From the NCBI RefSeq assembly GCF_900110215.1, contig NZ_FOCX01000003.1, positions 248,001 through 312,000 on the forward strand: a DNA stretch of 64,000 nt, read 5' to 3'. Under the pieces are notes generated by a model. The model was not told where the DNA came from. It saw nothing but the letters and a program-made list of their open reading frames with translations, and ran no database searches. Position numbers and translations under genes: made by a program. Origin of the DNA: Halorientalis persicus. GTDB taxonomy: Archaea; Halobacteriota; Halobacteria; Halobacteriales; Haloarculaceae. This document shows, one piece after another, positions 1-64,000 of the stretch. Every line of letters starts with the position of its first letter. Positions within the stretch are counted from its first letter, which is position 1.

Positions 1-800
1 AAGTACGAGAAGCGATCGGTGACAAAGAAATCCACGTCCTGCTTGCTGGGTTTCCCTGCCCAGGGTTCTCTATCGCAGGGGAGCGTGATCCAGAGGACGA
101 GCGTAATTTCCTCTATCAAGAGATTATCCGATTGATCGACGCTATCGACCCGTGGTTCCTGGTGATGGAGAACGTTCCGGGGATTACGACGATCGAGGAC
201 GGTAAAGCGTACGATGCGATCCTCGACGACTTCGAGGACGCAGGCTATCCACTCGCCACACAAATTCTCGAAGCCGCCGATTACGAAGTCCCACAGATCC
301 GCTCACGAAGTGTCTTCATCGGGAACAAATTCGGCCTCGAAAACCCATATCCGAAAAAAGTCCTCAGCGAAGAGGAGTATTTGGAATGTGATACATACAT
401 CTCTGATTTGAAAGATACAGCGCGCGACCCGTCAATCAACCACGAATGGACAGATCACAGGGACGATACGATAGAACGCATCTCGGAGGTTGACCCCGGC
501 GAATCCCTGTACGACAGTTACAAGGACGCATGGAAGCGGCAATATCCCGGTGCCCCGTGTATGGCGATCAAAGAGAATCACGGCGGCGTACACATCCACC
601 CTGAACTAGACCGTTGTATCTCCGCCCGTGAGATGGCACGTCTCCAGACGTTCCCGGATGACTTCCATTTCGAGGGTCGTATGAAACGAACCTTCGTTCA
701 AATCGGGAACGCCGTTCCGGTCAACCTCGCCAAACACGTCGCTCTCGGGCTTCGACCGACGCTCGACGAGGTTCGAGAAGACCACATCGAGAACGCTTAA
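1..800 (+). CDS. DNA (cytosine-5-)-methyltransferase, 5' end outside the window
   Basis: Methylates cytosine C5 in a DNA target using SAM. The reading frame is open from base 3, so the gene starts before the window. Visible motifs in order: the catalytic loop read as GFPCPGFS (bases 45-68; the usual Gln after Cys is Pro here), MENVPGI (motif VI, catalytic Glu), PQIRSRSVFIG (motif VIII QxRxR), then ISAREMARLQTFPDDF and QIGNAVPVNLA (motifs IX-X). Base composition is visibly less GC-rich than the core genes to the right. It meets the HNH nuclease gene tail to tail with a 4-bp overlap, so the two are a likely restriction-modification pair. Target sequence cannot be told. Confidence 0.93.
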   Translation, partial: VREAIGDKEIHVLLAGFPCPGFSIAGERDPEDERNFLYQEIIRLIDAIDPWFLVMENVPGITTIEDGKAYDAILDDFEDAGYPLATQILEAADYEVPQIRSRSVFIGNKFGLENPYPKKVLSEEEYLECDTYISDLKDTARDPSINHEWTDHRDDTIERISEVDPGESLYDSYKDAWKRQYPGAPCMAIKENHGGVHIHPELDRCISAREMARLQTFPDDFHFEGRMKRTFVQIGNAVPVNLAKHVALGLRPTLDEVREDHIENA

Positions 801-1645
801 TCGCTGGTGTCTTCCAACGTCAATTGTTTTTCACCCGAACCACCGATATCCAACACGGTCCCCTCTAAATCAATATCTTCGCTGAACGCGATGCTTTCTC
901 GGATCCGTTCGTTGAGTTCTCGCCGCCATCGGTCGAAGTTGTACCAGCCACAGCCGACACAGCCGACTTCTGCTTCGGGCCCGTTCTCGGGAACACCCTC
1001 CGGCCACGTCGGCCCGCCGCGATACCAGAATTCGATCCCCATCGGTGCGCCTCGTTCTCCCGTCTCGATACAGTGTTCGCAAGCCCGTGACTTCAGCAAA
1101 TTGTGGTTTCCCTTTCCGTCGTCCTTCAACAGCTGGAACTTGCGCTCGATCTCCCTCTCGCTGATCTCCTCGGCGTACGATTCTTCGACGCCGCCCCATC
1201 GTTCCATCGGGAATCGATGGTCGATGACCAGATCGTGAAGCTGCCGTTGTCGATTTTCGATTACGTCTCGATGGTCGTAATGCTCCAATATTTTCTGTTT
1301 AACAGCTTCGGGGATGTTCGCAGCGGCATTCGCTGTTTTCCGTTCACCAGTCCATCGATCGTGTCGAGTCGTCTCCCCACAAACATCACAGTGCTGATCT
1401 TCCGATTCGATCTCGAAGCCCGGTCGGGTCTTGGTTCCGCGTTCGAGCCCCTGGATACCGCCTCCCCCAGCGATCTGGTCCGTTTCTACGTGGCCGTACT
1501 CGTGACTTCGACAGTGCCAATTCCTGTCTGAAAGAACGGATAGTACTTTGAATTGCTTGCTGTCACGGCTGCGATATTCGTCGGCCAACGCGTCGGTGAG
1601 TTCGTCGTCAGATAGGGTTTCGAGATCGTCTTTCGTAACTGGCAT
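797..1645 (-). CDS. HNH-type restriction endonuclease (putative)
   Basis: Protein of 282 residues with three CxxC pairs (CDVC, CEHC, CVGC) and a central LVIDHRFPMERW ... FQLLKDDGKGNHN ... KSRACEHC block. DHR followed by N-H-N with zinc cysteines fits the beta-beta-alpha-metal (HNH) nuclease fold found in some type II restriction enzymes. The ATG at 1643-1645 is chosen; an upstream GTG at 1708 would add 21 residues without family-like sequence. It converges with the C5 methyltransferase, overlapping by 4 bp, which supports a cognate restriction role. The family assignment is from motifs only; an unrelated zinc-binding HNH protein is possible. Confidence 0.72.
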   Translation of the reverse strand: MPVTKDDLETLSDDELTDALADEYRSRDSKQFKVLSVLSDRNWHCRSHEYGHVETDQIAGGGGIQGLERGTKTRPGFEIESEDQHCDVCGETTRHDRWTGERKTANAAANIPEAVKQKILEHYDHRDVIENRQRQLHDLVIDHRFPMERWGGVEESYAEEISEREIERKFQLLKDDGKGNHNLLKSRACEHCIETGERGAPMGIEFWYRGGPTWPEGVPENGPEAEVGCVGCGWYNFDRWRRELNERIRESIAFSEDIDLEGTVLDIGGSGEKQLTLEDTSD

Positions 1646-1908
1646 CTCCTGAAGTGAACACGACGCCCCAGAATAGATGTTTCCCCTATACGTACACCGC
1701 ACGATCACATTGATCGCATATCATCTACGCATCGAGCACAACCGCGATGCGCACTTCTATTACGGTTGGCAGTGGAGAGCTACTTCGACGATTGGCCGAT
1801 TCAGTGCCTGCTTCGAACGTGCGTTCGGAGTCGCTTCGCGGCGGCCCCGTCCGAGGTCGAACCCGGACACCGTTTCGACTCCCGCTCCGATACCTGCGAC
1901 TCACGAAT

Positions 1909-1947
1909 CGTTCCTCGCAGATATGCGCCGGCCGGGAATTGAACCCG
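1909..1947. repeat. Duplicated tRNA-Gly 3' end (attachment-site copy)
   Basis: 39 bp identical to 2017-2055, exactly 108 bp apart. The copy contains the acceptor and T-arm part of the tRNA-Gly gene plus 15 bp beyond it. Duplication of a tRNA 3' end is the usual scar of tyrosine-recombinase integration. The rest of 1646-2031 holds no gene I can support. Confidence 0.8.
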
Positions 1948-2016
1948 ATGGCAACTCCTCGCCACCGCTCGGATTTGCGTGATTCAAGTCCCTCTGACGA
2001 TATCGCTCGTCACGTC

Positions 2017-2055
2017 CGTTCCTCGCAGATATGCGCCGGCCGGGAATTGAACCCG
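2017..2055. repeat. Attachment-site copy inside tRNA-Gly
   Basis: Second 39-bp copy; it overlaps the 3' end of the intact tRNA-Gly gene. The tRNA 3' end points left, so an element using this site would lie on the left, where the restriction-modification pair sits. Confidence 0.8.
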
Positions 2056-2102
2056 GGCTATGAGCTTGGGAAGCTCATGTCCTACCACTAGACCACCGGC
2101 GC
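2032..2102 (-). tRNA. tRNA-Gly (CCC)
   Basis: 71-nt cloverleaf on the minus strand: acceptor GCGCCGG pairs with CCGGCGC, D-arm GTCTAGTGGTAGGAC, anticodon stem TGAGC/GCTCA around loop TTCCCAA (anticodon CCC), T-loop TTCAATT. Discriminator A; CCA is not encoded. Confidence 0.96.
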
Positions 2103-2396
2103 ACTCATTCATTTGCGCACCGAGCCTCGCCTCACTCGCTCGGCGAGACACCGGCGCGCACATCCGTTCGCGCCGAACACCATCTCGCTTCGCTCGATGG
2201 GACCCCGGCGCGCTCGATTCGTGGTACCGGGTCCCGGCACTTGAACGTAGCGCTTCGCTCGACTGGCTCCAGCGACCGTTGCACGCGCCGTAAGCCGAAT
2301 CAAACCGGCTGCTCACTCGACCGACCGCCGAACAACAGTTGCAGACCGTTGCTATCCCACGAATAACCAAGCCGTCCTCGCCCCTGGCATGGATGT
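2103..2396. other. Intergenic, no gene seen
   Basis: GC-rich spacer between tRNA-Gly and the DUF4397 gene. It contains several short inverted GC-rich stretches but nothing I can assign; the tRNA promoter must lie at its left end. Confidence 0.6.
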
Positions 2397-3251
2397 ATGC
2401 CAGCCAACAATCCACGCCGCGCCGCCGGTGTCGTTCTGGTGGCCACACTCCTCGGGGCCCTTCTGGTCGCCGGGGCGACGGCGGGCCTCGCACAGGACGG
2501 GGACGAGACGCCGGACAACGAGACCGAGGACGGGACGGCACAGGTCCGGATCGCTCATGCGGTCCCGAACGCGCCGGCCGTCGACGTCGCCGTCGACGGT
2601 GAGACGGTCCTCGAAAACGTCACGTTCGGGACCGTCAGCGACTACCTGTCGGTCGACGCGGGCGCTCGACAGGTGACCGTCACGGCCGCCAACGACTCCG
2701 AGGCGGTCTACTACGACGAGACGCTCCCCATCCGGACCGGTACCTACACCGTCGCCGCGGCCGGCGAGGTCGGTGACGACGCCGCCGAGCCGTTCACGCC
2801 CGTCATCCTCCTCGACGAGGGCACCGAACCCGACGAGGACGAGGCGCTGGTCCGACTCGCCCACCTCGCGCCCGACGCGCCCGCCGTCGACGTGACCGTC
2901 GTCGAGACGGACGAGGCGCTGTTCGAGAACGTGAGCTTCGCCAACAGTAGCGAGTACCAGACTGTCCCGGCCGGCAACTACACTCTCGACGTGCGGCCGG
3001 CCGACGACGCGGACGCCGACCCCGTCGCGACGGTGAACGTCACCCTCGACAACGGGACCGCCTACACCGGCTTCGCCGTCGGCTACCTCGACCCCGAGGC
3101 GGCGGCCGGTGACGAACCGTTCGACGTGGTGCTGGAAGCCGACCAGCTCACGGCACCGACCGTGGAGAACGAAACCGGCGAGACGCCCGACATCCAGGTC
3201 GAAACCGCCGCGGAGACGCCGACCGACGACGGAGACGACGCCGCGGAGTGA
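2397..3251 (+). CDS. DUF4397 domain secreted/surface protein
   Basis: 284 residues. An N-terminal signal segment (about residues 9-31, ending near GLAQ) is followed by an acidic linker and two repeats of the DUF4397 beta-sandwich, each opening with the typical VRIAHAVPNAPAVDVAVDG or VRLAHLAPDAPAVDVTVV motif (about residues 48 and 155). The C-terminus is an acidic Thr/Glu-rich tail without a clear membrane anchor. The domain is common in archaeal and bacterial exported proteins; function is unknown. ATG at 2397 places the signal peptide directly at the start. Confidence 0.88.
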   Translation: MPANNPRRAAGVVLVATLLGALLVAGATAGLAQDGDETPDNETEDGTAQVRIAHAVPNAPAVDVAVDGETVLENVTFGTVSDYLSVDAGARQVTVTAANDSEAVYYDETLPIRTGTYTVAAAGEVGDDAAEPFTPVILLDEGTEPDEDEALVRLAHLAPDAPAVDVTVVETDEALFENVSFANSSEYQTVPAGNYTLDVRPADDADADPVATVNVTLDNGTAYTGFAVGYLDPEAAAGDEPFDVVLEADQLTAPTVENETGETPDIQVETAAETPTDDGDDAAE

Positions 3252-3380
3252 ACAGGAGCCTCGACCGGCCAGCCGAACGGGCCGCTGATCCCGTTCTTTT
3301 CTGCCCGCTCGAACCGGACACGCGTCCGGAAATCAGGGTGCGTCGGGACGTATTAGTCCATCGGGGTCGAACGGGACCCC

Positions 3381-4235
3381 ATGGCAGAGACGGACCACAT
3401 CGCACGTGCCGACCAGCCGCTCGATCTCTCGCTGTCGACGGCGGAACTGGACGCCCGTCGGGATCACATCACGTCGTTCATCACGGACCAGCTGGAGGCG
3501 GCGGGCGTCGGGGACGCGATCATCGGACTTTCCGGGGGGATCGACAGCACGCTGACCGCGTATCTGGCCGTCGAGGCACTCGGGGCGGACAGCGTCCACG
3601 GGCTGGTGATGCCCAGCGAGGTCAACCGCGAGGAGAACATGAGCGACGCCGAACGCGTCGCGGAGACGCTCGGTATCGAGTACGACGTGATCCCGGTCGA
3701 ACCCATCGTCGACACGATCCTCGACGTGGTGCCGGGGACTGATCCCGCGGTCGACGTGGAGACCGAATCCCGCCGGATGGCCGTCGGGAACCTCCGGGTC
3801 CGGGCGCGTGCGGTCCTGAACTACTTCTACGCGAACCAGAACGACGCGCTCGTACTGGGGACTGGCAACCGGAGCGAGGCGCTGGTCGGCTACTACACGA
3901 AGTACGGCGACGGCGCGGTCGATTGCCACCCCATCGCCAACCTCTACAAGGGACAGGTGCGCCAGCTGGCCAAACACCTCGGCGTCGAGGACGATCTGGC
4001 GGAGAAGACCGCTAGCGCCGAGATGTGGTCGGGCCAGACCGACGAACAGGAACTCGGGTTGACCTACGAGACGCTCGACTCGGTGCTCGCGCTCCACGTC
4101 GACGGGCCGCTCTCGAAGTCCGCGACCGCCCGCGAGATCGGCGTGGAACCGTCGGTTATCGACCGGGTGGTCGGGCTGTACGAGCGGAGCGCACACAAGC
4201 GACGGATGCCACCGGGACCGGAACCGCTGTCCTAA
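3381..4235 (+). CDS. nadE: NH3-dependent NAD+ synthetase
   Basis: 284 residues. Converts nicotinate adenine dinucleotide to NAD+ with ATP and ammonia. The PP-loop LSGGIDSTLTA sits at about residues 51-61; later blocks VLGTGNRSEALVGYYTKYGDGAVDCHPIANLYKGQVRQLAKHL-type residues (about 157-198) match the family's substrate loop. There is no glutaminase domain, so free ammonia is expected as donor. It converges with the zinc-finger membrane protein gene, overlapping by 4 bp. ATG chosen; a TATTA element lies about 30 bases upstream. Confidence 0.95.
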   Translation: MAETDHIARADQPLDLSLSTAELDARRDHITSFITDQLEAAGVGDAIIGLSGGIDSTLTAYLAVEALGADSVHGLVMPSEVNREENMSDAERVAETLGIEYDVIPVEPIVDTILDVVPGTDPAVDVETESRRMAVGNLRVRARAVLNYFYANQNDALVLGTGNRSEALVGYYTKYGDGAVDCHPIANLYKGQVRQLAKHLGVEDDLAEKTASAEMWSGQTDEQELGLTYETLDSVLALHVDGPLSKSATAREIGVEPSVIDRVVGLYERSAHKRRMPPGPEPLS

Positions 4236-4870
4236 CTGCTCTCGGCGACGACCCGAATGCTGTCACCGTCCTGCAGGACGTACGACGACGGATCGACGTC
4301 GTTCCCGTTGACGGCGACTGTGACGTTCGTGTTCGCATCGCTCTCGTTGTAGGTCGTTCCCTGGAAGGTGACCGACGAGTCGGTGACGCCGATGCCCAGC
4401 GTCGACATGGCGTACTCCAGGGTCACGCCCTGGGCGTGTTTGTGCCACTGCTGGCCGTTGCCGTTCTCGAAGTGGAACGCGTCGTCGCGGAGCTGATACT
4501 GCTCCTGACTGAAATCGAGTGCGTTCCCGTCGACGACCACGTCGATGCTCCCGTGCTGGTGGACGCTCTGGTACCTGTAGGGTGTCTGTTCGACCTCACC
4601 GACGCTCCCGCTGGCGGCCGCGGGACCGCTCCCGCCGCCGACGTTGAGGACGAACACGACGTAGACGAGGACGGCAACCGTGAACAGGAGCGTCCCCGCG
4701 ATGATGACCGGGCCGGTCGGAAACTCCCCCGCTTCGTCGTCGCCGACGTGGTCGGCGACCCGGCGGCGGTCGATCCGGCTCAGTTCCGATTCGTCGTGCT
4801 CGGCGTGCAAGTGTTCGAGATACGCCCCCTCTCCCTCGAACGACCCGTCGCAGTAGTTACATTCCGGCAT
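4232..4870 (-). CDS. Membrane protein with N-terminal C2H2 zinc finger
   Basis: 212 residues. Residues 1-30 read MPECNYCDGSF..AYLEHLHAEH, a C2H2-like finger. One hydrophobic helix follows (about residues 53-76), then an outside domain of about 130 residues rich in Asn/Gln/His (VHQHGSIDVVVDG, HKHAQGVTLEYAM) ending in a beta-grasp-like NVTVAVNGNDV..YVLQDGDSIRVV. The layout (cytoplasmic finger, one TM, exported domain) recalls the DsbA-like protein at 41695-42669. I do not know its function. ATG at 4868-4870 chosen because the finger begins there. Confidence 0.8.
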   Translation of the reverse strand: MPECNYCDGSFEGEGAYLEHLHAEHDESELSRIDRRRVADHVGDDEAGEFPTGPVIIAGTLLFTVAVLVYVVFVLNVGGGSGPAAASGSVGEVEQTPYRYQSVHQHGSIDVVVDGNALDFSQEQYQLRDDAFHFENGNGQQWHKHAQGVTLEYAMSTLGIGVTDSSVTFQGTTYNESDANTNVTVAVNGNDVDPSSYVLQDGDSIRVVAESS

Positions 4871-4952
4871 GAGACTCCCCGTTTCGTACCGCCACACTTC
4901 GAGACTCCACGGTTCAACCTTTTCGGTCCGGCAGTTCTCGCGGGCCGGGGCG

Positions 4953-5633
4953 TCAGGCCCGGTCGAAGTCGGCCGCGGCGTGCAGATCCGCGAACGCGTC
5001 CGCTTCCCGCCGTTCCTGCTCGGTCGTGCCGGCGTCGTCGCGCAGTCGGCGCTTGAGGACGGCCAGCGCGCCGTGGTCGTTGGCCGCGATCTCGTCCGCC
5101 ACGGCCCGAGGGTCGGCGGTGACCCGTGAGAGCAGTCCCATCCGGAGTGCCGCCTCGGCGTCGACGACCCGGCCCGACAGCGCGATGTCCATCGCCTCGC
5201 CCTCCCCGACCACGCGGGGAAGGCGCGCGGTGCCGCCCCAGGCCCCGAACAGACCGAGTTCCACGCCAGTCTCGGCGAAGGTCGCGTCCGCGGTGCCGAC
5301 CCGGAGGTCACACGCGAGCGCGAGTTCGACGCCACCGCCACGGGCGGGCCCGTCGATCCCTGCGACGACGACGGGCTCGCTGTCCTCGATGGTGCGGGCG
5401 ACTACCTGTCCGTGGGCGGCGAACTCGCGGGGATCGGCGAGGTCGGCGACCACGTCGAGGTCGGCCCCGGCACAGAAGGCGTCGCCGGCCCCCTGCAGGT
5501 AGACGACGGGTGCGTCGGCGTCGGTGACGGCCGCTTCGAGGGCGTCCAGCCCCGACGGGGTGAGCGCGTTGCGTCGCTCGGGCCGGTCGAGCGTGACGAC
5601 AAGCACGCCGTCGGCCCGTTCGGTCGTTATCAT
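4953..5633 (-). CDS. Enoyl-CoA hydratase/isomerase family protein
   Basis: 226 residues with the crotonase fold: early strand TLDRPERRNALT, then YLQGAGDAFCAGADLDVV (oxyanion segment) and IDGPARGGGVELALACDLRVGTADATFAETGVELGLFGAWGGTARLPR. The second catalytic Glu position reads FGAWGG, so a classical hydratase activity is not certain. Beta-oxidation or a related CoA pathway is likely. ATG at 5631-5633 is preferred over an upstream TTG at 5660. Confidence 0.88.
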   Translation of the reverse strand: MITTERADGVLVVTLDRPERRNALTPSGLDALEAAVTDADAPVVYLQGAGDAFCAGADLDVVADLADPREFAAHGQVVARTIEDSEPVVVAGIDGPARGGGVELALACDLRVGTADATFAETGVELGLFGAWGGTARLPRVVGEGEAMDIALSGRVVDAEAALRMGLLSRVTADPRAVADEIAANDHGALAVLKRRLRDDAGTTEQERREADAFADLHAAADFDRA

Positions 5634-5694
5634 GCGGGGTCCGTGGTCGGTCGTTTCCAAAGGTCTTTGCCTTTCCCCCCGCTAGTTCGGCGTA

Positions 5695-6453
5695 ATGGAC
5701 GAAGCCGCTGCGGTTCGGCGAGCGGCGCTGGAGGCCGTCGACGACGTCGATCCGGATCGTCTCTTCGAGCGCATCGAACAGCGCATCGAGGGCGGGTCGA
5801 TGGCGCCGGGCGCGCTGACGCTGTGCAGTGCAGCGGCCGTCGCCGAGGGTGCCGAGACGCCATCGGCCGGGTCCGAGGAGGCGGTCGGCACCGACGGACT
5901 CGACGACCGCGCCGCCGGTGTCCAGCTTATCTACGAGGGACTCCGGCTCACTCGCTCGCTGGCTCACGCCGAACCCTGGGCCGGTCACGATCGGCTCGAC
6001 GACTGGTCGACCTCCGCCGTCGCGGCGGCACGGCCCGGCGACGACGGGAAAGAACTCGCGGCCGCCGCGGCCGATCTGGACGTCCTGGTCGCGGACATCC
6101 TCGTCGCACGCGGCTTCTACCTCCTCGCACGAACCGAGGCGGCCGAGGCCGCCGTCACGGTCGTCCGCTCGTTCGGCCAGGATCAAACTGTGCGCCGGGA
6201 GACCGACGACCCCACGCTCGACGGCAACCTCGAAGCCGACGTGTTCGAGCTGGCCGTCGTCGCCGGGACCACCGCCGCCGGCGGGAGCGCCCCCGTCGGA
6301 CTCCGGGAGTTCGTCACCGATCTCGCGACCGTGGAGGGCGAGCTGCCCCAGGCCGAGGCCGTCCTCACCGGCGAGGTCCGCGACCGACTCGGGGGACTCG
6401 TCGGGACCGACCCCTCGCCCGCCAGCGGTGCGCGGACCTCCGCCGACCATTAA
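5695..6453 (+). CDS. All-helical haloarchaeal protein of unknown function
   Basis: 252 residues, predicted almost wholly alpha-helical and rich in Ala, Glu and Asp; no signal peptide or membrane segment. Stretches such as VQLIYEGLRLTRSLAHAEPW and DLDVLVADILVARGFYLLARTEAAEAAV resemble helical bundles of the isoprenyl-synthase type, but no DDxxD motif is present. It lies 61 bp from the divergent enoyl-CoA hydratase gene and just before tRNA-Thr. I do not recognise a function. Confidence 0.75.
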   Translation: MDEAAAVRRAALEAVDDVDPDRLFERIEQRIEGGSMAPGALTLCSAAAVAEGAETPSAGSEEAVGTDGLDDRAAGVQLIYEGLRLTRSLAHAEPWAGHDRLDDWSTSAVAAARPGDDGKELAAAAADLDVLVADILVARGFYLLARTEAAEAAVTVVRSFGQDQTVRRETDDPTLDGNLEADVFELAVVAGTTAAGGSAPVGLREFVTDLATVEGELPQAEAVLTGEVRDRLGGLVGTDPSPASGARTSADH

Positions 6454-6501
6454 ATCGAAACGCATAAAGACAATCTCCTGCTACTCCTGAGTGCAGCACG
6501 C

Positions 6502-6573
6502 GCCTGGGTAGCTTAGCGGTAAAGCGCGTCCTTGGTAAGGACGAGACCCCGGATTCAAATTCCGGCCTAGGCT
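6502..6573 (+). tRNA. tRNA-Thr (GGT)
   Basis: 72 nt: acceptor GCCTGGG/CCTAGGC (one G-U pair), anticodon stem-loop GTCCT-TGGTAAGGAC with anticodon GGT, T-stem CCGGA/TCCGG with loop TTCAAAT. A short T-rich run (CTTTTCGTTT) follows at once as likely terminator. CCA is not encoded. Confidence 0.96.
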
Positions 6574-7595
6574 CTTTTCGTTTCTCAGGGTCTGTACGGA
6601 GTAATACCGGAAGATTCGGCCGTCCTTCGAAGCCTCCTGTTTCGAGAATGCGTCCATCTAGCTGCTACGATATCGGACCGTGGCCAACCTTTATTTTCTC
6701 CCGGGATGCACTCGAAGATACGTCCGTTCGGGCCAACAGCTGTCCGAGCGGACGGGCTCCGGTCAACGAGCCCCGAAGTCCGGGCCCATGACGCCGAGCG
6801 CGAGGATATCGCCCACGTAGTACAGAACAGTACTGCGGTCGAGGCCGAGGTCACGGACAAGCCTTGCCTGCCACGAGCGAGTGGGTACAACCCCGAGCGA
6901 GATAGGCAGGGCCGTTGACTTCCCGCCTCAGGCTTTCTTGCAGGACCCGACTCGTGGGTACTGCCTGGGTTTCTCGACACCTCACCGCACCTCTCACTCT
7001 TCTTGAATTTCACGCATGATAATCAGCCAAAAGATACTTTACCCATCCGCGCATACCGATGAATAGGCACCAACACGGTGCCACCCCCCACCCCCCACCC
7101 CCACCGATCCCCCACCCTTTCTACTTCGACGCTATACCCCCGAGCGACAGCCGTGTGTCGGCACACAGTCGGGATCGCGCGACCGACAGATTCCGTGCTA
7201 GAGAACCACAATCCCTTATATTCGTTAGCTCGCTCTAGGTCCGGGAGGGCGATTAAAGAGTTTTAACATTATAGACCATAACATTTTTCTGCTGATGTAT
7301 ACTCGTGACGGATGCGTACGAACAGACACCGCGGCAACGCGGGCGGAGTTCCAATGTTACCGGGTACGATCCGTCGCAGATTCCAGTCGTCAGCCGCTGT
7401 CGGCACGTGGGCACAGTGGGCGGTTCGCGCCGTCGCTGGTTCCCGGAGTGGGGTCGACCGGCTGGGTCGAGGACGGTCGCTGATCGGTTCCGGAACCCGC
7501 TCGCGCGGTTCCTGGACGGCACCCAGGTCCCACCGTCCCAGAGCCGTTTCGACAGAGATAAACCAATTCTACTGGAGGACCTAAACGCAATAACC
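6574..7595. other. About 1 kb without a supported gene; possible IS200/IS605-type 3'-end remnant
   Basis: No reading frame here looks like a haloarchaeal gene. On the minus strand, 6900-7000 reads ...GAAAGCC-TGA-GGCGGGAAGTCAACG..., which resembles the hairpin and tail found at the right end of haloarchaeal IS200/IS605 (TnpB) elements, and the frame through it ends RKPEAGSQ, a TnpB-like tail. Next to it GCCTTGCCTGCC and GGCAGGGC can pair. A minus-strand ATG at 7017 is closed after seven codons. 7240-7275 is AT-rich. The TnpB link is a weak inference from memory of such ends. Confidence 0.3.
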
Positions 7596-8666
7596 ATGGC
7601 ACACGATTCAGATGGGGACGACCCCGTTGCGAGCAGCGTCAAGAGCACAGAGCCGTACATCAAGGACGTCGACAACAAGAAGGCACGCGAACTGCGCGAG
7701 CAGCTGAACAACGAAGACTTCGTCTTCGCGCCCGGTCTCTACCACGCGCTGGACGCCCGACTGGCCGAGATGGCCGGTCTGGACGCCGCGTACATGTCGG
7801 GTTACTCGACGGTTCTCGGTCAGTTCGGCTTCCCGGACCTCGAGATGGTCGACATGCGCGAGATGGTCGAGAACGCAAAGCGCATCGTCGAAGCGACCGA
7901 GCTTCCGGTCATCGCGGACTGTGACACCGGCTACGGTGGCATCCACAACGTCCGCCGCGCGGTCCGTGAGTACGAGAAGGTCGGCGTCGCCGCGGTCCAC
8001 ATCGAGGACCAGACGACGCCCAAGCGCTGTGGGCACATCGCCGGCAAGAAGATCGTCTCCCGCGAAGACGCCAAGGCCCGCTTCGAGGCCGCCGTCGACG
8101 CGAAGCAGGACGAGGACACGATCATCATCGCCCGGACCGACGCCTACGGCTCGGCCAACGGCGACTGGGAGGAACACCTCGAGCGCGGTCGGATGTACGC
8201 CGACGCCGGCGTCGACCTGGTCTGGCCCGAGATGCCCGACCCGTCCCGCGAGGACGCCGTCAACTACGCCGAGACCATCCACGAGACCCACCCCGACCTG
8301 AAGCTGGCCTTCAACTACTCCAGCTCGTTCGCCTGGTCCGAGGAAGAGGACCCGCTCACGTTCCAGGAACTGGGCGACCTCGGCTACAAGTACCAGTTCA
8401 TCACCCTGTACGCCCTGCACTCGGGCGCACACGCGGTCTACGAGGACATGAAGAACATCGCGCAGAACGACGAAGAAGCGCAGTGGGACCTCGAGGACCG
8501 CTACCTGGGTCACGAGACCGAGAGTCACCACCAGCTCTCGTTCGTCCCGCGCTTCCAGAACATCGAAGCGCAGTTCGACCCCGAGGCCGCCAAGCGCCAG
8601 GAGGAGTCCGCCGGCTTCAGCGACGAAGAGGAAGGAGCCGTCATCAACTCCGACCAGGACGACTGA
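7596..8666 (+). CDS. aceA: Isocitrate lyase
   Basis: 356 residues. Splits isocitrate into succinate and glyoxylate, the first step of the glyoxylate shunt. Visible: [11 protein letters not shown] (Mg-binding Asp residues), [14 protein letters not shown] (catalytic Cys in KRCGH, about residue 143), IIARTDAYG, and FNYSSSFAW. Length and an acidic C-terminal tail fit the haloarchaeal short form. ATG at 7596 is chosen; the frame is open further upstream but that extension is basic and unlike the family. A GGAGG lies at 7574-7578, 17 bases before ATG. Malate synthase follows 1.8 kb downstream. Confidence 0.95.
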
Positions 8667-8750
8667 TCGGCTAACCGCAACTTTTCTTTCGACGCGAACC
8701 GGATAGCGGCTGCTTCGTCCGTCTGCGTCCGTCGAAACCGAGTCGCCTGC

Positions 8751-8933
8751 TCAGTCGTCTGCGGCCCGATCGACGACGGTCACGACCACGTCCCAGTCGG
8801 GGTGGCCGTCGTCGCCGTCCACGTCCCAGCCGCCTTCGATGTCGATACCGTTCTCGTGTGCCAACCGTATCAGCTTGGTGAGTAGCCGCTCGAAACTCGC
8901 CGCGTCAGGAACGCTCAGGTGTGGGTCCTCCAT
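8751..8933 (-). CDS. Small acidic protein of unknown function
   Basis: 60 residues: MEDPHLSVPDAASFERLL.. with an amphipathic helix and a hydrophobic strand WDVVVTVVDRA. It is acidic and has haloarchaeal codon use. It lies between aceA and the first regulator, on the opposite strand. No family recognised. Confidence 0.6.
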   Translation of the reverse strand: MEDPHLSVPDAASFERLLTKLIRLAHENGIDIEGGWDVDGDDGHPDWDVVVTVVDRAADD

Positions 8934-9063
8934 GGTGTCCTCACGGGGTATGCAGTGACTTCGGTAGAACCGGTGCCTCGTGTCGCCCCGCCGCGAGGTC
9001 CGTAGCAGTGTACAACGCCGTACTCACTGCTATGGGGCCCCGACTTAATAACTCCCGGATTAG

Positions 9064-9178
9064 CTTGGTATACCATGCAATTTTCGCCAACCCGGGTGCC
9101 GTCCCCGGATTCATGTCTGAGAAATTTAAAAAGAACCGGGGTGGCTTATGCCTGGGCCATGTAGCCTCGTATACCAAG
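9064..9178. promoter_or_regulatory. Inverted repeat pair around a TATA-like stretch
   Basis: CTTGGTATAC at 9064-9073 (inside the perfect 10-bp palindrome TGGTATACCA at 9066-9075) and its reverse complement GTATACCAAG at 9169-9178 flank GAAATTTAAAAAG (9121-9133). This is upstream of the Bat-type regulator gene that starts at 9228. It may be an operator pair; the bound protein is unknown. Confidence 0.5.
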
Positions 9179-9227
9179 GCACCCACATTTGACCCCAGAA
9201 CCAGAACCAGCGGACACTGAATCGCTC

Positions 9228-9884
9228 ATGAGTGTCATCGTAGAGATGGAAGTCGCCGCGAGTGATTTCGAGCTAGGTCGCATCCTCGATGTCGTCTCCG
9301 GCGTACGAATCGAGGTGGAAACGATGGTGCCCGCCGGCGAGCGAGCGGTGCCTTTGTTCTGGGTCTACGACGGCGATCAGAATTCCTTCGAGTCTCGCGT
9401 CCGGGAGCACCCGGCCGTCGACGCGGTCACCGAGATAGACGAGTTCGAGGATCGCACGCTGTACGCCATCGACTGGAACGTCGAGTTCGACCACTTCTTC
9501 GGGGCGATCGTCGAGAACGAGGGCCACGTGCTGGCCGCGACGGGTCACAGCGACGCCTGGCAGTTCGAGCTCCGGTTTCCCGATCACGACAGCCTCTCGG
9601 CGTTCCGGGAGTCGCTGGACGACGCCCGGATCAACTTCGAGGTGATCCGGGTGTACAACCCCACGAAACCCGATGCCGGCCCCTGGTTCGGGCTGACGCC
9701 GACCCAGCGGGAGGCGCTGGTGCTGGCCGTCGAGTCCGGCTACTACGACATCCCGCGGACCTGCACGACCGTCGAACTGGCCGAGAAACTGGACATCTCC
9801 GACCAGGCAGTAACCGAACGGCTCCGCCGGGCCATCGTGAATCTGGTCAACCACTCGCTACTGGTGACGGCCGACGACGACTGA
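9228..9884 (+). CDS. Bat-type helix-turn-helix transcription regulator
   Basis: 218 residues. N-terminal sensor-like domain (residues 1 to about 155) of the type attached to bacterioopsin-activator HTH proteins, then the HTH_10 signature: LTPTQREALVLAVESGYYDIPRTCTTVELAEKLDISDQAVTERLRRA-type sequence at about 164-210. DNA-binding cytoplasmic regulator. ATG at 9228 chosen over an upstream TTG at 9189. Lies between aceA and aceB, next to a second HTH gene in the same direction, so control of the glyoxylate genes or of itself is plausible but not shown. Confidence 0.9.
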   Translation: MSVIVEMEVAASDFELGRILDVVSGVRIEVETMVPAGERAVPLFWVYDGDQNSFESRVREHPAVDAVTEIDEFEDRTLYAIDWNVEFDHFFGAIVENEGHVLAATGHSDAWQFELRFPDHDSLSAFRESLDDARINFEVIRVYNPTKPDAGPWFGLTPTQREALVLAVESGYYDIPRTCTTVELAEKLDISDQAVTERLRRAIVNLVNHSLLVTADDD

Positions 9885-9937
9885 TCGGTCCGCCCGACAT
9901 GGAACGCCGTTCATCGTCTGCCGGGTACCTGACCGGG

Positions 9938-9953
9938 GCATGGCAAACCATGC
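9938..9953. promoter_or_regulatory. Perfect palindrome GCATGG-CAAA-CCATGC
   Basis: Six-base inverted arms with a 4-base centre, 45 bp before the start of the winged-helix gene at 9998. The position fits an operator in its promoter. Confidence 0.5.
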
Positions 9954-9997
9954 ACTGGCTACAACTGGGTTCCGACTGTGGGATAGAACGTCTCACA

Positions 9998-10354
9998 ATG
10001 ACTTCCGCGGGACCCGAGGGCGGCGGTCGTGAAGTGCACGACCCGGCCGAACCGTCGTTCGGCCGGTGGCTCGAACTCCTGGCCAACAGCGACCGCCGTC
10101 TGGTGCTCTCGACGCTGCTGGAGAACGGCGACGACAGGCTCCCCGTGGGTGTCCTGACCGACGTGATCGCCCGCGAGCGGCCCGAGGACGTGACGCCGCA
10201 GTCGGTCCTGATCGACCTCCACCACGTCCACCTGCCGAAGCTCCAGCGCGCGGACGTCATCGAGTACGACGCCGACGAGTCGCTGGTTACCTACCGGGGC
10301 CACGAGGACCTCGAACGGTGTCTGGCCGCTATCGAGGACCTCGCGGCCGACTGA
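9998..10354 (+). CDS. Small winged-helix protein (DUF7344-like)
   Basis: 118 residues: an acidic lead then SFGRWLELLANSDRRLVLSTLLENGDDRLPVGVLTDVIARE, followed by QSVLIDLHHVHLPKLQRADVIEYDADESLVTYRG, the HTH and wing order seen in many haloarchaeal DUF7344 proteins. It is likely a DNA-binding regulator. ATG at 9998 chosen because the family-like sequence begins shortly after; an upstream in-frame ATG at 9899 would read through the palindrome. It precedes aceB by 100 bp in the same direction. Confidence 0.75.
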   Translation: MTSAGPEGGGREVHDPAEPSFGRWLELLANSDRRLVLSTLLENGDDRLPVGVLTDVIARERPEDVTPQSVLIDLHHVHLPKLQRADVIEYDADESLVTYRGHEDLERCLAAIEDLAAD

Positions 10355-10417
10355 CTCGCCGGGGCGGTCCGGACGGTAGGCACCCGCACAGCCGCCTCTC
10401 GACTCGATTCGGCCAGC

Positions 10418-10423
10418 TTTAAG
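10418..10423 (+). promoter_or_regulatory. TATA-like box for aceB
   Basis: TTTAAG centred about 35 bases before the aceB ATG at 10455, giving a very short leader. The spacing suits archaeal TBP binding. Confidence 0.5.
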
Positions 10424-10454
10424 AACCGCGGAGTAGTCCCTCCGAGTGACTACA

Positions 10455-11768
10455 ATGACTGCAATCGACAAGCGTCTCCACGACCGAAAGTTCGTGCGGA
10501 CGTTCTTCACGACCCCGACAGCAGAGAGCGGTGCCGACGACTCCGCGAAGAAGCTCCGAAGCGCCATCGGTCTGCGCGGGATGCAGGCCCCCGACGTGTG
10601 GGTGCCGGACAACGAGGACGCCACCGCGCCCAATATGCGCGACGAGGGTGCCGAGAACATCGCCGAAGTCGTCGCCGACGAGGGCGACGAGTTCCCCGGC
10701 GAGATTCACCCCCGCGTCGTCTGGCACCGCGACAGCCCCAGCACGCGCTACAAGGGCTTCCAGCATATGCTCGAGATCGCCGACCCCGAGAACGGGGCCG
10801 TCGAGAACATCGACGGGTTCGTCATCCCGGAAGTCGGCGACATCGACGACTGGAAGAAAGCCGACGAGTTCATCACCATCGTCGAGAACGAGTACGACCT
10901 CGAAGAGGGCTCGCTCGCGATGTCCGTCATCATCGAGTCCGGCTCCGCCGAGCTGGCCATGGGCAAGCTCCGCGAGGAGATGGGCAAGGCCGACAACAAC
11001 CTCGAACGCCTGTTCCTGCTGGTCGACGGTGAGGTCGACTACACCAAGGATATGCGCGCGATCACGCCGACCGGCGGCCTCCCCGAGTGGAAGGAACTCC
11101 GCCACAACACCTCCCGCGCGGCCAGCGCCGCCGGCTGTATCTCCGTCGACGGTCCCTACGACGACATCCGCGACGTGGACGGCTACCACGAGCGCATCAC
11201 TGCCAACAACGCGATGGGGATGCTCGGCATCTGGTCGCTGACGCCGGGCCAGGTCGTCGAGGCCAACAAGAGTCCGCTCCCGCCGGAAGAGGGCTACTGG
11301 ATCATCGACGCCGACGGTCGCGAGGTCGAACTCGAAAGTCGAGAGGGCGTCGAGGTCTACAGCGGCGACCGGATCGAACTCGAAGCAGAGGACGGCGGCT
11401 ACGAACTCGAAGTCGGCAGTGACGAGATCTTCGTCGAGTCCGAGGAGGACCTCGCCGCGGAACTGCTCGATCTGGTCGACTACGTCCCGAGCATGGACGA
11501 CATCGTCGACTCCATGGAGGAGTTCGAGGCGGCCAAGGAGGCCGGCAAGGGTGCCATCGCGATGACCCGCGCGGCCACCATCGAGATCGACGGCGTGCAG
11601 GTCGACGTTTCCAGCGACCGGATGTGGGACGAGGCGACCTACCAGGCCCTCATGACCCCCGTCGCGCTGTTCCAGGACGTCTACGAGAACCGTCCGGACC
11701 AGCACGACGACCTCGCGGAACTCTACGGCGAGGACGTCGTCGACCGCGCGATGGACGTCGGCAACTAA
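10455..11768 (+). CDS. aceB: Malate synthase, haloarchaeal type (AceB)
   Basis: 437 residues. Condenses glyoxylate with acetyl-CoA to malate, completing the shunt begun by aceA. It is the haloarchaeal form, much shorter than bacterial malate synthases G and A: N-terminal TIM-barrel part with WVPDNEDATAPNMRDEGAENI, EIHPRVVWHRDSPSTRYKG, and IIESGSAELAMG, then a C-terminal region with ITPTGGLPEWKEL and a helical cap. ATG at 10455 preferred over GTG at 10446. Its promoter lies after the second regulator gene, so it can be expressed on its own. Confidence 0.94.
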   Translation: MTAIDKRLHDRKFVRTFFTTPTAESGADDSAKKLRSAIGLRGMQAPDVWVPDNEDATAPNMRDEGAENIAEVVADEGDEFPGEIHPRVVWHRDSPSTRYKGFQHMLEIADPENGAVENIDGFVIPEVGDIDDWKKADEFITIVENEYDLEEGSLAMSVIIESGSAELAMGKLREEMGKADNNLERLFLLVDGEVDYTKDMRAITPTGGLPEWKELRHNTSRAASAAGCISVDGPYDDIRDVDGYHERITANNAMGMLGIWSLTPGQVVEANKSPLPPEEGYWIIDADGREVELESREGVEVYSGDRIELEAEDGGYELEVGSDEIFVESEEDLAAELLDLVDYVPSMDDIVDSMEEFEAAKEAGKGAIAMTRAATIEIDGVQVDVSSDRMWDEATYQALMTPVALFQDVYENRPDQHDDLAELYGEDVVDRAMDVGN

Positions 11769-11789
11769 CGGCTCTAACGCACTCGTTTT

Positions 11790-12179
11790 TTACAGCCAGC
11801 CGGACAGATCAGCCGCTGGACCGCCGTTCGCGAACGGCGTCTCCGCGAACGGGACGGGCCGTGGGCGGTCCCGTTCGGCCAGCAGTGACTCGGCGGCCGC
11901 GCGGTCGGCCGCGCCGGCGTCGACGACACCCCAGGGCGGCCAGAACGCGGCGTAGACGAAACTGCCGTGTGAGCGATCCCACCGCAGGTACATATCGGCC
12001 TCGTCGGCGCTGGTCACCAGGCACACGTCGCCGTCGGTCACCCGCGTCACCTCGACGTAGTCGGCCAGATCGAGATCACCCAGATCACCGCCGTCGCCCA
12101 GCGCCCCCCAGAGCAGTCGACAGGGCCGGCTATCGGTGTACTGAAACAACACGTCACGCACAGCGTCCCGATCGGACAT
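11790..12179 (-). CDS. Conserved acidic protein of unknown function
   Basis: 129 residues. Opens with MSDRDAVRDVLFQYTDSRPCRLLWGALGD, alternates predicted strands and helices, contains SFVYAAFWPPWGVVDAG, and has no signal, membrane segment or metal motif. ATG at 12177-12179 is chosen; the longer frame upstream has different composition. It converges with aceB, 21 bp apart. Not recognised. Confidence 0.7.
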   Translation of the reverse strand: MSDRDAVRDVLFQYTDSRPCRLLWGALGDGGDLGDLDLADYVEVTRVTDGDVCLVTSADEADMYLRWDRSHGSFVYAAFWPPWGVVDAGAADRAAAESLLAERDRPRPVPFAETPFANGGPAADLSGWL

Positions 12180-12310
12180 CAGCCTGTGTAACGTGACCAA
12201 TACGCATAAGCCTCCGGGTCCCGCCGGATACCGCCTCGACACGGCACTCGGGCGGCGTGACCGTCCGGCCGCTCCCGCACCGACAGCGGGGCTAGTGTTT
12301 TTATCCATGG

Positions 12311-12320
12311 TGGCATACCA
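12311..12320. promoter_or_regulatory. TGGCATACCA near-palindrome at the trkA-like start
   Basis: One base different from the perfect palindrome TGGTATACCA at 9066-9075. It sits 8-17 bases before the ATG at 12328, where it would overlap the transcription start set by TTTTTATCC (about 12298-12306). Confidence 0.4.
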
Positions 12321-12327
12321 CACACCC

Positions 12328-12990
12328 ATGAAGTTCGTTATCGTCGGCTTTGGGCGCGTCGGGATGCGCACCGCACAGACCCTCCAGTCGGAAGGGCACG
12401 AGGTCGTCATCGTCGAGCGCGACCACGACAAGATCGCTCGCGCCGAATCGGAGGGCTTTGCCGTCGTCGAGGGTGACGGAGCCGAAGAGGACGTGCTGGA
12501 CGCGACTGGAATCGAGGCGGCAGACGCCATCGCCGCGCTCACGGGTGACCTCAACACGAATTTCGCGGCCTGTATGGTCGGAAAACACCACGGCTGTCGA
12601 ACGGTACTGCGAATCGACGAGGACTACCGCGAGGAGATCTACGAGAAGTACGCCGAGGATGTCGACGAGATCATCTACCCCGAACGGCTCGGGGCCGCCG
12701 GCGCGAAGACCGCGTTGCTCGGCGGTGACTTCAACGTCCTCGCGGATATCACCGAACAGCTCTCGGCGGCCAGTGTGCAGATCCCCGAGGACTCGCCGAT
12801 GATCGGCAAACGCGTCGTCGAGATCGATCTCCCTGCCGACGCCCGCGTCTACGCCCACGGGCGCGCGAACGAAGCCATGACGATCCCACTGCCACAGACC
12901 GAGATCCAGGCCGACGACAGCGTGGCCCTGATCTCACATCCGGACTCGCTGCCGGCCGCTCGCGAACAGTTGCGCGGCGAGAGTGCCTGA
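12328..12990 (+). CDS. trkA: TrkA-type NAD-binding potassium channel regulator
   Basis: 220 residues: an RCK_N Rossmann domain with GFGRVGMRTAQTLQSEGHEVVIVERDHDK (GxGxxG and the acidic end of strand 2) and GDGAEEDVLDATGIEAADAI, then an RCK_C domain from about residue 140 (SVQIPEDSPMIGKRVVEIDLPADARV). It binds NAD(H)/ATP-type ligands and gates a K+ channel or Trk pore. No pore gene is adjacent. ATG at 12328 is chosen over a GTG at 12193, since the Rossmann fold starts directly there. Confidence 0.9.
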   Translation: MKFVIVGFGRVGMRTAQTLQSEGHEVVIVERDHDKIARAESEGFAVVEGDGAEEDVLDATGIEAADAIAALTGDLNTNFAACMVGKHHGCRTVLRIDEDYREEIYEKYAEDVDEIIYPERLGAAGAKTALLGGDFNVLADITEQLSAASVQIPEDSPMIGKRVVEIDLPADARVYAHGRANEAMTIPLPQTEIQADDSVALISHPDSLPAAREQLRGESA

Positions 12991-13290
12991 GCCGTCGCTC
13001 GCCGGTCGCGGTGAAAGGAAGTGGGGTGGGGTCAACGGTGTCCGGGCGCGCGAAAGGATGGGAGACTGAGGCCGTCTTGGCGCGCCCTAATTTTCGGATG
13101 GTCCGGGAGTTACTTAAATTCGCGTCAGACATCCGTCACACCCGCGAAACCGCGCGACAGCGAGTCCCCGCGAGACAGGCCGCCATTCCTGTGTGGAAGG
13201 GGCTAGCCGATTCCAGTCACGTGTAACTCGTCGAGAAACGCCGAACGGTTCCTGATAACGCTGATATGGCGGGGGTCCCGAGAGCGTGCC
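12991..13290. other. Intergenic, no gene seen
   Basis: 300 bp between the trkA-like gene and the MOT1-like transporter. ACTTAAATTCGC near 13113 is TATA-like. Nothing else recognised. Confidence 0.5.
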
Positions 13291-14379
13291 GTGGCCGTTT
13301 CCACCGTCGAGCGTGTCGACCAGTGGCTTCCCGTCGCCGTCGGAGACCTGACGGGCGCGTTAGGGGATTCGGTTACGGTGTTGCCCCTCGTGGTGGCGCT
13401 GGGTGCGCTGACGCCCGCGTCGCTGCCCCACGTTCTCGTCGGCTTCGGTGTCTTCCAGATCGTCTGGGGGCTGCGGTACGGCCTCCCGCTGTCGGTCGAG
13501 CCGATGAAGGCGCTGGCGGGACTGGCCATCGCCGGCGCGCTGACCTACGGCGAACTCGTCGCCGCCGGTCTGCTCGCGGGCGGTGTCTTGCTCGTCCTCG
13601 GCGCAACTGGGACGCTTTCCCGCCTCCAGACCGTGGTCGGCCGGCCGGTCATCCGCGGCGTCCAGTTTGCTGTTGCCCTCCTGCTCGCCCAGGCCGGTCT
13701 CGACCTCGCGCTGGGCGATCCGGGCGTGGCGGCCGTCGGTGCGGCGCTGGCTGGCGTGGTCGCCGTCACCGGCTACCGCCGCGCCGCCGCGCTGGTCGTC
13801 CTCGCGGCCGGCACCGTCTGGACCGCGGTCGCTGCGGGCGTCCCCGCACCCGCCGTTCCCGCCGCGTCGCTGTTTCCGACCGGCGGCCCCACGCTGACCA
13901 TCGGCGCGGTCGAGGGCACACTCGCCCAGCTCGCGATGACCGTCGGCAACGCCGCGGTCGCGACCTCGTTGCTCTGTGCGGACCTGTTCGACCGCGAGGT
14001 GTCGCCGGATCGGCTCGCCCGGAGCATGGGCGGGATGTCCCTGGCCGCGGTGCCGCTGGGCGGCCTGCCGATGTGTCACGGCAGCGGCGGCCTCGCCGGG
14101 AAGTACGCCTTCGGCGCGCGCAGTGGGACCGCCAACGTCGTCCTCGGCGTGCTCTATCTCGCCGGCGCGCTTGTGGCCGGCCTCTGGCTGTCCTTCCCGA
14201 TGGCGCTGCTTGGCACCCTGCTCGGCGTCGTCGCCGTCCAGCTCGGCCGGGTCGCGCTCGACACCGACCACCTGCCGCTCGTGGGCGCGATCGGCCTGCT
14301 CGCCGTGGCGACCAACGTCGGCATCGCCTTTCTCCTCGGACTCGCCTACTGGCTCGCCCGCGAGCGCTGGCTCGCGTAA
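13291..14379 (+). CDS. MOT1-like sulfate/molybdate transporter
   Basis: 362 residues, about ten hydrophobic helices. The conserved motifs of the MOT1 branch of the sulfate permease superfamily are visible: VGDLTGALGDSVTVLPLVVAL (residues 18-38) and LSVEPMKALAGLAIAGAL (about 68-85), plus GGLPMCHGSGGLAGKYAFGARSGTANVVLG in the second half. It is likely a high-affinity molybdate or sulfate importer in the membrane. Start is GTG at 13291. The next two genes lie close behind in the same direction. Confidence 0.85.
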   Translation: MAVSTVERVDQWLPVAVGDLTGALGDSVTVLPLVVALGALTPASLPHVLVGFGVFQIVWGLRYGLPLSVEPMKALAGLAIAGALTYGELVAAGLLAGGVLLVLGATGTLSRLQTVVGRPVIRGVQFAVALLLAQAGLDLALGDPGVAAVGAALAGVVAVTGYRRAAALVVLAAGTVWTAVAAGVPAPAVPAASLFPTGGPTLTIGAVEGTLAQLAMTVGNAAVATSLLCADLFDREVSPDRLARSMGGMSLAAVPLGGLPMCHGSGGLAGKYAFGARSGTANVVLGVLYLAGALVAGLWLSFPMALLGTLLGVVAVQLGRVALDTDHLPLVGAIGLLAVATNVGIAFLLGLAYWLARERWLA

Positions 14380-14416
14380 GCGGTGGGTTTTCGGCACGGG
14401 CCCACCCACTCCGGGT

Positions 14417-14518
14417 ATGACCTGGGCGGACCTGTTCGACCGCGCCGACGAGTACGACGTCGACCTCGTGACTATTCGCGAGCGGCTGGCGGCCCGCAGA
14501 GGTGACGAGGATGACTGA
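14417..14518 (+). CDS. 33-residue protein preceding a PIN-like gene
   Basis: MTWADLFDRADEYDVDLVTIRERLAARRGDEDD: one amphipathic helix pair, acidic. The stop overlaps the start of the next gene by 8 bp, a strong sign of translational coupling. Size and position recall short antitoxin or partner peptides, but no DNA-binding motif is visible. Regular haloarchaeal codon use supports it as real. Confidence 0.6.
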   Translation: MTWADLFDRADEYDVDLVTIRERLAARRGDEDD

Positions 14519-14984
14519 CGGACCGAACCCCGCCCGGTTCGTCGCGGACGCGGACGTGCTGGCGGCCGACCTGCTCGTGGACGGCCCCGCCCGCGAGGCT
14601 CTCGACATCGCACGGGCCCACGACTGGGTGTCGCTGCTCGCCAGCGACCGCCTGCTCGACGACGCCGAGGCCGTGATCGCCGACTGTGCCGACGCCGCTC
14701 TGGCTGGCGAGTGGCGCGAGACGATCGAGGCCCTGCGCGAACCCGTCGAGCACCCGCCCGGCGACCACCCGGCGCTCGCTTCCGCTTACAACGGCGACGC
14801 CCCGCACCTCCTCACCTTCGACGAGGATCTCCAGTCGGTCCAGGCCGGTGCCGCCCTCCGGAAACACGTCGACGTGAGCGTCCGCGACCCGCGGGCGTTC
14901 GTCTCGCTGTTCGATCCCGAGTCGATGTACGAAGTCGTCGTCGGCGGTGCGTATCCCGGCCCGGACCGGGACCCGCGAACCTGA
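14511..14984 (+). CDS. PIN-like domain protein
   Basis: 157 residues. FVADADVLAADLLVDGPAREAL (residues 9-30) has the first acidic residue of a PIN ribonuclease fold; LLASDRLLDDAEAVIADCADAAL supplies further acidic positions and PHLLTFDEDLQSVQAGAALRKHVDVSVRDPRAF resembles the last strand and helix. Likely cytoplasmic; possibly an RNase, possibly an inactive relative. ATG at 14511 is chosen, overlapping the 33-residue ORF; a GTG at 14502 is an alternative. The pair might be a toxin-antitoxin-like unit. Confidence 0.7.
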   Translation: MTDGPNPARFVADADVLAADLLVDGPAREALDIARAHDWVSLLASDRLLDDAEAVIADCADAALAGEWRETIEALREPVEHPPGDHPALASAYNGDAPHLLTFDEDLQSVQAGAALRKHVDVSVRDPRAFVSLFDPESMYEVVVGGAYPGPDRDPRT

Positions 14985-14987
14985 CAC

Positions 14988-15203
14988 TCAGACGCCGGTT
15001 CCGTCGTCGCCCGCGAACGTCCCTTTCTGCTCGAAGTTCTTCGAGAACACGTAGTACACCACCGATGCGTCGAACAGGCCCGCGACGGGCGCGAGCAATC
15101 GAAGTTGGCTGTCCTGAAACACGAACCAGAGCGCCGCGGCGAGGATCGCCCCCGACAGCAGTCCCACGACGGCGGCGATCCGTTTCCCTTTCGTCCCCAG
15201 CAT
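14988..15203 (-). CDS. Small membrane protein with two TM segments
   Basis: 71 residues: basic start MLGTKGKR, two hydrophobic helices (about 9-28 and 35-51), then a short polar tail. Typical of conserved small haloarchaeal membrane proteins of unknown role. It converges with the PIN-like gene, 3 bp apart. Confidence 0.7.
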   Translation of the reverse strand: MLGTKGKRIAAVVGLLSGAILAAALWFVFQDSQLRLLAPVAGLFDASVVYYVFSKNFEQKGTFAGDDGTGV

Positions 15204-15322
15204 ACCTGTCAGTGTAACTCTATTTCACATAGATGCTTCGCTCCTGCGCGGACTGCGACTGGTCCGATATCCCTCGCTAGCGCTCGGCTCCCGATCGCTC
15301 ACTTCGCTCGCTCTCGGGACTT

Positions 15323-15345
15323 CCGGGAGAACGGCGTTCTCCCGG
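15323..15345. terminator. 10-bp perfect hairpin after the Ham1-type gene
   Basis: CCGGGAGAAC-GGC-GTTCTCCCGG. It lies 12 bp past the stop of the minus-strand pyrophosphatase gene (stop at 15357). Further inverted copies of GCTAGCGCTC flank it. It may end transcription or stabilise the mRNA end. Confidence 0.45.
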
Positions 15346-15356
15346 CGTACTGGTCG

Positions 15357-16055
15357 CTAGCGCTCCCGGTACCACTCCCCGAACTTCGCCAACGCCCGCC
15401 CGCGATGGGAGACCGCGTTCTTCTCCTCCGGCGTCATCTCCGCGAAGGTCGTCCCGTCGTGCTCGAAGATCGGATCGTAGCCGAAGCCACCCTCTCCACG
15501 CGGCGCGACGATCTCGCCGGGAACGTACCCCTCGAAGATCTTCACCGGTAGATCGCCCGTGGCCACCTGATCGTCCGTCGTCGCCGCCGCGCGCTCCTCG
15601 GCACTCTGGTCCTGCCCGCGGCGCTCGCGGGTCGCACCGCTCCCCGTTCGCTCGTCCCGAGACCCGTCCTCCGTCCGGGTCTCGTGATCGACTGGCTCCG
15701 GCGACGCGTCGAAGCCCTCGCCGTCGCAGTAGGCCAGTACCGTCTTGAACGACGCCGAGCGGTCGTCCTCCTCGCGGGTGAGCCGCCAGACGCGCTCGAC
15801 GCCCACCGTGTCCTCGACGTAGGCTGAGTACGGACCGGGAAAGCCGTCGAAGGCGTCGACGAACAGCCCGGCGTCGTCGACCAGCACCGGTTCCTGTGCG
15901 TGCCGGTAGGCCTCCCGCGCACCGTGGGCCGCCACGGTCACCAGATCGTCGGCCTGAATCTCCGTGTAGTCGAAATCGAGCTGTTCGACCGTCTCCCCGA
16001 GATACTCGCGGGCTTCCCGCACCTTCCCCTGATTGGTCGTCACGAACCGGAGCAT
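15357..16055 (-). CDS. rdgB: XTP/dITP diphosphatase (Ham1/RdgB family) with long insertion
   Basis: 232 residues; the family is usually about 185. Hydrolyses non-canonical purine nucleoside triphosphates to monophosphates. Visible: FVTTNQGKVREAREYLG at the start, VDDAGLFVDAFDGFPGPYSAYVE (substrate and metal site), GYVPGEIVAPRGEGGFGYDPIFEHDG and MTPEEKNAVSHRGRALAKF. Between about residues 115 and 165 there is a low-complexity, charged segment (TEDGSRDERTGSG...) that breaks the fold's middle; the core motifs on both sides are intact. ATG start. Confidence 0.92.
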   Translation of the reverse strand: MLRFVTTNQGKVREAREYLGETVEQLDFDYTEIQADDLVTVAAHGAREAYRHAQEPVLVDDAGLFVDAFDGFPGPYSAYVEDTVGVERVWRLTREEDDRSASFKTVLAYCDGEGFDASPEPVDHETRTEDGSRDERTGSGATRERRGQDQSAEERAAATTDDQVATGDLPVKIFEGYVPGEIVAPRGEGGFGYDPIFEHDGTTFAEMTPEEKNAVSHRGRALAKFGEWYRER

Positions 16056-16094
16056 ACCCGGCGGTCCGCACCGCCGGAAAAAAGGGCCGTCGAT

Positions 16095-16367
16095 TCAGTC
16101 GACGATGACTTCGACCGGCTCGTCCTCGTCGCCGGCTTCACCCTCCTCGCTCGACTGCTGGCTCTGGTAGAACAGGAGGGCGGCGACGCCCAGCACGATC
16201 CATGACCGCCAGTTGGCCAGGTTCAGCGTGTAGCCGATACCGAAGGGCTTCTTGACGAGCATCCCCTCGCCAGGCCGCCAGTACGACGAGAGCAGGCGCT
16301 TGATGCTCGGTCGCTCGAAGTTGTACGGTACCCCGAAGATCTCACCGGACTCCGGCTTGTCAGCCAT
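16095..16367 (-). CDS. DUF5808 domain membrane protein
   Basis: 90 residues. GVPYNFERPSIKRLLSSYWRPGEGMLVKKPFGIGYTLNLANWRSW matches the DUF5808 pattern; a single TM helix (about 55-70) and an acidic tail follow. Function unknown. ATG at 16365-16367. It sits between the pyrophosphatase and the Kae1-Bud32 gene, all on the minus strand. Confidence 0.82.
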   Translation of the reverse strand: MADKPESGEIFGVPYNFERPSIKRLLSSYWRPGEGMLVKKPFGIGYTLNLANWRSWIVLGVAALLFYQSQQSSEEGEAGDEDEPVEVIVD

Positions 16368-16419
16368 ACTCCGTGTTTCGTCTGGCCCCGTTAAGACGTT
16401 TGTCCTGCCCGGCTCCCGG

Positions 16420-18108
16420 TCACTGGTACCGCCCGCGCCCCTCGATCTCCCGCAGGTGCGCGACGACGCGCTCGTCACCCACCGCGGCGTAGGCGTCCTC
16501 CGCGGCCGCGAACAGGGCCTCGTGGTCGTCGGTCGTCCCCGCAAGCGACTGCGCGAGGACGTGCAGGTCCATCGCGTAGTCCTCGCGGTCGTCCGTGTAG
16601 TAGCCCAGCCCGAAGTCGATGAGGTAGGTCCGATCATCGTCGCCTTCGAAGGAAACACGGACGTTCCGCGTCGTCGGATCGCCGTGGACGAAGCCGGCCT
16701 CGTGGATCGTCGCCAGATGTCGCCCCACGTCCCGGACGTTCGGCTCGGTCAACCGCTCCCGGAGGTCCGCGTCGCCGACGAACTCGAAGACCAGTCGGGT
16801 CTCCCAGGGGTCCACGTCCAGCACCACCGGTGTCGGGACGCCGTGGCGGCGCGCGTCGGCGGTCAGCCGGGCCTCCTCGCGCGTGCGCTCGACCCGCAAC
16901 CGCTCGTCCAGTTGTGGATGACGGTACCCCCGTGGCTTCCGGTGTTTGACGACGCGGTCGCCGTCGATCTCGACGGTCGCCTCCGCGCCCTGGAGTTCGT
17001 CGGCGTCGCCGGGCCGGTAGTGAACCGTCTCCTCCGTCCCGCGCCAGGTAACTTCGACCTGATCCGGCCGGAAGTCCGCGTCGATGCCCGACTCGGCAAT
17101 CGCGAGCGTGTCGCCGGCCGCGTACATCTTCGCGCCAAGCACCGCGATCATCCCGGCGTTGTCCCGCAGGAAGCGCGGCTCCGGGGCGAAGAAGTCCGCA
17201 CTGCGTTGCTCGCACATCTCGCCCAGCATCGCCTGCAGGCGAGCGTTCTGGCCGACGCCGCCGCCCAGCACCAGCTCGTCGCTGCCGGTCAACGACAGCG
17301 CCCGCTCGCTCACTTCCGTCAGCATCGCGAACACGCTCTCCTGCAGGCCGTGACACACGTCCTCGACGGGAACACCACCGTCGGACCCGCGGTCCGACGA
17401 GGTCCCACTCGCGCTGCTCGCGGGACCGCCGTCCACGGCGTCCTTGGCGGCGCTCATCACGCCGGAAAAGGAGAAGTCCATCCCCTTCACGACGTAGGGG
17501 AGTTCGTGGTACTCGCCCCCTTTCGCGGCTGCTTCGACTTTCGGCCCGCCGGGGTGGGACCAGTCCAGATGGCGGGTGAACTTGTCGATGGCGTTGCCGA
17601 CGCCGGTGTCCATCGTCTCGCCCAGCACGCGGTACCGGCCGTTCCGGTAGGCCAGTACGTGGGCGTTCGCGCCGCTGGCGTTCAGACAGACCGGCGACGA
17701 GAAGCCGGAGCGGTGGCGGCCGATCTCCAGGTGTGCGACCATGTGGTTGACGCCCACAAGGGGCACGTCAAGCCGCTGGGCGACCGCACGGGCGGCCGTC
17801 GCGACGATCCGCAGACAGGGGCCGAGTCCTGGCCCCCGGGAGAAGGCCACGCAGTCGACGGGCGGATCCGCGGCGTCGCGGTCGGAATCGTCGGCTGCTA
17901 GCTCGCGGGCGTGACCCAGCGCTCGCTCGACGACCGCAGGAATGTTGTCGCCCATGTGTTCGGCGGCCTCGCGCGGGTGGATGCCGCCGCTGTCGGGCTG
18001 GTAGGCCTCGGTCTCGATCTCGACGGTCTCGGTCGCGCTGTCGTAGACGGCCGCGCTGGCGGCCCAGGCGGTCCCCTCGATGCCCAGCACGCGCGTGTCC
18101 GGCGTCAC
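16420..18108 (-). CDS. kae1-bud32: Bifunctional tRNA threonylcarbamoyltransferase Kae1 / Bud32 kinase
   Basis: 562 residues. N-terminal Kae1 (1 to about 325) makes t6A37 in tRNA: LGIEGTAWAASAAVYD, metal-binding NHMVAHLEIGRH, VSGGN-equivalent LNASGANAHV, and GGGVGQNARLQ. C-terminal Bud32 (about 345-562) is a small RIO-like kinase: VVKHRKPRGYRHPQLDERL, catalytic HGDPTTRNV, and LIDFGLGYY. The fusion is standard in many archaea and forms the KEOPS core. Start is GTG at 18108; no in-frame ATG is better. It is the last gene of the informational cluster. Confidence 0.97.
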   Translation of the reverse strand: MTPDTRVLGIEGTAWAASAAVYDSATETVEIETEAYQPDSGGIHPREAAEHMGDNIPAVVERALGHARELAADDSDRDAADPPVDCVAFSRGPGLGPCLRIVATAARAVAQRLDVPLVGVNHMVAHLEIGRHRSGFSSPVCLNASGANAHVLAYRNGRYRVLGETMDTGVGNAIDKFTRHLDWSHPGGPKVEAAAKGGEYHELPYVVKGMDFSFSGVMSAAKDAVDGGPASSASGTSSDRGSDGGVPVEDVCHGLQESVFAMLTEVSERALSLTGSDELVLGGGVGQNARLQAMLGEMCEQRSADFFAPEPRFLRDNAGMIAVLGAKMYAAGDTLAIAESGIDADFRPDQVEVTWRGTEETVHYRPGDADELQGAEATVEIDGDRVVKHRKPRGYRHPQLDERLRVERTREEARLTADARRHGVPTPVVLDVDPWETRLVFEFVGDADLRERLTEPNVRDVGRHLATIHEAGFVHGDPTTRNVRVSFEGDDDRTYLIDFGLGYYTDDREDYAMDLHVLAQSLAGTTDDHEALFAAAEDAYAAVGDERVVAHLREIEGRGRYQ

Positions 18109-18213
18109 TCTTGCCCGTCGAGAGGCGACGGGCGGGCAAATGGATTGTCATCCGGGCCGCCCAGTGCGGTCGCTACCCGATGTGGAGCCCCAGGACGAAA
18201 ACTGAACGGAGCC

Positions 18214-18348
18214 CTACTGCCACTCGGTGTAGCTACACCGGCCGCAGTGGAGGCGGTCGCCGTGATCCGCGAGGAAGGAATCGCCACAGCGCGGGCACGT
18301 TTCCTTCTCGGTCGTCCCGTCGTCTTCGTAGAGTTCGTGGCGGGGCAT
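18214..18348 (-). CDS. rps27ae: 30S ribosomal protein S27ae
   Basis: 44 residues, [40 protein letters not shown]. Two CxxC pairs (CPRC, CGRC) form the zinc ribbon that defines the family. It starts 1 base after the stop of S24e on the same strand, so it is co-transcribed and probably translationally coupled. Confidence 0.96.
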
Positions 18349-18663
18349 CTATGCCTCCTCGGCCTCTTCGTCGGCCTCGCCGTCGGCCGTGATCTTGTTG
18401 CGTTCGAGCATATGGTCCTGCTCGACGTCGGCGGCGAACTCGGGGCTGTCGTACACCTTCGCGTAGCCCACGGTCTTGCGCATCCCGTATTTCGTGTCGA
18501 GTTCGTGGACGACGACCTCCTCGGCGTCCTTGTTGAGTTTGGCGGCGAGACTGTCACGAACCGAGAGCCGCGAGGGGGTCGCGTCCTCGTGGACCATCTC
18601 GAACCGAACGTCGGTCCGGTGTAACATCGGATTCTCCGTCTCCTCGATGATGTCGATATCCAT
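18349..18663 (-). CDS. rps24e: 30S ribosomal protein S24e
   Basis: 104 residues: MDIDIIEETENPMLHRTDVRFEMVHEDATPSRLSVRDSLAAKLNKD then VVVHELDTKYGMRKTVGYAKVYDSPE, the family core. Acidic C-terminal extension of haloarchaeal type. ATG at 18661-18663; GAGTAAAAGG about 30 bases upstream is TATA-like, so S24e and S27ae may have their own promoter besides read-through from the cluster. Confidence 0.96.
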   Translation of the reverse strand: MDIDIIEETENPMLHRTDVRFEMVHEDATPSRLSVRDSLAAKLNKDAEEVVVHELDTKYGMRKTVGYAKVYDSPEFAADVEQDHMLERNKITADGEADEEAEEA

Positions 18664-18746
18664 GGTTCTTGCAGGTACTCCCCGCGAAACGAGTAAAAGG
18701 ATTTCGAAGCCCGTACCGTCGTTGCGCTGCCGGGTCGGTGCCCGGT

Positions 18747-19316
18747 TCAGCCGTCGAGCAGGTCCCACAGCCGCTCGTCGTCGCCGTCCATCCGCTCGAA
18801 CAGGTCCCGAACCCGCGCTTTGATCTCGTCGTCACACTCGACGAGGACCATCCCCTCGTCGGGCTGGCCGTAGACGACGCTCGCGCCCGACGGTGCGGCG
18901 GCGACGGCCGGCAGCGTCGCCAGGTCCTCCTCGCCGTCGACGACGATCACCGTCGACTCGCCCTCGCCCGCGGCGTCGATAGCCGTCGCGAGCGCCGACA
19001 GCAGCCCCGCGCTCAGCCCCGCCGCGGCGTTTGCGACTTCGACCTCGCGGTCGAACACGCCCGCGTCGATGGCCTCTCGGATGTGGTCCTCGATGGCCGA
19101 GCGCTTGGTCTGGCCGTCGATCAGCGCCACGTCCGGCCGGTGGTCGGCCTCGATCAGGTGGTAGGTGACGATGTCACCGACCGCGATCAGGGGTGGCTCG
19201 GCGGCCGTGAACAGCGCCTCGGCATCCGTGTAGACCTCGCCCATCGGGTCTTTGAGCTCGCCACGCAGTGCCTCCTGCAGGCTGACGACGACCTCCGTGT
19301 CTGTGTCCTCGGTCAC
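18747..19316 (-). CDS. GTP-dependent dephospho-CoA kinase (DUF359)
   Basis: 189 residues. The last step of archaeal coenzyme A synthesis, phosphorylating dephospho-CoA with GTP. Family landmarks: GDIVTYHLIEADHRPDVALIDGQTKRS (about 47-73), AAAGLSAGLLSAL, IVVDGEEDLATLPAVAAAPSGASVVYGQPDEGMV. Start is GTG at 19316, 1 base past the stop of the Spt4 gene, so it is coupled to the transcription genes upstream. Confidence 0.94.
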   Translation of the reverse strand: MTEDTDTEVVVSLQEALRGELKDPMGEVYTDAEALFTAAEPPLIAVGDIVTYHLIEADHRPDVALIDGQTKRSAIEDHIREAIDAGVFDREVEVANAAAGLSAGLLSALATAIDAAGEGESTVIVVDGEEDLATLPAVAAAPSGASVVYGQPDEGMVLVECDDEIKARVRDLFERMDGDDERLWDLLDG

Positions 19317-19317
19317 G

Positions 19318-19515
19318 TTAGCGTACCTTCAACGCGTATTTGCCGGGCTCGTCGACCTGCATCTCCTCGGCAACCTCGCTCTCCTCGGGGTGGGCGATGA
19401 TGACGTAGCCGGCCCAGTCTTCGGTCAGCGAACTGGAGCCACAGGAGACACACGCCTCCTCCTCACCGGACTGCTGGACGCGGTGACACTCCCGGCAGAC
19501 GAGTCTGTCAGCCAT
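19318..19515 (-). CDS. spt4: Transcription elongation factor Spt4 (RNA polymerase subunit E'')
   Basis: 65 residues, with the zinc-binding pairs CRECH and CVSCGS and the core LTEDWAGYVIIAHPEESEVAEEM. It pairs with Spt5 (NusG homologue) to clamp RNA polymerase. It lies 2 bp after Rpo7, the conserved archaeal order. Confidence 0.96.
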   Translation of the reverse strand: MADRLVCRECHRVQQSGEEEACVSCGSSSLTEDWAGYVIIAHPEESEVAEEMQVDEPGKYALKVR

Positions 19516-19517
19516 GA

Positions 19518-20093
19518 CTACTCACCCGTGGTCGCCTCGCTTTTCCGTTCCTGGCGCTGGGCTTCGAGCCAGCCGTGTTTCCCGAGGCCGACCTGTTTGG
19601 CGGTGAGGCCGATCTTCGAGTCACGCGGGTTGCGCTCGTCGATGCTCTTCGTGACGATCCGGGCCCGCACCGCGTCCCCGACCGTCAGTGTGTCGTTGGA
19701 ATCCCGGGAAGCCAGTTGCTGGTTCTCCTCGTCGTAGGCCAGATACTCGTCGGAGATCTGGGAGACGTGCAACAGGCCGTCGACCGGTCCGATACCGACG
19801 AACGCGCCGAAGTTGACGACCTCGACGATCTCCCCGTCGACGACCTCCTGCATCTGGGGATCGAAAGTCAAGGCGTCGAACTCGGCCTCGTAGTAGACGC
19901 CCGGTTCGTTCGGGATGACCGCTCCCTCACCGATGTCGTGGACCTCGACGACGGAGACGACGCTGCCCACGTCCTCGTCCATCCGGCCTTCGAGTTTGTC
20001 CTGTAGGAGTCGCTTGATCCGTCCCGGAGTCACGTCTGCGAGGTGTTCCGGGGGCACCTCTACCGTGTCGCGAAGTCGAACCCGTTTGTACAT
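19518..20093 (-). CDS. rpo7: DNA-directed RNA polymerase subunit Rpo7 (E')
   Basis: 191 residues. N-terminal RNP-like domain from MYKRVRLRDTVEVPPE, then an S1 domain (about 80-165) with VDGEIVEVVNFGAFVGIGPVDGLLHVSQISD. It forms the RNA polymerase stalk with Rpo4 and contacts nascent RNA. ATG at 20091-20093, 1 bp after the PIN-domain gene. Confidence 0.96.
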   Translation of the reverse strand: MYKRVRLRDTVEVPPEHLADVTPGRIKRLLQDKLEGRMDEDVGSVVSVVEVHDIGEGAVIPNEPGVYYEAEFDALTFDPQMQEVVDGEIVEVVNFGAFVGIGPVDGLLHVSQISDEYLAYDEENQQLASRDSNDTLTVGDAVRARIVTKSIDERNPRDSKIGLTAKQVGLGKHGWLEAQRQERKSEATTGE

Positions 20094-20094
20094 G

Positions 20095-20472
20095 TTATGG
20101 TTGAGTAATGGCGAGTTTGTTCTGACCCCTTAAACCAATTACTGGAACGCCACGGTCCAGTACGCGGTCTCGTAGGGGGCGGTCGTTCGTGACGACACAA
20201 TCGCACTCGCCGTCCGCGGCGAGTTCGACGATGGCGTCGTCGGCGTACGATTCCTCGTGATCGAGGGCGCGAGCGCGCTCGGCCAGATCCCGGCCGACGC
20301 TGGCCGCGGTACCTTCCTCGCCGCCGCCCTCGGCCAGCGAATCCAGTTCGGTGACCACGGCCTCCGGCACGGCGAGGTCGTGGTCGCCCAGCACGCGGTC
20401 GAGTTCCTCGAACAGCCGCACGTCACATTCCACCGGCATCATCAACGCGCTCGTGTCCAGACACACCGTCAT
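20095..20472 (-). CDS. PIN domain protein (Fcf1/VapC9-like)
   Basis: 125 residues: [14 protein letters not shown] (first Asp at about residue 6), [14 protein letters not shown] (Glu), [31 protein letters not shown] (two Asp). All four acidic PIN residues are present, so RNase activity is expected. Its constant place between aIF2 gamma and Rpo7 in archaea suggests an rRNA or translation-linked role and not a toxin. ATGA overlap with the aIF2 gamma stop. Confidence 0.9.
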
Positions 20473-21698
20473 TCCCGGAGCGTCCCGACGCCGATCAGCC
20501 GCCACCGTGCGCCGACCCGGCGGTTGATGGCGATCTTTGCACCCGGCTCGGCACACACCGGCCGTTTCAGCGCGACCTCACACTCGCCGCCCCGGGCGCT
20601 CGTGACCGATCCGACCGTGGTCGCCGTCCCGACGGTGAGCATCAGCGGCTCGCCCGTCGAGATCTCCTCGACTTCGTCGGTCTCGCCGACGATTCGCTCC
20701 AGCAGGTCGACGTCCATCTCGAACTGCTCGAAGGTCGGCGGGAGCGTCCCCGGCGGCCCGGCGACCTGTCCCGCGAGCGCGTCACCTTTCGTCAGCGACG
20801 GATCGAGCCCGGTCCCGACGCCGAGCAGGCCACCCGGCGTGGCTTCCTCGACGTCTTCGCCGCCGGCCTGGAGCGACCTGACGGTGGTCTCGACGGGTCG
20901 CCACTCGGTCTGGCCGCCCTCCTCGACTTCCCGGCCGGGTCGGAGTTCGATGTCCTCGCCGTCGTGGAGCTGGCCCTCGACGAGACTGCCGCCCAGCACG
21001 CCACCCATCAGCGAGTCCCAGGTCGTGCCCGGGCGGTTGATGTCGAAGCTGCGTGCGACGAGCATCTGGGCGTCCTCGCTTGGATCCCGGTCGGGCGTGG
21101 GGATCTCCTCCTCGATGGCCTGGATCAGCACGTCCATGTTGACGCCCTGCTGGGCCGAGACGGGGACGATGGGTGCGCCCTCCGCGACCGTGCCCGAGAC
21201 GAACTCCTGAATCTGCTCGTAGTTCTCGGCGGCCTGCTCGCGGTCGACGAGGTCGACCTTGTTCTGGGCGATGACGATGTTGTCGATGCCGATGATGTCG
21301 AGCGCCATCAGGTGTTCTTCGGTCTGTGCCTGCGGGACGGGCTCGCTGGCGGACACGACGAGCACCGCACCGTCCATGATCGACGCCCCGGAGAGCATCG
21401 TCGCCATCAGCGTCTCGTGACCGGGGGCGTCGACGAACGACACAGTCCGAAGGGGCTCACTCGGCGAGCCGTCCGGACACTCCTCGTCGACGGTGTACTT
21501 CTCGGGTTCGTCTTCGTCGGGGCACTGCCGGAACGTCGCGTCGGCGTAGCCCAACCGGATGGAGATGCCGCGTTTCATCTCCTCCGAGTGCTGATCGGTC
21601 CACTCCCCACTCAGCGCCTGGACCAGCGTCGTCTTGCCGTGGTCGACGTGGCCAACGAGCCCGATGTTCACCTCCGGTTGTCGGTGTTCGTCTGTCAT
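20469..21698 (-). CDS. eif2g: Translation initiation factor aIF2 subunit gamma
   Basis: 409 residues, the GTPase core of aIF2 that brings initiator tRNA to the ribosome. G1 [16 protein letters not shown] (residues 13-28), G3 DAPGHE, G4 NKVD, then two beta-barrel domains. The zinc knuckle between switch regions keeps only one Cys per pair ([16 protein letters not shown]). ATG start at 21698; first gene of the cluster. Confidence 0.96.
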
Positions 21699-21827
21699 TT
21701 CGAGAGTAATCTTACCGTCCCTTCGCCGCCTGCACGTGATAAAGTTGCTGTTCTCGCCCGCCGGCGGCGATATCGGCCCGGTCTGCCGGCCCCAGAGGTT
21801 TTCCGCTCACTCCCCCTCTTGGGGCCT

Positions 21828-22511
21828 GTGACCTTCGATCCCGACCGCGTCACGACCGTCACCTTCGACTCCTACAGCACCGTCGTCGACGTCGGGGCCG
21901 CCGCCGACGCGCTGGCCGAGGTCGTCCCCGAGCCAGAACCCGTCTCGAACCTCTGGCGCGCGCACTCGCTCATGTACACGATGGTCGCCAACCACGTCGA
22001 CGCCTACCAGCCCTTCTACGAGATGAACCGCGACGCGCTGACCCACGCGCTGGACGTGTTCGGCGTCGACTACACCGCCGAAGAGCGCGACGAGATCCTC
22101 GCCGTCTACCACGAACTCGACGTATTCGCGGACGTGCGCGACGGGATGGAACGGCTCACCGAGGCCGGCTACGATCTCTACGTCGTCTCGAACGGGAACC
22201 CCGAGATGCTCGACTCGATGGTCGCCCACGCCGGCATCGGCGACCTGCTGGCGGACACGATCAGCGCCGACGAGGTGGAGCGGTTCAAACCCGATTCGGC
22301 CCTCTATCGCCACGCCGCCGCCCGGACCGGGACACCGATCGACGAGATCGCCCACGCCACCGCGGGCTGGTTCGACGTACAGGGGGCGATCCACGCTGGG
22401 ATGCAGGGCGTCTGGGTCGACCGCGAGGACGACCCCTGGGTGGCCTTCGACGGCGAACCCCACCTCACGGTCGCGGACTTCCACGGCCTCGCGGACGCGC
22501 TGGACGCCTGA
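21828..22511 (+). CDS. HAD superfamily hydrolase, haloacid dehalogenase type II
   Basis: 227 residues. Motif I TFDSYSTVVD with the catalytic Asp (about residue 13), helical cap, motif II VVSNGNPEM, motif III Lys in RFKPDSALY, motif IV ATAGWFDVQGAIHAGMQGVWVDR. This matches L-2-haloacid dehalogenase-like enzymes; real substrate unknown. Start is GTG at 21828; no later ATG keeps motif I. Confidence 0.9.
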   Translation: MTFDPDRVTTVTFDSYSTVVDVGAAADALAEVVPEPEPVSNLWRAHSLMYTMVANHVDAYQPFYEMNRDALTHALDVFGVDYTAEERDEILAVYHELDVFADVRDGMERLTEAGYDLYVVSNGNPEMLDSMVAHAGIGDLLADTISADEVERFKPDSALYRHAAARTGTPIDEIAHATAGWFDVQGAIHAGMQGVWVDREDDPWVAFDGEPHLTVADFHGLADALDA

Positions 22512-22550
22512 CCAAACGATACTTTTGGGCCGTGGTCGAATGCCGATGTG

Positions 22551-23711
22551 ATGCCCTCCAGATACGACCGTCGCGCGTTTCTCCGGAGTACCGCCCTCGT
22601 CGGTGCGCTCGGGGCCGCAGGCTGTGTCAGGTCGCCGGCCCAGTCGACCGACGACGGACCGACCGAGACAGAGACCGAACCGCCGACCGAGACACCCACA
22701 GACGCGCCGACCGAGACGGACCCGGAGACGACGGGGCCGGAGGAAACTACCGAGGACGATGCGGAGGAGGCGGAACCACAGACCGAACCGCTCGCGGCCG
22801 ACGGCTCCTCGACGGTGTATCCCATCGTCAACGAGGCGGCCGCTTACTGGAACGCCAACCGCCCAGCCAGCGACCGCGAGTACTGGCCTCATGCCGAGTA
22901 CGGCATCGATACCGACCGGAACTACGCCGACTACTGGGCCAACCGCTATGGGTTCGAACCGACCGGAGAATCGAGCGAACCAGCATTCCCCGCGGTAGTC
23001 GGCCTCTCTCACTCCGAGCGTGGCCTCGAAGGACTCACCGACGGACGGTTCGACATCGGGAACGCCTCCGCGTCCGTCGAGAGCGAACTTCAGAATCGCG
23101 CGTCGTACGGGAACTTCACCGACCACGTCGTCGCCGTCGACGGCATTCCCATCGTCGTCTCACAGGAAATTGCCGACGCCGGGGTCACCTCGATCACCGG
23201 CGAGCAACTCCGAGACCTCTACCGGGGTCGGATCGAGAACTGGCAGGAACTCGGTGGGCCGGACCGCGAGGTGGAGGTCCTCGGTCGCGCTGAGGGATCG
23301 GGGTCCCGTACTGCGTTCGTCACCGCCCTGCTCGGGGACCCGGCCGCAGAGACGACCGTCGACGACCGCTACGAGCAGGCTCAGCAACTCGCGACCGCTG
23401 TCGAACGATCCGACAGCGCGCTCGCGTACCTCGCGCTCGCGTTCGCCGACATGGAGGGAGTCACCCCCATCACACTGGAGTGGGAGGGAACGACCTACGC
23501 GTACGGCGAGAACCTCGGCGCACGCGGCTACCCACTCTCGCGTGACCTGCACTGTTACACCTGGGACGGGACCAGCCCGAAGGAGGCCGCGTTCCTGAAC
23601 TCGATCCTCTCCGAGTTCGGACAGGACAAATTCGTCGCCGGAAACAACTACGTGGCCCTGCCCGACGACCGATTGCAGACCCAGCGCGACCGCCTGCCCG
23701 ACCGAACCTGA
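22551..23711 (+). CDS. pstS: PstS-like phosphate-binding lipoprotein
   Basis: 386 residues. RRAFLRSTALVGALGAAGC (about 6-24) is a twin-arginine signal with lipobox, so it is exported folded and anchored by lipid at Cys24. A Thr/Glu-rich linker follows, then the PBP-like domain with LAADGSSTVYPIVNEAAAYW (phosphate loop), FDIGNASASVESEL, and SGSRTAFVTALLGDP-like residues. No pstCAB genes are adjacent, so it is an orphan here. ATG at 22551; a GTG directly before it is the alternative. Confidence 0.88.
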   Translation: MPSRYDRRAFLRSTALVGALGAAGCVRSPAQSTDDGPTETETEPPTETPTDAPTETDPETTGPEETTEDDAEEAEPQTEPLAADGSSTVYPIVNEAAAYWNANRPASDREYWPHAEYGIDTDRNYADYWANRYGFEPTGESSEPAFPAVVGLSHSERGLEGLTDGRFDIGNASASVESELQNRASYGNFTDHVVAVDGIPIVVSQEIADAGVTSITGEQLRDLYRGRIENWQELGGPDREVEVLGRAEGSGSRTAFVTALLGDPAAETTVDDRYEQAQQLATAVERSDSALAYLALAFADMEGVTPITLEWEGTTYAYGENLGARGYPLSRDLHCYTWDGTSPKEAAFLNSILSEFGQDKFVAGNNYVALPDDRLQTQRDRLPDRT

Positions 23712-23748
23712 GCGCGACGCTTTTGCTCGCTGCGTCCCTGCACCCGAT

Positions 23749-24717
23749 GTGTCCGAGTTCGCGTTCGAGGTTGCCCTGTCGGCCCGCCTGGAGAGCGACC
23801 GCGAGGCCGTCATCGCCCGACAACTGGGCACCGCCTGCCACGGCAACCGGGTGATGGACCTCGTGGTCGTCGAACCCGGTCCCGGACTCGACGAGCGGGC
23901 GGCCATCACGCCCGAGCGCATCCCCGGACCGGCCATCGAGAGCGCGGTCGGTCCAGGGACGGCCCGGTACTGGAAGGACGCGTTCGAGGTCGGCCCGGAC
24001 CGCGCCGAGGCCGTCGTCGAGCGCGCGGTCGACCTCGGCTTCTTCGAGCGCGAACGCCGCAACGGCCGCACGTACCTCCGCCAGACCGCCCGCTACCCCG
24101 ACGACTGGTTCGATTCCCTCGTGGGCATCGAGAACAAACCCGACCTCGGGCGGCCCGGCGACCTCGAAACCCAACTCCGCAAGGACGTGAGCCTCGGCCT
24201 GCTGGACGCGGTGGTCCTGGCGACCGAATCCCACGTCACCGGCGCACACCTCAATCGCATCCCCGAGGCGGTCGGCGTCTGGCGCTTCTTCCCCGACAGC
24301 GGCGAGCGCGAGGTGATCCGGGAGCCGACGCCGCTGGGCACCGACGAGACGGGAATCGACGTGCTGGACCGGCGGACGGCCCGGACGGACGTGGCAGTGG
24401 TCACTGCCGGAGAGAAACGCCGTCAGCGCCGCCGCGTGGCCGAACGCGCCTACGGCAAGGGCTGGCGGACCTACGACTTTCCCGACTGTGCTGAGATCGA
24501 AGCCCGCGAGCGATTCGAGCGAGGCGGCCTCCCGTACTGCGCCTGGAAGGCCCGGATCGTCGACCCCGCGCGGGAGTGTGGCCCCGACTGCGACGGGTAC
24601 GATCCGGCGGACCCACCCGACGTGGACGCCGAGAGCCAGCGCGCCGCCGGCCAGCCCTGGGACCCAGATCCCGAAGGGCGACAGCGCCGCCAGTCCGGGC
24701 TGGATCGGTTCACGTGA
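23749..24717 (+). CDS. DUF5787 family protein
   Basis: 322 residues, mixed alpha/beta, no signal peptide. SLVGIENKPDLGRPGDLETQLRKDVSLGLLDAVVLATES (about 125-163) has an ENK followed by an acidic/basic pattern like a PD-(D/E)xK nuclease core, and a Cys-rich segment YCAWKARIVDPARECGPDCDGYDPAD comes late. Both features hint at nucleic-acid handling, which is inference. GTG start at 23749. It overlaps the convergent small membrane protein by 8 bp. Confidence 0.78.
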   Translation: MSEFAFEVALSARLESDREAVIARQLGTACHGNRVMDLVVVEPGPGLDERAAITPERIPGPAIESAVGPGTARYWKDAFEVGPDRAEAVVERAVDLGFFERERRNGRTYLRQTARYPDDWFDSLVGIENKPDLGRPGDLETQLRKDVSLGLLDAVVLATESHVTGAHLNRIPEAVGVWRFFPDSGEREVIREPTPLGTDETGIDVLDRRTARTDVAVVTAGEKRRQRRRVAERAYGKGWRTYDFPDCAEIEARERFERGGLPYCAWKARIVDPARECGPDCDGYDPADPPDVDAESQRAAGQPWDPDPEGRQRRQSGLDRFT

Positions 24718-24913
24718 TTCCAAGCCGCCGGGAGACGACGACCACACTCATGTAGCACGCGGTGAAGGCCACGACGAACGCGAGGACTGGCACTGGCTCG
24801 ACGGATCGCCCGAACAGTGCGGTCGGGACGGCATAGCCCACCGCGCCCACTGCCGCGACGAGTCCGGTCGCGACCAGTGGGTGGTCGGTCGGGAACTGCT
24901 CGGCGTCGGTCAT
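24710..24913 (-). CDS. Small membrane protein with two TM segments
   Basis: 67 residues: MTDAEQFPTDHP, then two hydrophobic helices (about 13-31 and 38-58) and a short basic end. No family recognised. ATG at 24911-24913 is chosen over a longer start at 24940. Confidence 0.65.
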   Translation of the reverse strand: MTDAEQFPTDHPLVATGLVAAVGAVGYAVPTALFGRSVEPVPVLAFVVAFTACYMSVVVVSRRLGIT

Positions 24914-24956
24914 CGTCCGTTCCAGCGGCTGGGACGACAAAACTGTCCGCTCGATT

Positions 24957-25781
24957 TCAGAGGTCGTACCGCTCGCCGTCGACGGCCAGTTCCTCGTCGA
25001 AGGCCTCGTCGGCCGGGATGAAGTGTGAGAGGTGGACGATCCGCGTCTCGTCGGCGTCCAGTTGCTCGCCGAGCGAGCGCGCCCCCTCGATGGTCATGTG
25101 TTTGGTCCCGAACGTCCGTGGGACGCCGTCATCGTCTTCGTGTTTCCCGCCGTATGGGTGGTGTTCACAGAGGTGGGCCGGGACGATCCCGTCGGCCAGC
25201 AACAGGTCGGGGTCGGCCAGCGCTTCGCGGGACTCGTCGGGAATCCCGTAGCTGGTGTCGCCCGACAGCGAGAGCTTCGCGCCCGTCTCCGGGTCCTCGA
25301 CGACGAGGCCGTAACACACGAGTGGCGGGTGATCGACCGGGACGAGCGTGACCTCGAATCCGCAGGTCTCGAACGGCTCGAACGGCGACTCGGCCGAGAC
25401 CGTCACGGCGTCGAGGTAGTCGTAGTCGTTTCGGACCGTCTCGGCGACGCTCTTTCCGGTCTCGGGGTCGGTCTCGTCGGCGGCGTAGACGGGGAGATCG
25501 GAGAACAGCCGGTAGGCGTTACCGAGGCCGTCGAGGTGGTCGAAGTGGATGTGGCTGATCACGGCGGCGTCGGGCAGGTCCACGTCGCGTTCGAGGAACT
25601 GGTGACGAAAGTCCGGGCTGGCGTCGACCAGCAGCGCCTCGTCGGTCCGCTCGTTGCGGACGTGGATCGAGTACCGCGTGCGCTCGACGCCCCGCTCGCG
25701 CGCTCGCTCGCAGGTGTCACAGGAACACCCGGGCGTCGGTGTGCCGGTCGTGTCGCCGGTGCCGAGCAGCGTGACCTCCAT
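24957..25781 (-). CDS. MBL-fold metal-dependent phosphodiesterase (PhnP-like)
   Basis: 274 residues. LLGTGDTTGTPTPGCSCDTCERAR at the start, VDASPDFRHQFL, then the metal motif ISHIHFDHLDGLGNAYRL (HxHxDH, about 86-91), later VDHPPLVCYGLVVEDPETG, LSGDTSYGIP and a final His in VHLSHFIPAD. This order matches the PhnP/RNase Z-like group acting on cyclic phosphates; exact substrate unknown. ATG start. Confidence 0.88.
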   Translation of the reverse strand: MEVTLLGTGDTTGTPTPGCSCDTCERARERGVERTRYSIHVRNERTDEALLVDASPDFRHQFLERDVDLPDAAVISHIHFDHLDGLGNAYRLFSDLPVYAADETDPETGKSVAETVRNDYDYLDAVTVSAESPFEPFETCGFEVTLVPVDHPPLVCYGLVVEDPETGAKLSLSGDTSYGIPDESREALADPDLLLADGIVPAHLCEHHPYGGKHEDDDGVPRTFGTKHMTIEGARSLGEQLDADETRIVHLSHFIPADEAFDEELAVDGERYDL

Positions 25782-25864
25782 TCGCCCACCGAAAGGAACT
25801 CCGTCGGCCTAAACATCGCGGTTTCGCCGACCGAAATCCATCATTCCGCGACCGAAGAGACAAA

Positions 25865-25873
25865 TATTTAATA
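25865..25873 (+). promoter_or_regulatory. TATA box of the FN3-repeat gene
   Basis: TATTTAATA centred 27 bases before the ATG at 25896. This favours that ATG over the GTG at 25881 and a leaderless transcript. Confidence 0.65.
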
Positions 25874-25895
25874 CAACCACGTGTCGGTGTGCTCG

Positions 25896-28133
25896 ATGTC
25901 AACTGGAGAGAACGATCGGTGGCCTACCGCGGGTCGGATCGCCGTCGTCGTCGTGATCTTGGCGACGGTCGGCGCGCTCGCGAGTGGCGTCGCCGCAGGG
26001 AGTACAGCGACGGCAGTGAGTGTGAACGCCTCGGACGGGCCGGCGGTTGAGACCGCCTGGGCAGACGCGCTCGGAGACACTCACTACCTCGTCGAGACGA
26101 ACCTGACGAGCCTCGGTGGGGCCGACGAGGCGACCGTCCGGGTCGAGTACCGCGTGGCCGGTGCGAGCCAGTGGTCCCGGACGACGAACCGGACGGTCAA
26201 CCGGACCGGCGGTGTCCGGTTCGAGTTGCGCAGCCTCGACAACGACACGACCTACGAGTATCGGGCCGTCGCGACCACGGTCGACGGGCGCGACACGGGC
26301 GCGATTCGGAACTTCACGACCCGGGGGAATCCGCCGGTCGTCGAGACCCGGCCCGCGGCCAACGTCGGGCAGAACACCGTCGAGTTGCGCGGTGAACTGC
26401 TCGACCTCGGCGGGGCCGACACCGCCAACGTCAGCTTCTACTGGCAGGCGGTCGACGGCCTCGACTCCGGATTCACCGACGACCAGACGCTGACTGCCCC
26501 GGGCAACGTCTCCGAGACCGTCTGGCTGGAACCGAACACCACCTACGAGTATCGGGTCGACGCCTCGAACGGGAACGGCGAGTGGGCCGACGGGGCCTAT
26601 CGGACGGTCACGACCGATCCCGCGTTCGACCTCGACACGCGTCCGGCGACGAACGTCACCGCCACGTCGGCCACGCTCAACGGCGTCGTGGCCGAGTTCG
26701 GCGACGCCGCGAGTGCGAACGTCTCCTTCGAGTACCGGAAGCCGGGGACCGGCCTGATCGGCTGGACCGACGTGGACGCGACGCTCTCGGCCGACGGCCG
26801 CGTCACCGGCTCGGTCGGCGGACTCGATCCGGACACGACCTACGAGTTCCGGGTGGTCGGCCGGGCGACCGACGGTGACGTGGACACCGCGAGTGCGGTC
26901 ACGATCACGACCGGCGGTCGCCTCGCCGTGGCGACGCTCCCGGCGAGTAACGTGACCGACAGCGCCGCCACGCTCCGGGGGAACCTCACTGACCTGGGTG
27001 GTGCCGAGAACGCGACCGTCCGGTTCACCGTCGACGGTCCCGACGATGTCTGGACGACCGCCGAACAGCACGTCACCGAAACCGGCCAGTTCAGCCAGCG
27101 GCTCACCGACCTCGCCGAGAACCGGACCTACGAGTTCTCCGCGTTCGTCGCGGCCGCCGACGGCGGGCAGGCCGAGGGACAGCGCCGCTCGTTCACGACT
27201 GCCGACGCAGACCCCGCGGTGACCACCGGCGCGGCAACGAGTGTCAACGAGACGACCGCGACGTTGACCGGTTCGGTCACCGACTTCGGCGGTGCCGACG
27301 GCGTGAAACCCGCCATCGAGTACCGGACACAGGGAGCGACGACGTGGTCGACCGCCGGGGCACGGCTCGCGTCCGACGGGTCGGTCACCGCGTCGGTCGC
27401 CGGTCTCCGCGCGGACACGGCCTACGAGTTCCGGGCCGTCGCGACCGCGAGCGACGGTGACAGCGCGACCGGTGCGATCCGGACGTTCCGGACCGAGGCG
27501 TTCCCCGCCGTCAAGACGGGGCCCGCGACCGACCTGAACGCGTCGGCCGCCACGCTCACGGCGACCGTGACCGACCTCGGCGATGCCACCGACGGGACCG
27601 TCCGGTTCGAGTACCGGCCCACGGACGCGAACACCTGGGTCGAAACCGGCGGCCAGTCGATCACCGAGGCCGGGTCGGTCACGACGACCGTGACCGGACT
27701 TGCAGCCAACACGAGCTACGAGTTCCGTGCCGTCCTCGACGCGGACGGTGACCGTGTGAGCGGCGATGCAGCGTCGTTCACGACCGACACCGCGAGCCGG
27801 CCGCCAGCCGTCGCGTCGCTTTCGGTCCAGGATACCAGCGGCTCCAACCCGCACGTGAACCTGGCCGTCGACTGGCGCGTCACCGACGCCGACGGCGACC
27901 TCGCGACGGTCCGGGTCACGGTTCGGGACGGCGCCGGACAGGTCGCCGCCGACACGTGGTCGGTCTCCGGGTCGTCGGCCACTGACTCACTTGCGGAGCG
28001 GATCAAACACGGAGACGGAGCTAACTACACCGTGACGGTGACGGTGACCGACGCCGCCGGCAACACCGCGACCGACGACGAGTCACTCGATACGTCGGAG
28101 TCGGACCGTGGCTGGTCCTGGTGGTGGTGGTAA
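25896..28133 (+). CDS. Large secreted protein with six fibronectin-III-like repeats
   Basis: 745 residues. Signal segment at about 12-37 (IAVVVVILATVGALASGVAAG). Six repeats of about 95 residues follow, each with the pattern ATNV..TSATL.G.V.DLGGAD.A.V.FEYR ... TTYEFRAV ... TFTT, then a seventh, cadherin/PKD-like domain (about 620-735) and an acidic tail closing with GWSWWWW. There are many N-glycosylation sequons (NVT, NRT, NTT). It is likely an exported surface or adhesive protein; no membrane anchor or sorting motif is seen. Confidence 0.85.
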   Translation: MSTGENDRWPTAGRIAVVVVILATVGALASGVAAGSTATAVSVNASDGPAVETAWADALGDTHYLVETNLTSLGGADEATVRVEYRVAGASQWSRTTNRTVNRTGGVRFELRSLDNDTTYEYRAVATTVDGRDTGAIRNFTTRGNPPVVETRPAANVGQNTVELRGELLDLGGADTANVSFYWQAVDGLDSGFTDDQTLTAPGNVSETVWLEPNTTYEYRVDASNGNGEWADGAYRTVTTDPAFDLDTRPATNVTATSATLNGVVAEFGDAASANVSFEYRKPGTGLIGWTDVDATLSADGRVTGSVGGLDPDTTYEFRVVGRATDGDVDTASAVTITTGGRLAVATLPASNVTDSAATLRGNLTDLGGAENATVRFTVDGPDDVWTTAEQHVTETGQFSQRLTDLAENRTYEFSAFVAAADGGQAEGQRRSFTTADADPAVTTGAATSVNETTATLTGSVTDFGGADGVKPAIEYRTQGATTWSTAGARLASDGSVTASVAGLRADTAYEFRAVATASDGDSATGAIRTFRTEAFPAVKTGPATDLNASAATLTATVTDLGDATDGTVRFEYRPTDANTWVETGGQSITEAGSVTTTVTGLAANTSYEFRAVLDADGDRVSGDAASFTTDTASRPPAVASLSVQDTSGSNPHVNLAVDWRVTDADGDLATVRVTVRDGAGQVAADTWSVSGSSATDSLAERIKHGDGANYTVTVTVTDAAGNTATDDESLDTSESDRGWSWWWW

Positions 28134-28177
28134 CGCGAGACGGTAGAATGCTGCTCCCGGCGGACTGACTTGGGTGC

Positions 28178-29539
28178 TCAGTCGTCCGTGTGATCGTGAT
28201 CGTGGCCGTGCCCGTCGGCGGCGGTCTCTTCCTCGTCGGTGCCCGAGATGTCGCCCCCGGCGACCAGCGCGTCGGCGTCGCCGTCGATCATGTCGAGGTT
28301 CTTGAGATTGTCCCGCTCCTCGAAGTCGGCCACGGCGTCTTCGAGGTCCTGCTGGGTCAGGGTGGTGCGCTCCTCTGTCAGGGCGCTCAACACCGCCTCA
28401 CGGAGGACCAGCCGGAGGTCACTGCCGGTCAATCCTTCGGTCATCTCCGCCAGCGTCTGGGGGTCGAAGTCGTCGATCTCCATCTCGCGGGTGACGACCC
28501 GGAGGATGTCCGAGCGCATCCCCGAATCCGGTTTGGGGAAGTTGACGATCTCGTCGAAGCGCCGCCAGGCCGCGGCGTCGAGCTGGTCGGGGTGGTTGGT
28601 CGCCCCGATCAGCAACACGTCGTCCTCGATGAGGCTGATGTCGTCGATGCTCTTGAGGAGGGTGTTGACCGCGCGCTTGATCGCGGCGTGTTCGTCCGAC
28701 GAGCGCGTCTTGGCCACGAAGTCGAACTCGTCCATGAAGAAGATACACGGGGAGAGTCTACGGGCGACCTCGAAGGACTTCTCGACGTTCTTGGCCGTCT
28801 CGCCGAGGTACTGGCTGGTGATCATCGACAGCTTCACCTCGACGAACGGCAGGTCGAGTTCGCGGGCCAGCGCCCGGGCCACGGAGGTCTTCCCGGTGCC
28901 CGGCGGACCGACGAACAGGAGTTTCCCGATCTCGCGCAGGCCGATCTGGGCGAGGTAATCGCGGTGCTCGATGGCCTTGACGATCTTGTGGATCTCGCCT
29001 TCCTGGTCCTCGGTGAGGACCAGGTCGTCCATCGTCATCTCGACTTCCTCGGGGGCGCGGATGTCCACGAGGTCGAGCATCTCCTCTTCTTCCTCGTCGT
29101 CGAAGTACTCATCGAGCAGGCTGTCGATCCAGGCCCGATCCGCCCGTGCGGGCCGGTTCAGCTCGTGGGCCTCGTCGTAGTCGACGTCGAACTCGTCGTC
29201 GTACCTGGCGGCCAGCGTGGGGTTGTCGCGGATCCGCTCCTCGTCGGCGCGGTCGAGGAACCACTCTTCGGCCATGTCCTCGTCGGTGAACTCGATATCT
29301 CCCGAGAAGTCGTCGCGGTCGGTGAACATCAGTCCGGACACGGCGTCCCAGGGTCGTTCGACGCCGGTCGCGTCTGCGGCCGCCGTCGCGGTCGCAGAGA
29401 GCGGTCGCTCGATACGGCCGTCACTCCAGAACACAGTCCGGAAGGTCGGCGGGAGATCGTCCGGCTCTAACTCGCGGTCGTCGTTGTACGCTGTCGCTGT
29501 CAACAGGAACTCGACGACGTCCAGCTCCGGGTCACTCAT
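28178..29539 (-). CDS. AAA+ ATPase with His-rich tail
   Basis: 453 residues. N-terminal region of about 185 residues is very acidic (YFDDEEEEEMLDLVD). The AAA domain has Walker A FVGPPGTGKTSVARALA (about 212-228), Walker B FFMDEFDF, sensor 1 ATNHPDQLDAAAWRRFD with Arg finger, and a sensor-2 helix GSDLRLVLREAV. It ends GHGHDHDHTDD, a possible metal-binding tail. It is a CDC48/proteasome-like AAA without an obvious partner; remodelling or chaperone work is likely. ATG at 29537-29539. Confidence 0.88.
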   Translation of the reverse strand: MSDPELDVVEFLLTATAYNDDRELEPDDLPPTFRTVFWSDGRIERPLSATATAAADATGVERPWDAVSGLMFTDRDDFSGDIEFTDEDMAEEWFLDRADEERIRDNPTLAARYDDEFDVDYDEAHELNRPARADRAWIDSLLDEYFDDEEEEEMLDLVDIRAPEEVEMTMDDLVLTEDQEGEIHKIVKAIEHRDYLAQIGLREIGKLLFVGPPGTGKTSVARALARELDLPFVEVKLSMITSQYLGETAKNVEKSFEVARRLSPCIFFMDEFDFVAKTRSSDEHAAIKRAVNTLLKSIDDISLIEDDVLLIGATNHPDQLDAAAWRRFDEIVNFPKPDSGMRSDILRVVTREMEIDDFDPQTLAEMTEGLTGSDLRLVLREAVLSALTEERTTLTQQDLEDAVADFEERDNLKNLDMIDGDADALVAGGDISGTDEEETAADGHGHDHDHTDD

Positions 29540-29812
29540 TCCCACCGAGATTCGACCGCGACGGACATAAGCCCCCCGGACTCCGTCCGCGAACGCCCCG
29601 GCTCACTCCTGGCACACCCACCCGATTCTCACCGAATCCCCGCAACTGCCGTGTGAGCTGTTCACCGAATATTCGGACAGTAGTTCAACTGTAAGCCATC
29701 TATGCGAGGTGGTTAACATAGGAACGACGAAGGCGGGCCACCGCCGACAACTGGTAGTGCCAGCGGTGGGAGTTCGACGGGATTTAACACGAACGACCCT
29801 GATGGGCTACAC
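29540..29812. other. Promoter region of the thiolase gene
   Basis: 273 bp between two divergent genes. TTTAA at 29783-29787 lies 26-30 bases before the thiolase ATG and fits a leaderless start. No gene is seen. Confidence 0.55.
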
Positions 29813-30967
29813 ATGGCAGATAACACGCCAGTCGTTGTCAAAGCGTACCGTACACCGCAGGGGAAAGAGGACGGCGTCTACTCGGAAGTCCGCAGCGAGG
29901 ACCTCTCGATCCCGCTGATCAACAAGATGCTGGACGAGACGGGCCTCGAGGGCGAGGACGTCGACGACCTGATCTGGGGCTGTGCCCAGCAGCGTGGCGA
30001 GCAGGGCAACAACATGGCTCGGGTCATCTCGCTGCTCTCCGACCTCGGTGAGAGCGTGCCCGCGACGACCGTCAACCGCTGGTGTGCCTCCTCGGCGCAG
30101 GCGATCATCTCCGCGGCCGACGCCATCCGCGCCGGCCAGCGCGACGTGCTCATCGCCGGCGGTGTCGAGAGTATGTCCCGCGTCGAGATGGGTGAGAACA
30201 CCGCCAACGTCCACCCCGCACTCAACGACGACTACAACGTCATGAACCTCCAGATGGGGATGACCGCGGAGAAGGTCGCCGAGGAGTACGACATCTCCCG
30301 GGAGACCCAGGACGAGTACGCCGCCCGCTCCCAGCAGCGCGCCGTCGAGGCCACCGAAGACGGCCGCTTCGACGACGAGATCGTCCCCATCGAGGGGACC
30401 GACGACGAGGGCAACGAGATCACCGTCGAGAAAGACGAGGGTATTCGCCCGGGCACCACCAAGGAGAAGCTCGAAGGCCTCCCGACCGTGTTCAAGGCCG
30501 ACGGGACCGTCACGCCCGGCAACTCCAGCCAGATCTCCGACGGCGCGGCCGCCACGATGATCACCAGCAAGGAATTCGCCGAGGAGCAGGGCCTGGACAT
30601 CCTCGCCGAGATCGGCGGCAACAACGTCGCTGGCGTCGACCCCACCGTGATGGGTATCGGCCCGATCCCCGCCGTCGAGGGCCTGTGTGAGCGCACCGGT
30701 CGCGACCCCGAGGACTACGACCTGGTCGAACTCAACGAGGCCTTCGCCTCCCAGTGTTACTACTGCCAGCAGGAGCTCGGCTTCGACGACGACATCTACA
30801 ACGTCAACGGCGGTGCGATCGCCATCGGCCACCCGCTCGGTGCCTCCGGTGCCCGCCTGCCCGTGACGCTCATCCACGAGATGAACAAGCGCGACGCCGA
30901 ACTCGGCCTCGCGACCGAGTGTGTCGGCTTCGGGCAGGGCGCTGCGATCGAGTTCGAGCTGCCCTAG
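29813..30967 (+). CDS. Acetyl-CoA C-acyltransferase (thiolase)
   Basis: 384 residues. Catalyses thiolytic cleavage of 3-ketoacyl-CoA or the reverse condensation. NRWCASSAQAI holds the nucleophile (Cys91), NGGAIAIGHPLGASGARLPVTLIHEM the catalytic His, and CVGFGQGAAIEFEL the second Cys. It is the acyl-type archaeal thiolase, consistent with fatty-acid beta-oxidation together with the acyl-CoA synthetase at 31827-33809. ATG start. Confidence 0.95.
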   Translation: MADNTPVVVKAYRTPQGKEDGVYSEVRSEDLSIPLINKMLDETGLEGEDVDDLIWGCAQQRGEQGNNMARVISLLSDLGESVPATTVNRWCASSAQAIISAADAIRAGQRDVLIAGGVESMSRVEMGENTANVHPALNDDYNVMNLQMGMTAEKVAEEYDISRETQDEYAARSQQRAVEATEDGRFDDEIVPIEGTDDEGNEITVEKDEGIRPGTTKEKLEGLPTVFKADGTVTPGNSSQISDGAAATMITSKEFAEEQGLDILAEIGGNNVAGVDPTVMGIGPIPAVEGLCERTGRDPEDYDLVELNEAFASQCYYCQQELGFDDDIYNVNGGAIAIGHPLGASGARLPVTLIHEMNKRDAELGLATECVGFGQGAAIEFELP

Positions 30968-31115
30968 ATTTGTCGATCGGACGCGACCCAGGGTTCGTTC
31001 GGCTTAATTCAACTACTTCGACCCTTCTTTCAACTGCAGTCGCACAATACCCCTTCCCGCCACTGTAGACCCCTCATAGCAACCGCTTACCTGTCGAATC
31101 CGGAAGTCGGTCGTG

Positions 31116-31814
31116 ATGCAGGAGACTCCTACCAGCGCGTTCCGGACCGAATTCGTCGAGGTTACCGACCGCTACTTCGACGCACTCGCCGATTGTGTCG
31201 AGAGCGTGCGACCCGGCGTCGAGTACTACGGACGCGACGAGGCGGCCTTCTGTCGCGAACTCGCACGTGCCCGGCGGCTCGAATCGGACTGTGACGACCT
31301 GCTCGCCACGATTCGGACGACGGTGGGGCAGTCGATGGGCCCCAACTTCACCCGCGTCTACTTCCAGCCCGGGGGCGTCCTCGAACTGTTCGCCTGCGCA
31401 GACGAGACCGCCAATCACGCCGAGACGTTCCTCGGCGAACTGGCCGCGATGGAGCCGACGCTCTCGGCGGCCGCCACCGCGGATTTCGCTCGAATGGGTG
31501 ACCTCGTCGTCGAAGCGGTGGGCGTGCTGTCCGCGGCCGTCGACGACCTGTCCGCCGCCCCCGCTCACCGGGCCGTCGACGCCGTTCACGATGCCAGGGA
31601 CACCATCGCGGATCTGGAGTCACGCTGTGACACGGTGGGGCGGAAACTGGTCTCGGAGGCGTTCGCGACCGACGACACCGCCGCCGCGCTGGTCGTCCGG
31701 GAACTCGCGCTGTGGCTCGACCGGGCGATGGACGCCGTCGAGGACGCCGCCGAACAGGCGGTCTACCTCGACAGCACGGCCGTCGCGACGAGCGAAACCG
31801 CCGGGCCGGACTGA
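31116..31814 (+). CDS. PhoU/DUF47-like helical protein
   Basis: 232 residues, all helical. LARARRLESDCDDLLATIRTTV and PGGVLELFACADETANHAETFLGEL follow the pattern of DUF47 proteins (PhoU-like helpers of Pit phosphate transporters), with acidic residues placed to bind metal. No pit gene is adjacent, unlike most relatives. The orphan PstS at 22551-23711 is the only other phosphate gene in the window. ATG at 31116, preceded by a GTG at 31113. Confidence 0.62.
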   Translation: MQETPTSAFRTEFVEVTDRYFDALADCVESVRPGVEYYGRDEAAFCRELARARRLESDCDDLLATIRTTVGQSMGPNFTRVYFQPGGVLELFACADETANHAETFLGELAAMEPTLSAAATADFARMGDLVVEAVGVLSAAVDDLSAAPAHRAVDAVHDARDTIADLESRCDTVGRKLVSEAFATDDTAAALVVRELALWLDRAMDAVEDAAEQAVYLDSTAVATSETAGPD

Positions 31815-31826
31815 TCCCCTCGACCG

Positions 31827-33809
31827 CTAGTCCGCTAGCTGCGCTTCTGTATCGCCGTAGATCCGGTCGACCTTCTCGGCGTGCTCGGTCAGGATGTTCC
31901 GCCGTTTCTTCTTCAGCGACGGGGTGAGCAGGTCGTTTTCCGGCGTCCACTCCTCGGGAACGAGTTCGACCTCTTTGATCGTCTCGTGTTTCTCCAGGGT
32001 CCGGTTGACGAGGTTCACGTCCTGGACGACCCACTCCTTGACGCGTTCGTCCTCGCAGATGGCGTTGCGCCCGGTCGGCAGGTCGAGGTTCCGGTTGTCG
32101 GCCCACCGCCTGATGGCGTCGAAGTTCGGGACGATCAGGGCGGACACGAACTTCTCGTCGTCGCCCATCACCATGATCTGTTCGACCCGCGAAGAAGTCG
32201 AGAACTCGTCCTCGATGGGTTCGGGCGCGACGTTTTTCCCCGTGTCAAGCACGAGGAGGTTCTTCAGCCGGTCGTGGTAGATCAGGTAGTCGCCGTCGAC
32301 GCGCTCGACGATGTCGCCGGTCTGGAACCAGCCGTCGGCGGTGAAGGCGTCGTCGGTCTTCTCGGGCATCTCCCAGTAGCCCTCCGTGACGTTCGGTCCC
32401 TTGACCAGGAGCTCGCCGACGTATCCCTCGGCGTCGGCGAACTGTTCGTCGGACACCTTCGAGGGGTCGATCCGGATGTCCATGTCGACCAGCGGTCGCC
32501 CGAGCGTGCCAGTCCGGTGATCCTCCGGGGTGTTCGCCGTGACGACCGGCGCGGCCTCGGTCAGGCCGTACCCCTCGAAGATGGGGATGCCCATGCCGTC
32601 GAACAACTCGGCGAGGCGGTCGCTCAGGCTCCCGCCGCCGCTGACCATCAGGATGATGTTCCCGCCGAGTTCCTCCTTGACCTTGCTGTAGACCAGCCGT
32701 TCGGAGATACCGCGTTTGAGCTTGAGGCCGATTCCCGGGCTTTCGGCGCGGCTGTACTGGCGGGCGACGTCGACGGCCCACTCGAAGACCCGCTCTTTGA
32801 CCTCCGACCCGCTGGCCTGCTCGCGGGCCTGCGCGAAGATGCGCTCGTACACCCGCGGCACGCTCGCGCCGCCGTGGGGCTGGATCTTCTTCAGATCCTC
32901 GTCGACCGTGTCGGTGCTCTGGGCGTAGCCGACGGTCGCCCCGGCCGCGAACATCAGGAAGTGGCCGACCGTCCGCTCGAAGACGTGGGCCAGCGGCAGG
33001 AGTGAGATCGTGCGCTTGTCCGAATCCAGCACGGGCATATCCTCGTCCTTGTCGGGTCGCGGGCCGACGCGTTTCCAGAGTTGGTTGATGTTCGACCGGA
33101 AATTGTGATGGGTCAGCTTCACGCCCTTGGGTTTGCCAGTCGTTCCGGAGGTGTAGACGAGACTCGCCAGGTCGTGACTGTCCAGGTCGTCGAGCCACCC
33201 ACGGTAGGCGTCCTCGTCGTAGTGGTCGACGCCCATGTCGTAGACCTCTTTGAGCGTCCGGATCTGGTCGACGTGGTCGTACCGGTCGAGTTCGTCGATG
33301 ACGACCACGAAGTCCAGACTCAGGTCGTCTTGCACCCTGACGAGTCGGTCGAGCAGTCGCTCGTTCTCCACGACGACACCGGTCGCACTGGGATCGTTGA
33401 GCAGGTACTTGATCTGTTTGGGCGAGGACTCCGTGTAGATCGTCGTGACCACGCCACCGCCGGACATGAGCGCGAAATCGGTCAGCGCCCACTCCATCCG
33501 GGAGTCGGACATGATCCCGACGCGATCACCCGACGTGACACCCAGCTCGCGAAACCCTGCCGCCAGATACCGGACCACTTCTCCCATCTTCTCGTAGGTG
33601 ATCGACGTGTACGCCCCCGGCTCGGGTTCGTCGACGACTTCCGGCGTCAGCGACCGTGGATAGATGCCCCCTTTGTACCGCTGTGCCTCGCCGTCGCCGT
33701 TGCGTTCGACACTCGCCGCGAACAGTTCGGGTATCGTGTCGTCCCCGACCACCTCGTCGGTGTACTCCCGTTCGGACTCGAGCCACCCCGGATCCCCAGA
33801 TTCCGTCAT
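31827..33809 (-). CDS. Long-chain fatty-acid--CoA ligase (AMP-forming)
   Basis: 660 residues. Activates fatty acids to acyl-CoA using ATP. P-loop LVYTSGTTGKPKGVKLTHHNF (about 198-218), VSGGGSLSDRLAELFDGMGIPIFEGYGLTEAAPVVTAN, YHDRLKNLLVLDTGKNVAPEPIE (hinge and C-terminal domain), and a final region with catalytic Lys. ATG at 33807-33809; a TATA box lies 27 bases upstream at 33832-33841. It converges with the DUF47-like gene. Confidence 0.94.
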   Translation of the reverse strand: MTESGDPGWLESEREYTDEVVGDDTIPELFAASVERNGDGEAQRYKGGIYPRSLTPEVVDEPEPGAYTSITYEKMGEVVRYLAAGFRELGVTSGDRVGIMSDSRMEWALTDFALMSGGGVVTTIYTESSPKQIKYLLNDPSATGVVVENERLLDRLVRVQDDLSLDFVVVIDELDRYDHVDQIRTLKEVYDMGVDHYDEDAYRGWLDDLDSHDLASLVYTSGTTGKPKGVKLTHHNFRSNINQLWKRVGPRPDKDEDMPVLDSDKRTISLLPLAHVFERTVGHFLMFAAGATVGYAQSTDTVDEDLKKIQPHGGASVPRVYERIFAQAREQASGSEVKERVFEWAVDVARQYSRAESPGIGLKLKRGISERLVYSKVKEELGGNIILMVSGGGSLSDRLAELFDGMGIPIFEGYGLTEAAPVVTANTPEDHRTGTLGRPLVDMDIRIDPSKVSDEQFADAEGYVGELLVKGPNVTEGYWEMPEKTDDAFTADGWFQTGDIVERVDGDYLIYHDRLKNLLVLDTGKNVAPEPIEDEFSTSSRVEQIMVMGDDEKFVSALIVPNFDAIRRWADNRNLDLPTGRNAICEDERVKEWVVQDVNLVNRTLEKHETIKEVELVPEEWTPENDLLTPSLKKKRRNILTEHAEKVDRIYGDTEAQLAD

Positions 33810-34305
33810 AACATTAATTCTCGACTGGCGGAAATATAAATCTTCAGTTGCGACAGAGCAGCCGCCATGCAGGCGCGCTCGGGACGGAGGCGAGGTGATC
33901 GCGACGGATCTCCGAGCCGATGGCGGACGCCGACCGTCGACCGACCACCCACAGCCGTCGACGCGACGGTCCGGTTTCCCGCCTCCCGCGCACGGACTCG
34001 CGGTCGAGTAAGGACCACATAGCCCGCTCCGCTCGCTCACAGCCGCCGCGACAGGGACGCCTTACGACGAGACCTGCCCCCGATTACTGGTAAAAACTGC
34101 CGGATAACTACGGTCCCACACGTCGTCGTTCCGGGTGGGGCCGTCGCTGGCGGCGGCACCGCTCGGTGGCCACGCGACGCCTCCCGGCGGGACCGACGAC
34201 CCCGGCCCGTCCCCGGTCTCTCCCCCTCTCTCGGTTCCGGACGGCGAGCGCTGTGGCTGTCGGAGTTGGCGACCGCGAAAAAACGTGTTCGAGTAGCTGG
34301 TCCGA
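33810..34305. other. Intergenic between acyl-CoA synthetase and aconitase
   Basis: 496 bp. On the minus strand ATTTATATTT at 33832-33841 is the TATA box for the ligase gene. The rest is GC-rich with no supported gene; frames crossing it lack haloarchaeal codon bias and acidic composition. Confidence 0.6.
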
Positions 34306-36276
34306 CTAGTCGTCGGCGGGTGCGCCGGAACCGCTGTCGGCCTTCTTCTTCGTGTGCGAGAGCTTCCCGCCGTCGGCGAGGATCTCGCGCTCACGTTCGG
34401 AGGCGTCCAGCGTGGCCGTGAGTTCCCAGTCGTCGTTGACGCGGACGGTGAACTCTTCCTGGCCCGAGCGGACGGCCTCGGCGACGTCGTCGACGACCTC
34501 GATGTCGTCGCCCTGCTCGATCTGCTCGTAGTCCTCGGCGTCGATCTCCAGGGGCAGGAGACCGAAGTTGAACAGGTTCGCCTTGTGGATGCGGGCGAAG
34601 CTCTGTGCGAGGACGCCCTCGATACCGAGGTACATCGGACAGAGGGCCGCGTGTTCACGCGAGGAGCCCTGCCCGTAGTTCTCGCCGGCGACGAGGAAGC
34701 CGCCGTCGCTGTCGAGTGCGCGCTGGGCGAAGGAGTCGTCGACACGCGAGAGCGTGAACTCGGAGAGCTTGGGGATGTTCGACCGGTACATCAGGATGTC
34801 CTGGGTCGCAGGGATGATGTGGTCGGTCGTGATGTTGTCCTCCATCTTCAGGAGGGCTTCCCCTTCGAGGTCGGCGTCGAGTTCGTCCTTCAGCGGGACG
34901 TCGCCGATGTTCGGCCCCTTGACGAGGTCGTCGTCGACGGGGTCGTCCGGCGTGATGATGTCGTTCTCGGCACCCTCGTAGGCGTCGGGCAGCTCGAAGC
35001 CGGGCGCCTCCATGTCGCCGAGTTCCTCCGCGAGGTTGCGCGGGTCGACGATCTCGCCCTTGATGGCCGCCGCGGTGGCGACTTCCGGCGAACAGAGGTA
35101 GACGTTGTCGTCCTCGATGCCCGAGCGGCCCTCGAAGTTGCGGTTGAAGGTCCGCAGGCTCACGGAGTCACTACCGGGGACGTGGCCGATGCCGATACAG
35201 GCACCACACGTCGCCTCGGAGTAGTTGACGCCGGCCGCCATCATCTCGGCGGTCCAGCCCTCACGGGCGAGCATCTCGCTTGCCTTCTTGGAACCGGGCG
35301 CGACGATCATCTCGGTGTCGGGCTGGATGGAACGACCCTCCAGCATCTTCGCGGCCGGGAGGATGTCCTCGTAGCCACCGTTCGTACAGGAGCCGATCAT
35401 GACCTGATCGACGTCGACGCCCTCGACCTCGCTGACCGGGACGACGTTGTCCGGCATCGACGGCTCGGCGATGAGCGGTTCCAGATCCGAGAGGTCGATG
35501 GTGAGCTGGTCGTCGTACTCGGCGTCCTCGTCGGGCTGGAGCTCGACGTACTTGTCTTCGCGACCCTGACGCGCGAGGTAGTCCTCGGTCTTCTCGTCGG
35601 TCGGGAAGATCGAGGAGGTCGCGCCCAGTTCGGTCCCCATGTTGGTGATGGTCGTCCGCTCGGGGACGCTGAGGCTCTCGACACCGGGGCCGGTGTACTC
35701 GAAGATCTTGTTGACCCCGCCCTTCACGCTGAGGCGGCGCAGCATCTCGAGGATGACGTCCTTGGCGGTGGCCCACTCGGGCAGTTCGCCTTCGAGTCGG
35801 ACGTTGACGACCTCGGGCATATCGATGTAGTAGGCACCGCCGCCCATCGCGACGGCCACGTCGAGCCCACCGGAACCGATGGCCAGCTGACCGAGGCCGC
35901 CGGGGGTCGGCGTGTGCGAGTCACTGCCCAGGAGCGTCTTGCCGGGCGCGGCGAAGTTCTCCTTGTGGACGTTGTGACAGATACCGTTGCCCGGACGCGA
36001 GAAGTACGCGCCGAACGTGCCTGCGGCCGAGCGCAGGAAGCGGTGGTCGTCCGTGTTCTTGAAGTCGAACTGGTAGGTCTGGTGGTCACAGTACTGCGCG
36101 GCCAGTTCCGTCTGGACCTCGTCGAGGCCCAGCGCCTCGAACTGCAGCCACACCAGCGTCCCAGTCGTGTCCTGTGTCAGGACCTGATCGATCTCGATCC
36201 CGATCTCCTCGCCTGTCTCCAACTCGCCTTCGACGAGGTGATCGTCGAGAATTTTTTCCGTAAGCGTCTGTCCCAT
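34306..36276 (-). CDS. acn: Aconitate hydratase
   Basis: 656 residues. Interconverts citrate and isocitrate with a [4Fe-4S] cluster. Cluster cysteines are visible in MIGSCTNGGYED (about residue 316) and SEATCGACIGIGHVPG (two more, about 375-378); also GSDSHTPTPGGLGQLAIGSGG near 120, and the swivel domain with GENYGQGSSREHAALCPMYLG. It supplies isocitrate for both TCA and aceA. ATG at 36276 starts the family-like MGQTLTEKILDDHLVEGE; an upstream ATG at 36306 would add ten residues. Confidence 0.95.
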   Translation of the reverse strand: MGQTLTEKILDDHLVEGELETGEEIGIEIDQVLTQDTTGTLVWLQFEALGLDEVQTELAAQYCDHQTYQFDFKNTDDHRFLRSAAGTFGAYFSRPGNGICHNVHKENFAAPGKTLLGSDSHTPTPGGLGQLAIGSGGLDVAVAMGGGAYYIDMPEVVNVRLEGELPEWATAKDVILEMLRRLSVKGGVNKIFEYTGPGVESLSVPERTTITNMGTELGATSSIFPTDEKTEDYLARQGREDKYVELQPDEDAEYDDQLTIDLSDLEPLIAEPSMPDNVVPVSEVEGVDVDQVMIGSCTNGGYEDILPAAKMLEGRSIQPDTEMIVAPGSKKASEMLAREGWTAEMMAAGVNYSEATCGACIGIGHVPGSDSVSLRTFNRNFEGRSGIEDDNVYLCSPEVATAAAIKGEIVDPRNLAEELGDMEAPGFELPDAYEGAENDIITPDDPVDDDLVKGPNIGDVPLKDELDADLEGEALLKMEDNITTDHIIPATQDILMYRSNIPKLSEFTLSRVDDSFAQRALDSDGGFLVAGENYGQGSSREHAALCPMYLGIEGVLAQSFARIHKANLFNFGLLPLEIDAEDYEQIEQGDDIEVVDDVAEAVRSGQEEFTVRVNDDWELTATLDASEREREILADGGKLSHTKKKADSGSGAPADD

Positions 36277-36480
36277 AACGTCTGTCTGTCGACTGTCCGT
36301 AGACATAAATCATGCGAGTTTCCGATATCAGGTCTCCTGCATCCCTAGTACCCCTTGGATGTCATCCAGTGTCGTACGGCGTCGCGTACGTGCGAGGTGG
36401 TATCGAACTCCCTGTGAACGCCGTGTGGGCGGTCGTCGCGGACCGTCAGCGTTTTGCGCGCGCTCGCCGGCCACTCGCCC

Positions 36481-36945
36481 ATGTTCAGAAGCGGAGCCGT
36501 CCTGGCCGATCATCTCGGTGACCTGCGTGAGTCCCAGGTCCAGCCCAACGGCGTCGACCTCACGCTCGGCGCGGTCCTCGAACAGGAGAGTCCCGGACGG
36601 ATCGAGCGCGGCGGCAAGACCGTCGGCGACCGTCGGGAACTGGAGTCCGACGACGACGGGATCTACCACCTCGAACCCGGCGGATACATCGTCCGCTACG
36701 CCGAACGCATCACGATTCCGGCGGACCACGTCGGCTTCCTCTACCCCCGCTCGTCCCTGCTGCGCAACTCCTGTATGCTCGACACGGCGGTCTGGGACGC
36801 CGGCTACGAGGGCCGCGGCGAGGGACTGCTGGAGGTGCACCACGAAATCGAACTCCAGCAGGGGGCCCGCATCGCCCAGTTGACGCTCGCGGCGGCCGAC
36901 CACGAGGGGACCTACGACGGGTCCTACCAGCGCGAGAACCTCTGA
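36481..36945 (+). CDS. dUTPase/dCTP deaminase family protein
   Basis: 154 residues. Trimeric beta-barrel family: PNGVDLTLGAVLEQ, YLEPG-like HLEPGGYIVRYAERITIPADHVGFLYPRSSLLRNSCML and DTAVWDAGYEGRGEGLL carry the nucleotide-binding residues (the Ser-Ser-Leu-Arg and the Asp/Gly loop). Archaeal members act as dUTP diphosphatase, dCTP deaminase, or both; I cannot choose by eye. ATG at 36481. Confidence 0.88.
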   Translation: MFRSGAVLADHLGDLRESQVQPNGVDLTLGAVLEQESPGRIERGGKTVGDRRELESDDDGIYHLEPGGYIVRYAERITIPADHVGFLYPRSSLLRNSCMLDTAVWDAGYEGRGEGLLEVHHEIELQQGARIAQLTLAAADHEGTYDGSYQRENL

Positions 36946-36948
36946 CCC

Positions 36949-37602
36949 CTACCCTCGACGACGCTCGACCGCTCGCCGGAGTGCGACCACTTCTTCACGG
37001 ACGGCGGCCCACTGTTCGGTCGTGCCGGGGACCGACCCGTCGCCGCTGGCTCCGGTCGCGCCACCGAAGCCGTCCCCGCCGCCGTATCGGGTGCGCCGTC
37101 GCTCGACCAACTGCTGGACGGTGCTGGGATCGTCGACGTTGCTGAACGCCAGTTCCGTCCCGGTGCCGCCGGCGGTGTCGAACGCCACCGTCCCGTGGTC
37201 GAACAGCGTCCCGGTGATCCCCTGGGAGTACGAGACGTTCTGGACCGTCCCGTACCCGACGGTGGTGACCCGCCGCCCGAGGACGCCGGATTTCCGGTAG
37301 AGGTGCCGGTCGGTCACGACGTACTCGGTGTGCTTGACCCGGAGGAGCGACCAGATGGGGAGCACGACGCCACCGAGGATCGCCAGTACGCCAAGCGCCG
37401 CCAGCACGGCGCTGCCTGTCTCGGTCGCCGTGTACCACAGCGCTCCCAGCCCGCCAAGCACCAAGGTTAGTCCGACGACGACGGACGGGATGATCGTCTG
37501 GATCCGCGGCCCGCCCTGCCACTCGACGCTCTCCTCGCTCGCCAGCGGGAGCCACGCCGGCGGTCCGTCCGCGCTGGTCCCGCCGTCAGCTGCGCTCGTC
37601 AT
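36949..37602 (-). CDS. PH domain (bPH2) membrane protein, second of a pair
   Basis: 217 residues. Two TM helices (about 37-58 and 64-85) precede the bPH2 domain: HTEYVVTDRHLYRKSGVLGRRVTTVGYGTVQNVSYSQGITG. A Gly-rich linker and a basic helix end it. Its start overlaps the stop of the similar upstream gene by 17 bp, so the pair is one operon and probably one complex in the membrane. Confidence 0.85.
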   Translation of the reverse strand: MTSAADGGTSADGPPAWLPLASEESVEWQGGPRIQTIIPSVVVGLTLVLGGLGALWYTATETGSAVLAALGVLAILGGVVLPIWSLLRVKHTEYVVTDRHLYRKSGVLGRRVTTVGYGTVQNVSYSQGITGTLFDHGTVAFDTAGGTGTELAFSNVDDPSTVQQLVERRRTRYGGGDGFGGATGASGDGSVPGTTEQWAAVREEVVALRRAVERRRG

Positions 37603-38194
37603 CGTCGCCCTCCGGATCGGTCGGTCGGGTGGCCTGGCCGTCGGCTTCGACGGCGCTCCGGATCGCGCGCAACTCGGTGCGGATGTCGTCGAGTATCTGC
37701 TCGGGATCCTCGCTCGCGTCGTCGTCTTCGCCGCCGCCCGTCCCTCGCGCCCGGCGGCTCTGCTCGTTGATGCGCTGTTGGACCGCCTTCGGATCGGGGA
37801 CGGCCCGGAACTGCATCTCGACCCCGGTGCCGCCGGCCGTGGAGATGTCGACGGTGCCGTAGCCGAAGTAGTTCCCCAGCGCCCCCTGGGAGTAGGAGAT
37901 GTTCTGGACCTTCCCGAACTCGATCTTCTGGACGTCCCGCGACAGGATGCCGCTCTTGCGATAGAGTGCGTCGTTCGTCAGCAGGTACACCGTGTTCTCG
38001 CGGTTCAGGTACGCCCCGACGACGATGGGTATCCCGATCAACAGGAGTGAGAGCGGGAGCCCGACGATCAGCGCGGGGACGATGCTGTAGACGTGGGGGT
38101 TGCTAGACCACTGTACGTGTTCGCCATCGTCGAGCGTGAGCCAGTCGAACTCGCTCGCCGCGGCGTCGGAGGACTCGGGCGGTTCGGTCGCCAT
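37586..38194 (-). CDS. PH domain (bPH2) membrane protein, first of a pair
   Basis: 202 residues. EWSS-like HVQWSSNPHVYSIVPALIVGLPLSLLLIGIPIVVGAYL gives two close TM segments; then NTVYLLTNDALYRKSGILSRDVQKIEFGKVQNISYSQGALGNYFGYGTVDIST, the bPH2 core. A charged coiled tail follows. It is a paralogue of the next gene (shared VQNxSYSQG motif), so the pair came from a tandem duplication. Confidence 0.86.
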   Translation of the reverse strand: MATEPPESSDAAASEFDWLTLDDGEHVQWSSNPHVYSIVPALIVGLPLSLLLIGIPIVVGAYLNRENTVYLLTNDALYRKSGILSRDVQKIEFGKVQNISYSQGALGNYFGYGTVDISTAGGTGVEMQFRAVPDPKAVQQRINEQSRRARGTGGGEDDDASEDPEQILDDIRTELRAIRSAVEADGQATRPTDPEGDDDERS

Positions 38195-38356
38195 ACGCGC
38201 CGTTTGTTCGTGGACCTACATAATCGGTGCTGTCGACGCGCTGATCGCTGGCGGACTGGGCTGCAGCGTGCGCCGCTGTGGCCGTCGATATCGCGTTCCA
38301 CAGTCCTCGACCCGTCCACCAAGCTGATATGCCCGCTCGTGGAACGGGTCTGCTAG

Positions 38357-39760
38357 ATGCGCCCACGTCGGACAGCCCTGACGACGGTGTTGGTTCTCCT
38401 CGCGCTCGCCGCGGGCGCTGGCGTCGCGAACGCGTCGTCGACCGCCGACGCGACACAGACGACCGACGCCAACCTGACGACGTTCGTCGCGCCGGGCGAC
38501 ACGCTCGAAGCGCTCCGGGACGGGACGGTATCCGACGTGCTCACGCGCCGCCAGCGCGTGGCGCTCTCGGACACGCTCGTCGTGCGCGTGTCGACCCCGA
38601 ATCTGGGGGCGGCGGTGGCCGATCAGCCCGGCAACACCACGACCGAGCGCTTCCGGGCGCTGCTGTCGGGCCCCGACACGAAACTGACCGCCGTCGAGAT
38701 CACGTCCGGCGACGGCCCGCCGCGAGCTATCGACCTGACCGTCGAGCAACTCGTGGTGCATCGCGTCGGCGCGGACACGTTCGATCTGATCTACGACACC
38801 GGCCGGTTGCGCGCGACCGACGACACGAACGGCAACGGCCTCGCCGACGACGGTCCGGGCACGGCCATCACCCCCGTCAGGGTGTTCGAGTTCGAGTTCA
38901 CGCACGACGGCGTCGCCGCGCGCTCCTCGCTGGGGATCTTCCCCGCCGCCATCTCCTTCTCGACGCCGCCGAACGACGGCCTGGTGTTGTACCCGCTCCC
39001 CGACCAGCGACTGGTCGGGCGGACACCGCTGGCACCCGGGACGACACTCACAATCTCGCTCGACGGCGTGGGTCACCCCTTCGAAGTCGAGCGGGCCACG
39101 ACCGTCACCGGCCGCCAGCAGTCGTTCGCCAACCTCTCGCTGGACCTGACCGACGCGCCCGAAGGCGTCCCGCTCGCGGTCACGGCCACGTCCGACGGGC
39201 AACGCCTCGGCGAGATGCGGGGGCAACTCGCCGAGTTGACCGCCTCGTTCACGCCGGTGCGGGCCGACGCCCCGCGAACCCGGGTCCGACTCCGGAACGT
39301 CTCGCTGTCCAGCGGTGGCTTCCTCGTGGTCAGAAACGGGCCCGACGGGTCGATCGTCGCCACCCGGTACGTCGCGGCCGGCGAGTACGACACGCTGACG
39401 ATCCAGTACCGGCGGGCCGTGACGGCCGACTCGGTGGTCGTGACCGCCTACGTCGACGTCGACGGTGATCGTCTCTTCGAGGCTGACGACCCCGACCGCC
39501 CCTTCCGCCGGGACGGCGAGCCCGTCTCGACCGTCGTCGACCTCGAGGAATCGACGCCGACGACCCCCAGCACGCGAACCGAGACGCTGACGACTGCGGC
39601 CCCGACGACCGACACGCGGACGACGGCTCCGTCGTCACCGACCGCGACCGGCACGCCGACCCGGACCCGGCTCACCGACGCCAGCGGTGACGGGTTCGGT
39701 CCCGGCGTCGCGCTCGCGGCCCTCGTGATCGGCCTCGCCGCGCTCGCGCGTCGCGACTAG
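38357..39760 (+). CDS. Surface glycoprotein-like protein with C-terminal sorting signal
   Basis: 467 residues. Signal peptide at about 7-27, a BGTF-like beta domain (about 40-290), a DUF7282-like domain (VRLRNVSLSSGGFLVVRNGPDGSIVATRYVAAGEYDTLTIQ and VVVTAYVDVDGDRLFEADDPDRPFRRDG), a Thr/Pro-rich stalk (about 395-440), then GFGPGVALAALVIGLAALARRD. The stalk plus GFGPG, helix and Arg cluster resembles PGF-CTERM signals cut by archaeosortase A. Likely cell-surface, function unknown. Its stop overlaps msrA by 4 bp. Confidence 0.85.
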   Translation: MRPRRTALTTVLVLLALAAGAGVANASSTADATQTTDANLTTFVAPGDTLEALRDGTVSDVLTRRQRVALSDTLVVRVSTPNLGAAVADQPGNTTTERFRALLSGPDTKLTAVEITSGDGPPRAIDLTVEQLVVHRVGADTFDLIYDTGRLRATDDTNGNGLADDGPGTAITPVRVFEFEFTHDGVAARSSLGIFPAAISFSTPPNDGLVLYPLPDQRLVGRTPLAPGTTLTISLDGVGHPFEVERATTVTGRQQSFANLSLDLTDAPEGVPLAVTATSDGQRLGEMRGQLAELTASFTPVRADAPRTRVRLRNVSLSSGGFLVVRNGPDGSIVATRYVAAGEYDTLTIQYRRAVTADSVVVTAYVDVDGDRLFEADDPDRPFRRDGEPVSTVVDLEESTPTTPSTRTETLTTAAPTTDTRTTAPSSPTATGTPTRTRLTDASGDGFGPGVALAALVIGLAALARRD

Positions 39761-40293
39761 TGTGCCTGGTTCGCGAACTTCTCGCGGACCTTCTGGACCT
39801 TGGGTCGGACGTTGGCCGCGCAGTAGGGTTTGTTGGGGTTCTTCTCGAAGTAGTCCTGGTGGTGTTCCTCGGCCTCCCAGAACCGCTCAAGTGGTTCGAC
39901 CTCGGTCACGATGGGGTCGTCGTAGACGCCCTCGGCTTCGAGTTCGTCGACGAACCGCTCGACGGTCTCGCGCTGGGCGTCGTCGTGGTAGTAGACGGCC
40001 GACCGGTACTGCGTGCCAACGTCCGGTCCCTCGCGGTCCTTCGTCGTCGGGTTGTGGATACTGAAAAACACCTCCAGCAGGTCCTCGTAGGTCAGGGCGT
40101 CGGGGTCGTAGGTCACCTGTACCGCTTCGGCGTGGCCGGTCTCGCCGCGACAGACCGCCTCGTAGGTCGGATCGTCGACGTGGCCGCCCGCGTACCCGGA
40201 GACGGCCGACTCGACGCCGTCGAGTTCCGCGAACGCCGCCTCGATACACCAGAAACACCCGCCCGCCAGGGTCGCCCGTGCACTCTCGCTCAT
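39757..40293 (-). CDS. msrA: Peptide-methionine (S)-S-oxide reductase MsrA
   Basis: 178 residues. Repairs methionine-S-sulfoxide. The catalytic GGCFWCIEAAFAEL lies at residues 11-24; SGYAGGHVDDPTYEAVCRGETGHAEAVQVTYDP and RFWEAEEHHQDYFEKNP complete the family pattern. ATG at 40293 preferred to the GTG directly before. Confidence 0.96.
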   Translation of the reverse strand: MSESARATLAGGCFWCIEAAFAELDGVESAVSGYAGGHVDDPTYEAVCRGETGHAEAVQVTYDPDALTYEDLLEVFFSIHNPTTKDREGPDVGTQYRSAVYYHDDAQRETVERFVDELEAEGVYDDPIVTEVEPLERFWEAEEHHQDYFEKNPNKPYCAANVRPKVQKVREKFANQAH

Positions 40294-40359
40294 CACCCGC
40301 GATAGGGGTCCCAGCGCCGTAAGTGCCTCGCCACCCGGGACCGTCGATCCGCGACTCCG

Positions 40360-40650
40360 TCAGGGCTCGTTCCGGTCGACCGCCGGGTCCGTGTGGTCGC
40401 TCTCGCCCTCGATGATCTCGGCTTTCCGCTCGATGTCCTGGAGGGCCCGTTCCTGCTCGCCGCGGGCGATCCCGCCCGACTCGGCGTGCCGGCCGCCGTA
40501 CTGGCGGCCGGGGATGAAGTCCCAGATCGAATCGGTACCCCCGTCGCCCGATTCCGCGTCGTCCGGGCCCGTCGCATCCGCCTCGTCGCCCGCCGACTGC
40601 TCGCGACCGAGGCCGATCCGTCCGAGGGCGGCTCGCAGATACCCGAGCAT
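40360..40650 (-). CDS. Small haloarchaeal protein of unknown function
   Basis: 96 residues: MLGYLRAALGRIGLGRE, a disordered acidic middle, then SIWDFIPGRQYGGRHAESGGIARGEQERALQDIERKAEIIE, a helical end. No TM segment. ATG at 40648-40650 chosen over an upstream TTG. Not recognised beyond being haloarchaea-like. Confidence 0.65.
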   Translation of the reverse strand: MLGYLRAALGRIGLGREQSAGDEADATGPDDAESGDGGTDSIWDFIPGRQYGGRHAESGGIARGEQERALQDIERKAEIIEGESDHTDPAVDRNEP

Positions 40651-40718
40651 ACCCCCGTCTTTCTCACCGAACGACAAGTCTCTTCGGCTTGCCGGACCGT
40701 GCTCGAGTCGACTCCGAT

Positions 40719-40941
40719 ATAAAACACCTCGTATTGGCAGGAGTGGCTACTTGTGTCTCTGAGTTGCACGAAAACCCGTCACGGGAACCCGCCTTCCTCT
40801 GGCTGCACGATGCGTGCCTGCACGGTCCCCGTGACGAGGGGTCGATTCCCTCTGGAATCGGTTGCCCCCCTCCGCTGCTCGGGGCCCGAAACGGACAGAC
40901 CACAAGCCACGTGTCTGCCGGCGTGGTTAGGTCGACACACG
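40719..40941 (+). ncRNA. Candidate structured RNA or long leader upstream of the amphi-Trp gene
   Basis: GATATAAAAC at 40718-40727 is a good TATA box but lies about 220 bases before the next start codon. The transcript it predicts can form GTCACGGG/CCCGTGAC and GATTCC-CTCT-GGAATC hairpins, the second followed by a C-rich run. Either a small RNA or a long 5' leader fits; neither is proven. Confidence 0.3.
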
Positions 40942-41244
40942 ATGTCAGCGGACGATCCCACACCCGATACTGACGACGAGCGCACGCGCATCCGTCCCGG
41001 CCGCGACTTCGAACAGGAGTACCGTCTCGACGCGGACGAGGCCGGTCGGTTCCTGATCGACCTCGGCGAACAGCTCCGCGAGGGTGACGAGGTGACCATC
41101 ACGACCGACGAGTGGAAACTCCCCTTCGCGTTCGGCGAACCGGTCGAACTGGAGGTCGACTTCGAGGGGGTCGGCGACCCGGAACTGGAGATCGAACTGG
41201 CGTTGCCGGGCCGTCCCGACGAGCGCGCGCCCGACGTGGAGTGA
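40942..41244 (+). CDS. Amphi-Trp domain protein
   Basis: 100 residues. After an acidic disordered start, EYRLDADEAGRFLIDLGEQLREGDEVTITTDEWKLPFAFGEPVELEVDFEGVGDPELEIELAL matches the amphi-Trp repeat pattern (a helix then four strands with the conserved Trp). Found in haloarchaea and some bacteria; function unknown. ATG at 40942; the longer frame upstream is basic and unlike it. Confidence 0.8.
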   Translation: MSADDPTPDTDDERTRIRPGRDFEQEYRLDADEAGRFLIDLGEQLREGDEVTITTDEWKLPFAFGEPVELEVDFEGVGDPELEIELALPGRPDERAPDVE

Positions 41245-41276
41245 GGGCGATCCGGCGTCGCGACCCCTGGGGCGAA

Positions 41277-41702
41277 TCAGACGCTGGTGTCGCCACCGAC
41301 CAGTCCCGATCCGGCGACGACGGTGATGGTCACCAGCGCGAACCCGATCAGCGAGAGGTTCGGGATCGTGAGCCCGACCAGGGGGCTCCGCCACTGGATC
41401 GCGGCGCACGCGCCGCCGAACGCACAGCTACTCGACGTGACCTGCAACACGGAGTGATAGCTCGCGAGCACCAGCCCCAGCACCGAGAGGGGGAGGGCGG
41501 TCTTCCAGACCGCCGGTCGCAACTCGACCGTCGCCACGCCGAGGACGACGACCAGCGGGTACATCAGAATTCGCTGGTACCAGCACAGGTCACAGGGGAC
41601 GAGGCCGAGTCCGAGGCTGAAAAACAGGCTCCCAGCCGTCGCGACGGCGGCGAACAGCGTCCCGGCGGTGAGCCAGGTTGCCGGGTCGGGCAGGTCAGGC
41701 AT
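41277..41702 (-). CDS. dsbB: Disulfide bond formation protein DsbB
   Basis: 141 residues, four TM helices. The first redox pair is VPCDLCWYQR (about 36-45), the second SSSCAFGGACAAIQW (about 92-106). It reoxidises a DsbA partner and passes electrons to quinone in the membrane. Its start overlaps the stop of the DsbA-like gene by 8 bp, so the two form a functional operon. Confidence 0.93.
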   Translation of the reverse strand: MPDLPDPATWLTAGTLFAAVATAGSLFFSLGLGLVPCDLCWYQRILMYPLVVVLGVATVELRPAVWKTALPLSVLGLVLASYHSVLQVTSSSCAFGGACAAIQWRSPLVGLTIPNLSLIGFALVTITVVAGSGLVGGDTSV

Positions 41703-42669
41703 TCTCGATCGCGGTCTCGATGCGGTTTCTCGTCTGCTGTTGGTTCCCCGGGTTCACGAGGCTGTTGCCGATGCGGAGCGTCGGCGTCCCGCTGACGCCC
41801 AGTTGCTGGGCTCGCTGACTCGTCGCCCGGAGCGCGTCGTCGTACTCGTCGTTCTGGACGGCGCTCCGGATCGCACCCGGGTCTGAGACGCCCGCGGCCG
41901 CCGCGAACGCTTCGAGTTTGTCCGGCGTGGCCCAGTGCTGGGCCTCCGGTGGCTGGTTCCGGAAGACGACCTCGTGGAAGCGCCAGTACGACGATGGGTC
42001 CGTGTTCCAGACGGCCAGTCCGGCCTGGCCCGCGTTCGGCGCGTCGGGCCCGAGGAACGGGTCGCCGCCGAAGTAGGCGAGGTTCCGGAACTCGATCCGC
42101 AGATCACCGGGGGCGACGTAGTCGGCGACCAGCGTCGGCAGGAACCCCTCGCCGAACCGCGCACAGACCGGACACTTCCAGCTCCCGAAGTAGGTGACGG
42201 TCGCGGCCGCGTCGGCACTGCCCATCACGGCGTAGCGGTAGTCGCCGGGCGCGTCCGGGATTGACGCATTCCCGACCGGGCCGGCCTCCTCCGTCTCGAT
42301 CTCCTCGGTCCTGCCCAGCACGTTGCTGAGTGCGATCCCGCCGGCCGCGACCCCGCCGATGGCGAGGACGCCGCCACCGACCAGGAAGGCGCGCCGCGGG
42401 AGGCCGCGGACGGCCGCTCCGACCCCGCCGTTCGAGAGGCGGTCCCCGAACGTGATCGAATCGACCTCGTTCTCGGCCCGGTTGGCGTCGCGACGGGACA
42501 GGTCCTCGGGATGGGCGACCAGCCAGTGCCGGTACAGCGCCGCCGTCTCGTCCCCCGCGACCTGCTCCCCACAGTAGTGACAGGCGCTGTGTGCCTCCCA
42601 GGCGTGACGCCGTACGCCCCCCGCCGAATCGAACCCCTCGTCACAGACCGGACAGTCGTTCGCGGACAT
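41695..42669 (-). CDS. DsbA-like thioredoxin-fold protein with N-terminal zinc finger
   Basis: 324 residues. Residues 1-60 hold CPVC..H..H and CHYCG..H..H, two zinc-finger-like units. At about 90-115 is LPRRAFLVGGGVLAIGGVAAGGIAL, a TM helix with a twin-Arg-like start. The DsbA domain follows: YFGSWKCPVCARFGEGFLPTL (redox CPVC), and GVSGTPTLRIGNSLV (cis-Pro). The topology would put the finger inside and the thiol domain outside. It is partner of the DsbB encoded next. ATG at 42667-42669 chosen as the finger begins there. Confidence 0.88.
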   Translation of the reverse strand: MSANDCPVCDEGFDSAGGVRRHAWEAHSACHYCGEQVAGDETAALYRHWLVAHPEDLSRRDANRAENEVDSITFGDRLSNGGVGAAVRGLPRRAFLVGGGVLAIGGVAAGGIALSNVLGRTEEIETEEAGPVGNASIPDAPGDYRYAVMGSADAAATVTYFGSWKCPVCARFGEGFLPTLVADYVAPGDLRIEFRNLAYFGGDPFLGPDAPNAGQAGLAVWNTDPSSYWRFHEVVFRNQPPEAQHWATPDKLEAFAAAAGVSDPGAIRSAVQNDEYDDALRATSQRAQQLGVSGTPTLRIGNSLVNPGNQQQTRNRIETAIENA

Positions 42670-42803
42670 CGCTCGTGTACTAGCGAAAAATTTCCTGACA
42701 CGGTATAACAAGCCTGTCGATCCCGTCCCGCCGGCCGACGGCCGTCGGATCGGGTCGGGGCACCGATTGCTGGTCGGGGTGATACCCCGTGTGTGGGCCC
42801 GGT

Positions 42804-43553
42804 TCAGTCCCCGTCGAGCCCCCGCTCGTCGACGGTTTCGAGGAACGCCAGGATCGGGCTCCCGTCGGTCTCGACGTACTCGTAGTCGACGGCGTCGAGC
42901 CCCTCCAGAATCTCCACGCGGACGTGGGCGCGGATGCGCTCCGGCTCGGTCGTGTCGGCGTCGATGTCGCCGACAAGCGCGGTGTCGTGGGTCAGGAAGC
43001 CGAACCGCTCGATGTCGATGTCCGGCAGGCTCTCCGAGAGCCGGAGCGCGTTTTCCACGTCCTGTTCGGAGTACTCGGCGGTCGTCCGGTAGGCGTAGCC
43101 CTCGGTCACGGGGTTGTCGACCGCCAGCACGACCACGCTGTCGCCGTCCCGGGCGCGCACGTCGAGGTACGGCTGATCGAGGCTCGTCCCGCTCGGATCG
43201 ACGCTCACGGTGTACGGTGCGTCCGCGGCGAGCGTGGTGAACACGTCGCGGTGAAAGTCAGCGAGCCGCTCCCGCGCGGTCCGCTGGTCGTCTGCCAGTT
43301 CGCGGTAGGCATCTTCCCACTCCGGGAGGAGTCTGACCGGGCCCGCCGTCTCCCGCCTGACCGCGCGCTTTTCCGGCCTGCTGAGGGGGTACTCCCGCTG
43401 GTCGGCGTCGTGGAGCGTGTCGGCGTTGGCCCGCCTGAACGCCGCCGTCAACTCCGTTCGGAGTTCCGTCCGCTGGTCGTGGAGTGACCGCTCGACGGCC
43501 CGCAACTCCCGTTCGAGCTCGAACACCTCCTCGAAGTCCAGTTCGGAGTCCAT
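42804..43553 (-). CDS. Haloarchaeal protein of unknown function with helical N-terminus
   Basis: 249 residues. Residues 1 to about 105 form a charged, coiled-coil-like helix region (FELERELRAVERSLHDQRTELRTEL); the rest alternates strands and helices (SVVVLAVDNPVTEGYAYRTTAEYSEQDVENALRL). No signal or TM segment. The strand-rich half lacks a motif I know. ATG start; divergent from the Lrp gene by 116 bp. Confidence 0.72.
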   Translation of the reverse strand: MDSELDFEEVFELERELRAVERSLHDQRTELRTELTAAFRRANADTLHDADQREYPLSRPEKRAVRRETAGPVRLLPEWEDAYRELADDQRTARERLADFHRDVFTTLAADAPYTVSVDPSGTSLDQPYLDVRARDGDSVVVLAVDNPVTEGYAYRTTAEYSEQDVENALRLSESLPDIDIERFGFLTHDTALVGDIDADTTEPERIRAHVRVEILEGLDAVDYEYVETDGSPILAFLETVDERGLDGD

Positions 43554-43669
43554 CGGTCGACGCCGGAGAGTCGGCTAGGCGTCACTACCAGTCGCCACGA
43601 CTTGTGCGTTCGGGCGAGTTCGTAGCGTGTGGCGAAGTTACTTTGTCGGAGACGGGTCAACACCGTGGC

Positions 43670-44146
43670 ATGGCCGACGAGGAGATCGACGACGTGGACA
43701 GGGCGATCCTCCGGGCGCTCCAGGAGGACGCACGGAATATGTCCTCGGGGGACATCGCGGAGCGAACGGGGACCTCTGACAGCACGGTTCGCAAGCGCAT
43801 CCAGCGCCTGGAGTCCGAGGGGATCGTCAAGGGGTACAGCGCCGACGTGGACTACGGGAAGTCGGGGTATCCGCTCCGGATGCTGCTGTTCTGTACGGCC
43901 TCGATCCCCGAGCGCGGGGAACAGATCCCCGAGATCCTCGACATCGACGGCGTCGTGTCGGTCCAGGAACTGGTCACCGGCGAACAGAACCTGCTCGTCA
44001 CCGTCGTGGGGGAGTCCGACGACGACATCACGCCGGTCGCACAGGAACTGCTGGAGATGGGGCTGACCGTCGCCGACGAGGTCCTCGTTCGGAGCCACGA
44101 GACGACGCCGTTCGGCGGGTTCGAACCCGACGCGGAGTCCTCATAG
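43670..44146 (+). CDS. Lrp/AsnC family transcription regulator
   Basis: 158 residues. N-terminal winged helix DDVDRAILRALQEDARNMSSGDIAERTGTSDSTVRKRIQRLESEGIVKGYSADVDYGKSGYP, then a RAM-like domain (about 68-145). The C-terminal region ends VLVRSHETTPFGGFEP. The ligand is unknown. ATG at 43670 with the HTH directly after. It overlaps the convergent amidohydrolase gene by 6 bp, so control of that gene by antisense or by binding is possible. Confidence 0.92.
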   Translation: MADEEIDDVDRAILRALQEDARNMSSGDIAERTGTSDSTVRKRIQRLESEGIVKGYSADVDYGKSGYPLRMLLFCTASIPERGEQIPEILDIDGVVSVQELVTGEQNLLVTVVGESDDDITPVAQELLEMGLTVADEVLVRSHETTPFGGFEPDAESS

Positions 44147-45157
44147 GACGACCCGTTTCACGTCGAGCGGCGTCGCACGGCGGACCACAGCCCGGATCGG
44201 GTCCGCGGTGCCGGCCAGGTTGTCCGACTCGCCGTCGAGTACCAGCAGTGCCGCGTCCCGGCCCGGTTCGACGACGCCACAGTTCAGCCCGACGGCCTCG
44301 GCACCGGCCGCCGTCGCCATCCGGAGGACCTCCCGGGCGGTCACGTCGAAGGACTTCGCGGTGACGGCCATCTCGCGGAACATCGACGGCGGATTGAGCA
44401 TGACGTTGTCCGTCCCGAGCGCGACCGTCGTGTGGTCCAGCAGGTCGCGGACTGGCGGGCGACCGACGCCCAGCACCTGGTTCGCACGCGGACACACGGC
44501 GACCGGCACGTCCTGGTTGGCGACCCGTTCGAGGTGTTCGTCCTCGGCGTGGACCATGTGGACGAGCAGGTCCGGGTCGAGGTCGAGTGCGGGGTGGATG
44601 TCGGTCGCGTCCGGTTCGCCGGCGTGGATGGCGAACGGAACGTCCGCGTCCCGGGCGGCCGCCCGTTCGGTCTCGAAGTCGTCGTCGTTCGCACCGCTGG
44701 CGCCGTACCCGTCCGCCACGTCGAGGACGCTCGTCGGTCCGCTCCCGAAGACGAACGGCGTGACAGCGGTCCCGGCCGCGGCTGCCCGAAGCGCGCGAGC
44801 GCCCGCCGGCCCGGACTCGCGGAAGTCGAGACACGCCGCCGTCCCCGTCTGTGCCATGAACCGGAGCGTGCGGCGCATCTCGGTGACGAGGGTGTCCCGG
44901 TCGGCGGCCGCCAGCCGCCGGTGTTTCAGGCTGTCCGGCGGTGCGACGGCCGCTTCGAGGCCGAGGTCGACGGCCGCTTCCTTCGCCACCGAATCGCCGA
45001 GGTGGGTGTGTGCGTTGACGAACGCCGGCACGACGATGTCCGTCGCGTCGACGCTGGCCCGTTCGACGGCCGTTATCCGGCCGTCCTCGACGACGACACG
45101 CCCCTCGACGGGCTCGAACGACGATCCAGCGACGACCGTCCCCTCGAACTGTTGCAT
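44141..45157 (-). CDS. Amidohydrolase (chlorohydrolase/deaminase family)
   Basis: 338 residues. Metal motif VVPAFVNAHTHLGDS (HxH at about 50-52), later FAIHAGEP (His), MVHAEDEHLERV (His region) and LGTDNVMLNPPS (Asp), the order of the SsnA/TRZ/ATZ branch of metal-dependent hydrolases. Likely a deaminase of a nucleobase- or amide-type compound. ATG at 45157 preferred over a longer start at 45205. Confidence 0.87.
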   Translation of the reverse strand: MQQFEGTVVAGSSFEPVEGRVVVEDGRITAVERASVDATDIVVPAFVNAHTHLGDSVAKEAAVDLGLEAAVAPPDSLKHRRLAAADRDTLVTEMRRTLRFMAQTGTAACLDFRESGPAGARALRAAAAGTAVTPFVFGSGPTSVLDVADGYGASGANDDDFETERAAARDADVPFAIHAGEPDATDIHPALDLDPDLLVHMVHAEDEHLERVANQDVPVAVCPRANQVLGVGRPPVRDLLDHTTVALGTDNVMLNPPSMFREMAVTAKSFDVTAREVLRMATAAGAEAVGLNCGVVEPGRDAALLVLDGESDNLAGTADPIRAVVRRATPLDVKRVVL

Positions 45158-45566
45158 ACGCTTCACTCGTTCGGATGAACAATATCGCTTTCTAAACCAC
45201 GACACCGAACGGAACGAGAGAAAAATGCTGGTTCACGACCAGTTCGTCCGCACTGCCTCCCCGGGCGGTCGGGGCCACGCCGACGAGCGTCACGGCGGTG
45301 ACGGCCACCGGAGCTGGACCGGCAGTCGCCGCATTCCGCCTCCTTGCCGCCGTCGCGAGGCCGCTCGTGGATTTCCGCGGGCACCACGGGCGGCCCACGA
45401 TGCCGTGTGATGGCGTACCACCATTTAGACCATAATGTTCTATAATGGGGCTTTGAGAGAACAGTCTGGTCGCATAGAAGGATTTAATACACAGTTTGTT
45501 CGTACTATGGGTGAAGGCGGCGACATCAGTTCGCCGGGGTTGCGGTGATCCCGGTGGAGTGGTGTG
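45158..45566. promoter_or_regulatory. Upstream region of the dab operon
   Basis: 409 bp without a supported gene. CCATAATG-TTC-TATAATGG (45430-45448) is an imperfect palindrome and TTTAATA at 45483-45489 is a TATA box, giving a leader of about 50-55 bases before the ATG at 45567. GGTGGAG at 45553-45559 is a clear Shine-Dalgarno 7 bases before that ATG, unusual beside the many leaderless genes here. Confidence 0.55.
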
Positions 45567-47072
45567 ATGCCGCTCACAGAGCAAACGATGACAGAACAGA
45601 CCGGGCCGAAAACGGTGGGACAGCTCCCGAACACGTCCACGTCGACGCCGCTCGCACCGGCGGTGTTCACGCGACTCGTGTGGACACTGTTCGTCGCGAG
45701 TCTCGGTGCGCTCGTCGCGCGACAGCTGACCGGTGGGCACTGGGAGATCCCTGGACTGGCCGCCGTCGACGGACTGACGGTCCTGCTGTGGGTCGTGGTG
45801 ACTTTCTTCAGTGGCATCGTCCACAGTTACTCGCGGCGCTACATGGCCGGGAGCGAACACATCACGCGCTTTTTCACGCGCCTGTTCGCGTTCACGATCT
45901 CGGTGATGGTGCTGGTCGCCGCCGACCACGTCGCCCTGTTCGGGGCCGCGTGGCTGGCGATGGGACTGGTGATGGCCGACCTGATCGGGACCGTCCGTGG
46001 CTGGCCACAGGCCCGGGCCGCCGCCGCCCTCGCCCGCCGGTACTTTCTGGCCAGCAGTCTGTTCCTCGGTGCCGCCCTCGCGACGCTGGCCTGGGCGACG
46101 GGCGCGACGACGATCTCGGGCATCCTGACGGCCGTCGGCACGGTCCCGGACGCGACCCTGCTCGTGGCCGCGGGCCTGCTCCTGCTGGCCGCGATGGTCC
46201 AGTCCGCGCTCGTCCCCTTCCACTCCTGGTTGCTCTCCTCGATGACCGCGCCGACGCCGGCCTCGGCGCTGATGCACGCCGGCTTCGTCAACGCGGGTGG
46301 GATCCTCCTGCTCCGGTTCGCCCCTGTGGTCACCGCTGACGCGACGTTCATGCTCCTGGTCGTGGTCGCCGGCGCGACCAGCGCACTGCTGGGCAAACTC
46401 CTGAAAGCCGTCCAGACCGACGTGAAGCGCAAACTCGGCTGTTCGACGACCGGCCAGATGGGCTTCATGATCGCCCAGGCCGGCCTCGGCTTCTTCGGGG
46501 CCGCTATCGCCCACCTGATCCTCCACGGGTTCTACAAGGCCTACCTGTTCCTCTCGGCCGGCGAACAGGTCGAACACACCAGCCCGGCCACGTCCGAGCC
46601 CGGGACGGTAACCCTCGTCGGCGGTGCCGTGACGGTCCTCACGGCCGTCGCCGGCGGTGCCCTGTTCGCCCTCCTCACCGGGAAGGGCACGCACTTCGAC
46701 AGCGGGCTCTTGCTGACGGGCCTGATCTCGCTGACGACGTTGCACGCCACCTGGACCGCGGTCCGGCACACCGACGTTCCGGCCGCGATCCGGTACGGTG
46801 TCGTTCCGCTGGTCTTCCTGCCCGCCATCGCCGTCTACGCCGGGGTTTACACCGCGGTCTCCGCGGTCCTGGCCGGCGTCCCGCTCGTGACGGCACCGGC
46901 CGAGCTGACCCTCGTTCACGGCCTCGTCGCAGTCGCCTTCCTCGCGGCCTACGTCGCCATAGAGACGGGCCTCTACCAGCGGAGCCGTCGGCTCTACGTG
47001 GCGCTGGTCAACGCCTCACAGCCGTCGACCGGAACCCTGCTGACCGCCACGGAGGAGTACAATGAATACTGA
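45567..47072 (+). CDS. dabB: DAB complex membrane subunit DabB (NuoL/MrpA-like)
   Basis: 501 residues with about 12-14 TM helices of the proton-conducting NuoL/M/N type: SALVPFHSWLLSSMTAPTPASALMHAGFVNAGGILLLRF (about 215-253), GKLLKAVQTDVKRKLGCSTTGQMGFM and HLILHGFYKAYLFLSAGEQV. It energises CO2 or bicarbonate uptake by its partner DabA, most likely through the proton or sodium gradient. ATG at 45567 after GGTGGAG; a GTG just before is possible. Overlaps dabA by 11 bp. Confidence 0.92.
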   Translation: MPLTEQTMTEQTGPKTVGQLPNTSTSTPLAPAVFTRLVWTLFVASLGALVARQLTGGHWEIPGLAAVDGLTVLLWVVVTFFSGIVHSYSRRYMAGSEHITRFFTRLFAFTISVMVLVAADHVALFGAAWLAMGLVMADLIGTVRGWPQARAAAALARRYFLASSLFLGAALATLAWATGATTISGILTAVGTVPDATLLVAAGLLLLAAMVQSALVPFHSWLLSSMTAPTPASALMHAGFVNAGGILLLRFAPVVTADATFMLLVVVAGATSALLGKLLKAVQTDVKRKLGCSTTGQMGFMIAQAGLGFFGAAIAHLILHGFYKAYLFLSAGEQVEHTSPATSEPGTVTLVGGAVTVLTAVAGGALFALLTGKGTHFDSGLLLTGLISLTTLHATWTAVRHTDVPAAIRYGVVPLVFLPAIAVYAGVYTAVSAVLAGVPLVTAPAELTLVHGLVAVAFLAAYVAIETGLYQRSRRLYVALVNASQPSTGTLLTATEEYNEY

Positions 47073-49497
47073 CACAGCGATATCCGAGAGCATCGAACAG
47101 GCAACAGACAGCGTCGGCTCGGTCTGGCCGCTCCACTCGTTCGTGACGGCCAACCCCCTCGCCGGGTTCGAGGACCGTCCGTTCCACGAGGCCGTCGAGC
47201 GGGCCGAAGACCTGCTCGGCGGCGACGGCTACCCGAGTCCCCACGTGTTCCGCCAGGCCTGGGAGACGGGGCGGATCGACCCCGACGTGCTGGCCGAGAA
47301 ACTCGCCGAACGCGGGTACGAGGCCGACCCCGAAGCGTCGCTCGACCGGCTGGAATCCCGTGCCGACAGGACACCGGATGTCGAGACGGCCGAGACGCCC
47401 GCGGATCGCGTCGACGCCGTCCTGACGAAGTGGCTCGCGGCCTTCCTCGACCAGGGGACGGCCACCTGGTCGATGCCCGACCGCGAGCAGGGGTTCTACG
47501 CCGCCGTCCGGTCGGTCGCCCCCCACGACGGCGACATTCCCGACGGGTCCGCCGACGCGTGGCCCGCGGCCCCCGCCGACGCCATCGAGCGCGTCCTCGA
47601 CGACCAGCCGAGAGACGCGTGGCCGGCCATCTTCGAGCACCACCTCACCGCGCTCCCGGGCTGGACCGGGTTCATCAAGCAACGCGCCGCCGCCGACGGT
47701 GCCTGGCAGTCGACGTACCCGATCACGCTGGCCGGGTATCTCGCGGTCCGCCTCACGCTTTCCGACCTGTTCGACGCGCAGGTTCTGCCCGCCGAGCCAG
47801 TGACCGACGCCGAGGTGACCGACGACGATGGCGTCCCGCTGGAAGAAGTCTGGCTCTCCGCGTGGGAAGCCAGCTATCGCTCGGAACTGGTCGAGGCCGT
47901 GGCCGACCGCAGTGCCACGGCCGCCGAAGCCGACGGCGGCCGGCCCGACGCGCAGTTCGTGTTCTGTATCGACACGCGCTCGGAGATCGTCCGCCGCCAC
48001 ATCGAGGCCGCGGGCGACTACGAGACCCACGGCTACGCCGGCTTCTTCGGTATCCCGATGCGGTACGAGGGATACGACGCCGACGTGAGCGTCGACGCCT
48101 GTCCGCCCATCGTCGACGCCCAGCACCGCATCACCGACCGCCCGACGGCCGACGCCGGCGACCGGACGGCCTACGACCGCTGGTCGAACGTTCGCGACGC
48201 GGGCGCCAAACTGGTCAAATCGCTCAAGGCGAACGCCGCGACCGCGTTCAGCTACGTCGAGAGCGCGGGCAGTGGCTACGGACTGGCGCTGGCCGCCCGG
48301 ACGCTCCTGCCCGGTCGCGTCTACGACGCCCGCGACGCGGCCGACGAGCGCGTGCCCGACGACCACGAGATCTGTGAGCCCTCGGTCGACTACAACCCCG
48401 ACGCCGTGACCGAACTCCGGGAGGGGCTCACGCTGGAGGAGCAGGTCGAGTACGCCGCGACGGCCTTCGAGTTAATGGGCTGGGAGGAGTTCGCCCGTCT
48501 CGTCGTCTTCGCCGGCCACGCCAGCCAGACCGCGAACAACCCGTTCGATTCGAGCCTGGACTGTGGGGCCTGTGCCGGCAACCCCGGCGGCCCGAACGCC
48601 CGCGTCCTCGCGGCAATCTGTAACGACGACGATGTCAGAGCCGAACTCCGCGAGCGCGGGATCGAGATCCCCGAGGACACCGTCTTCGTCGCCGGCGAAC
48701 ACAACACGACGACCGACGAGATCGACCTGTTCGACGAGTCGGTCCCGGAGAGCCACGCCGACGACCTCGAACAACTCCGTGCCGACCTGGAGACCGCTCG
48801 CGCCGGGGCGGCCGCCGAGCGCGCCGCGGACATGGGCGCTGACGAGGACCACGGCGTCCGCGAGACCGAGCGCCGCGCCGCCGATTGGGCCGAGACCCGT
48901 CCCGAGTGGGGCCTGGCCGGCAACGCTGGCTTCGTCGTCGGCCCGCGCGAACTCACCGAGAACCTGGATCTGGACGGCCGGTCGTTCCTCCACTCCTACG
49001 ACTGGTCGACCGACGACGACGGCGACGCGCTCGAAGCCATCGTGACCGGCCCCCTGGTCGTCACGCAGTGGATCAACACCCAGTATTACTTCGCGACCGT
49101 CGACAACGGCGTCTACGGCAGCGGCTCGAAGGTCACGCACAATCCCGTCGGCAACGTCGGCGTCTACCAGGGCAACGGCGGCGACCTGATGACCGGCCTC
49201 CCACTCCAGTCGCTCATGGCCGCCGACGACGAACCCTACCACCAGCCACTCCGCCTCTCGACCGTGATCCACGCCCCGGTCGAGCGCATCACCGAGGTCC
49301 TCGCCGACCACGAGGCCGTGACCGAACTGCTCGACAACGGCTGGCTCTCCCTGACCGTCGTCGACCCCCAGCAGGACCACCGCGCGTTCCACTACGACGG
49401 CGAGTTGACCTGGACCGGCCACGAATCGATCGAGGCGACGGCGGCGACCGAGCCCTCGACCGCCGAGGCGTCCACCGAAGCGACCGCCGACGACTGA
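47062..49497 (+). CDS. dabA: DAB complex catalytic subunit DabA (DUF2309)
   Basis: 811 residues, typical DUF2309. It is a cytoplasmic beta-carbonic-anhydrase-like zinc protein that makes bicarbonate one-way. The zinc site is complete: Cys302 and Asp304 in FVFCIDTR, His486 in VVFAGHASQT and Cys501 in SLDCGACAGNPGG, matching Cys, Asp, His, Cys of the Halothiobacillus protein with the same 15-residue His-Cys spacing. N-terminal SVWPLHSFVTANPLAGFE is also conserved. ATG overlaps the dabB stop by 11 bp. Confidence 0.94.
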   Translation: MNTDTAISESIEQATDSVGSVWPLHSFVTANPLAGFEDRPFHEAVERAEDLLGGDGYPSPHVFRQAWETGRIDPDVLAEKLAERGYEADPEASLDRLESRADRTPDVETAETPADRVDAVLTKWLAAFLDQGTATWSMPDREQGFYAAVRSVAPHDGDIPDGSADAWPAAPADAIERVLDDQPRDAWPAIFEHHLTALPGWTGFIKQRAAADGAWQSTYPITLAGYLAVRLTLSDLFDAQVLPAEPVTDAEVTDDDGVPLEEVWLSAWEASYRSELVEAVADRSATAAEADGGRPDAQFVFCIDTRSEIVRRHIEAAGDYETHGYAGFFGIPMRYEGYDADVSVDACPPIVDAQHRITDRPTADAGDRTAYDRWSNVRDAGAKLVKSLKANAATAFSYVESAGSGYGLALAARTLLPGRVYDARDAADERVPDDHEICEPSVDYNPDAVTELREGLTLEEQVEYAATAFELMGWEEFARLVVFAGHASQTANNPFDSSLDCGACAGNPGGPNARVLAAICNDDDVRAELRERGIEIPEDTVFVAGEHNTTTDEIDLFDESVPESHADDLEQLRADLETARAGAAAERAADMGADEDHGVRETERRAADWAETRPEWGLAGNAGFVVGPRELTENLDLDGRSFLHSYDWSTDDDGDALEAIVTGPLVVTQWINTQYYFATVDNGVYGSGSKVTHNPVGNVGVYQGNGGDLMTGLPLQSLMAADDEPYHQPLRLSTVIHAPVERITEVLADHEAVTELLDNGWLSLTVVDPQQDHRAFHYDGELTWTGHESIEATAATEPSTAEASTEATADD

Positions 49498-49601
49498 CTC
49501 GAGTTCGGGCACGCTCGTCGTCGGTCGTCCGGTCGGTTCGGCAACAGAACGCTCGCCGACGGTCTGCAACGTTTATGTCGCTCTCGGGACTGAGTACCAG
49601 C

Positions 49602-50147
49602 ATGACTGGCGATCGTGTCACGGTATCACTCACGGAGGAGGCACAGTCGGCGCTCGAAGATCTCACCGAACGGACGGAGGAGAACCGGAGTGAGGTCATC
49701 CGCGAGGCGATCTCCTTCTACGCGGCGAACTTCGAGTCGGCGCGAGCGAGCGACAGCGACGACCTCCAGACGTACTATCGAATGTTGAACACGGGCGAAC
49801 ACGTGTTGCTCGACGTCGACCTGCTCCACGCCTTTCTGGACAACGTCGAGGGCGAGGACGGGCCGGACCCGGCGTTTCTGGAGACCGTCGACCGGGTCGC
49901 CGAGTACCACACACAGGAGTACGCCCAGCGGTTCGATTCGCTCGGGGAGATCCTCGAGTGGCTCTCGTTCTGTGGGTTCCTGACGGTCCGGGAGACCGAG
50001 GGGGACAGCTATCAGGTCGTCTTCCCCTCCGAGTCGGTCCGCTGGTTCATGACGCGGTTCATCCAGGGGAGCATCGGCGACCTTCCCTTCGAGGTCGAGA
50101 TCGAGGAGAGCCTCTCCAAAGTATTACTGAAAGAGTGTGAATCCTGA
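49602..50147 (+). CDS. Ribbon-helix-helix regulator with long C-terminal domain
   Basis: 181 residues. RVTVSLTEEAQSALEDLTERTEENRSEVIREAISFYAANF (about 4-43) is a CopG-like ribbon-helix-helix. The remaining 130 residues are acidic and helical with a Phe/Trp-rich part (EILEWLSFCGFLTVRETEG) and are not NikR-like; they may bind a ligand. GTTTATGTC centred 27 bases before ATG 49602 is the TATA box, which is why the ATG at 49575 is rejected. It precedes the NRAMP-hyu operon and the palindrome at 50177-50193. Confidence 0.8.
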   Translation: MTGDRVTVSLTEEAQSALEDLTERTEENRSEVIREAISFYAANFESARASDSDDLQTYYRMLNTGEHVLLDVDLLHAFLDNVEGEDGPDPAFLETVDRVAEYHTQEYAQRFDSLGEILEWLSFCGFLTVRETEGDSYQVVFPSESVRWFMTRFIQGSIGDLPFEVEIEESLSKVLLKECES

Positions 50148-50176
50148 CGCTGTTTTCTCACGTATTCATACAGCCG

Positions 50177-50193
50177 ATGTGCAGGATGCACAT
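50177..50193. promoter_or_regulatory. Perfect palindrome ATGTGCA-GGA-TGCACAT
   Basis: Seven-base arms with a 3-base centre, 30 bp after the RHH gene and 63 bp before the NRAMP-like start. The position fits an operator of the transporter-hydantoinase operon; the RHH protein is the natural candidate. Confidence 0.55.
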
Positions 50194-50255
50194 ACATCTC
50201 AACAACGCTTTTCTCTGCTTGTAGGTATCATGCCAACAGATCTCAATACGAAACC

Positions 50256-51464
50256 ATGAACGTTATTCAGCGGCTCAAGGCGATCGGCCCCGGGGCGATG
50301 GTGGCGGCGGCCTTCATCGGTCCGGGGACGGTAACGGCGGCGAGCGTGACCGGTGCCCGACTGGGGTACGCCCTGCTGTGGACGATCGCGTTCTCGATCG
50401 TCGCGACGATCGTCCTCCAGGAGATGTCGGCCCGGCTGGGGCTGGTCTCGGGCGAGGGGCTCGGCGAGGCGCTCCGGAACCGGTTCGACAACCAGATCGT
50501 CGAATCCGTCGCGATCTTTCTCGTCGTCGGCGCGATCGGCGTCGGGACCGCGGCCTACGAGTCCGGGAACATCCTGGGCGGTGCCGCGGGGCTGGCGACG
50601 ATCACCGGCGTGAGTTCGACGATCTGGGGCGTCGTCATGGGGCTGGTCGCCGGGGCCCTGCTGTTCACCGGGAAGTACAAGCTGATCGAGCGGGCGCTGG
50701 TCGGTCTCGTCGCCGTCATGGCGCTGTCCTTCGTCGCGTCGGCGATCCTGATCGGCCCCGACCTGGGGGCGATCGCCGGCGGGTTCGTCCCGAGTATCCC
50801 CGAGGGGTCGCTCTACCTCATCACCGGCCTGATCGGGACGACGGTCGTCGGCTACAACCTCTTCCTGCACGCGAGCAACGTCCAGGAGCGGTGGTCCGGA
50901 CCGGGTGATCTCGCCGAGTCCCGCACCGACACGATCCTCTCCATCGCCGTCGGCGGGTTCATCACGATCACGATCATGGTCACCGCGGCGGCCGCGTTCC
51001 CGCTGGGGACCGAACTCGACGACGTCGGACAGATGGCCCAGCAACTCGAACCGCTGGCGGGCTCTTACGCGAAGATCTTCTTCAGTATCGGGCTGTTCGC
51101 CGCGGGCTTTACGAGCGCGACGACCGCGCCGCTGGCCGGCGCGTGGGCGACGACGGGTGCCCTCGGCTGGGATTCGGACCTCAAGAGTCCGAAGTTCCGC
51201 GCGGTCTGGGGGACGATCCTGGCGGTCGGCGTCGGGTCGGTCCTGCTGGGCGGGAGTCCGGTCGAGATCATCGTCTTCGCGCAGGTCGTCAACGGCATCC
51301 TGCTCCCGATCGTCGCGATCTTCCTCATCTACGCCATGAACCAGTCCGACCTCCTCGGCGAGTACACGAACGGCCCGATCGCGAACGCACTCGGGGCGAT
51401 CGTGACGCTCATCGTGGTGGGGTTGGGCCTCCGAACGCTCCTGAACGTGGCGGGGGTCCTCTAG
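50256..51464 (+). CDS. NRAMP-family-like transporter without the metal motifs
   Basis: 402 residues, about 11 TM helices. AAAFIGPGTVTAASVTGARLGYALLWTI (about 17-44) takes the place of the first NRAMP motif but reads GPGT where metal transporters have DPGN, and the sixth helix reads GYNLFLHASNVQERW where they have MPH. Metal transport is therefore unlikely. The stop directly precedes hyuA (ATG follows TAG), so it probably imports the substrate of the hydantoinase/oxoprolinase. Bacillus YcsG next to 5-oxoprolinase genes is a parallel. Confidence 0.87.
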   Translation: MNVIQRLKAIGPGAMVAAAFIGPGTVTAASVTGARLGYALLWTIAFSIVATIVLQEMSARLGLVSGEGLGEALRNRFDNQIVESVAIFLVVGAIGVGTAAYESGNILGGAAGLATITGVSSTIWGVVMGLVAGALLFTGKYKLIERALVGLVAVMALSFVASAILIGPDLGAIAGGFVPSIPEGSLYLITGLIGTTVVGYNLFLHASNVQERWSGPGDLAESRTDTILSIAVGGFITITIMVTAAAAFPLGTELDDVGQMAQQLEPLAGSYAKIFFSIGLFAAGFTSATTAPLAGAWATTGALGWDSDLKSPKFRAVWGTILAVGVGSVLLGGSPVEIIVFAQVVNGILLPIVAIFLIYAMNQSDLLGEYTNGPIANALGAIVTLIVVGLGLRTLLNVAGVL

Positions 51465-53468
51465 ATGAGCGATAGAGTCGTCGGTGTCGACGTCGGCGGG
51501 ACCTTCACCGACGTGACGCTGCTGGTCGACGGCGACCTCGTCACGGCCAAAGTGCCGAGTACGGACGACCAGAGCGACGGCGTCATGGCCGGTATCGAGA
51601 AGGCCTGTGCCGAAGCGGGCGTCGACCCCGAGGAGATCGAGGGGTTCTCACACGCGATGACGGTGTCGCTGAACGCCCTCCTCGAAGAGTCGGGGGCGGA
51701 GACCGCCCTCGTGACGACCGCCGGGTTTCGGGACGTGCTGGAGATCGGTCGGCAGGACCGCCCCTCGCTGTACGATCTCGACGCGGAGAAGCCCGCGCCG
51801 CTGGTCCCCCGGCGACGGCGGTACGAGGTCGACGAGCGGACGACGACCGAGGGCGTCGAACGGAGCGTCGACGAGGCCGAGGTCCGGGACGTGGCGGACG
51901 CGATCCGCGAAGACGACGCCGAGGCCGTCGCCGTCTCCCTCCTGCACGCGTACGCCACCCCCGAGAACGAGCGGACGGTCGCGCGGGTCCTCCGCGAGGA
52001 ACTGGACGTGCCCGTCTCGGCCTCCAACGAGGTGCTGGCGGAGTTCCGGGAGTACGAACGGACCTCGACGACCGTCGTCGACGCGTACCTGCGACCCGCG
52101 ATCGACCGGTACGTCGGCCACCTCTCCGAGCGAGCCACCGACGCCAGCCTGCCCGAACCCCGGATCATGCAGGCCAACGGCGGCATCACCGACGCCGAGA
52201 CGGTCCGGCACAACGCCGTCCTGACGGCGCTGTCGGGCCCGGCCGCGGGCGTCGTCGGCGCGAACGAGATGGCGTCGACCGACGGCGACGACCCGGCGCG
52301 ACTCGTCACGTTCGACATGGGCGGCACGTCCAGCGACGTGAGCCTCGTGCGCGACGGCGAGGTCGAGCGGACGACCGACGGCGAGATCAACGACCGCCCG
52401 ATCCGGACGCCGCTGGTCGACATCGAGACGGTCGGGGCCGGCGGCGGTTCGATCGCGTGGGTCGACTCGGGCGGTGCGCTCCGCATCGGCCCCCAGTCTG
52501 CCGGCGCGGAGCCGGGGCCGGCCTGTTACGGTCGCGGCGGAACCGAACCGACCGTGACGGACGCCAACCTCGTCCTCGGGTACATCGGATCGAGTACCAG
52601 CCTCGGCGGGGAACTCTCCCTCGACGAGCAAGCGGCCCACGACGCGATGGCCGACCTCGCCGAGCAAGCGGGAATGGACGACCCAGTCGAGGCGGCCCGG
52701 GGCGTCTACCGCGTCGCCAACGCCAACATGACGCGTGCGATCCGGTCGGTCACAGTCGAGCGGGGTTTCGACCCCCGGAAGTTCGGCCTCGTCGCCTTCG
52801 GCGGTGCCGGCCCGATGCACGCCGTCTCGATCGCGAGCAACCTCGACATGGAGCGGGTGGTCATCCCACGTGCGTCGGGCGTCCTCTCGGCGTACGGACT
52901 GCTGGCGGCCGACGAGAAACAGGACGCGGTCCGAACCTACCAGCGCCCGCTCGAATCCGTCGATCCCGATACCGTCGAAGGGATCTACGACGACCTGGCC
53001 GACGAGGTGCTGGCCGAGACCAGCGAGCCCGAGCGAGCGACGGTCACGCACACGGCTGATCTGCGCTACGCCGGCCAGAGTTTCGAGCTCTCCGTGGAGG
53101 TCGGCGACGCCTTCGACCGCGAGGACGCCCGCGACCGGTTCGAGGACGCACACGAGGTCGCGTACGGCTACCGGATGGACGAACCGGTCCACCTGGTCAA
53201 CTGCCGCGTGACGGCGACGGTCGACCGCGACGTGCCGCCCATCGACTACACCGCGACCGGCGACCCGCTCAAGGGGGCGCGTGACGCGACCTTCGAGGAC
53301 GGCGTCTACGAGACGCCGGTGTACGATCGTGCGCGCCTCCGGCCCGGACAGTCGCTGGGTGGCCCGACGATCGTCGAACAGGACGAGAGTACGGTCGTCG
53401 TCCCCCCACACTGGGACGTGCGGGTCCGTGACGACGGCGCGTTAGTTTCCGAGGTGACCGAACAATGA
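51465..53468 (+). CDS. hyuA: Hydantoinase/oxoprolinase subunit A
   Basis: 667 residues, ASKHA-type ATPase fold: RVVGVDVGGTFTDVTLLVDG at the start (phosphate 1), HAMTVSLNALLEESGAETALVTTAGFRDVLEIGRQDRPSLYDL, TFDMGGTSSDVSLVRDG (phosphate 2) and GAGGGSIAWVDSGGALRIGPQSAGAEPGPACYGRGG. With subunit B it hydrolyses hydantoins or 5-oxoproline using ATP. ATG at 51465 follows the NRAMP stop without a gap. Confidence 0.93.
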   Translation: MSDRVVGVDVGGTFTDVTLLVDGDLVTAKVPSTDDQSDGVMAGIEKACAEAGVDPEEIEGFSHAMTVSLNALLEESGAETALVTTAGFRDVLEIGRQDRPSLYDLDAEKPAPLVPRRRRYEVDERTTTEGVERSVDEAEVRDVADAIREDDAEAVAVSLLHAYATPENERTVARVLREELDVPVSASNEVLAEFREYERTSTTVVDAYLRPAIDRYVGHLSERATDASLPEPRIMQANGGITDAETVRHNAVLTALSGPAAGVVGANEMASTDGDDPARLVTFDMGGTSSDVSLVRDGEVERTTDGEINDRPIRTPLVDIETVGAGGGSIAWVDSGGALRIGPQSAGAEPGPACYGRGGTEPTVTDANLVLGYIGSSTSLGGELSLDEQAAHDAMADLAEQAGMDDPVEAARGVYRVANANMTRAIRSVTVERGFDPRKFGLVAFGGAGPMHAVSIASNLDMERVVIPRASGVLSAYGLLAADEKQDAVRTYQRPLESVDPDTVEGIYDDLADEVLAETSEPERATVTHTADLRYAGQSFELSVEVGDAFDREDARDRFEDAHEVAYGYRMDEPVHLVNCRVTATVDRDVPPIDYTATGDPLKGARDATFEDGVYETPVYDRARLRPGQSLGGPTIVEQDESTVVVPPHWDVRVRDDGALVSEVTEQ

Positions 53469-55060
53469 CCGACGACATCGACCCAGTCACGCTGGAGATC
53501 CTGCGGAACCAGCTCGAAAGTATCGCCGAGGAGATGGGGCACGTCCTCATCACCGGTTCGTACTCGCCGAACATCAAGGAGCGACAGGACTGTTCGACCG
53601 CCCTCTTCGACGCCGACGGGAAGATGATCGCACAGGCCGAACACATCCCGGTCCACCTCGGCGCGATGCCCGACGCCGTCGACGCGATCATCGACGACGA
53701 CCCGAAGCCGGGCGACGTGTTCATCGTCAACGACCCCTTCGCGGGCGGGACCCACCTCCCCGACATCACGCTCGTGTCGACCATCGCGCCCGAGGACGAG
53801 GTGATCGGGTTCGCGGTCTCGCGAGCCCACCACGCCGACGTGGGCGGGAGCGCGCCCGGCAGTATGCCCCCGGGAGCCCAGGAGATCTACGAGGAAGGCT
53901 TGCGCCTGCCGGCTGTGCGCCTCGTCGACGGCGGCGAGTTGAACGAGGCGGTGCTGGACGTGTTGCTGGCCAACGTCAGGACGCCCGACGAGCGCCGGGC
54001 GGACCTGCGGGCCCAGCGCGCCGCCAACGAACGGGCCGAAGAGCGGATCGGCGAACTGCTCGACGACCACGGCTCGCTGTTGCTGGACGCGTTCGACGCC
54101 GTCGTCGACTACTCGCGAGCGCGTATCGAGTCCGAAATCGCCGACCTCCCCGACGGCGAGTATCATGCACACGACGTGCTCGAAGGGGACGGCGTGACCG
54201 ACGAGGACATCCCCATCGAGGTGACGGTCACCGTCGACGGCTCCGAGATCGCGGTCGACTTCGCGGGCACCGCCGCGCAGGTGACTGGCAACCTCAACGC
54301 GCCGCTCTCGGTCGCCAAGAGCGCGGTCTACTTCGTCGTCCGGGCGGTCACCGACCCGGAGATACCGTCGAACCACGGCTGTTACGAACCGGTCAGCGTC
54401 GCTGCGCCCGAGGGGACGGTCCTCAACCCCAGGCCTCCGGCCGCAGTGGTCGGCGGGAACGTCGAGACCAGCCAGCGCGTGACCGACGTGACCCTCGCGG
54501 CGCTGGCCGAGGCGATCCCCGAACGCGTCCCGGCCGGCGGACAGGGGACGATGAACAACCTCATCATCGGCGATCGCGAGGGCGAGTTCACCTACTACGA
54601 GACGATCGCGGGCGGGTTCGGTGCCCGCCCCGACAAGGACGGCATGGACGGCGTGCAGGTCGGGATGACCAACACCCTGAACACACCGGTCGAGTCGATG
54701 GAGAGCGAGTACCCGCTCCGCGTCGAGACCTACGCCCTCCGCCCGGACAGCGGCGGCGACGGGAAACACCGGGGCGGCCTTGGACTCGAACGCTCGGTCA
54801 CGGTCGAGACCGACGCGACCGTCTCCCTGCTCACAGAGCGCCGCCGCACCGCGCCCGCCGGCGTCGACGGCGGCGCGGACGGCGCGATGGGCGAGAATCT
54901 GATCGACGGCGACCCCGTACCTTCGAAGGCATCTGTCGACGTGAGCGCCGGCGCGACCGTGACGATCCGCACGCCCGGTGGCGGTGGCCACGGCGACCCG
55001 ACCGACCGGTCCGACGAGGCACGGGAGGCCGACCGCCGTGACGAGAAGGTGACCGAATGA
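53465..55060 (+). CDS. hyuB: Hydantoinase/oxoprolinase subunit B
   Basis: 531 residues. DPVTLEILRNQLESIAEEMGHVLITGSYSPNIKERQDCSTALFDADG at the start, GDVFIVNDPFAGGTHLPDITLVSTI, FAVSRAHHADVGGSAPGSMPP and MNNLIIGDREGEFTYYETIAGGFGA are the family blocks. ATGA overlap with hyuA, so the subunits are made together. 5-oxoproline, hydantoin or a related cyclic amide is the likely substrate. Confidence 0.93.
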   Translation: MTDDIDPVTLEILRNQLESIAEEMGHVLITGSYSPNIKERQDCSTALFDADGKMIAQAEHIPVHLGAMPDAVDAIIDDDPKPGDVFIVNDPFAGGTHLPDITLVSTIAPEDEVIGFAVSRAHHADVGGSAPGSMPPGAQEIYEEGLRLPAVRLVDGGELNEAVLDVLLANVRTPDERRADLRAQRAANERAEERIGELLDDHGSLLLDAFDAVVDYSRARIESEIADLPDGEYHAHDVLEGDGVTDEDIPIEVTVTVDGSEIAVDFAGTAAQVTGNLNAPLSVAKSAVYFVVRAVTDPEIPSNHGCYEPVSVAAPEGTVLNPRPPAAVVGGNVETSQRVTDVTLAALAEAIPERVPAGGQGTMNNLIIGDREGEFTYYETIAGGFGARPDKDGMDGVQVGMTNTLNTPVESMESEYPLRVETYALRPDSGGDGKHRGGLGLERSVTVETDATVSLLTERRRTAPAGVDGGADGAMGENLIDGDPVPSKASVDVSAGATVTIRTPGGGGHGDPTDRSDEAREADRRDEKVTE

Positions 55061-55758
55061 CTGCCCGTCTCGGCCTCGTCGTCCCCTCCTCGAACACCAC
55101 GGCCGAACCCGAGTTCCGGGCGATGGCTCCCGAGGCCACGACCGTTCACGCCGCCCGGATGCCGCTGGAGGACGTGACCGTCGACGGTCTCGACGAGATG
55201 GCCAGCGGTGCCGAGCACGCCGCGGAACTGCTCGCCCACGCCGCCGTCGACGGCCTCGCGTACGCGTGTACGACGGGGAGTCTCCTGCACGGGCCCGGCT
55301 TCGACGAGGAGCTTGAGTCACGGCTGTCCGACGCGGCCGGCGCGCCGGCCGTCGCGACGGCCCTGTCGGTGAAACGCGCTCTCGCCGCGCTCGACGCCGA
55401 GACGGTCGCCGTCGTCACACCCTACGCCGCCGAACTGAACGAACGCGAGCGGGCGTACCTGGCCGACTCGGGCTTCGCGGTCGCCACCCTCGACGGCCGG
55501 GGACTCGTCGACAACACCGAGATCGGCGAGTTGACCGCCGCGGACGCGAAACGGCAGGTCAGGTCCGCCGTTCCCGACGATACTGCTGTGGACGCGGTAT
55601 TCGTCTCCTGTACGAACTACCGGACTGTGCCGGTCCTATCCGATCTGGAGGACACGCTCGGCGTCCCCGTGATCTCCAGCAACGCCGCGACGATGTGGGA
55701 CCTCGCCGACCGGCTGGGTGTCGAGTCGACTCTCGACACGGCGCTCACCGCGGTCTAA
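55057..55758 (+). CDS. Maleate isomerase / Asp-Glu racemase family enzyme
   Basis: 233 residues. RLGLVVPSSNTTAEPEFRAM, then DGLAYACTTGSLLHGPGFD with the first catalytic Cys (about residue 70), and VDAVFVSCTNYRTVPVLSDLEDTLGVPVISSNAATMWDL with the second (about 188). The two-Cys layout is that of maleate cis-trans isomerase and hydantoin racemase relatives. It follows hyuB with a 4-bp overlap, so racemisation or isomerisation of the pathway substrate is plausible. Last gene before the island. Confidence 0.85.
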   Translation: MTARLGLVVPSSNTTAEPEFRAMAPEATTVHAARMPLEDVTVDGLDEMASGAEHAAELLAHAAVDGLAYACTTGSLLHGPGFDEELESRLSDAAGAPAVATALSVKRALAALDAETVAVVTPYAAELNERERAYLADSGFAVATLDGRGLVDNTEIGELTAADAKRQVRSAVPDDTAVDAVFVSCTNYRTVPVLSDLEDTLGVPVISSNAATMWDLADRLGVESTLDTALTAV

Positions 55759-55805
55759 GGGCCTGGTACGATATTTTGGTTCGACCAGAAACCGGGTGGT
55801 ACGCT

Positions 55806-55820
55806 GATGGGCCCTGGCGG
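55806..55820. repeat. Left attachment-site remnant
   Basis: GATGGGCCCTGGCGG, identical to 63173-63187 at the tRNA-Met 3' end; the sequences diverge right after. It lies 48 bp past the stop of the maleate isomerase family gene. Confidence 0.7.
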
Positions 55821-55832
55821 GGAACATCCAGA

Positions 55833-55892
55833 GCTTTCACGGTTGCCAGCCAGTTGTTCACCGACGTGTTCGGCATTGAGACGGCCGGGTAG
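55833..55892 (+). pseudogene. C-terminal gene remnant, copy 1
   Basis: Reads AFTVASQLFTDVFGIETAG then stop. A diverged copy with the stop at the same place lies at 56741-56797. Together they look like the ends of one protein family, perhaps a transposase or element gene, left on both sides of the toxin-antitoxin pair. The parent family is not identified. Confidence 0.4.
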
Positions 55893-55969
55893 TGAGACAC
55901 TGTTCTACCGCTATCTTGTCGGAAATATTAACAAAAACACTCTTTGCCACAAGTCTGTAACACATTAGT

Positions 55970-56239
55970 ATGTCGAATACGGATACAGCAAGCGGCGACC
56001 CGGAGAAGACGAACATCAACATCCGTCTGACGGAGATGTTTCTCGAAGACATCGACGCGACGTGGCAGGACGAAGGCTACAACAGCCGTAGTGAGTTCAT
56101 CCGGGAGGCGCTGCGCGACGCAGTGCGACATCCGGACCTGACCCGCGAGAGCTGGAAGGAGATCGCTGCCGTCGAGCACGCGCGCCGGACAGGCGAGAGC
56201 GAGACGTTCTCCCGCGAGGAGATCCTCGACGACGAATGA
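55970..56239 (+). CDS. Ribbon-helix-helix antitoxin (ParD/RelB-like)
   Basis: 89 residues. INIRLTEMFLEDIDATWQDEGYNSRSEFIREALRDAVRHPDL (about 17-58) is the RHH DNA-binding unit; the acidic C-terminus would wrap the toxin. TATA-like AATATTA lies at 55924-55930. ATGA overlap with the toxin gene. It likely represses its own promoter and neutralises the toxin. Confidence 0.88.
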   Translation: MSNTDTASGDPEKTNINIRLTEMFLEDIDATWQDEGYNSRSEFIREALRDAVRHPDLTRESWKEIAAVEHARRTGESETFSREEILDDE

Positions 56240-56520
56240 GTGACGACGAGTGGACCTGGCAGTTCCGCAAGCCCGCCAAGCAGACCTACGACGATCTCGA
56301 CGACCACGCCCAGGACCGGATCACTGACAAACTCGACGAGATCGTGACCGATCAGTGGCGAGACCCCGACGACTATCTCGAACCGCTGACCGGCGCACCG
56401 TATTCGAAACTGCGCGTCGGTCAATTCCGTCTGGCTGCCGACTGTAATCACGCCGAGCAGATGCTGGACATCTACAGCATCGAGCATCGGAGTGGTGCGT
56501 ACAAAGCTGACGACGACTGA
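56236..56520 (+). CDS. RelE/ParE-family toxin
   Basis: 94 residues: WTWQFRKPAKQTYDDLDDHAQDRITDKLDEIVTD then YLEPLTGAPYSKLRVGQFRLAADCNHAEQMLDIYSIEHRSGAYK, the RelE/ParE order with the central R-x-G-x-x-R-like segment and a final Tyr. It may cut mRNA on the ribosome or target gyrase; I cannot tell. Coupled to the antitoxin by a 4-bp overlap. Confidence 0.88.
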   Translation: MSDDEWTWQFRKPAKQTYDDLDDHAQDRITDKLDEIVTDQWRDPDDYLEPLTGAPYSKLRVGQFRLAADCNHAEQMLDIYSIEHRSGAYKADDD

Positions 56521-57065
56521 CGGGGAACCAGCAACGATCGGTGATTGATTTCATACCTGCGTTGTATCGGTTAGCAATGACGGCACGACGACAGCGACTC
56601 GCACCCATACACTGGATGAATTCTGGACAAGCCAGAATAATATAAAGGGATAGAAAAGAACTGTGGTGACAGCACCGCTAGCATATCATTAAGAAGAATA
56701 TGAATATTGCTATGATATCTGGAGTGGAAAGATTAGGGATTCCATAGTTGCCAGACAGCCGTTTAGCGACGTAAACGGGGCTGAAACACGCATTTAGCGA
56801 ACTCACTATATTTGGAACTGCAACGCTCGCAGTACGATGTCCGACCCACCCTGTACCATACGCACTCCTGATGGGTTGAATATACACGATTTCGGCTCAC
56901 CCGGCTCAGTAGTAATCTTGCAGATTGTCAAGAAGACTTGCTGCATACAGAGGTCGTATTCAGTTACGGCAGAGTGAGTTTCGCAAAAGCGGCTCTGGAT
57001 CATTTTGTCAGTGGATGTGCGTATTGTCTGGATGCCTCCGGTCCGTGCCGCCGTCTTGGGAGTGC
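56521..57065. other. AT-rich spacer with short repeats
   Basis: 545 bp, the most AT-rich stretch of the window (for example 56636-56720). ATCGGTGATTGATT at 56537-56550 recurs at 62791-62804. 56741-56797 holds the second gene remnant. No intact gene is seen. Confidence 0.55.
56741..56797 (+). pseudogene. C-terminal gene remnant, copy 2
   Basis: Reads SIVARQPFSDVNGAETRI then stop; it shares VA-Q-F-DV-G-ET and stop position with 55833-55892. Substitutions fall mostly at third positions, as in diverged coding DNA. Confidence 0.4.
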
Positions 57066-57725
57066 CTACTTCTCGAAACAGGCCACCGGGTCCCCGTCTA
57101 CCCAGGGGTCGGGATCTAGCGCATCGGTCCCGACGAAATCGTTCTGCGTCGTTCTAGCCCGGACGACCCGTGTCGAATCGATATAGTACGTGACGTATTG
57201 TGTGATGTAATCAAACTCAATACCCGGGTGAATCGTCCCGGAGCCGACGTATTGTAGTCGGACGACGGACGAATCAGCGGGGCCCGCGGCGACCCACGAG
57301 TTCTGGACGGAGATGTCGAAACGAGTTAGATACTTGTCGCGTTCATCGCCGGTCGCCACGTCGGTGTTCGAAATCATCTCGTCGTTGTGCCTGTAGGCCA
57401 GTTCAAATCTGGTGACGTACTCCACTGCGGCCTTCCCCGCTGCTTCAGATGGTGGCCGGCCGGGATAGTCGCGGGGTGCGAGCGCCCCCTCGCGATCAAC
57501 CGGCTCGGCCATCGGTCGCGATACGGCCTTACAGGACACGCTCGGCGGCGTCTCCGGAATTTCGGTGGCCCATCCGGCGGTTGTCGTCGGCGTCTCTGTC
57601 CGCGTGTCTGTGCTGTCTGTTGTCTCGTGTGAAGAAGTCTCATCGAGGGCGAAACACCCGGCTGAGGAAAGCACCGTGCCAGTGATGCCGAGTGCCTTCA
57701 CGAGACGACGACGTGGTATCGGCAT
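57066..57725 (-). CDS. Tat-exported lipoprotein of unknown function
   Basis: 219 residues. MPIPRRRLVKALGITGTVLSSAGC is a twin-arginine signal ending in a lipobox (Cys at about residue 24), then a Thr-rich linker and a domain of about 150 residues with SCKAVSRPMAEPV, AAVEYVTRFELAYRHNDEM and ITQYVTYYIDSTRVVRARTT. It resembles haloarchaeal surface lipoproteins that I cannot name. ATG at 57723-57725; another at 57734 would add three residues. Confidence 0.75.
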   Translation of the reverse strand: MPIPRRRLVKALGITGTVLSSAGCFALDETSSHETTDSTDTRTETPTTTAGWATEIPETPPSVSCKAVSRPMAEPVDREGALAPRDYPGRPPSEAAGKAAVEYVTRFELAYRHNDEMISNTDVATGDERDKYLTRFDISVQNSWVAAGPADSSVVRLQYVGSGTIHPGIEFDYITQYVTYYIDSTRVVRARTTQNDFVGTDALDPDPWVDGDPVACFEK

Positions 57726-57801
57726 AGCACACATGGAACTACCGTTTCTGGTAATAAACAGCCCTAGGATGGTCAAGCACGTATTTGAGTTACCTCGTTG
57801 A

Positions 57802-58695
57802 TTAGGACAGATGACGGAGCAACATTTCAGTCACTTCCTCACGTTCGTTATGAACCCAGTGTGACGCGTCGGGAAACTTCCGTAACTGCCCGTTGTCACA
57901 GTAGTCGACGCTCTTCTCGGCCATCGAAGGGACGAGTGCGATGTCATCTTCGCCCCAACAGACCAGCGTCGGTTGTGGAATAGTAGTACGTGAGGGACTT
58001 TCCGACTCCCAAAATCCACGATACCAGTTGATCCGCGGCTTGATTCCCGTGTGCTGCCAGGCAGTCTTATAGTGGGCAATCGTTTCGTCGTCGAAGGTGC
58101 CGGGATTGGACGTGATCTCGAGCGAATCGACCATATTGGCCATGTCGTTCCGCCGCAGGAGCCACTCGGGGAGCCTCGGGACCTGGTAGAACCAGACGTA
58201 CCAGCTCCGGGCGATCTGCTGGGGACTCGAACGGAGGGTCTCGCGATACACTGTCGGATGTGGGACGTTGCAGATTCCGAGTCGATCGACCATCGACGGG
58301 TGCCGGAGGGCGACGTTCCAGGCGACGAAGCCGCCGAAGTCGTGCCCGACGACGTGGGCCGACTCCCGGCCCTCACTCTCGATCAGTTCGCAAACGTCTG
58401 CGGCGAGCTCTGACTGCCGATACGCATCGATACCCTCGGGCGCATCGCTCAGATTACAGCCCCGCTGATCCGGGACGACGACACGGTATCCGGCGTCGAC
58501 GAGCGCGGTGATCTGGTCACGCCAGCCGTACCAGAAATCGGGATGGCCGTGCAGCAAAACGACCAGTGGCGCGTCGGGGTCACCAGCGGTCACGACGTGT
58601 AGCTGGACACCGTTGGTGTCGCGATAGGTGGATTCAACACCGTGGTTGGCGAGTAGCGATGCATCCGTTTTCGGACGGGTTTTTGTGACAGACAT
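57802..58695 (-). CDS. Alpha/beta hydrolase, epoxide-hydrolase-like
   Basis: 297 residues. Oxyanion loop LLHGHPDFWYGWRDQI, nucleophile Asp in VVGHDFGGFVAWNVALRHP (GHDxGG, not Ser), acid Asp in CWGEDDIALVP and catalytic His in FPDASHWVHNE. An Asp nucleophile points to epoxide hydrolase or haloalkane dehalogenase. ATG at 58693-58695; the 32 codons upstream look non-coding. The repeat ACACTGGTGAGG lies 95 bases upstream at 58790-58801. Confidence 0.88.
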   Translation of the reverse strand: MSVTKTRPKTDASLLANHGVESTYRDTNGVQLHVVTAGDPDAPLVVLLHGHPDFWYGWRDQITALVDAGYRVVVPDQRGCNLSDAPEGIDAYRQSELAADVCELIESEGRESAHVVGHDFGGFVAWNVALRHPSMVDRLGICNVPHPTVYRETLRSSPQQIARSWYVWFYQVPRLPEWLLRRNDMANMVDSLEITSNPGTFDDETIAHYKTAWQHTGIKPRINWYRGFWESESPSRTTIPQPTLVCWGEDDIALVPSMAEKSVDYCDNGQLRKFPDASHWVHNEREEVTEMLLRHLS

Positions 58696-58789
58696 CGGTA
58701 TCGGATCGGTGACTGAGTTCGGTATCTGTACCAGATGCGGGGGGTGCGGTGAGTGAAAATACGCCGTGTAATCGCGTCTGCTGACTGCC

Positions 58790-58801
58790 ACACTGGTGAG
58801 G
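58790..58801. promoter_or_regulatory. 12-bp repeat, copy 1 (before the hydrolase gene)
   Basis: ACACTGGTGAGG, identical to 59563-59574. The two copies lie on both sides of the Bat-type regulator gene, which may bind them. Confidence 0.45.
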
Positions 58802-58847
58802 GTTCTTTTAACTCATCTGCCGATCCGGAGCACGTCGGTTGAGGACG

Positions 58848-59504
58848 TTAGGCGACGATTTCGCTAAACACGCGTTCCTCGGCTTTTCGGAGGTGTTCGC
58901 CGACCGTTCCGGGTGCGATTCCGACGACCTCACTGATGTCTTCGAGCGATGCCTGGCGCGGTTCACTGTAATATCCCAGATCGACTGCGGTCTCGATGAC
59001 TTCCTCCTGTCGAGACGTGATCACCCTGCTGAACGACGTGCCGTCGGTCTCGTACTCTCCGGTTTCGAGGACGTCGACCGTCATGTAGTCGGCTTCCTCG
59101 GCGTATTCGTAGAGTGTGCTGAATATCTCGTCGGTCCCCAGATACGTGACCTTGAGATGGTCCTCGGACGTGAAGCGGATCGGTGTGTCGACCACCAGTA
59201 GTGACTCTCGCTGAAGTTCCAACGCCCAGTGAATCTCCGCGGTCGGTTCGAATTGACTGACAGCCATCCAGCGGTCCTCACCGGCAGTAAGATACTCGAG
59301 GACGTGTGGCGATTCCGCCATAATCTCTCTGTACCGTTCCTGACTGCCACTCGCCTCGGCGAACAGCAACACAGTGTCGTCTTCGAGGAGTTCGACGTGA
59401 TGAATCGCGCGGCGCTCGATGGAGGGATCGGCCGTCAACTCCCCGCCGAGCGGGTGGAAGGCACCGTCCCCGTCCGGTTTGACCAGCAGCGTGAGATACC
59501 GCAT
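58848..59504 (-). CDS. Bat-type helix-turn-helix regulator
   Basis: 218 residues. N-terminal sensor-like region (1 to about 160) with WALELQRESLLVVDTP, and C-terminal HTH_10: VITSRQEEVIETAVDLGYYSEPRQASLEDISEVVGIAPGTVGEHLRKAEERVF. Same architecture and length as the regulator at 9228-9884, though distinct in sequence. It sits between the hydrolase gene and the divergent nuoCD operon and likely controls one or both. ATG start at 59504. Confidence 0.87.
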   Translation of the reverse strand: MRYLTLLVKPDGDGAFHPLGGELTADPSIERRAIHHVELLEDDTVLLFAEASGSQERYREIMAESPHVLEYLTAGEDRWMAVSQFEPTAEIHWALELQRESLLVVDTPIRFTSEDHLKVTYLGTDEIFSTLYEYAEEADYMTVDVLETGEYETDGTSFSRVITSRQEEVIETAVDLGYYSEPRQASLEDISEVVGIAPGTVGEHLRKAEERVFSEIVA

Positions 59505-59562
59505 ACTGTGACTTCGAGCCCCTCGAAATAAATCGCCGTGGATACTCGCTACTTATATTGCA

Positions 59563-59574
59563 ACACTGGTGAGG
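59563..59574. promoter_or_regulatory. 12-bp repeat, copy 2 (between regulator and nuoCD)
   Basis: Second ACACTGGTGAGG, just after ACTTATATTGC, a TATA-like stretch that could serve the regulator or nuoCD. Confidence 0.45.
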
Positions 59575-59601
59575 CAGGTCGCCTACCGTTCGACGCCGGG
59601 A

Positions 59602-59614
59602 ACTGACAGTCAGT
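59602..59614. promoter_or_regulatory. Short inverted repeat ACTGA-CAG-TCAGT before nuoCD
   Basis: Five-base arms with a 3-base centre, ending 5 bases before the nuoCD ATG. A possible operator or leader hairpin. Confidence 0.35.
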
Positions 59615-59619
59615 AGACG

Positions 59620-61266
59620 ATGCAACAGCAACGACGTTCGACCGCCGACCAGTTCGTGGACACGGCGGTCACAGCCCTCCCTGACGACGCCATCGTCGGC
59701 CGTGAATCACACGAGAACGCCCCCGCGATCGTCATCCGGGCCGACCGAGTCCAGACAGTCCTCTCGACGCTTCGCTCGGAGGGAAGTCTCGACCACTGCT
59801 CGTGTGTGACTGCTCAGGAGTACGACGACCGTTTCGAGACGGTGTATCATCTCACGAGCTACGACGACCGGACGCGTGAACTCTCGGTCGTCGTCCCCAC
59901 TCCTCGGGACGATCCAGTCAGCGAGTCGGCCGCGCCAGTCTACCGGACGGCCGAGTGGCACGAACGTGAAGCCTACGACCTCCTCGGAATCGAGTACGAG
60001 GACCACCCGGATCTGCGCCGGCTGCTCTTGCCAGAAACCTGGCAAGGCCACCCGCTGCGGGAGGATTACGACCAGACCGCTCCGCAGATCGTGCCGCTGC
60101 GCGAACACGCCAACCCGTTAGAGGCGGACGATCACCACGAGGACTCGGATACGATGTTCATCAACATCGGACCCCACCATCCCTCGACCCACGGTGTCCT
60201 CCACCTGGAGACGACGCTGGACGGCGAGCAAGTGGCAGACGTGGAGCCCGACATCGGGTACATCCACCGATGTGAGGAACAGATGTGCCAGCAGGGAACC
60301 TACCGGCACCAGATCATGCCCTACCCCGACCGCTGGGACTGGGGTGGCGCAGGTCTGCTGAACGAGTGGGCCTATGCCCGCGTCATCGAAGACTTGGCCG
60401 ATATCGACGTTCCCGAGTACGCCCAGGTCGTCCGAACGATGAGCGCAGAACTGTCTCGCATCCTCTCGCATCTGCTGGCGACTGCCATGTACGCGCTGGA
60501 CGTCAGCGGCGAGTTCACAGCCACCTTCATGTATGGCTTCCGGGATCGGGAGATCGTTCAGGACATCCTCGAGAATCTGACCGGCCAGCGGCTCATGTTC
60601 AACTACTTCCGGGTTGGGGGCGTCGCCTGGGACGTTCCGGAACCGCGCCAGGCGTTCTTCGAGAAGGTGCGTTCGTTCACAGACGACTTGCCCCGGAAAC
60701 TCGAAGAGTATCACACCCTACTGACTGGCAACGAGGCCTTCCAATCTCGCTGTGTCGACACCGGCGAGTTGCCGCCGGCGGTCGCAAAGCAGTACGGGGT
60801 CACCGGCCCGGTCGCTCGCGGCTCCGGCATCGACTACGACCTCCGACGGGACGATCCGTACGGCTACTACGACCGCCTCGAGTGGGACGTCATCACTGAC
60901 GACGGTTGTGACAACTTCTCCCGGGTACTCGTCCGACTGGCAGAGATCGAGGAGTCCGCAGCGATCGTGAACCAGTGCGTCGACCTGCTGGAGGACTGGC
61001 CCGCGGACGACCGTACGATCCAGGCCGACGTGCCCCGGACGCTGAGACCGTCCGGCGAGTGCTACCGGGCCGTCGAGGGTGCCAAGGGTGAACTCGGGAT
61101 CTACATCCGTGCTGACGGCACCGAGACGCCCGCCCGGTTCAAAATCCGCGGGCCGTCGTTCTCGAACCTATCGGCGCTCCCGGCGATGGCGAGAGGCGAG
61201 TACGTCGCCGACCTCGTCGCCACCATCGGGAGTCTGGACGCCATCATGGGGGAAGTTGACCGATGA
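59620..61266 (+). CDS. nuoCD: NADH-quinone oxidoreductase subunit C/D fusion (orphan copy)
   Basis: 548 residues. NuoC part (1 to about 165): VYHLTSYDDRTRELSVVVPTP and AEWHEREAYDLLGIEYEDHPDLRRLLLPETWQGHPLREDY. NuoD part (about 180-548): INIGPHHPSTHGVLHLETTLDGE, IGYIHRCEEQMCQQGTYRHQIMPYPDRWDW, FRDREIVQDILENLTGQRLMFNYFRVGGVAWDVP. Quinone-site His residues of the GPHHPSTHG loop are present. In a full complex this subunit sits at the quinone pocket, but no other nuo gene is here. ATG start; it overlaps the next gene by 4 bp. Confidence 0.93.
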   Translation: MQQQRRSTADQFVDTAVTALPDDAIVGRESHENAPAIVIRADRVQTVLSTLRSEGSLDHCSCVTAQEYDDRFETVYHLTSYDDRTRELSVVVPTPRDDPVSESAAPVYRTAEWHEREAYDLLGIEYEDHPDLRRLLLPETWQGHPLREDYDQTAPQIVPLREHANPLEADDHHEDSDTMFINIGPHHPSTHGVLHLETTLDGEQVADVEPDIGYIHRCEEQMCQQGTYRHQIMPYPDRWDWGGAGLLNEWAYARVIEDLADIDVPEYAQVVRTMSAELSRILSHLLATAMYALDVSGEFTATFMYGFRDREIVQDILENLTGQRLMFNYFRVGGVAWDVPEPRQAFFEKVRSFTDDLPRKLEEYHTLLTGNEAFQSRCVDTGELPPAVAKQYGVTGPVARGSGIDYDLRRDDPYGYYDRLEWDVITDDGCDNFSRVLVRLAEIEESAAIVNQCVDLLEDWPADDRTIQADVPRTLRPSGECYRAVEGAKGELGIYIRADGTETPARFKIRGPSFSNLSALPAMARGEYVADLVATIGSLDAIMGEVDR

Positions 61267-61562
61267 CGATGACTCCCACCACGCTTTGGGGGAACGTCTC
61301 AGACCAGCAGGTGACGTGTATCGCCTGTGGGGAGACGCTCAGTCGCGAAGAGGCCCGCGAATACGACAAATACGGCGATCGGTGGAATCGCGAGGGCAAG
61401 GAGTTCGAGTCCCTCTGCAAGCCCTGTCACCGCGGGTGTTGTCAACAGAACCGCGACGGACTCGAGCAGACGCTCTTGGCCGCCAACGCCGGGCGAACCG
61501 ATCGCGAGACGTTCCTCGAACGCTTCTGCGAACTGGTAGCCAACGACAACGACCACGACTGA
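61263..61562 (+). CDS. Small zinc-ribbon protein
   Basis: 99 residues. CIACGETLSREEAREYDKYGDRWNREGKEFESLCKPCHRGCCQQNRDGLEQTL has CxxC, a second CxxC and an extra CC, enough for one zinc ribbon. The C-terminal half is helical (TDRETFLERFCELVAND). Overlaps nuoCD by ATGA, so coupled in translation. Function unknown; may be a redox or assembly partner of the NuoCD protein. Confidence 0.75.
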   Translation: MTMTPTTLWGNVSDQQVTCIACGETLSREEAREYDKYGDRWNREGKEFESLCKPCHRGCCQQNRDGLEQTLLAANAGRTDRETFLERFCELVANDNDHD

Positions 61563-61575
61563 GAATCCGAAACAC

Positions 61576-62256
61576 ATGAACTCCAATCACGAACACCACC
61601 GATCCGAGACCGCATCGCCACCGAACCGACCGATGTCGGTGTCAGATATCGCGGACTCGTACGCCGAGTACGCTGACTGTATGCATCGCCTCGAATGGCT
61701 CGACCGGGCCATCATCGGCCGCTATCGGCAAGCCCGATTTGGAGATGTCGACGGCCGGGTGTTGGATGTCGCCTGCGGGACTGGAACGAATTTCCAGTAT
61801 CTGCCCGACGGGGTCGACCTCGTCGGGATCGACATCAGCCCGGAAATGCTGGCCAACGCCGGGAAACAACTCGCCGAACAGGGTATGGACGGCACGCTCC
61901 GGGAGATGGACGCCCAGGACCTCGAATTCCCCGACGACAGCTTCGACGCAGTGATTTCGGCGCTTTCGACCTGTACGTTCCCGGACCCGGTCGCGGCACT
62001 GCGGGAGATGAATCGGGTCTGCAAGCCCGAGGGAACGATACGCCTGGTCGAACATGGGCGCAGTGACGTTGGACCGATCGCCCGGTTCCAGGAGTGGCGC
62101 GCCGAAGCGCACTACGCGAAGATGGGGTGTCGCTGGACCCAGGAGCCAAGCGATGTCGTCGCGGAGGCAGGCCTCGGGGTACTGGAGACCAGGACCGGAC
62201 TGTTCGGTACGATTACCACCTTCGAGCTATCTCCGGGTCGAGGTGGGGACCGATGA
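61576..62256 (+). CDS. SAM-dependent class I methyltransferase (UbiE/MenG-like)
   Basis: 226 residues. Motif I VLDVACGTGTNFQYL (about 55-69), acidic loop LVGIDISPEMLANAG, motif II-like MDAQDLEFPDDSFDAVISALSTCTFPDP, then MNRVCKPEGTIRLVEHGRSD. It is the UbiE/MenG or phospholipid methyltransferase branch. Being next to nuoCD, a quinone substrate is an attractive guess, nothing more. ATG start 13 bp after the zinc-ribbon stop. Confidence 0.87.
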   Translation: MNSNHEHHRSETASPPNRPMSVSDIADSYAEYADCMHRLEWLDRAIIGRYRQARFGDVDGRVLDVACGTGTNFQYLPDGVDLVGIDISPEMLANAGKQLAEQGMDGTLREMDAQDLEFPDDSFDAVISALSTCTFPDPVAALREMNRVCKPEGTIRLVEHGRSDVGPIARFQEWRAEAHYAKMGCRWTQEPSDVVAEAGLGVLETRTGLFGTITTFELSPGRGGDR

Positions 62257-62573
62257 TCGAACTGTCTGCCGATGCTCTGGAATGGCTCGCCGTCGGTACT
62301 CTCCTGACGATCGCGGGCGCACTGATCAAGTTCCGCGGGTGGACATTTCTCCTCGCTGGCTACGACGAGACTGCCACAGTTCCGGACGATGTGGTGCAGA
62401 ACATCGCGGGGAATACCATCCTCCGTATCGGCCTCGCTGTCTTCGCTTTCGGTATCCTCGTGTCCGTCACGAGTCCCCCGTCGTATTTCGGCCTCCTGTT
62501 CGGTGCTGCGATCGTCCTGGCCGTGCTCTGGATGATCTATCGAGTAAACACGTGGTCGTCACGGGCAGCTTGA
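62253..62573 (+). CDS. DUF3784 family membrane protein
   Basis: 106 residues with three TM helices (about 9-25, 55-73, 76-94) and the loop LIKFRGWTFLLAGYDETATVPDDVVQ that is typical of DUF3784. Function unknown. ATGA overlap with the methyltransferase completes a four-gene coupled operon. Confidence 0.82.
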   Translation: MIELSADALEWLAVGTLLTIAGALIKFRGWTFLLAGYDETATVPDDVVQNIAGNTILRIGLAVFAFGILVSVTSPPSYFGLLFGAAIVLAVLWMIYRVNTWSSRAA

Positions 62574-62969
62574 CGTGGTCGGCTTGTCGCTCGAGTCGTA
62601 GTCGTCAGTGGCCTTATTGGTTGGTCTGATGAACTTCCCGATTCGATGCTCTCGGGGGAGCAAATCGTTTCCTGACCGACTCGCGCGCTGTAGGCAGCAC
62701 ACGTCTCTCTACATCTATCGTAGCTGAAAGATGTTTGCGGACGAACCGCACACACCACACTCTGTACCGACGGACGGCCGACTCGAATCAATCGGTGATT
62801 GATTACCTGCCTACCAAGCGTCGTTGATCAGCGCAGGCACGAAGACGGTGGCCCACCCCGCACGCTGGAGGTACGCTGACGAGCCCGTGTCAATCAACTC
62901 ACGTATGAGAAACGCACTGGTACCCTTGCTAGCCCTGACTCAAAAAACTTAGAAAGACTGTCATGAACT
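62574..62969. other. Intergenic at the right end of the island
   Basis: About 400 bp without a supported gene. Palindrome AATCAATC-GGT-GATTGATT at 62786-62804; its right part matches 56537-56550. A 42-codon open stretch on the minus strand (62811-62938) ends FVPALINDAW but lacks a start. Confidence 0.5.
62786..62804. repeat. Palindrome AATCAATC-GGT-GATTGATT
   Basis: Perfect 8-bp arms with a 3-base centre. A 14-bp part recurs at 56537-56550, near the other end of the island. Confidence 0.5.
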
Positions 62970-62985
62970 CTGGCGGATTCGAACC
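62970..62985. repeat. Partial tRNA-Met 3' end, copy A
   Basis: CTGGCGGATTCGAACC, identical to 63181-63196 in tRNA-Met. Scar of an earlier insertion, 211 bp from the gene. Confidence 0.65.
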
Positions 62986-63066
62986 CCGGTCGCGGCGACG
63001 CCGCTCCCTGCTTCGAATCCGCGGGTGGCACGTAACTGGCGCTCACGAACTGTTCGCGCCAGCGAG

Positions 63067-63088
63067 TGGGCCCTGGCGGATTCGAACC
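63067..63088. repeat. Partial tRNA-Met 3' end, copy B
   Basis: 22 bp identical to 63175-63196 in tRNA-Met, exactly 108 bp away. It covers the discriminator, acceptor 3' strand and T-arm. Confidence 0.75.
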
Positions 63089-63174
63089 GCGAGGACTCGC
63101 TGTCGCTCGTCCTCTGGGCTCCAATCCGCCAGCGACACGATTTGCTGCTCGCGGATTGCTCGCAGCAAAATCGA

Positions 63175-63282
63175 TGGGCCCTGGCGGATTCGAACCACCG
63201 ACCGCCCGGTTACCCACAATCACTGACCGCTGTCAGTGATTGGTATGAGCCGGGTGCTCTAACCAGACTAAGCTAAGGGCCC
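63175..63282 (-). tRNA. tRNA-Met (CAT), elongator, with 33-nt intron
   Basis: Acceptor GGGCCCT/AGGGCCC, D-arm TTAGTCTGGTTAGAGC, anticodon stem CCCGG/CCGGG around CTCAT-A, T-loop TTCGAAT. A 33-nt intron after position 37 forms the hairpin AATCACTGAC/GTCAGTGATT, leaving the bulge-helix-bulge that archaeal splicing endonuclease needs. Intron placement one base either way is possible. No encoded CCA. Confidence 0.93.
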
Positions 63283-63390
63283 GTGTGCGAGCGTTCTGCG
63301 TGACTCGTCTTTAGCCTGTCGGGATATTGCCCGATATCGGCCCGTCACAACGCGGAGCCGCGACTCGGGAGGCTAGTGTCGGGAGAAAAG

Positions 63391-63495
63391 CGCCACCGCC
63401 AGGGTTCGAACCTGGGACAACCTCGTCTCTGCGGTGAACAGGCGTGACCTCTTCACCGTAACAGCGAGGTGCTCTACCAGCTGAGCTACGGCGGC
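63391..63495 (-). tRNA. tRNA-Asn (GTT) with 32-nt intron
   Basis: Acceptor GCCGCCG/CGGTGGC (one G-U), D-arm GCTCAGCTGGTAGAGC, anticodon stem CCTCG/CGAGG with GTT, T-stem CCAGG/CCTGG and loop TTCGAAC. The intron after position 37 holds CGGTGAA/TTCACCG, again a bulge-helix-bulge shape. The intron bounds are inferred from stem pairing. Confidence 0.9.
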
Positions 63496-63595
63496 ACGTT
63501 CGCAGGCATTCCTGAGTAGCCGGAGTTATTTGATAGGGCTTTCGCTTTCGGGCGGCATCGACACGCTTTCACGGGGTCGTCGGATACGGCTCTCC

Positions 63596-64000
63596 ATGAC
63601 CGAGGAGTTCGACGCCGTCGTCGCGGCCGTGCGCGACCGCGTCACGCCCGACGACGAGGAACGCGAGCGCCTCCGGGCGGTCACCGAGCGCCTCACCGCG
63701 CGTACCGAGGCCGCCGCCGCCGAGTTGCCCGTCGAGACAGACGTGGCACTCGTCGGTTCCACCGCCCGGGACACCTGGCTGGCCGGCGACCGTGACGTTG
63801 ACCTGTTCGTCCAGTTCCCCGCCGACCTCGACCGCGAGGACCTCGAAGCGTACGGCCTCCAGATCGGCCGCGAGGTCCTCCCCGACGGCCGTGAGGAGTA
63901 CGCCGAACACCCCTACACCGTCGGCGAGTTCGAGGGTTTCTCCGTCGACCTGGTGCCTTGCTACGACGTGGCCGACGCCACCGCCATCCAGTCGGCCGTC
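63596..64000 (+). CDS. cca: CCA tRNA nucleotidyltransferase, class I (3' end outside the window)
   Basis: First 135 codons. Adds CCA to tRNA 3' ends, needed because no tRNA here encodes it. ATG at 63596. VALVGSTARDTWLAGDRDVDLFVQFP (about 47-72) is the archaeal nucleotidyltransferase core with GS and the DxD metal pair; VDLVPCYDV (about 119-127) gives the third acidic residue. It lies 100 bp past the tRNA-Asn gene, divergent from it. The frame runs open to the last base. Confidence 0.95.
   Translation, partial: MTEEFDAVVAAVRDRVTPDDEERERLRAVTERLTARTEAAAAELPVETDVALVGSTARDTWLAGDRDVDLFVQFPADLDREDLEAYGLQIGREVLPDGREEYAEHPYTVGEFEGFSVDLVPCYDVADATAIQSAV

Follow-up and report, generated by a model that had tools for sequence, protein, structure and literature searches.

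We analyzed a 64,000-nt stretch of the Halorientalis persicus genome (contig NZ_FOCX01000003.1; hereafter the window) together with the list of its open reading frames. Four genes lie head to tail on the forward strand: an NRAMP-fold transporter of 402 aa (50256..51464), hyuA (51465..53468; 667 aa), hyuB (53465..55060; 531 aa) and a gene of the Amdase/racemase family (55057..55758; 233 aa). The TAG stop of the transporter gene abuts the ATG of hyuA at 51465, while the hyuA/hyuB and hyuB/racemase-family junctions each overlap by 4 bases; these coordinates bear out the serial arrangement described in a first-pass annotation. Of the span given there, 50177 to 55758, the end stands, whereas 50177 is a leader position and the conserved transporter start is the ATG at 50256. 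The operon is real. The transporter, hyuA and hyuB were contiguous in 37 of 40 sampled haloarchaeal loci from many families; at a further locus (L047) hyuAB lay a few kb from the transporter on the opposite strand, and in the other two (L072 and L073) it did not adjoin the transporter. In most sampled haloarchaeal operons the racemase-family gene comes after hyuB, and most loci have an orthologue of a ribbon-helix-helix (RHH) regulator upstream of the transporter. NRP distances correlated with those of HyuA (r 0.76) and HyuB (r 0.71), which in part reflects shared species history. No neighbour was consistently kept at 20 hyuAB loci lacking the transporter, and its exchange there for a non-orthologous one was rejected. 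Counterparts of the operon are E6P09_RS16850-16865 on plasmid pHME505 of Haloferax mediterranei ATCC 33500 and HAH_RS17440-17455 of Haloarcula hispanica ATCC 33960.

The transporter matched PF01566 (3e-100), and its AlphaFold model (pLDDT 89) showed a break in TM1 at residues 21-22 and another in TM6 at residue 198; the top Foldseek matches were DraNramp and EleNRMT. When aligned with DraNramp, GPGT in TM1 (residues 22-25; 50319..50330) took the place of the metal-binding DPGN (FIGPGT against YMDPGN), as had been noted before. The earlier reading of HAS as the replacement for MPH in TM6, on the other hand, was in the wrong register: V198-G199-Y200 (50847..50855) lies opposite MPH (VVGYNLFLH against VMPHVIYLH), and HAS, which sits a few residues on in LFLHAS, was ruled out by this alignment. 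All four metal-ligand side chains of DraNramp are replaced (D56 by G22, N59 by T25, M230 by V198 and H232 by Y200), and the proton-path residue E134 is replaced by N105. GPGT and V-x-Y each occurred in 41 of 41 haloarchaeal sequences, among which VGY is near-invariant. Loss of the metal site is well supported, and the conclusion that no metal side-chain ligands are left is untouched by the register error. A search of a viral collection found no relatives.

An SLC11 'orphan outgroup' has been defined by Y...N in TM3 and V...Y in TM6 (Cellier, PMC10606218). The window protein carries both pairs, in AAYESGN (Y-E-S-G-N at residues 101-105; 50556..50570) and in VVGYN, and Y or F with N was found in nearly all of its relatives. 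Because these are orphan-outgroup residues, we assign the transporter to neither canonical NRAMP, NRMT nor the YcsG/PxpT orthologues. In our tree, a quick one with some long branches, the window clade of haloarchaeal and bacterial proteins was a single group with a support of 98, apart from canonical NRAMP/MntH proteins (a separate clade, support 100), NRMT and PxpT-type proteins (also separate, support 100). Like the orphan outgroup, which is nearest to canonical SLC11, the transporter lacks DPGN and MPH. The NRMT Mg transporters (EleNRMT, 7qia) share the fold and are likewise NRAMP relatives without the canonical metal motifs, but they have GNDAGG in TM1 and IAPW in TM6 where the window protein has GPGT and VGY. 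Plasmid-borne PxpA-linked relatives stood in for the PxpT-type proteins of B. subtilis and C. glutamicum; the transporter was 24% identical to a PxpA-linked PxpT-type protein and, judged against these stand-ins, is not a YcsG/PxpT orthologue. Haloarchaeal NRAMP-like proteins at ~30-35% identity were also considered as near relatives but fell in other clades, some of them in catabolic islands.

HyuA (PF05378/PF01968/PF19278) and HyuB (PF02538, 1.4e-204) have the residues expected of the lactam-activating and ring-opening subunits of an ATP-dependent lactamase of the HyuAB/OPLAH/CapAB type. The phosphate-site residues D9 and D284 and the adenosine-site P350 of HyuA were invariant in 59 of 59 sequences, and the metal tetrad of HyuB (D42/H97/D100/H122, corresponding to CapB D41/H99/D102/H124) was present in 59 of 59. 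HyuA scored 447.8 bits to 7hk5 and 380.5 to CapA. These ATP motifs, the metal tetrad and the split subunits are as in the caprolactamase CapAB (6yra), and the motifs and tetrad are also those of OPLAH-type 5-oxoprolinases; we presume HyuAB to be an OPLAH-like 5-oxoprolinase. In caprolactamase the pocket region carries Thr, Ala and Leu beside a vicinal disulfide (PMC8453981). This hydrophobic disulfide pocket is not kept in HyuB, in which the pocket region is polar, with R338, N403 and T404 invariant; R338 also occurs in a chain labelled N-methylhydantoinase by its depositors. The subunits scored 494.6 and 261.2 bits against NCBIfam caprolactamase cut-offs of 1000, and the substrate is therefore not fixed by family membership.

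The fourth protein (PF17645, 2e-36) belongs to the Asp/Glu racemase superfamily. It scored 126 bits to PF17645 against 38.6 to PF01177, which places it in the Amdase/maleate-isomerase branch, and its nearest solved relatives were the maleate isomerases 2xec and 4fq7. Although it shares the PF17645 fold family with maleate isomerase, arylmalonate decarboxylase and EutA, it did not reach the NCBIfam cut-offs for arylmalonate decarboxylase (120.9 of 225 bits) or EutA (114 of 318 bits). Since C71 (33 of 33 sequences) and C185 (32 of 33) are kept, a racemase or isomerase is favoured, and the protein may be a 5-oxoproline racemase converting the 5-oxo-D form to the L form.

We then looked at the enzymes paired with the transporter. 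PxpABC is an established 5-oxoprolinase that is not homologous to HyuAB, the reaction in common being the hydrolysis of 5-oxoproline. Among 80 fetched orphan-clade loci, pxpABC adjoined the transporter in 31 and hyuAB in 7, both haloarchaeal and bacterial; together with the 37 of 40 haloarchaeal loci, this is the recurrent pairing with a 5-oxoprolinase expected of a 5-oxoproline importer. We take the exchange of one enzyme partner for the other as the decisive evidence. Kangiella and Polaribacter are among those with an orphan-clade member beside pxpABC. Gaps between transporter and enzyme genes were -11 to +21 bp for both pairings (30 loci measured). The order also varied: L203 (Rhodobacteraceae) had a fused hyuAB of 1201 aa ahead of the transporter, and L214, an actinobacterial MAG, had D-glutamate cyclase, transporter and hyuAB in that order. 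D-glutamate cyclase, which makes 5-oxo-D-proline, was also present in PxpA loci and so flanks both pairings; none was found in the H. persicus genome. Glutamate dehydrogenase adjoined the operon in Haloarcula, and a different type did so in L039, from another genus. The remaining 42 of the 80 loci had neither enzyme adjoining the transporter, and several of them that were probed for neighbours had no common theme; the clade may therefore have several substrates or work away from its enzyme. HyuB was found in 276 and PxpA in 36 of 292 haloarchaeal genomes. PxpA (PF03746) had no match in the H. persicus genome, which leaves HyuAB as the one candidate for a 5-oxoprolinase recognised there.

Upstream, also on the forward strand, lies a probable local regulator of the RHH (CopG) type (49602..50147; PF01402, 1.7e-07) with an alternative in-frame start at ATG 49575 and a conserved C-terminal region; its orthologues are annotated RHH/CopG in Haloarcula and Haloferax. 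Comparison of leaders identified a candidate operator (50155..50171), ~100 bp before the transporter start, in which two TTCAYAC-like half-sites (TTCTCAC and TTCATAC) stand 10 bp apart. In the window this pair is imperfect. Pairs with this 10-bp period and a score of at least 11/12 were present in 34 of 46 haloarchaeal upstream regions, where shuffling expects 0.14, while other periods (7-9 and 11-15) gave 0-2; a TTCAYAC triple occurred in 20 of the 46 (expected 0.005). The RHH protein probably acts at these repeats. A promoter-like element, CTCAACAACGCTTTT (50198..50212), has a similar form in many orthologous leaders and may serve as a promoter. A 17-bp palindrome at 50177-50193 was confined to the window and, as it is not conserved, was set aside in favour of the TTCAYAC repeat.

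The arrangement has a precedent in pxpTABC of Corynebacterium glutamicum and ycsG-pxpABC of Bacillus subtilis, where one operon likewise combines a PF01566 transporter and a local regulator with a 5-oxoprolinase that depends on ATP. The Bacillus YcsG parallel drawn at first was apt as to arrangement but does not extend to orthology, since the PxpT-type proteins form a separate clade; the enzymes are non-homologous, and the regulator is RHH rather than GntR/KipR. By sequence comparison, the haloarchaeal operon is a variant of the known system with a non-homologous enzyme. In C. glutamicum, growth on 5-oxoproline requires the NRAMP-family PxpT (PMC13274462).

We consider it likely, with good confidence, that the locus is a regulated operon for scavenging 5-oxoproline (pyroglutamate), in which an importer feeds a HyuAB 5-oxoprolinase. 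5-Oxoproline arises spontaneously from glutamate and glutamine. The NRAMP-fold protein, devoid of metal ligands and with asparagine for the NRAMP proton-path glutamate, would bring it in by alternating access via the LeuT-fold centre; we infer this substrate, direction and coupling. HyuA would activate the lactam with ATP, and HyuB would open the ring at its metal site to yield L-glutamate, which the cell could then use as a source of carbon and nitrogen and add to its osmolyte pool. From 5-oxo-D-proline the racemase-family protein may supply the L form, and the RHH protein probably controls the operon.

The first-pass annotation had proposed an importer for 5-oxoproline or a hydantoin. Our results support an importer and narrow its substrate to 5-oxoproline, because bacterial clade members lie stop-to-start with pxpABC, because D-glutamate cyclase flanks both pairings and because glutamate dehydrogenase has been recruited in Haloarcula and another genus. 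HyuAB enzymes act on hydantoins and other lactams too, and import of a 5-substituted hydantoin (or use of N-methylhydantoin), with ring opening by HyuAB to an N-carbamoyl amino acid and a hydantoin racemase encoded by the fourth gene, would suit the names of the families, the presence in the operon of a protein of the Asp/Glu/hydantoin racemase superfamily and the nearest solved HyuAB relative, deposited as an N-methylhydantoinase. We judge this very unlikely, since the fourth protein falls in the other branch of that superfamily, no N-carbamoyl amino-acid hydrolase was among the window neighbours identified, and the clade's alternative partner opens 5-oxoproline, with glutamate dehydrogenase or D-glutamate cyclase nearby in some genomes. 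Another lactam or cyclic amide, such as a gamma-lactam released when compatible solutes or polymers are broken down, might instead be imported for HyuAB as a general lactamase; ATP-dependent lactamases are a diverse family (PMC8453981), and the missed caprolactamase cut-offs leave room for this. It would, however, leave the pairing with pxpABC unexplained, and the near-universal presence of HyuAB in haloarchaea is in keeping with a housekeeping metabolite, of which 5-oxoproline is an example, so that we give it but a slim chance.

The substrate of YcsG itself is disputed, 5-oxoproline having been proposed (PMC13274462) against manganese: YcsG overexpression raised cellular Mn, and the protein was reported as an Mn importer, YcsG/MntG (PMC10448178). 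By analogy, together with the NRAMP fold and the metal site of HyuB, the window protein could still move Mn, Mg or Zn, as cofactor supply or general import. This we regard as hardly credible, given the near-invariant replacement of all four ligands, a position outside the NRMT and canonical clades, and recurrent partners that are 5-oxoprolinases, while metal-homeostasis genes did not recur among the neighbours inspected.

With import of 5-oxoproline as the preferred reading, an orphan group that is sister to the NRAMP metal transporters gains a specific, testable substrate. The group had been described as an outgroup only, with no named substrate (Cellier, PMC10606218, PMC9606685); what is new here is a conserved enzyme partner. 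The database label 'divalent metal transporter' is probably wrong for this clade, and HyuAB is indicated as the usual 5-oxoprolinase of haloarchaea. The result bears on the disputed question of which substrate, 5-oxoproline (as for PxpT) or manganese (as for YcsG/MntG), is carried by NRAMP-like proteins that share an operon with a 5-oxoprolinase. More tentatively, and with appreciable doubt, the whole orphan outgroup may be 5-oxoproline importers paired with two unrelated 5-oxoprolinases, in which case NRAMP metal transport would derive from an amino-acid-like carrier and the haloarchaeal set would include a previously unknown 5-oxoproline racemase.

The transporter gene (PF01566; 50256-51464), hyuA (51465-53468), hyuB (53465-55060) and a fourth gene encoding a PF17645 protein (55057-55758) were all found on the + strand, overlapping or touching as the first-pass annotation had described. 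The transporter was the sole PF01566 protein found in its genome, and hyuA and hyuB were single copies as far as found. Relative to Deinococcus radiodurans Nramp (8e5s), the metal ligands D56, N59, M230 and H232 were replaced by G22, T25, V198 and Y200, with N105 in place of the proton-path E134; the operon structure and these replacements are certain. The GPGT earlier read in TM1 was correct, while the HAS assigned to TM6 came from a misplaced register, the actual residues being VGY. GPGT and V-x-Y were each fixed in 41/41 haloarchaeal orthologues, indicating that the metal site was re-tooled and did not merely decay. AlphaFold gave a confident NRAMP fold (pLDDT 89, pTM 0.88) with breaks in TM1 at residues 21-22 and in TM6 at 198, and Foldseek matched it to DraNramp, EleNRMT and BfraNramp at TM-scores of about 0.8-0.86, normalised to the query. 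The protein carries the TM3 Y...N and TM6 V...Y that Cellier (PMC10606218) gives for a phylogenetic outgroup of SLC11 called "orphan", described as nearest to SLC11 yet distinct from NRMT (PMC9606685); Nramp-related proteins with diverse residues at the DPGN and MPH positions are described in a 2026 preprint (PMC12873925). In a quick 75-row tree, which had some long branches and whose deep order was not relied on, orphan rows formed a single clade (support 98) separate from canonical MntH, NRMT and PxpT-type proteins (100 each). Other haloarchaeal NRAMP-like clades (loci L074-L093 and L099) had GPGS or GSGS in TM1 and no MPH; inspected cases lay in catabolic islands alongside genes for IclR regulators, Gfo/Idh oxidoreductases and fumarylacetoacetate hydrolases, and these clades may be additional NRAMP-fold transporters that carry organic acids and not metals.

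About 85 of 292 haloarchaeal genomes had a transporter orthologue at 54-94% identity, besides a second set of relatives at 30-36%. Among 40 orthologous loci sampled, transporter, hyuA and hyuB were contiguous in 37; in L047 hyuAB was close by in opposite orientation, and L072 and L073 lacked adjoining hyuAB. Most had the RHH regulator upstream and the racemase-family gene downstream of hyuB. By reference to caprolactamase (PMC8453981), both phosphate-site aspartates of HyuA and the D-H-D-H metal tetrad of HyuB were kept in 59/59 sequences. In the pocket region, CapB Thr341, Ala414, Leu415 and the Cys410-Cys411 disulfide contrast with HyuB R338, N403, T404 and V399-G400, likewise invariant in 59/59. 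The sequence would thus give a polar pocket in which R338 could hold a carboxylate, an argument that is only suggestive since the arginine also occurs in a chain deposited as N-methylhydantoinase. HyuB was present in 276/292 haloarchaeal genomes and PxpA in 36/292, so HyuAB looks like the usual 5-oxoprolinase of haloarchaea, to which the transporter was added in fewer than one-third of genomes. This near-universal HyuB is annotated as hydantoinase/oxoprolinase alone. In 20 hyuAB loci that lack the transporter, no gene consistently partnered the pair.

A contig scan seeded by a pair of bacterial relatives together with the window protein gave 80 loci (45-74% identity to the first seed). Homologues of pxpA/pxpB/pxpC adjoined the transporter in 31 (one a contig end with pxpA alone visible), from Bacteroidota, Kangiella, Microbulbifer, Alkalihalobacillus and Natroniella; hyuAB did so in seven, namely five haloarchaea, one actinobacterial MAG and one Rhodobacteraceae genome, where a fused 1201-aa hyuAB preceded the transporter. 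Whichever enzyme was the partner, the gap between the transporter and the first enzyme gene ranged from -11 to +21 bp (30 loci measured). According to PMC8453981, PxpABC has no sequence relationship with the CapAB/oxoprolinase family; 5-oxoproline hydrolysis is the reaction common to both enzyme types. HyuAB- and PxpABC-linked rows were interleaved in the tree, which requires at least two partner changes among labelled rows. The remaining 42 loci, including all those of Pseudoalteromonas, lacked both enzymes beside the transporter, and those probed shared no neighbouring gene.

D-glutamate cyclase (PF07286), whose product is 5-oxo-D-proline, lay upstream of the transporter in the actinobacterial hyuAB locus and was also found in loci linked to PxpA in Lactiplantibacillus, Paracoccus, Pseudoalteromonas and Natroniella; PF07286 was absent from the Halorientalis genome. 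Glutamate dehydrogenase, the step after glutamate, was upstream of the operon across sampled Haloarcula-type genomes, and a different type sat between transporter and regulator in L039. A PxpT-type protein of Acinetobacter baumannii (L219) had a D-glutamate cyclase homologue nearby, which suggests that its operon, too, serves 5-oxoproline. The closest relatives of the fourth protein were maleate isomerases. It conserves two cysteines (C71 in 33/33, C185 in 32/33), as do two-base racemases/isomerases; arylmalonate decarboxylase has a single cysteine. The simplest, though tentative, guess is that the fourth protein racemises 5-oxoproline. In L072 this gene stays with the transporter, near an aldehyde:ferredoxin-oxidoreductase-like gene by eye, and hyuAB is elsewhere in the genome. 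A 94-aa ORF at 56236-56520 appeared RelE/ParE-like by eye and had no match in a Pfam search.

TTCAYAC-type half-sites recurred at an exact 10-bp period upstream of the transporter in 34 of 46 haloarchaeal leaders (0.14 expected), with triples in 20, while other periods from 7 to 15 bp occurred in 0-2. The motif was spotted and counted in the same sequences; shuffles and the period comparison, which ignore kinship of the leaders, make a chance origin implausible. Such a repeat is the kind of site that RHH proteins bind, and we infer that the operon's own RHH protein binds it as a candidate operator. Immediately upstream of the regulator was a dabB-dabA-type inorganic-carbon transporter pair (45564-49497), an order repeated in two same-genus genomes (L034, L035).

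We propose that the transporter and HyuAB are, very probably, a pair for 5-oxoproline uptake and hydrolysis. That the orphan clade as a whole imports 5-oxoproline is a possibility we rate below even, on account of the 42 loci that have neither enzyme beside the transporter. Growth of C. glutamicum on 5-oxoproline needs PxpT, which shares ~50% identity with B. subtilis YcsG (PMC13274462), whereas YcsG was separately described as a Mn importer, MntG (PMC10448178). The PxpT-type proteins we fetched likewise lacked metal ligands (TM1 GPGF, TM6 GGY). This conflict between 5-oxoproline for PxpT and Mn for YcsG could be settled independently in the orphan clade.
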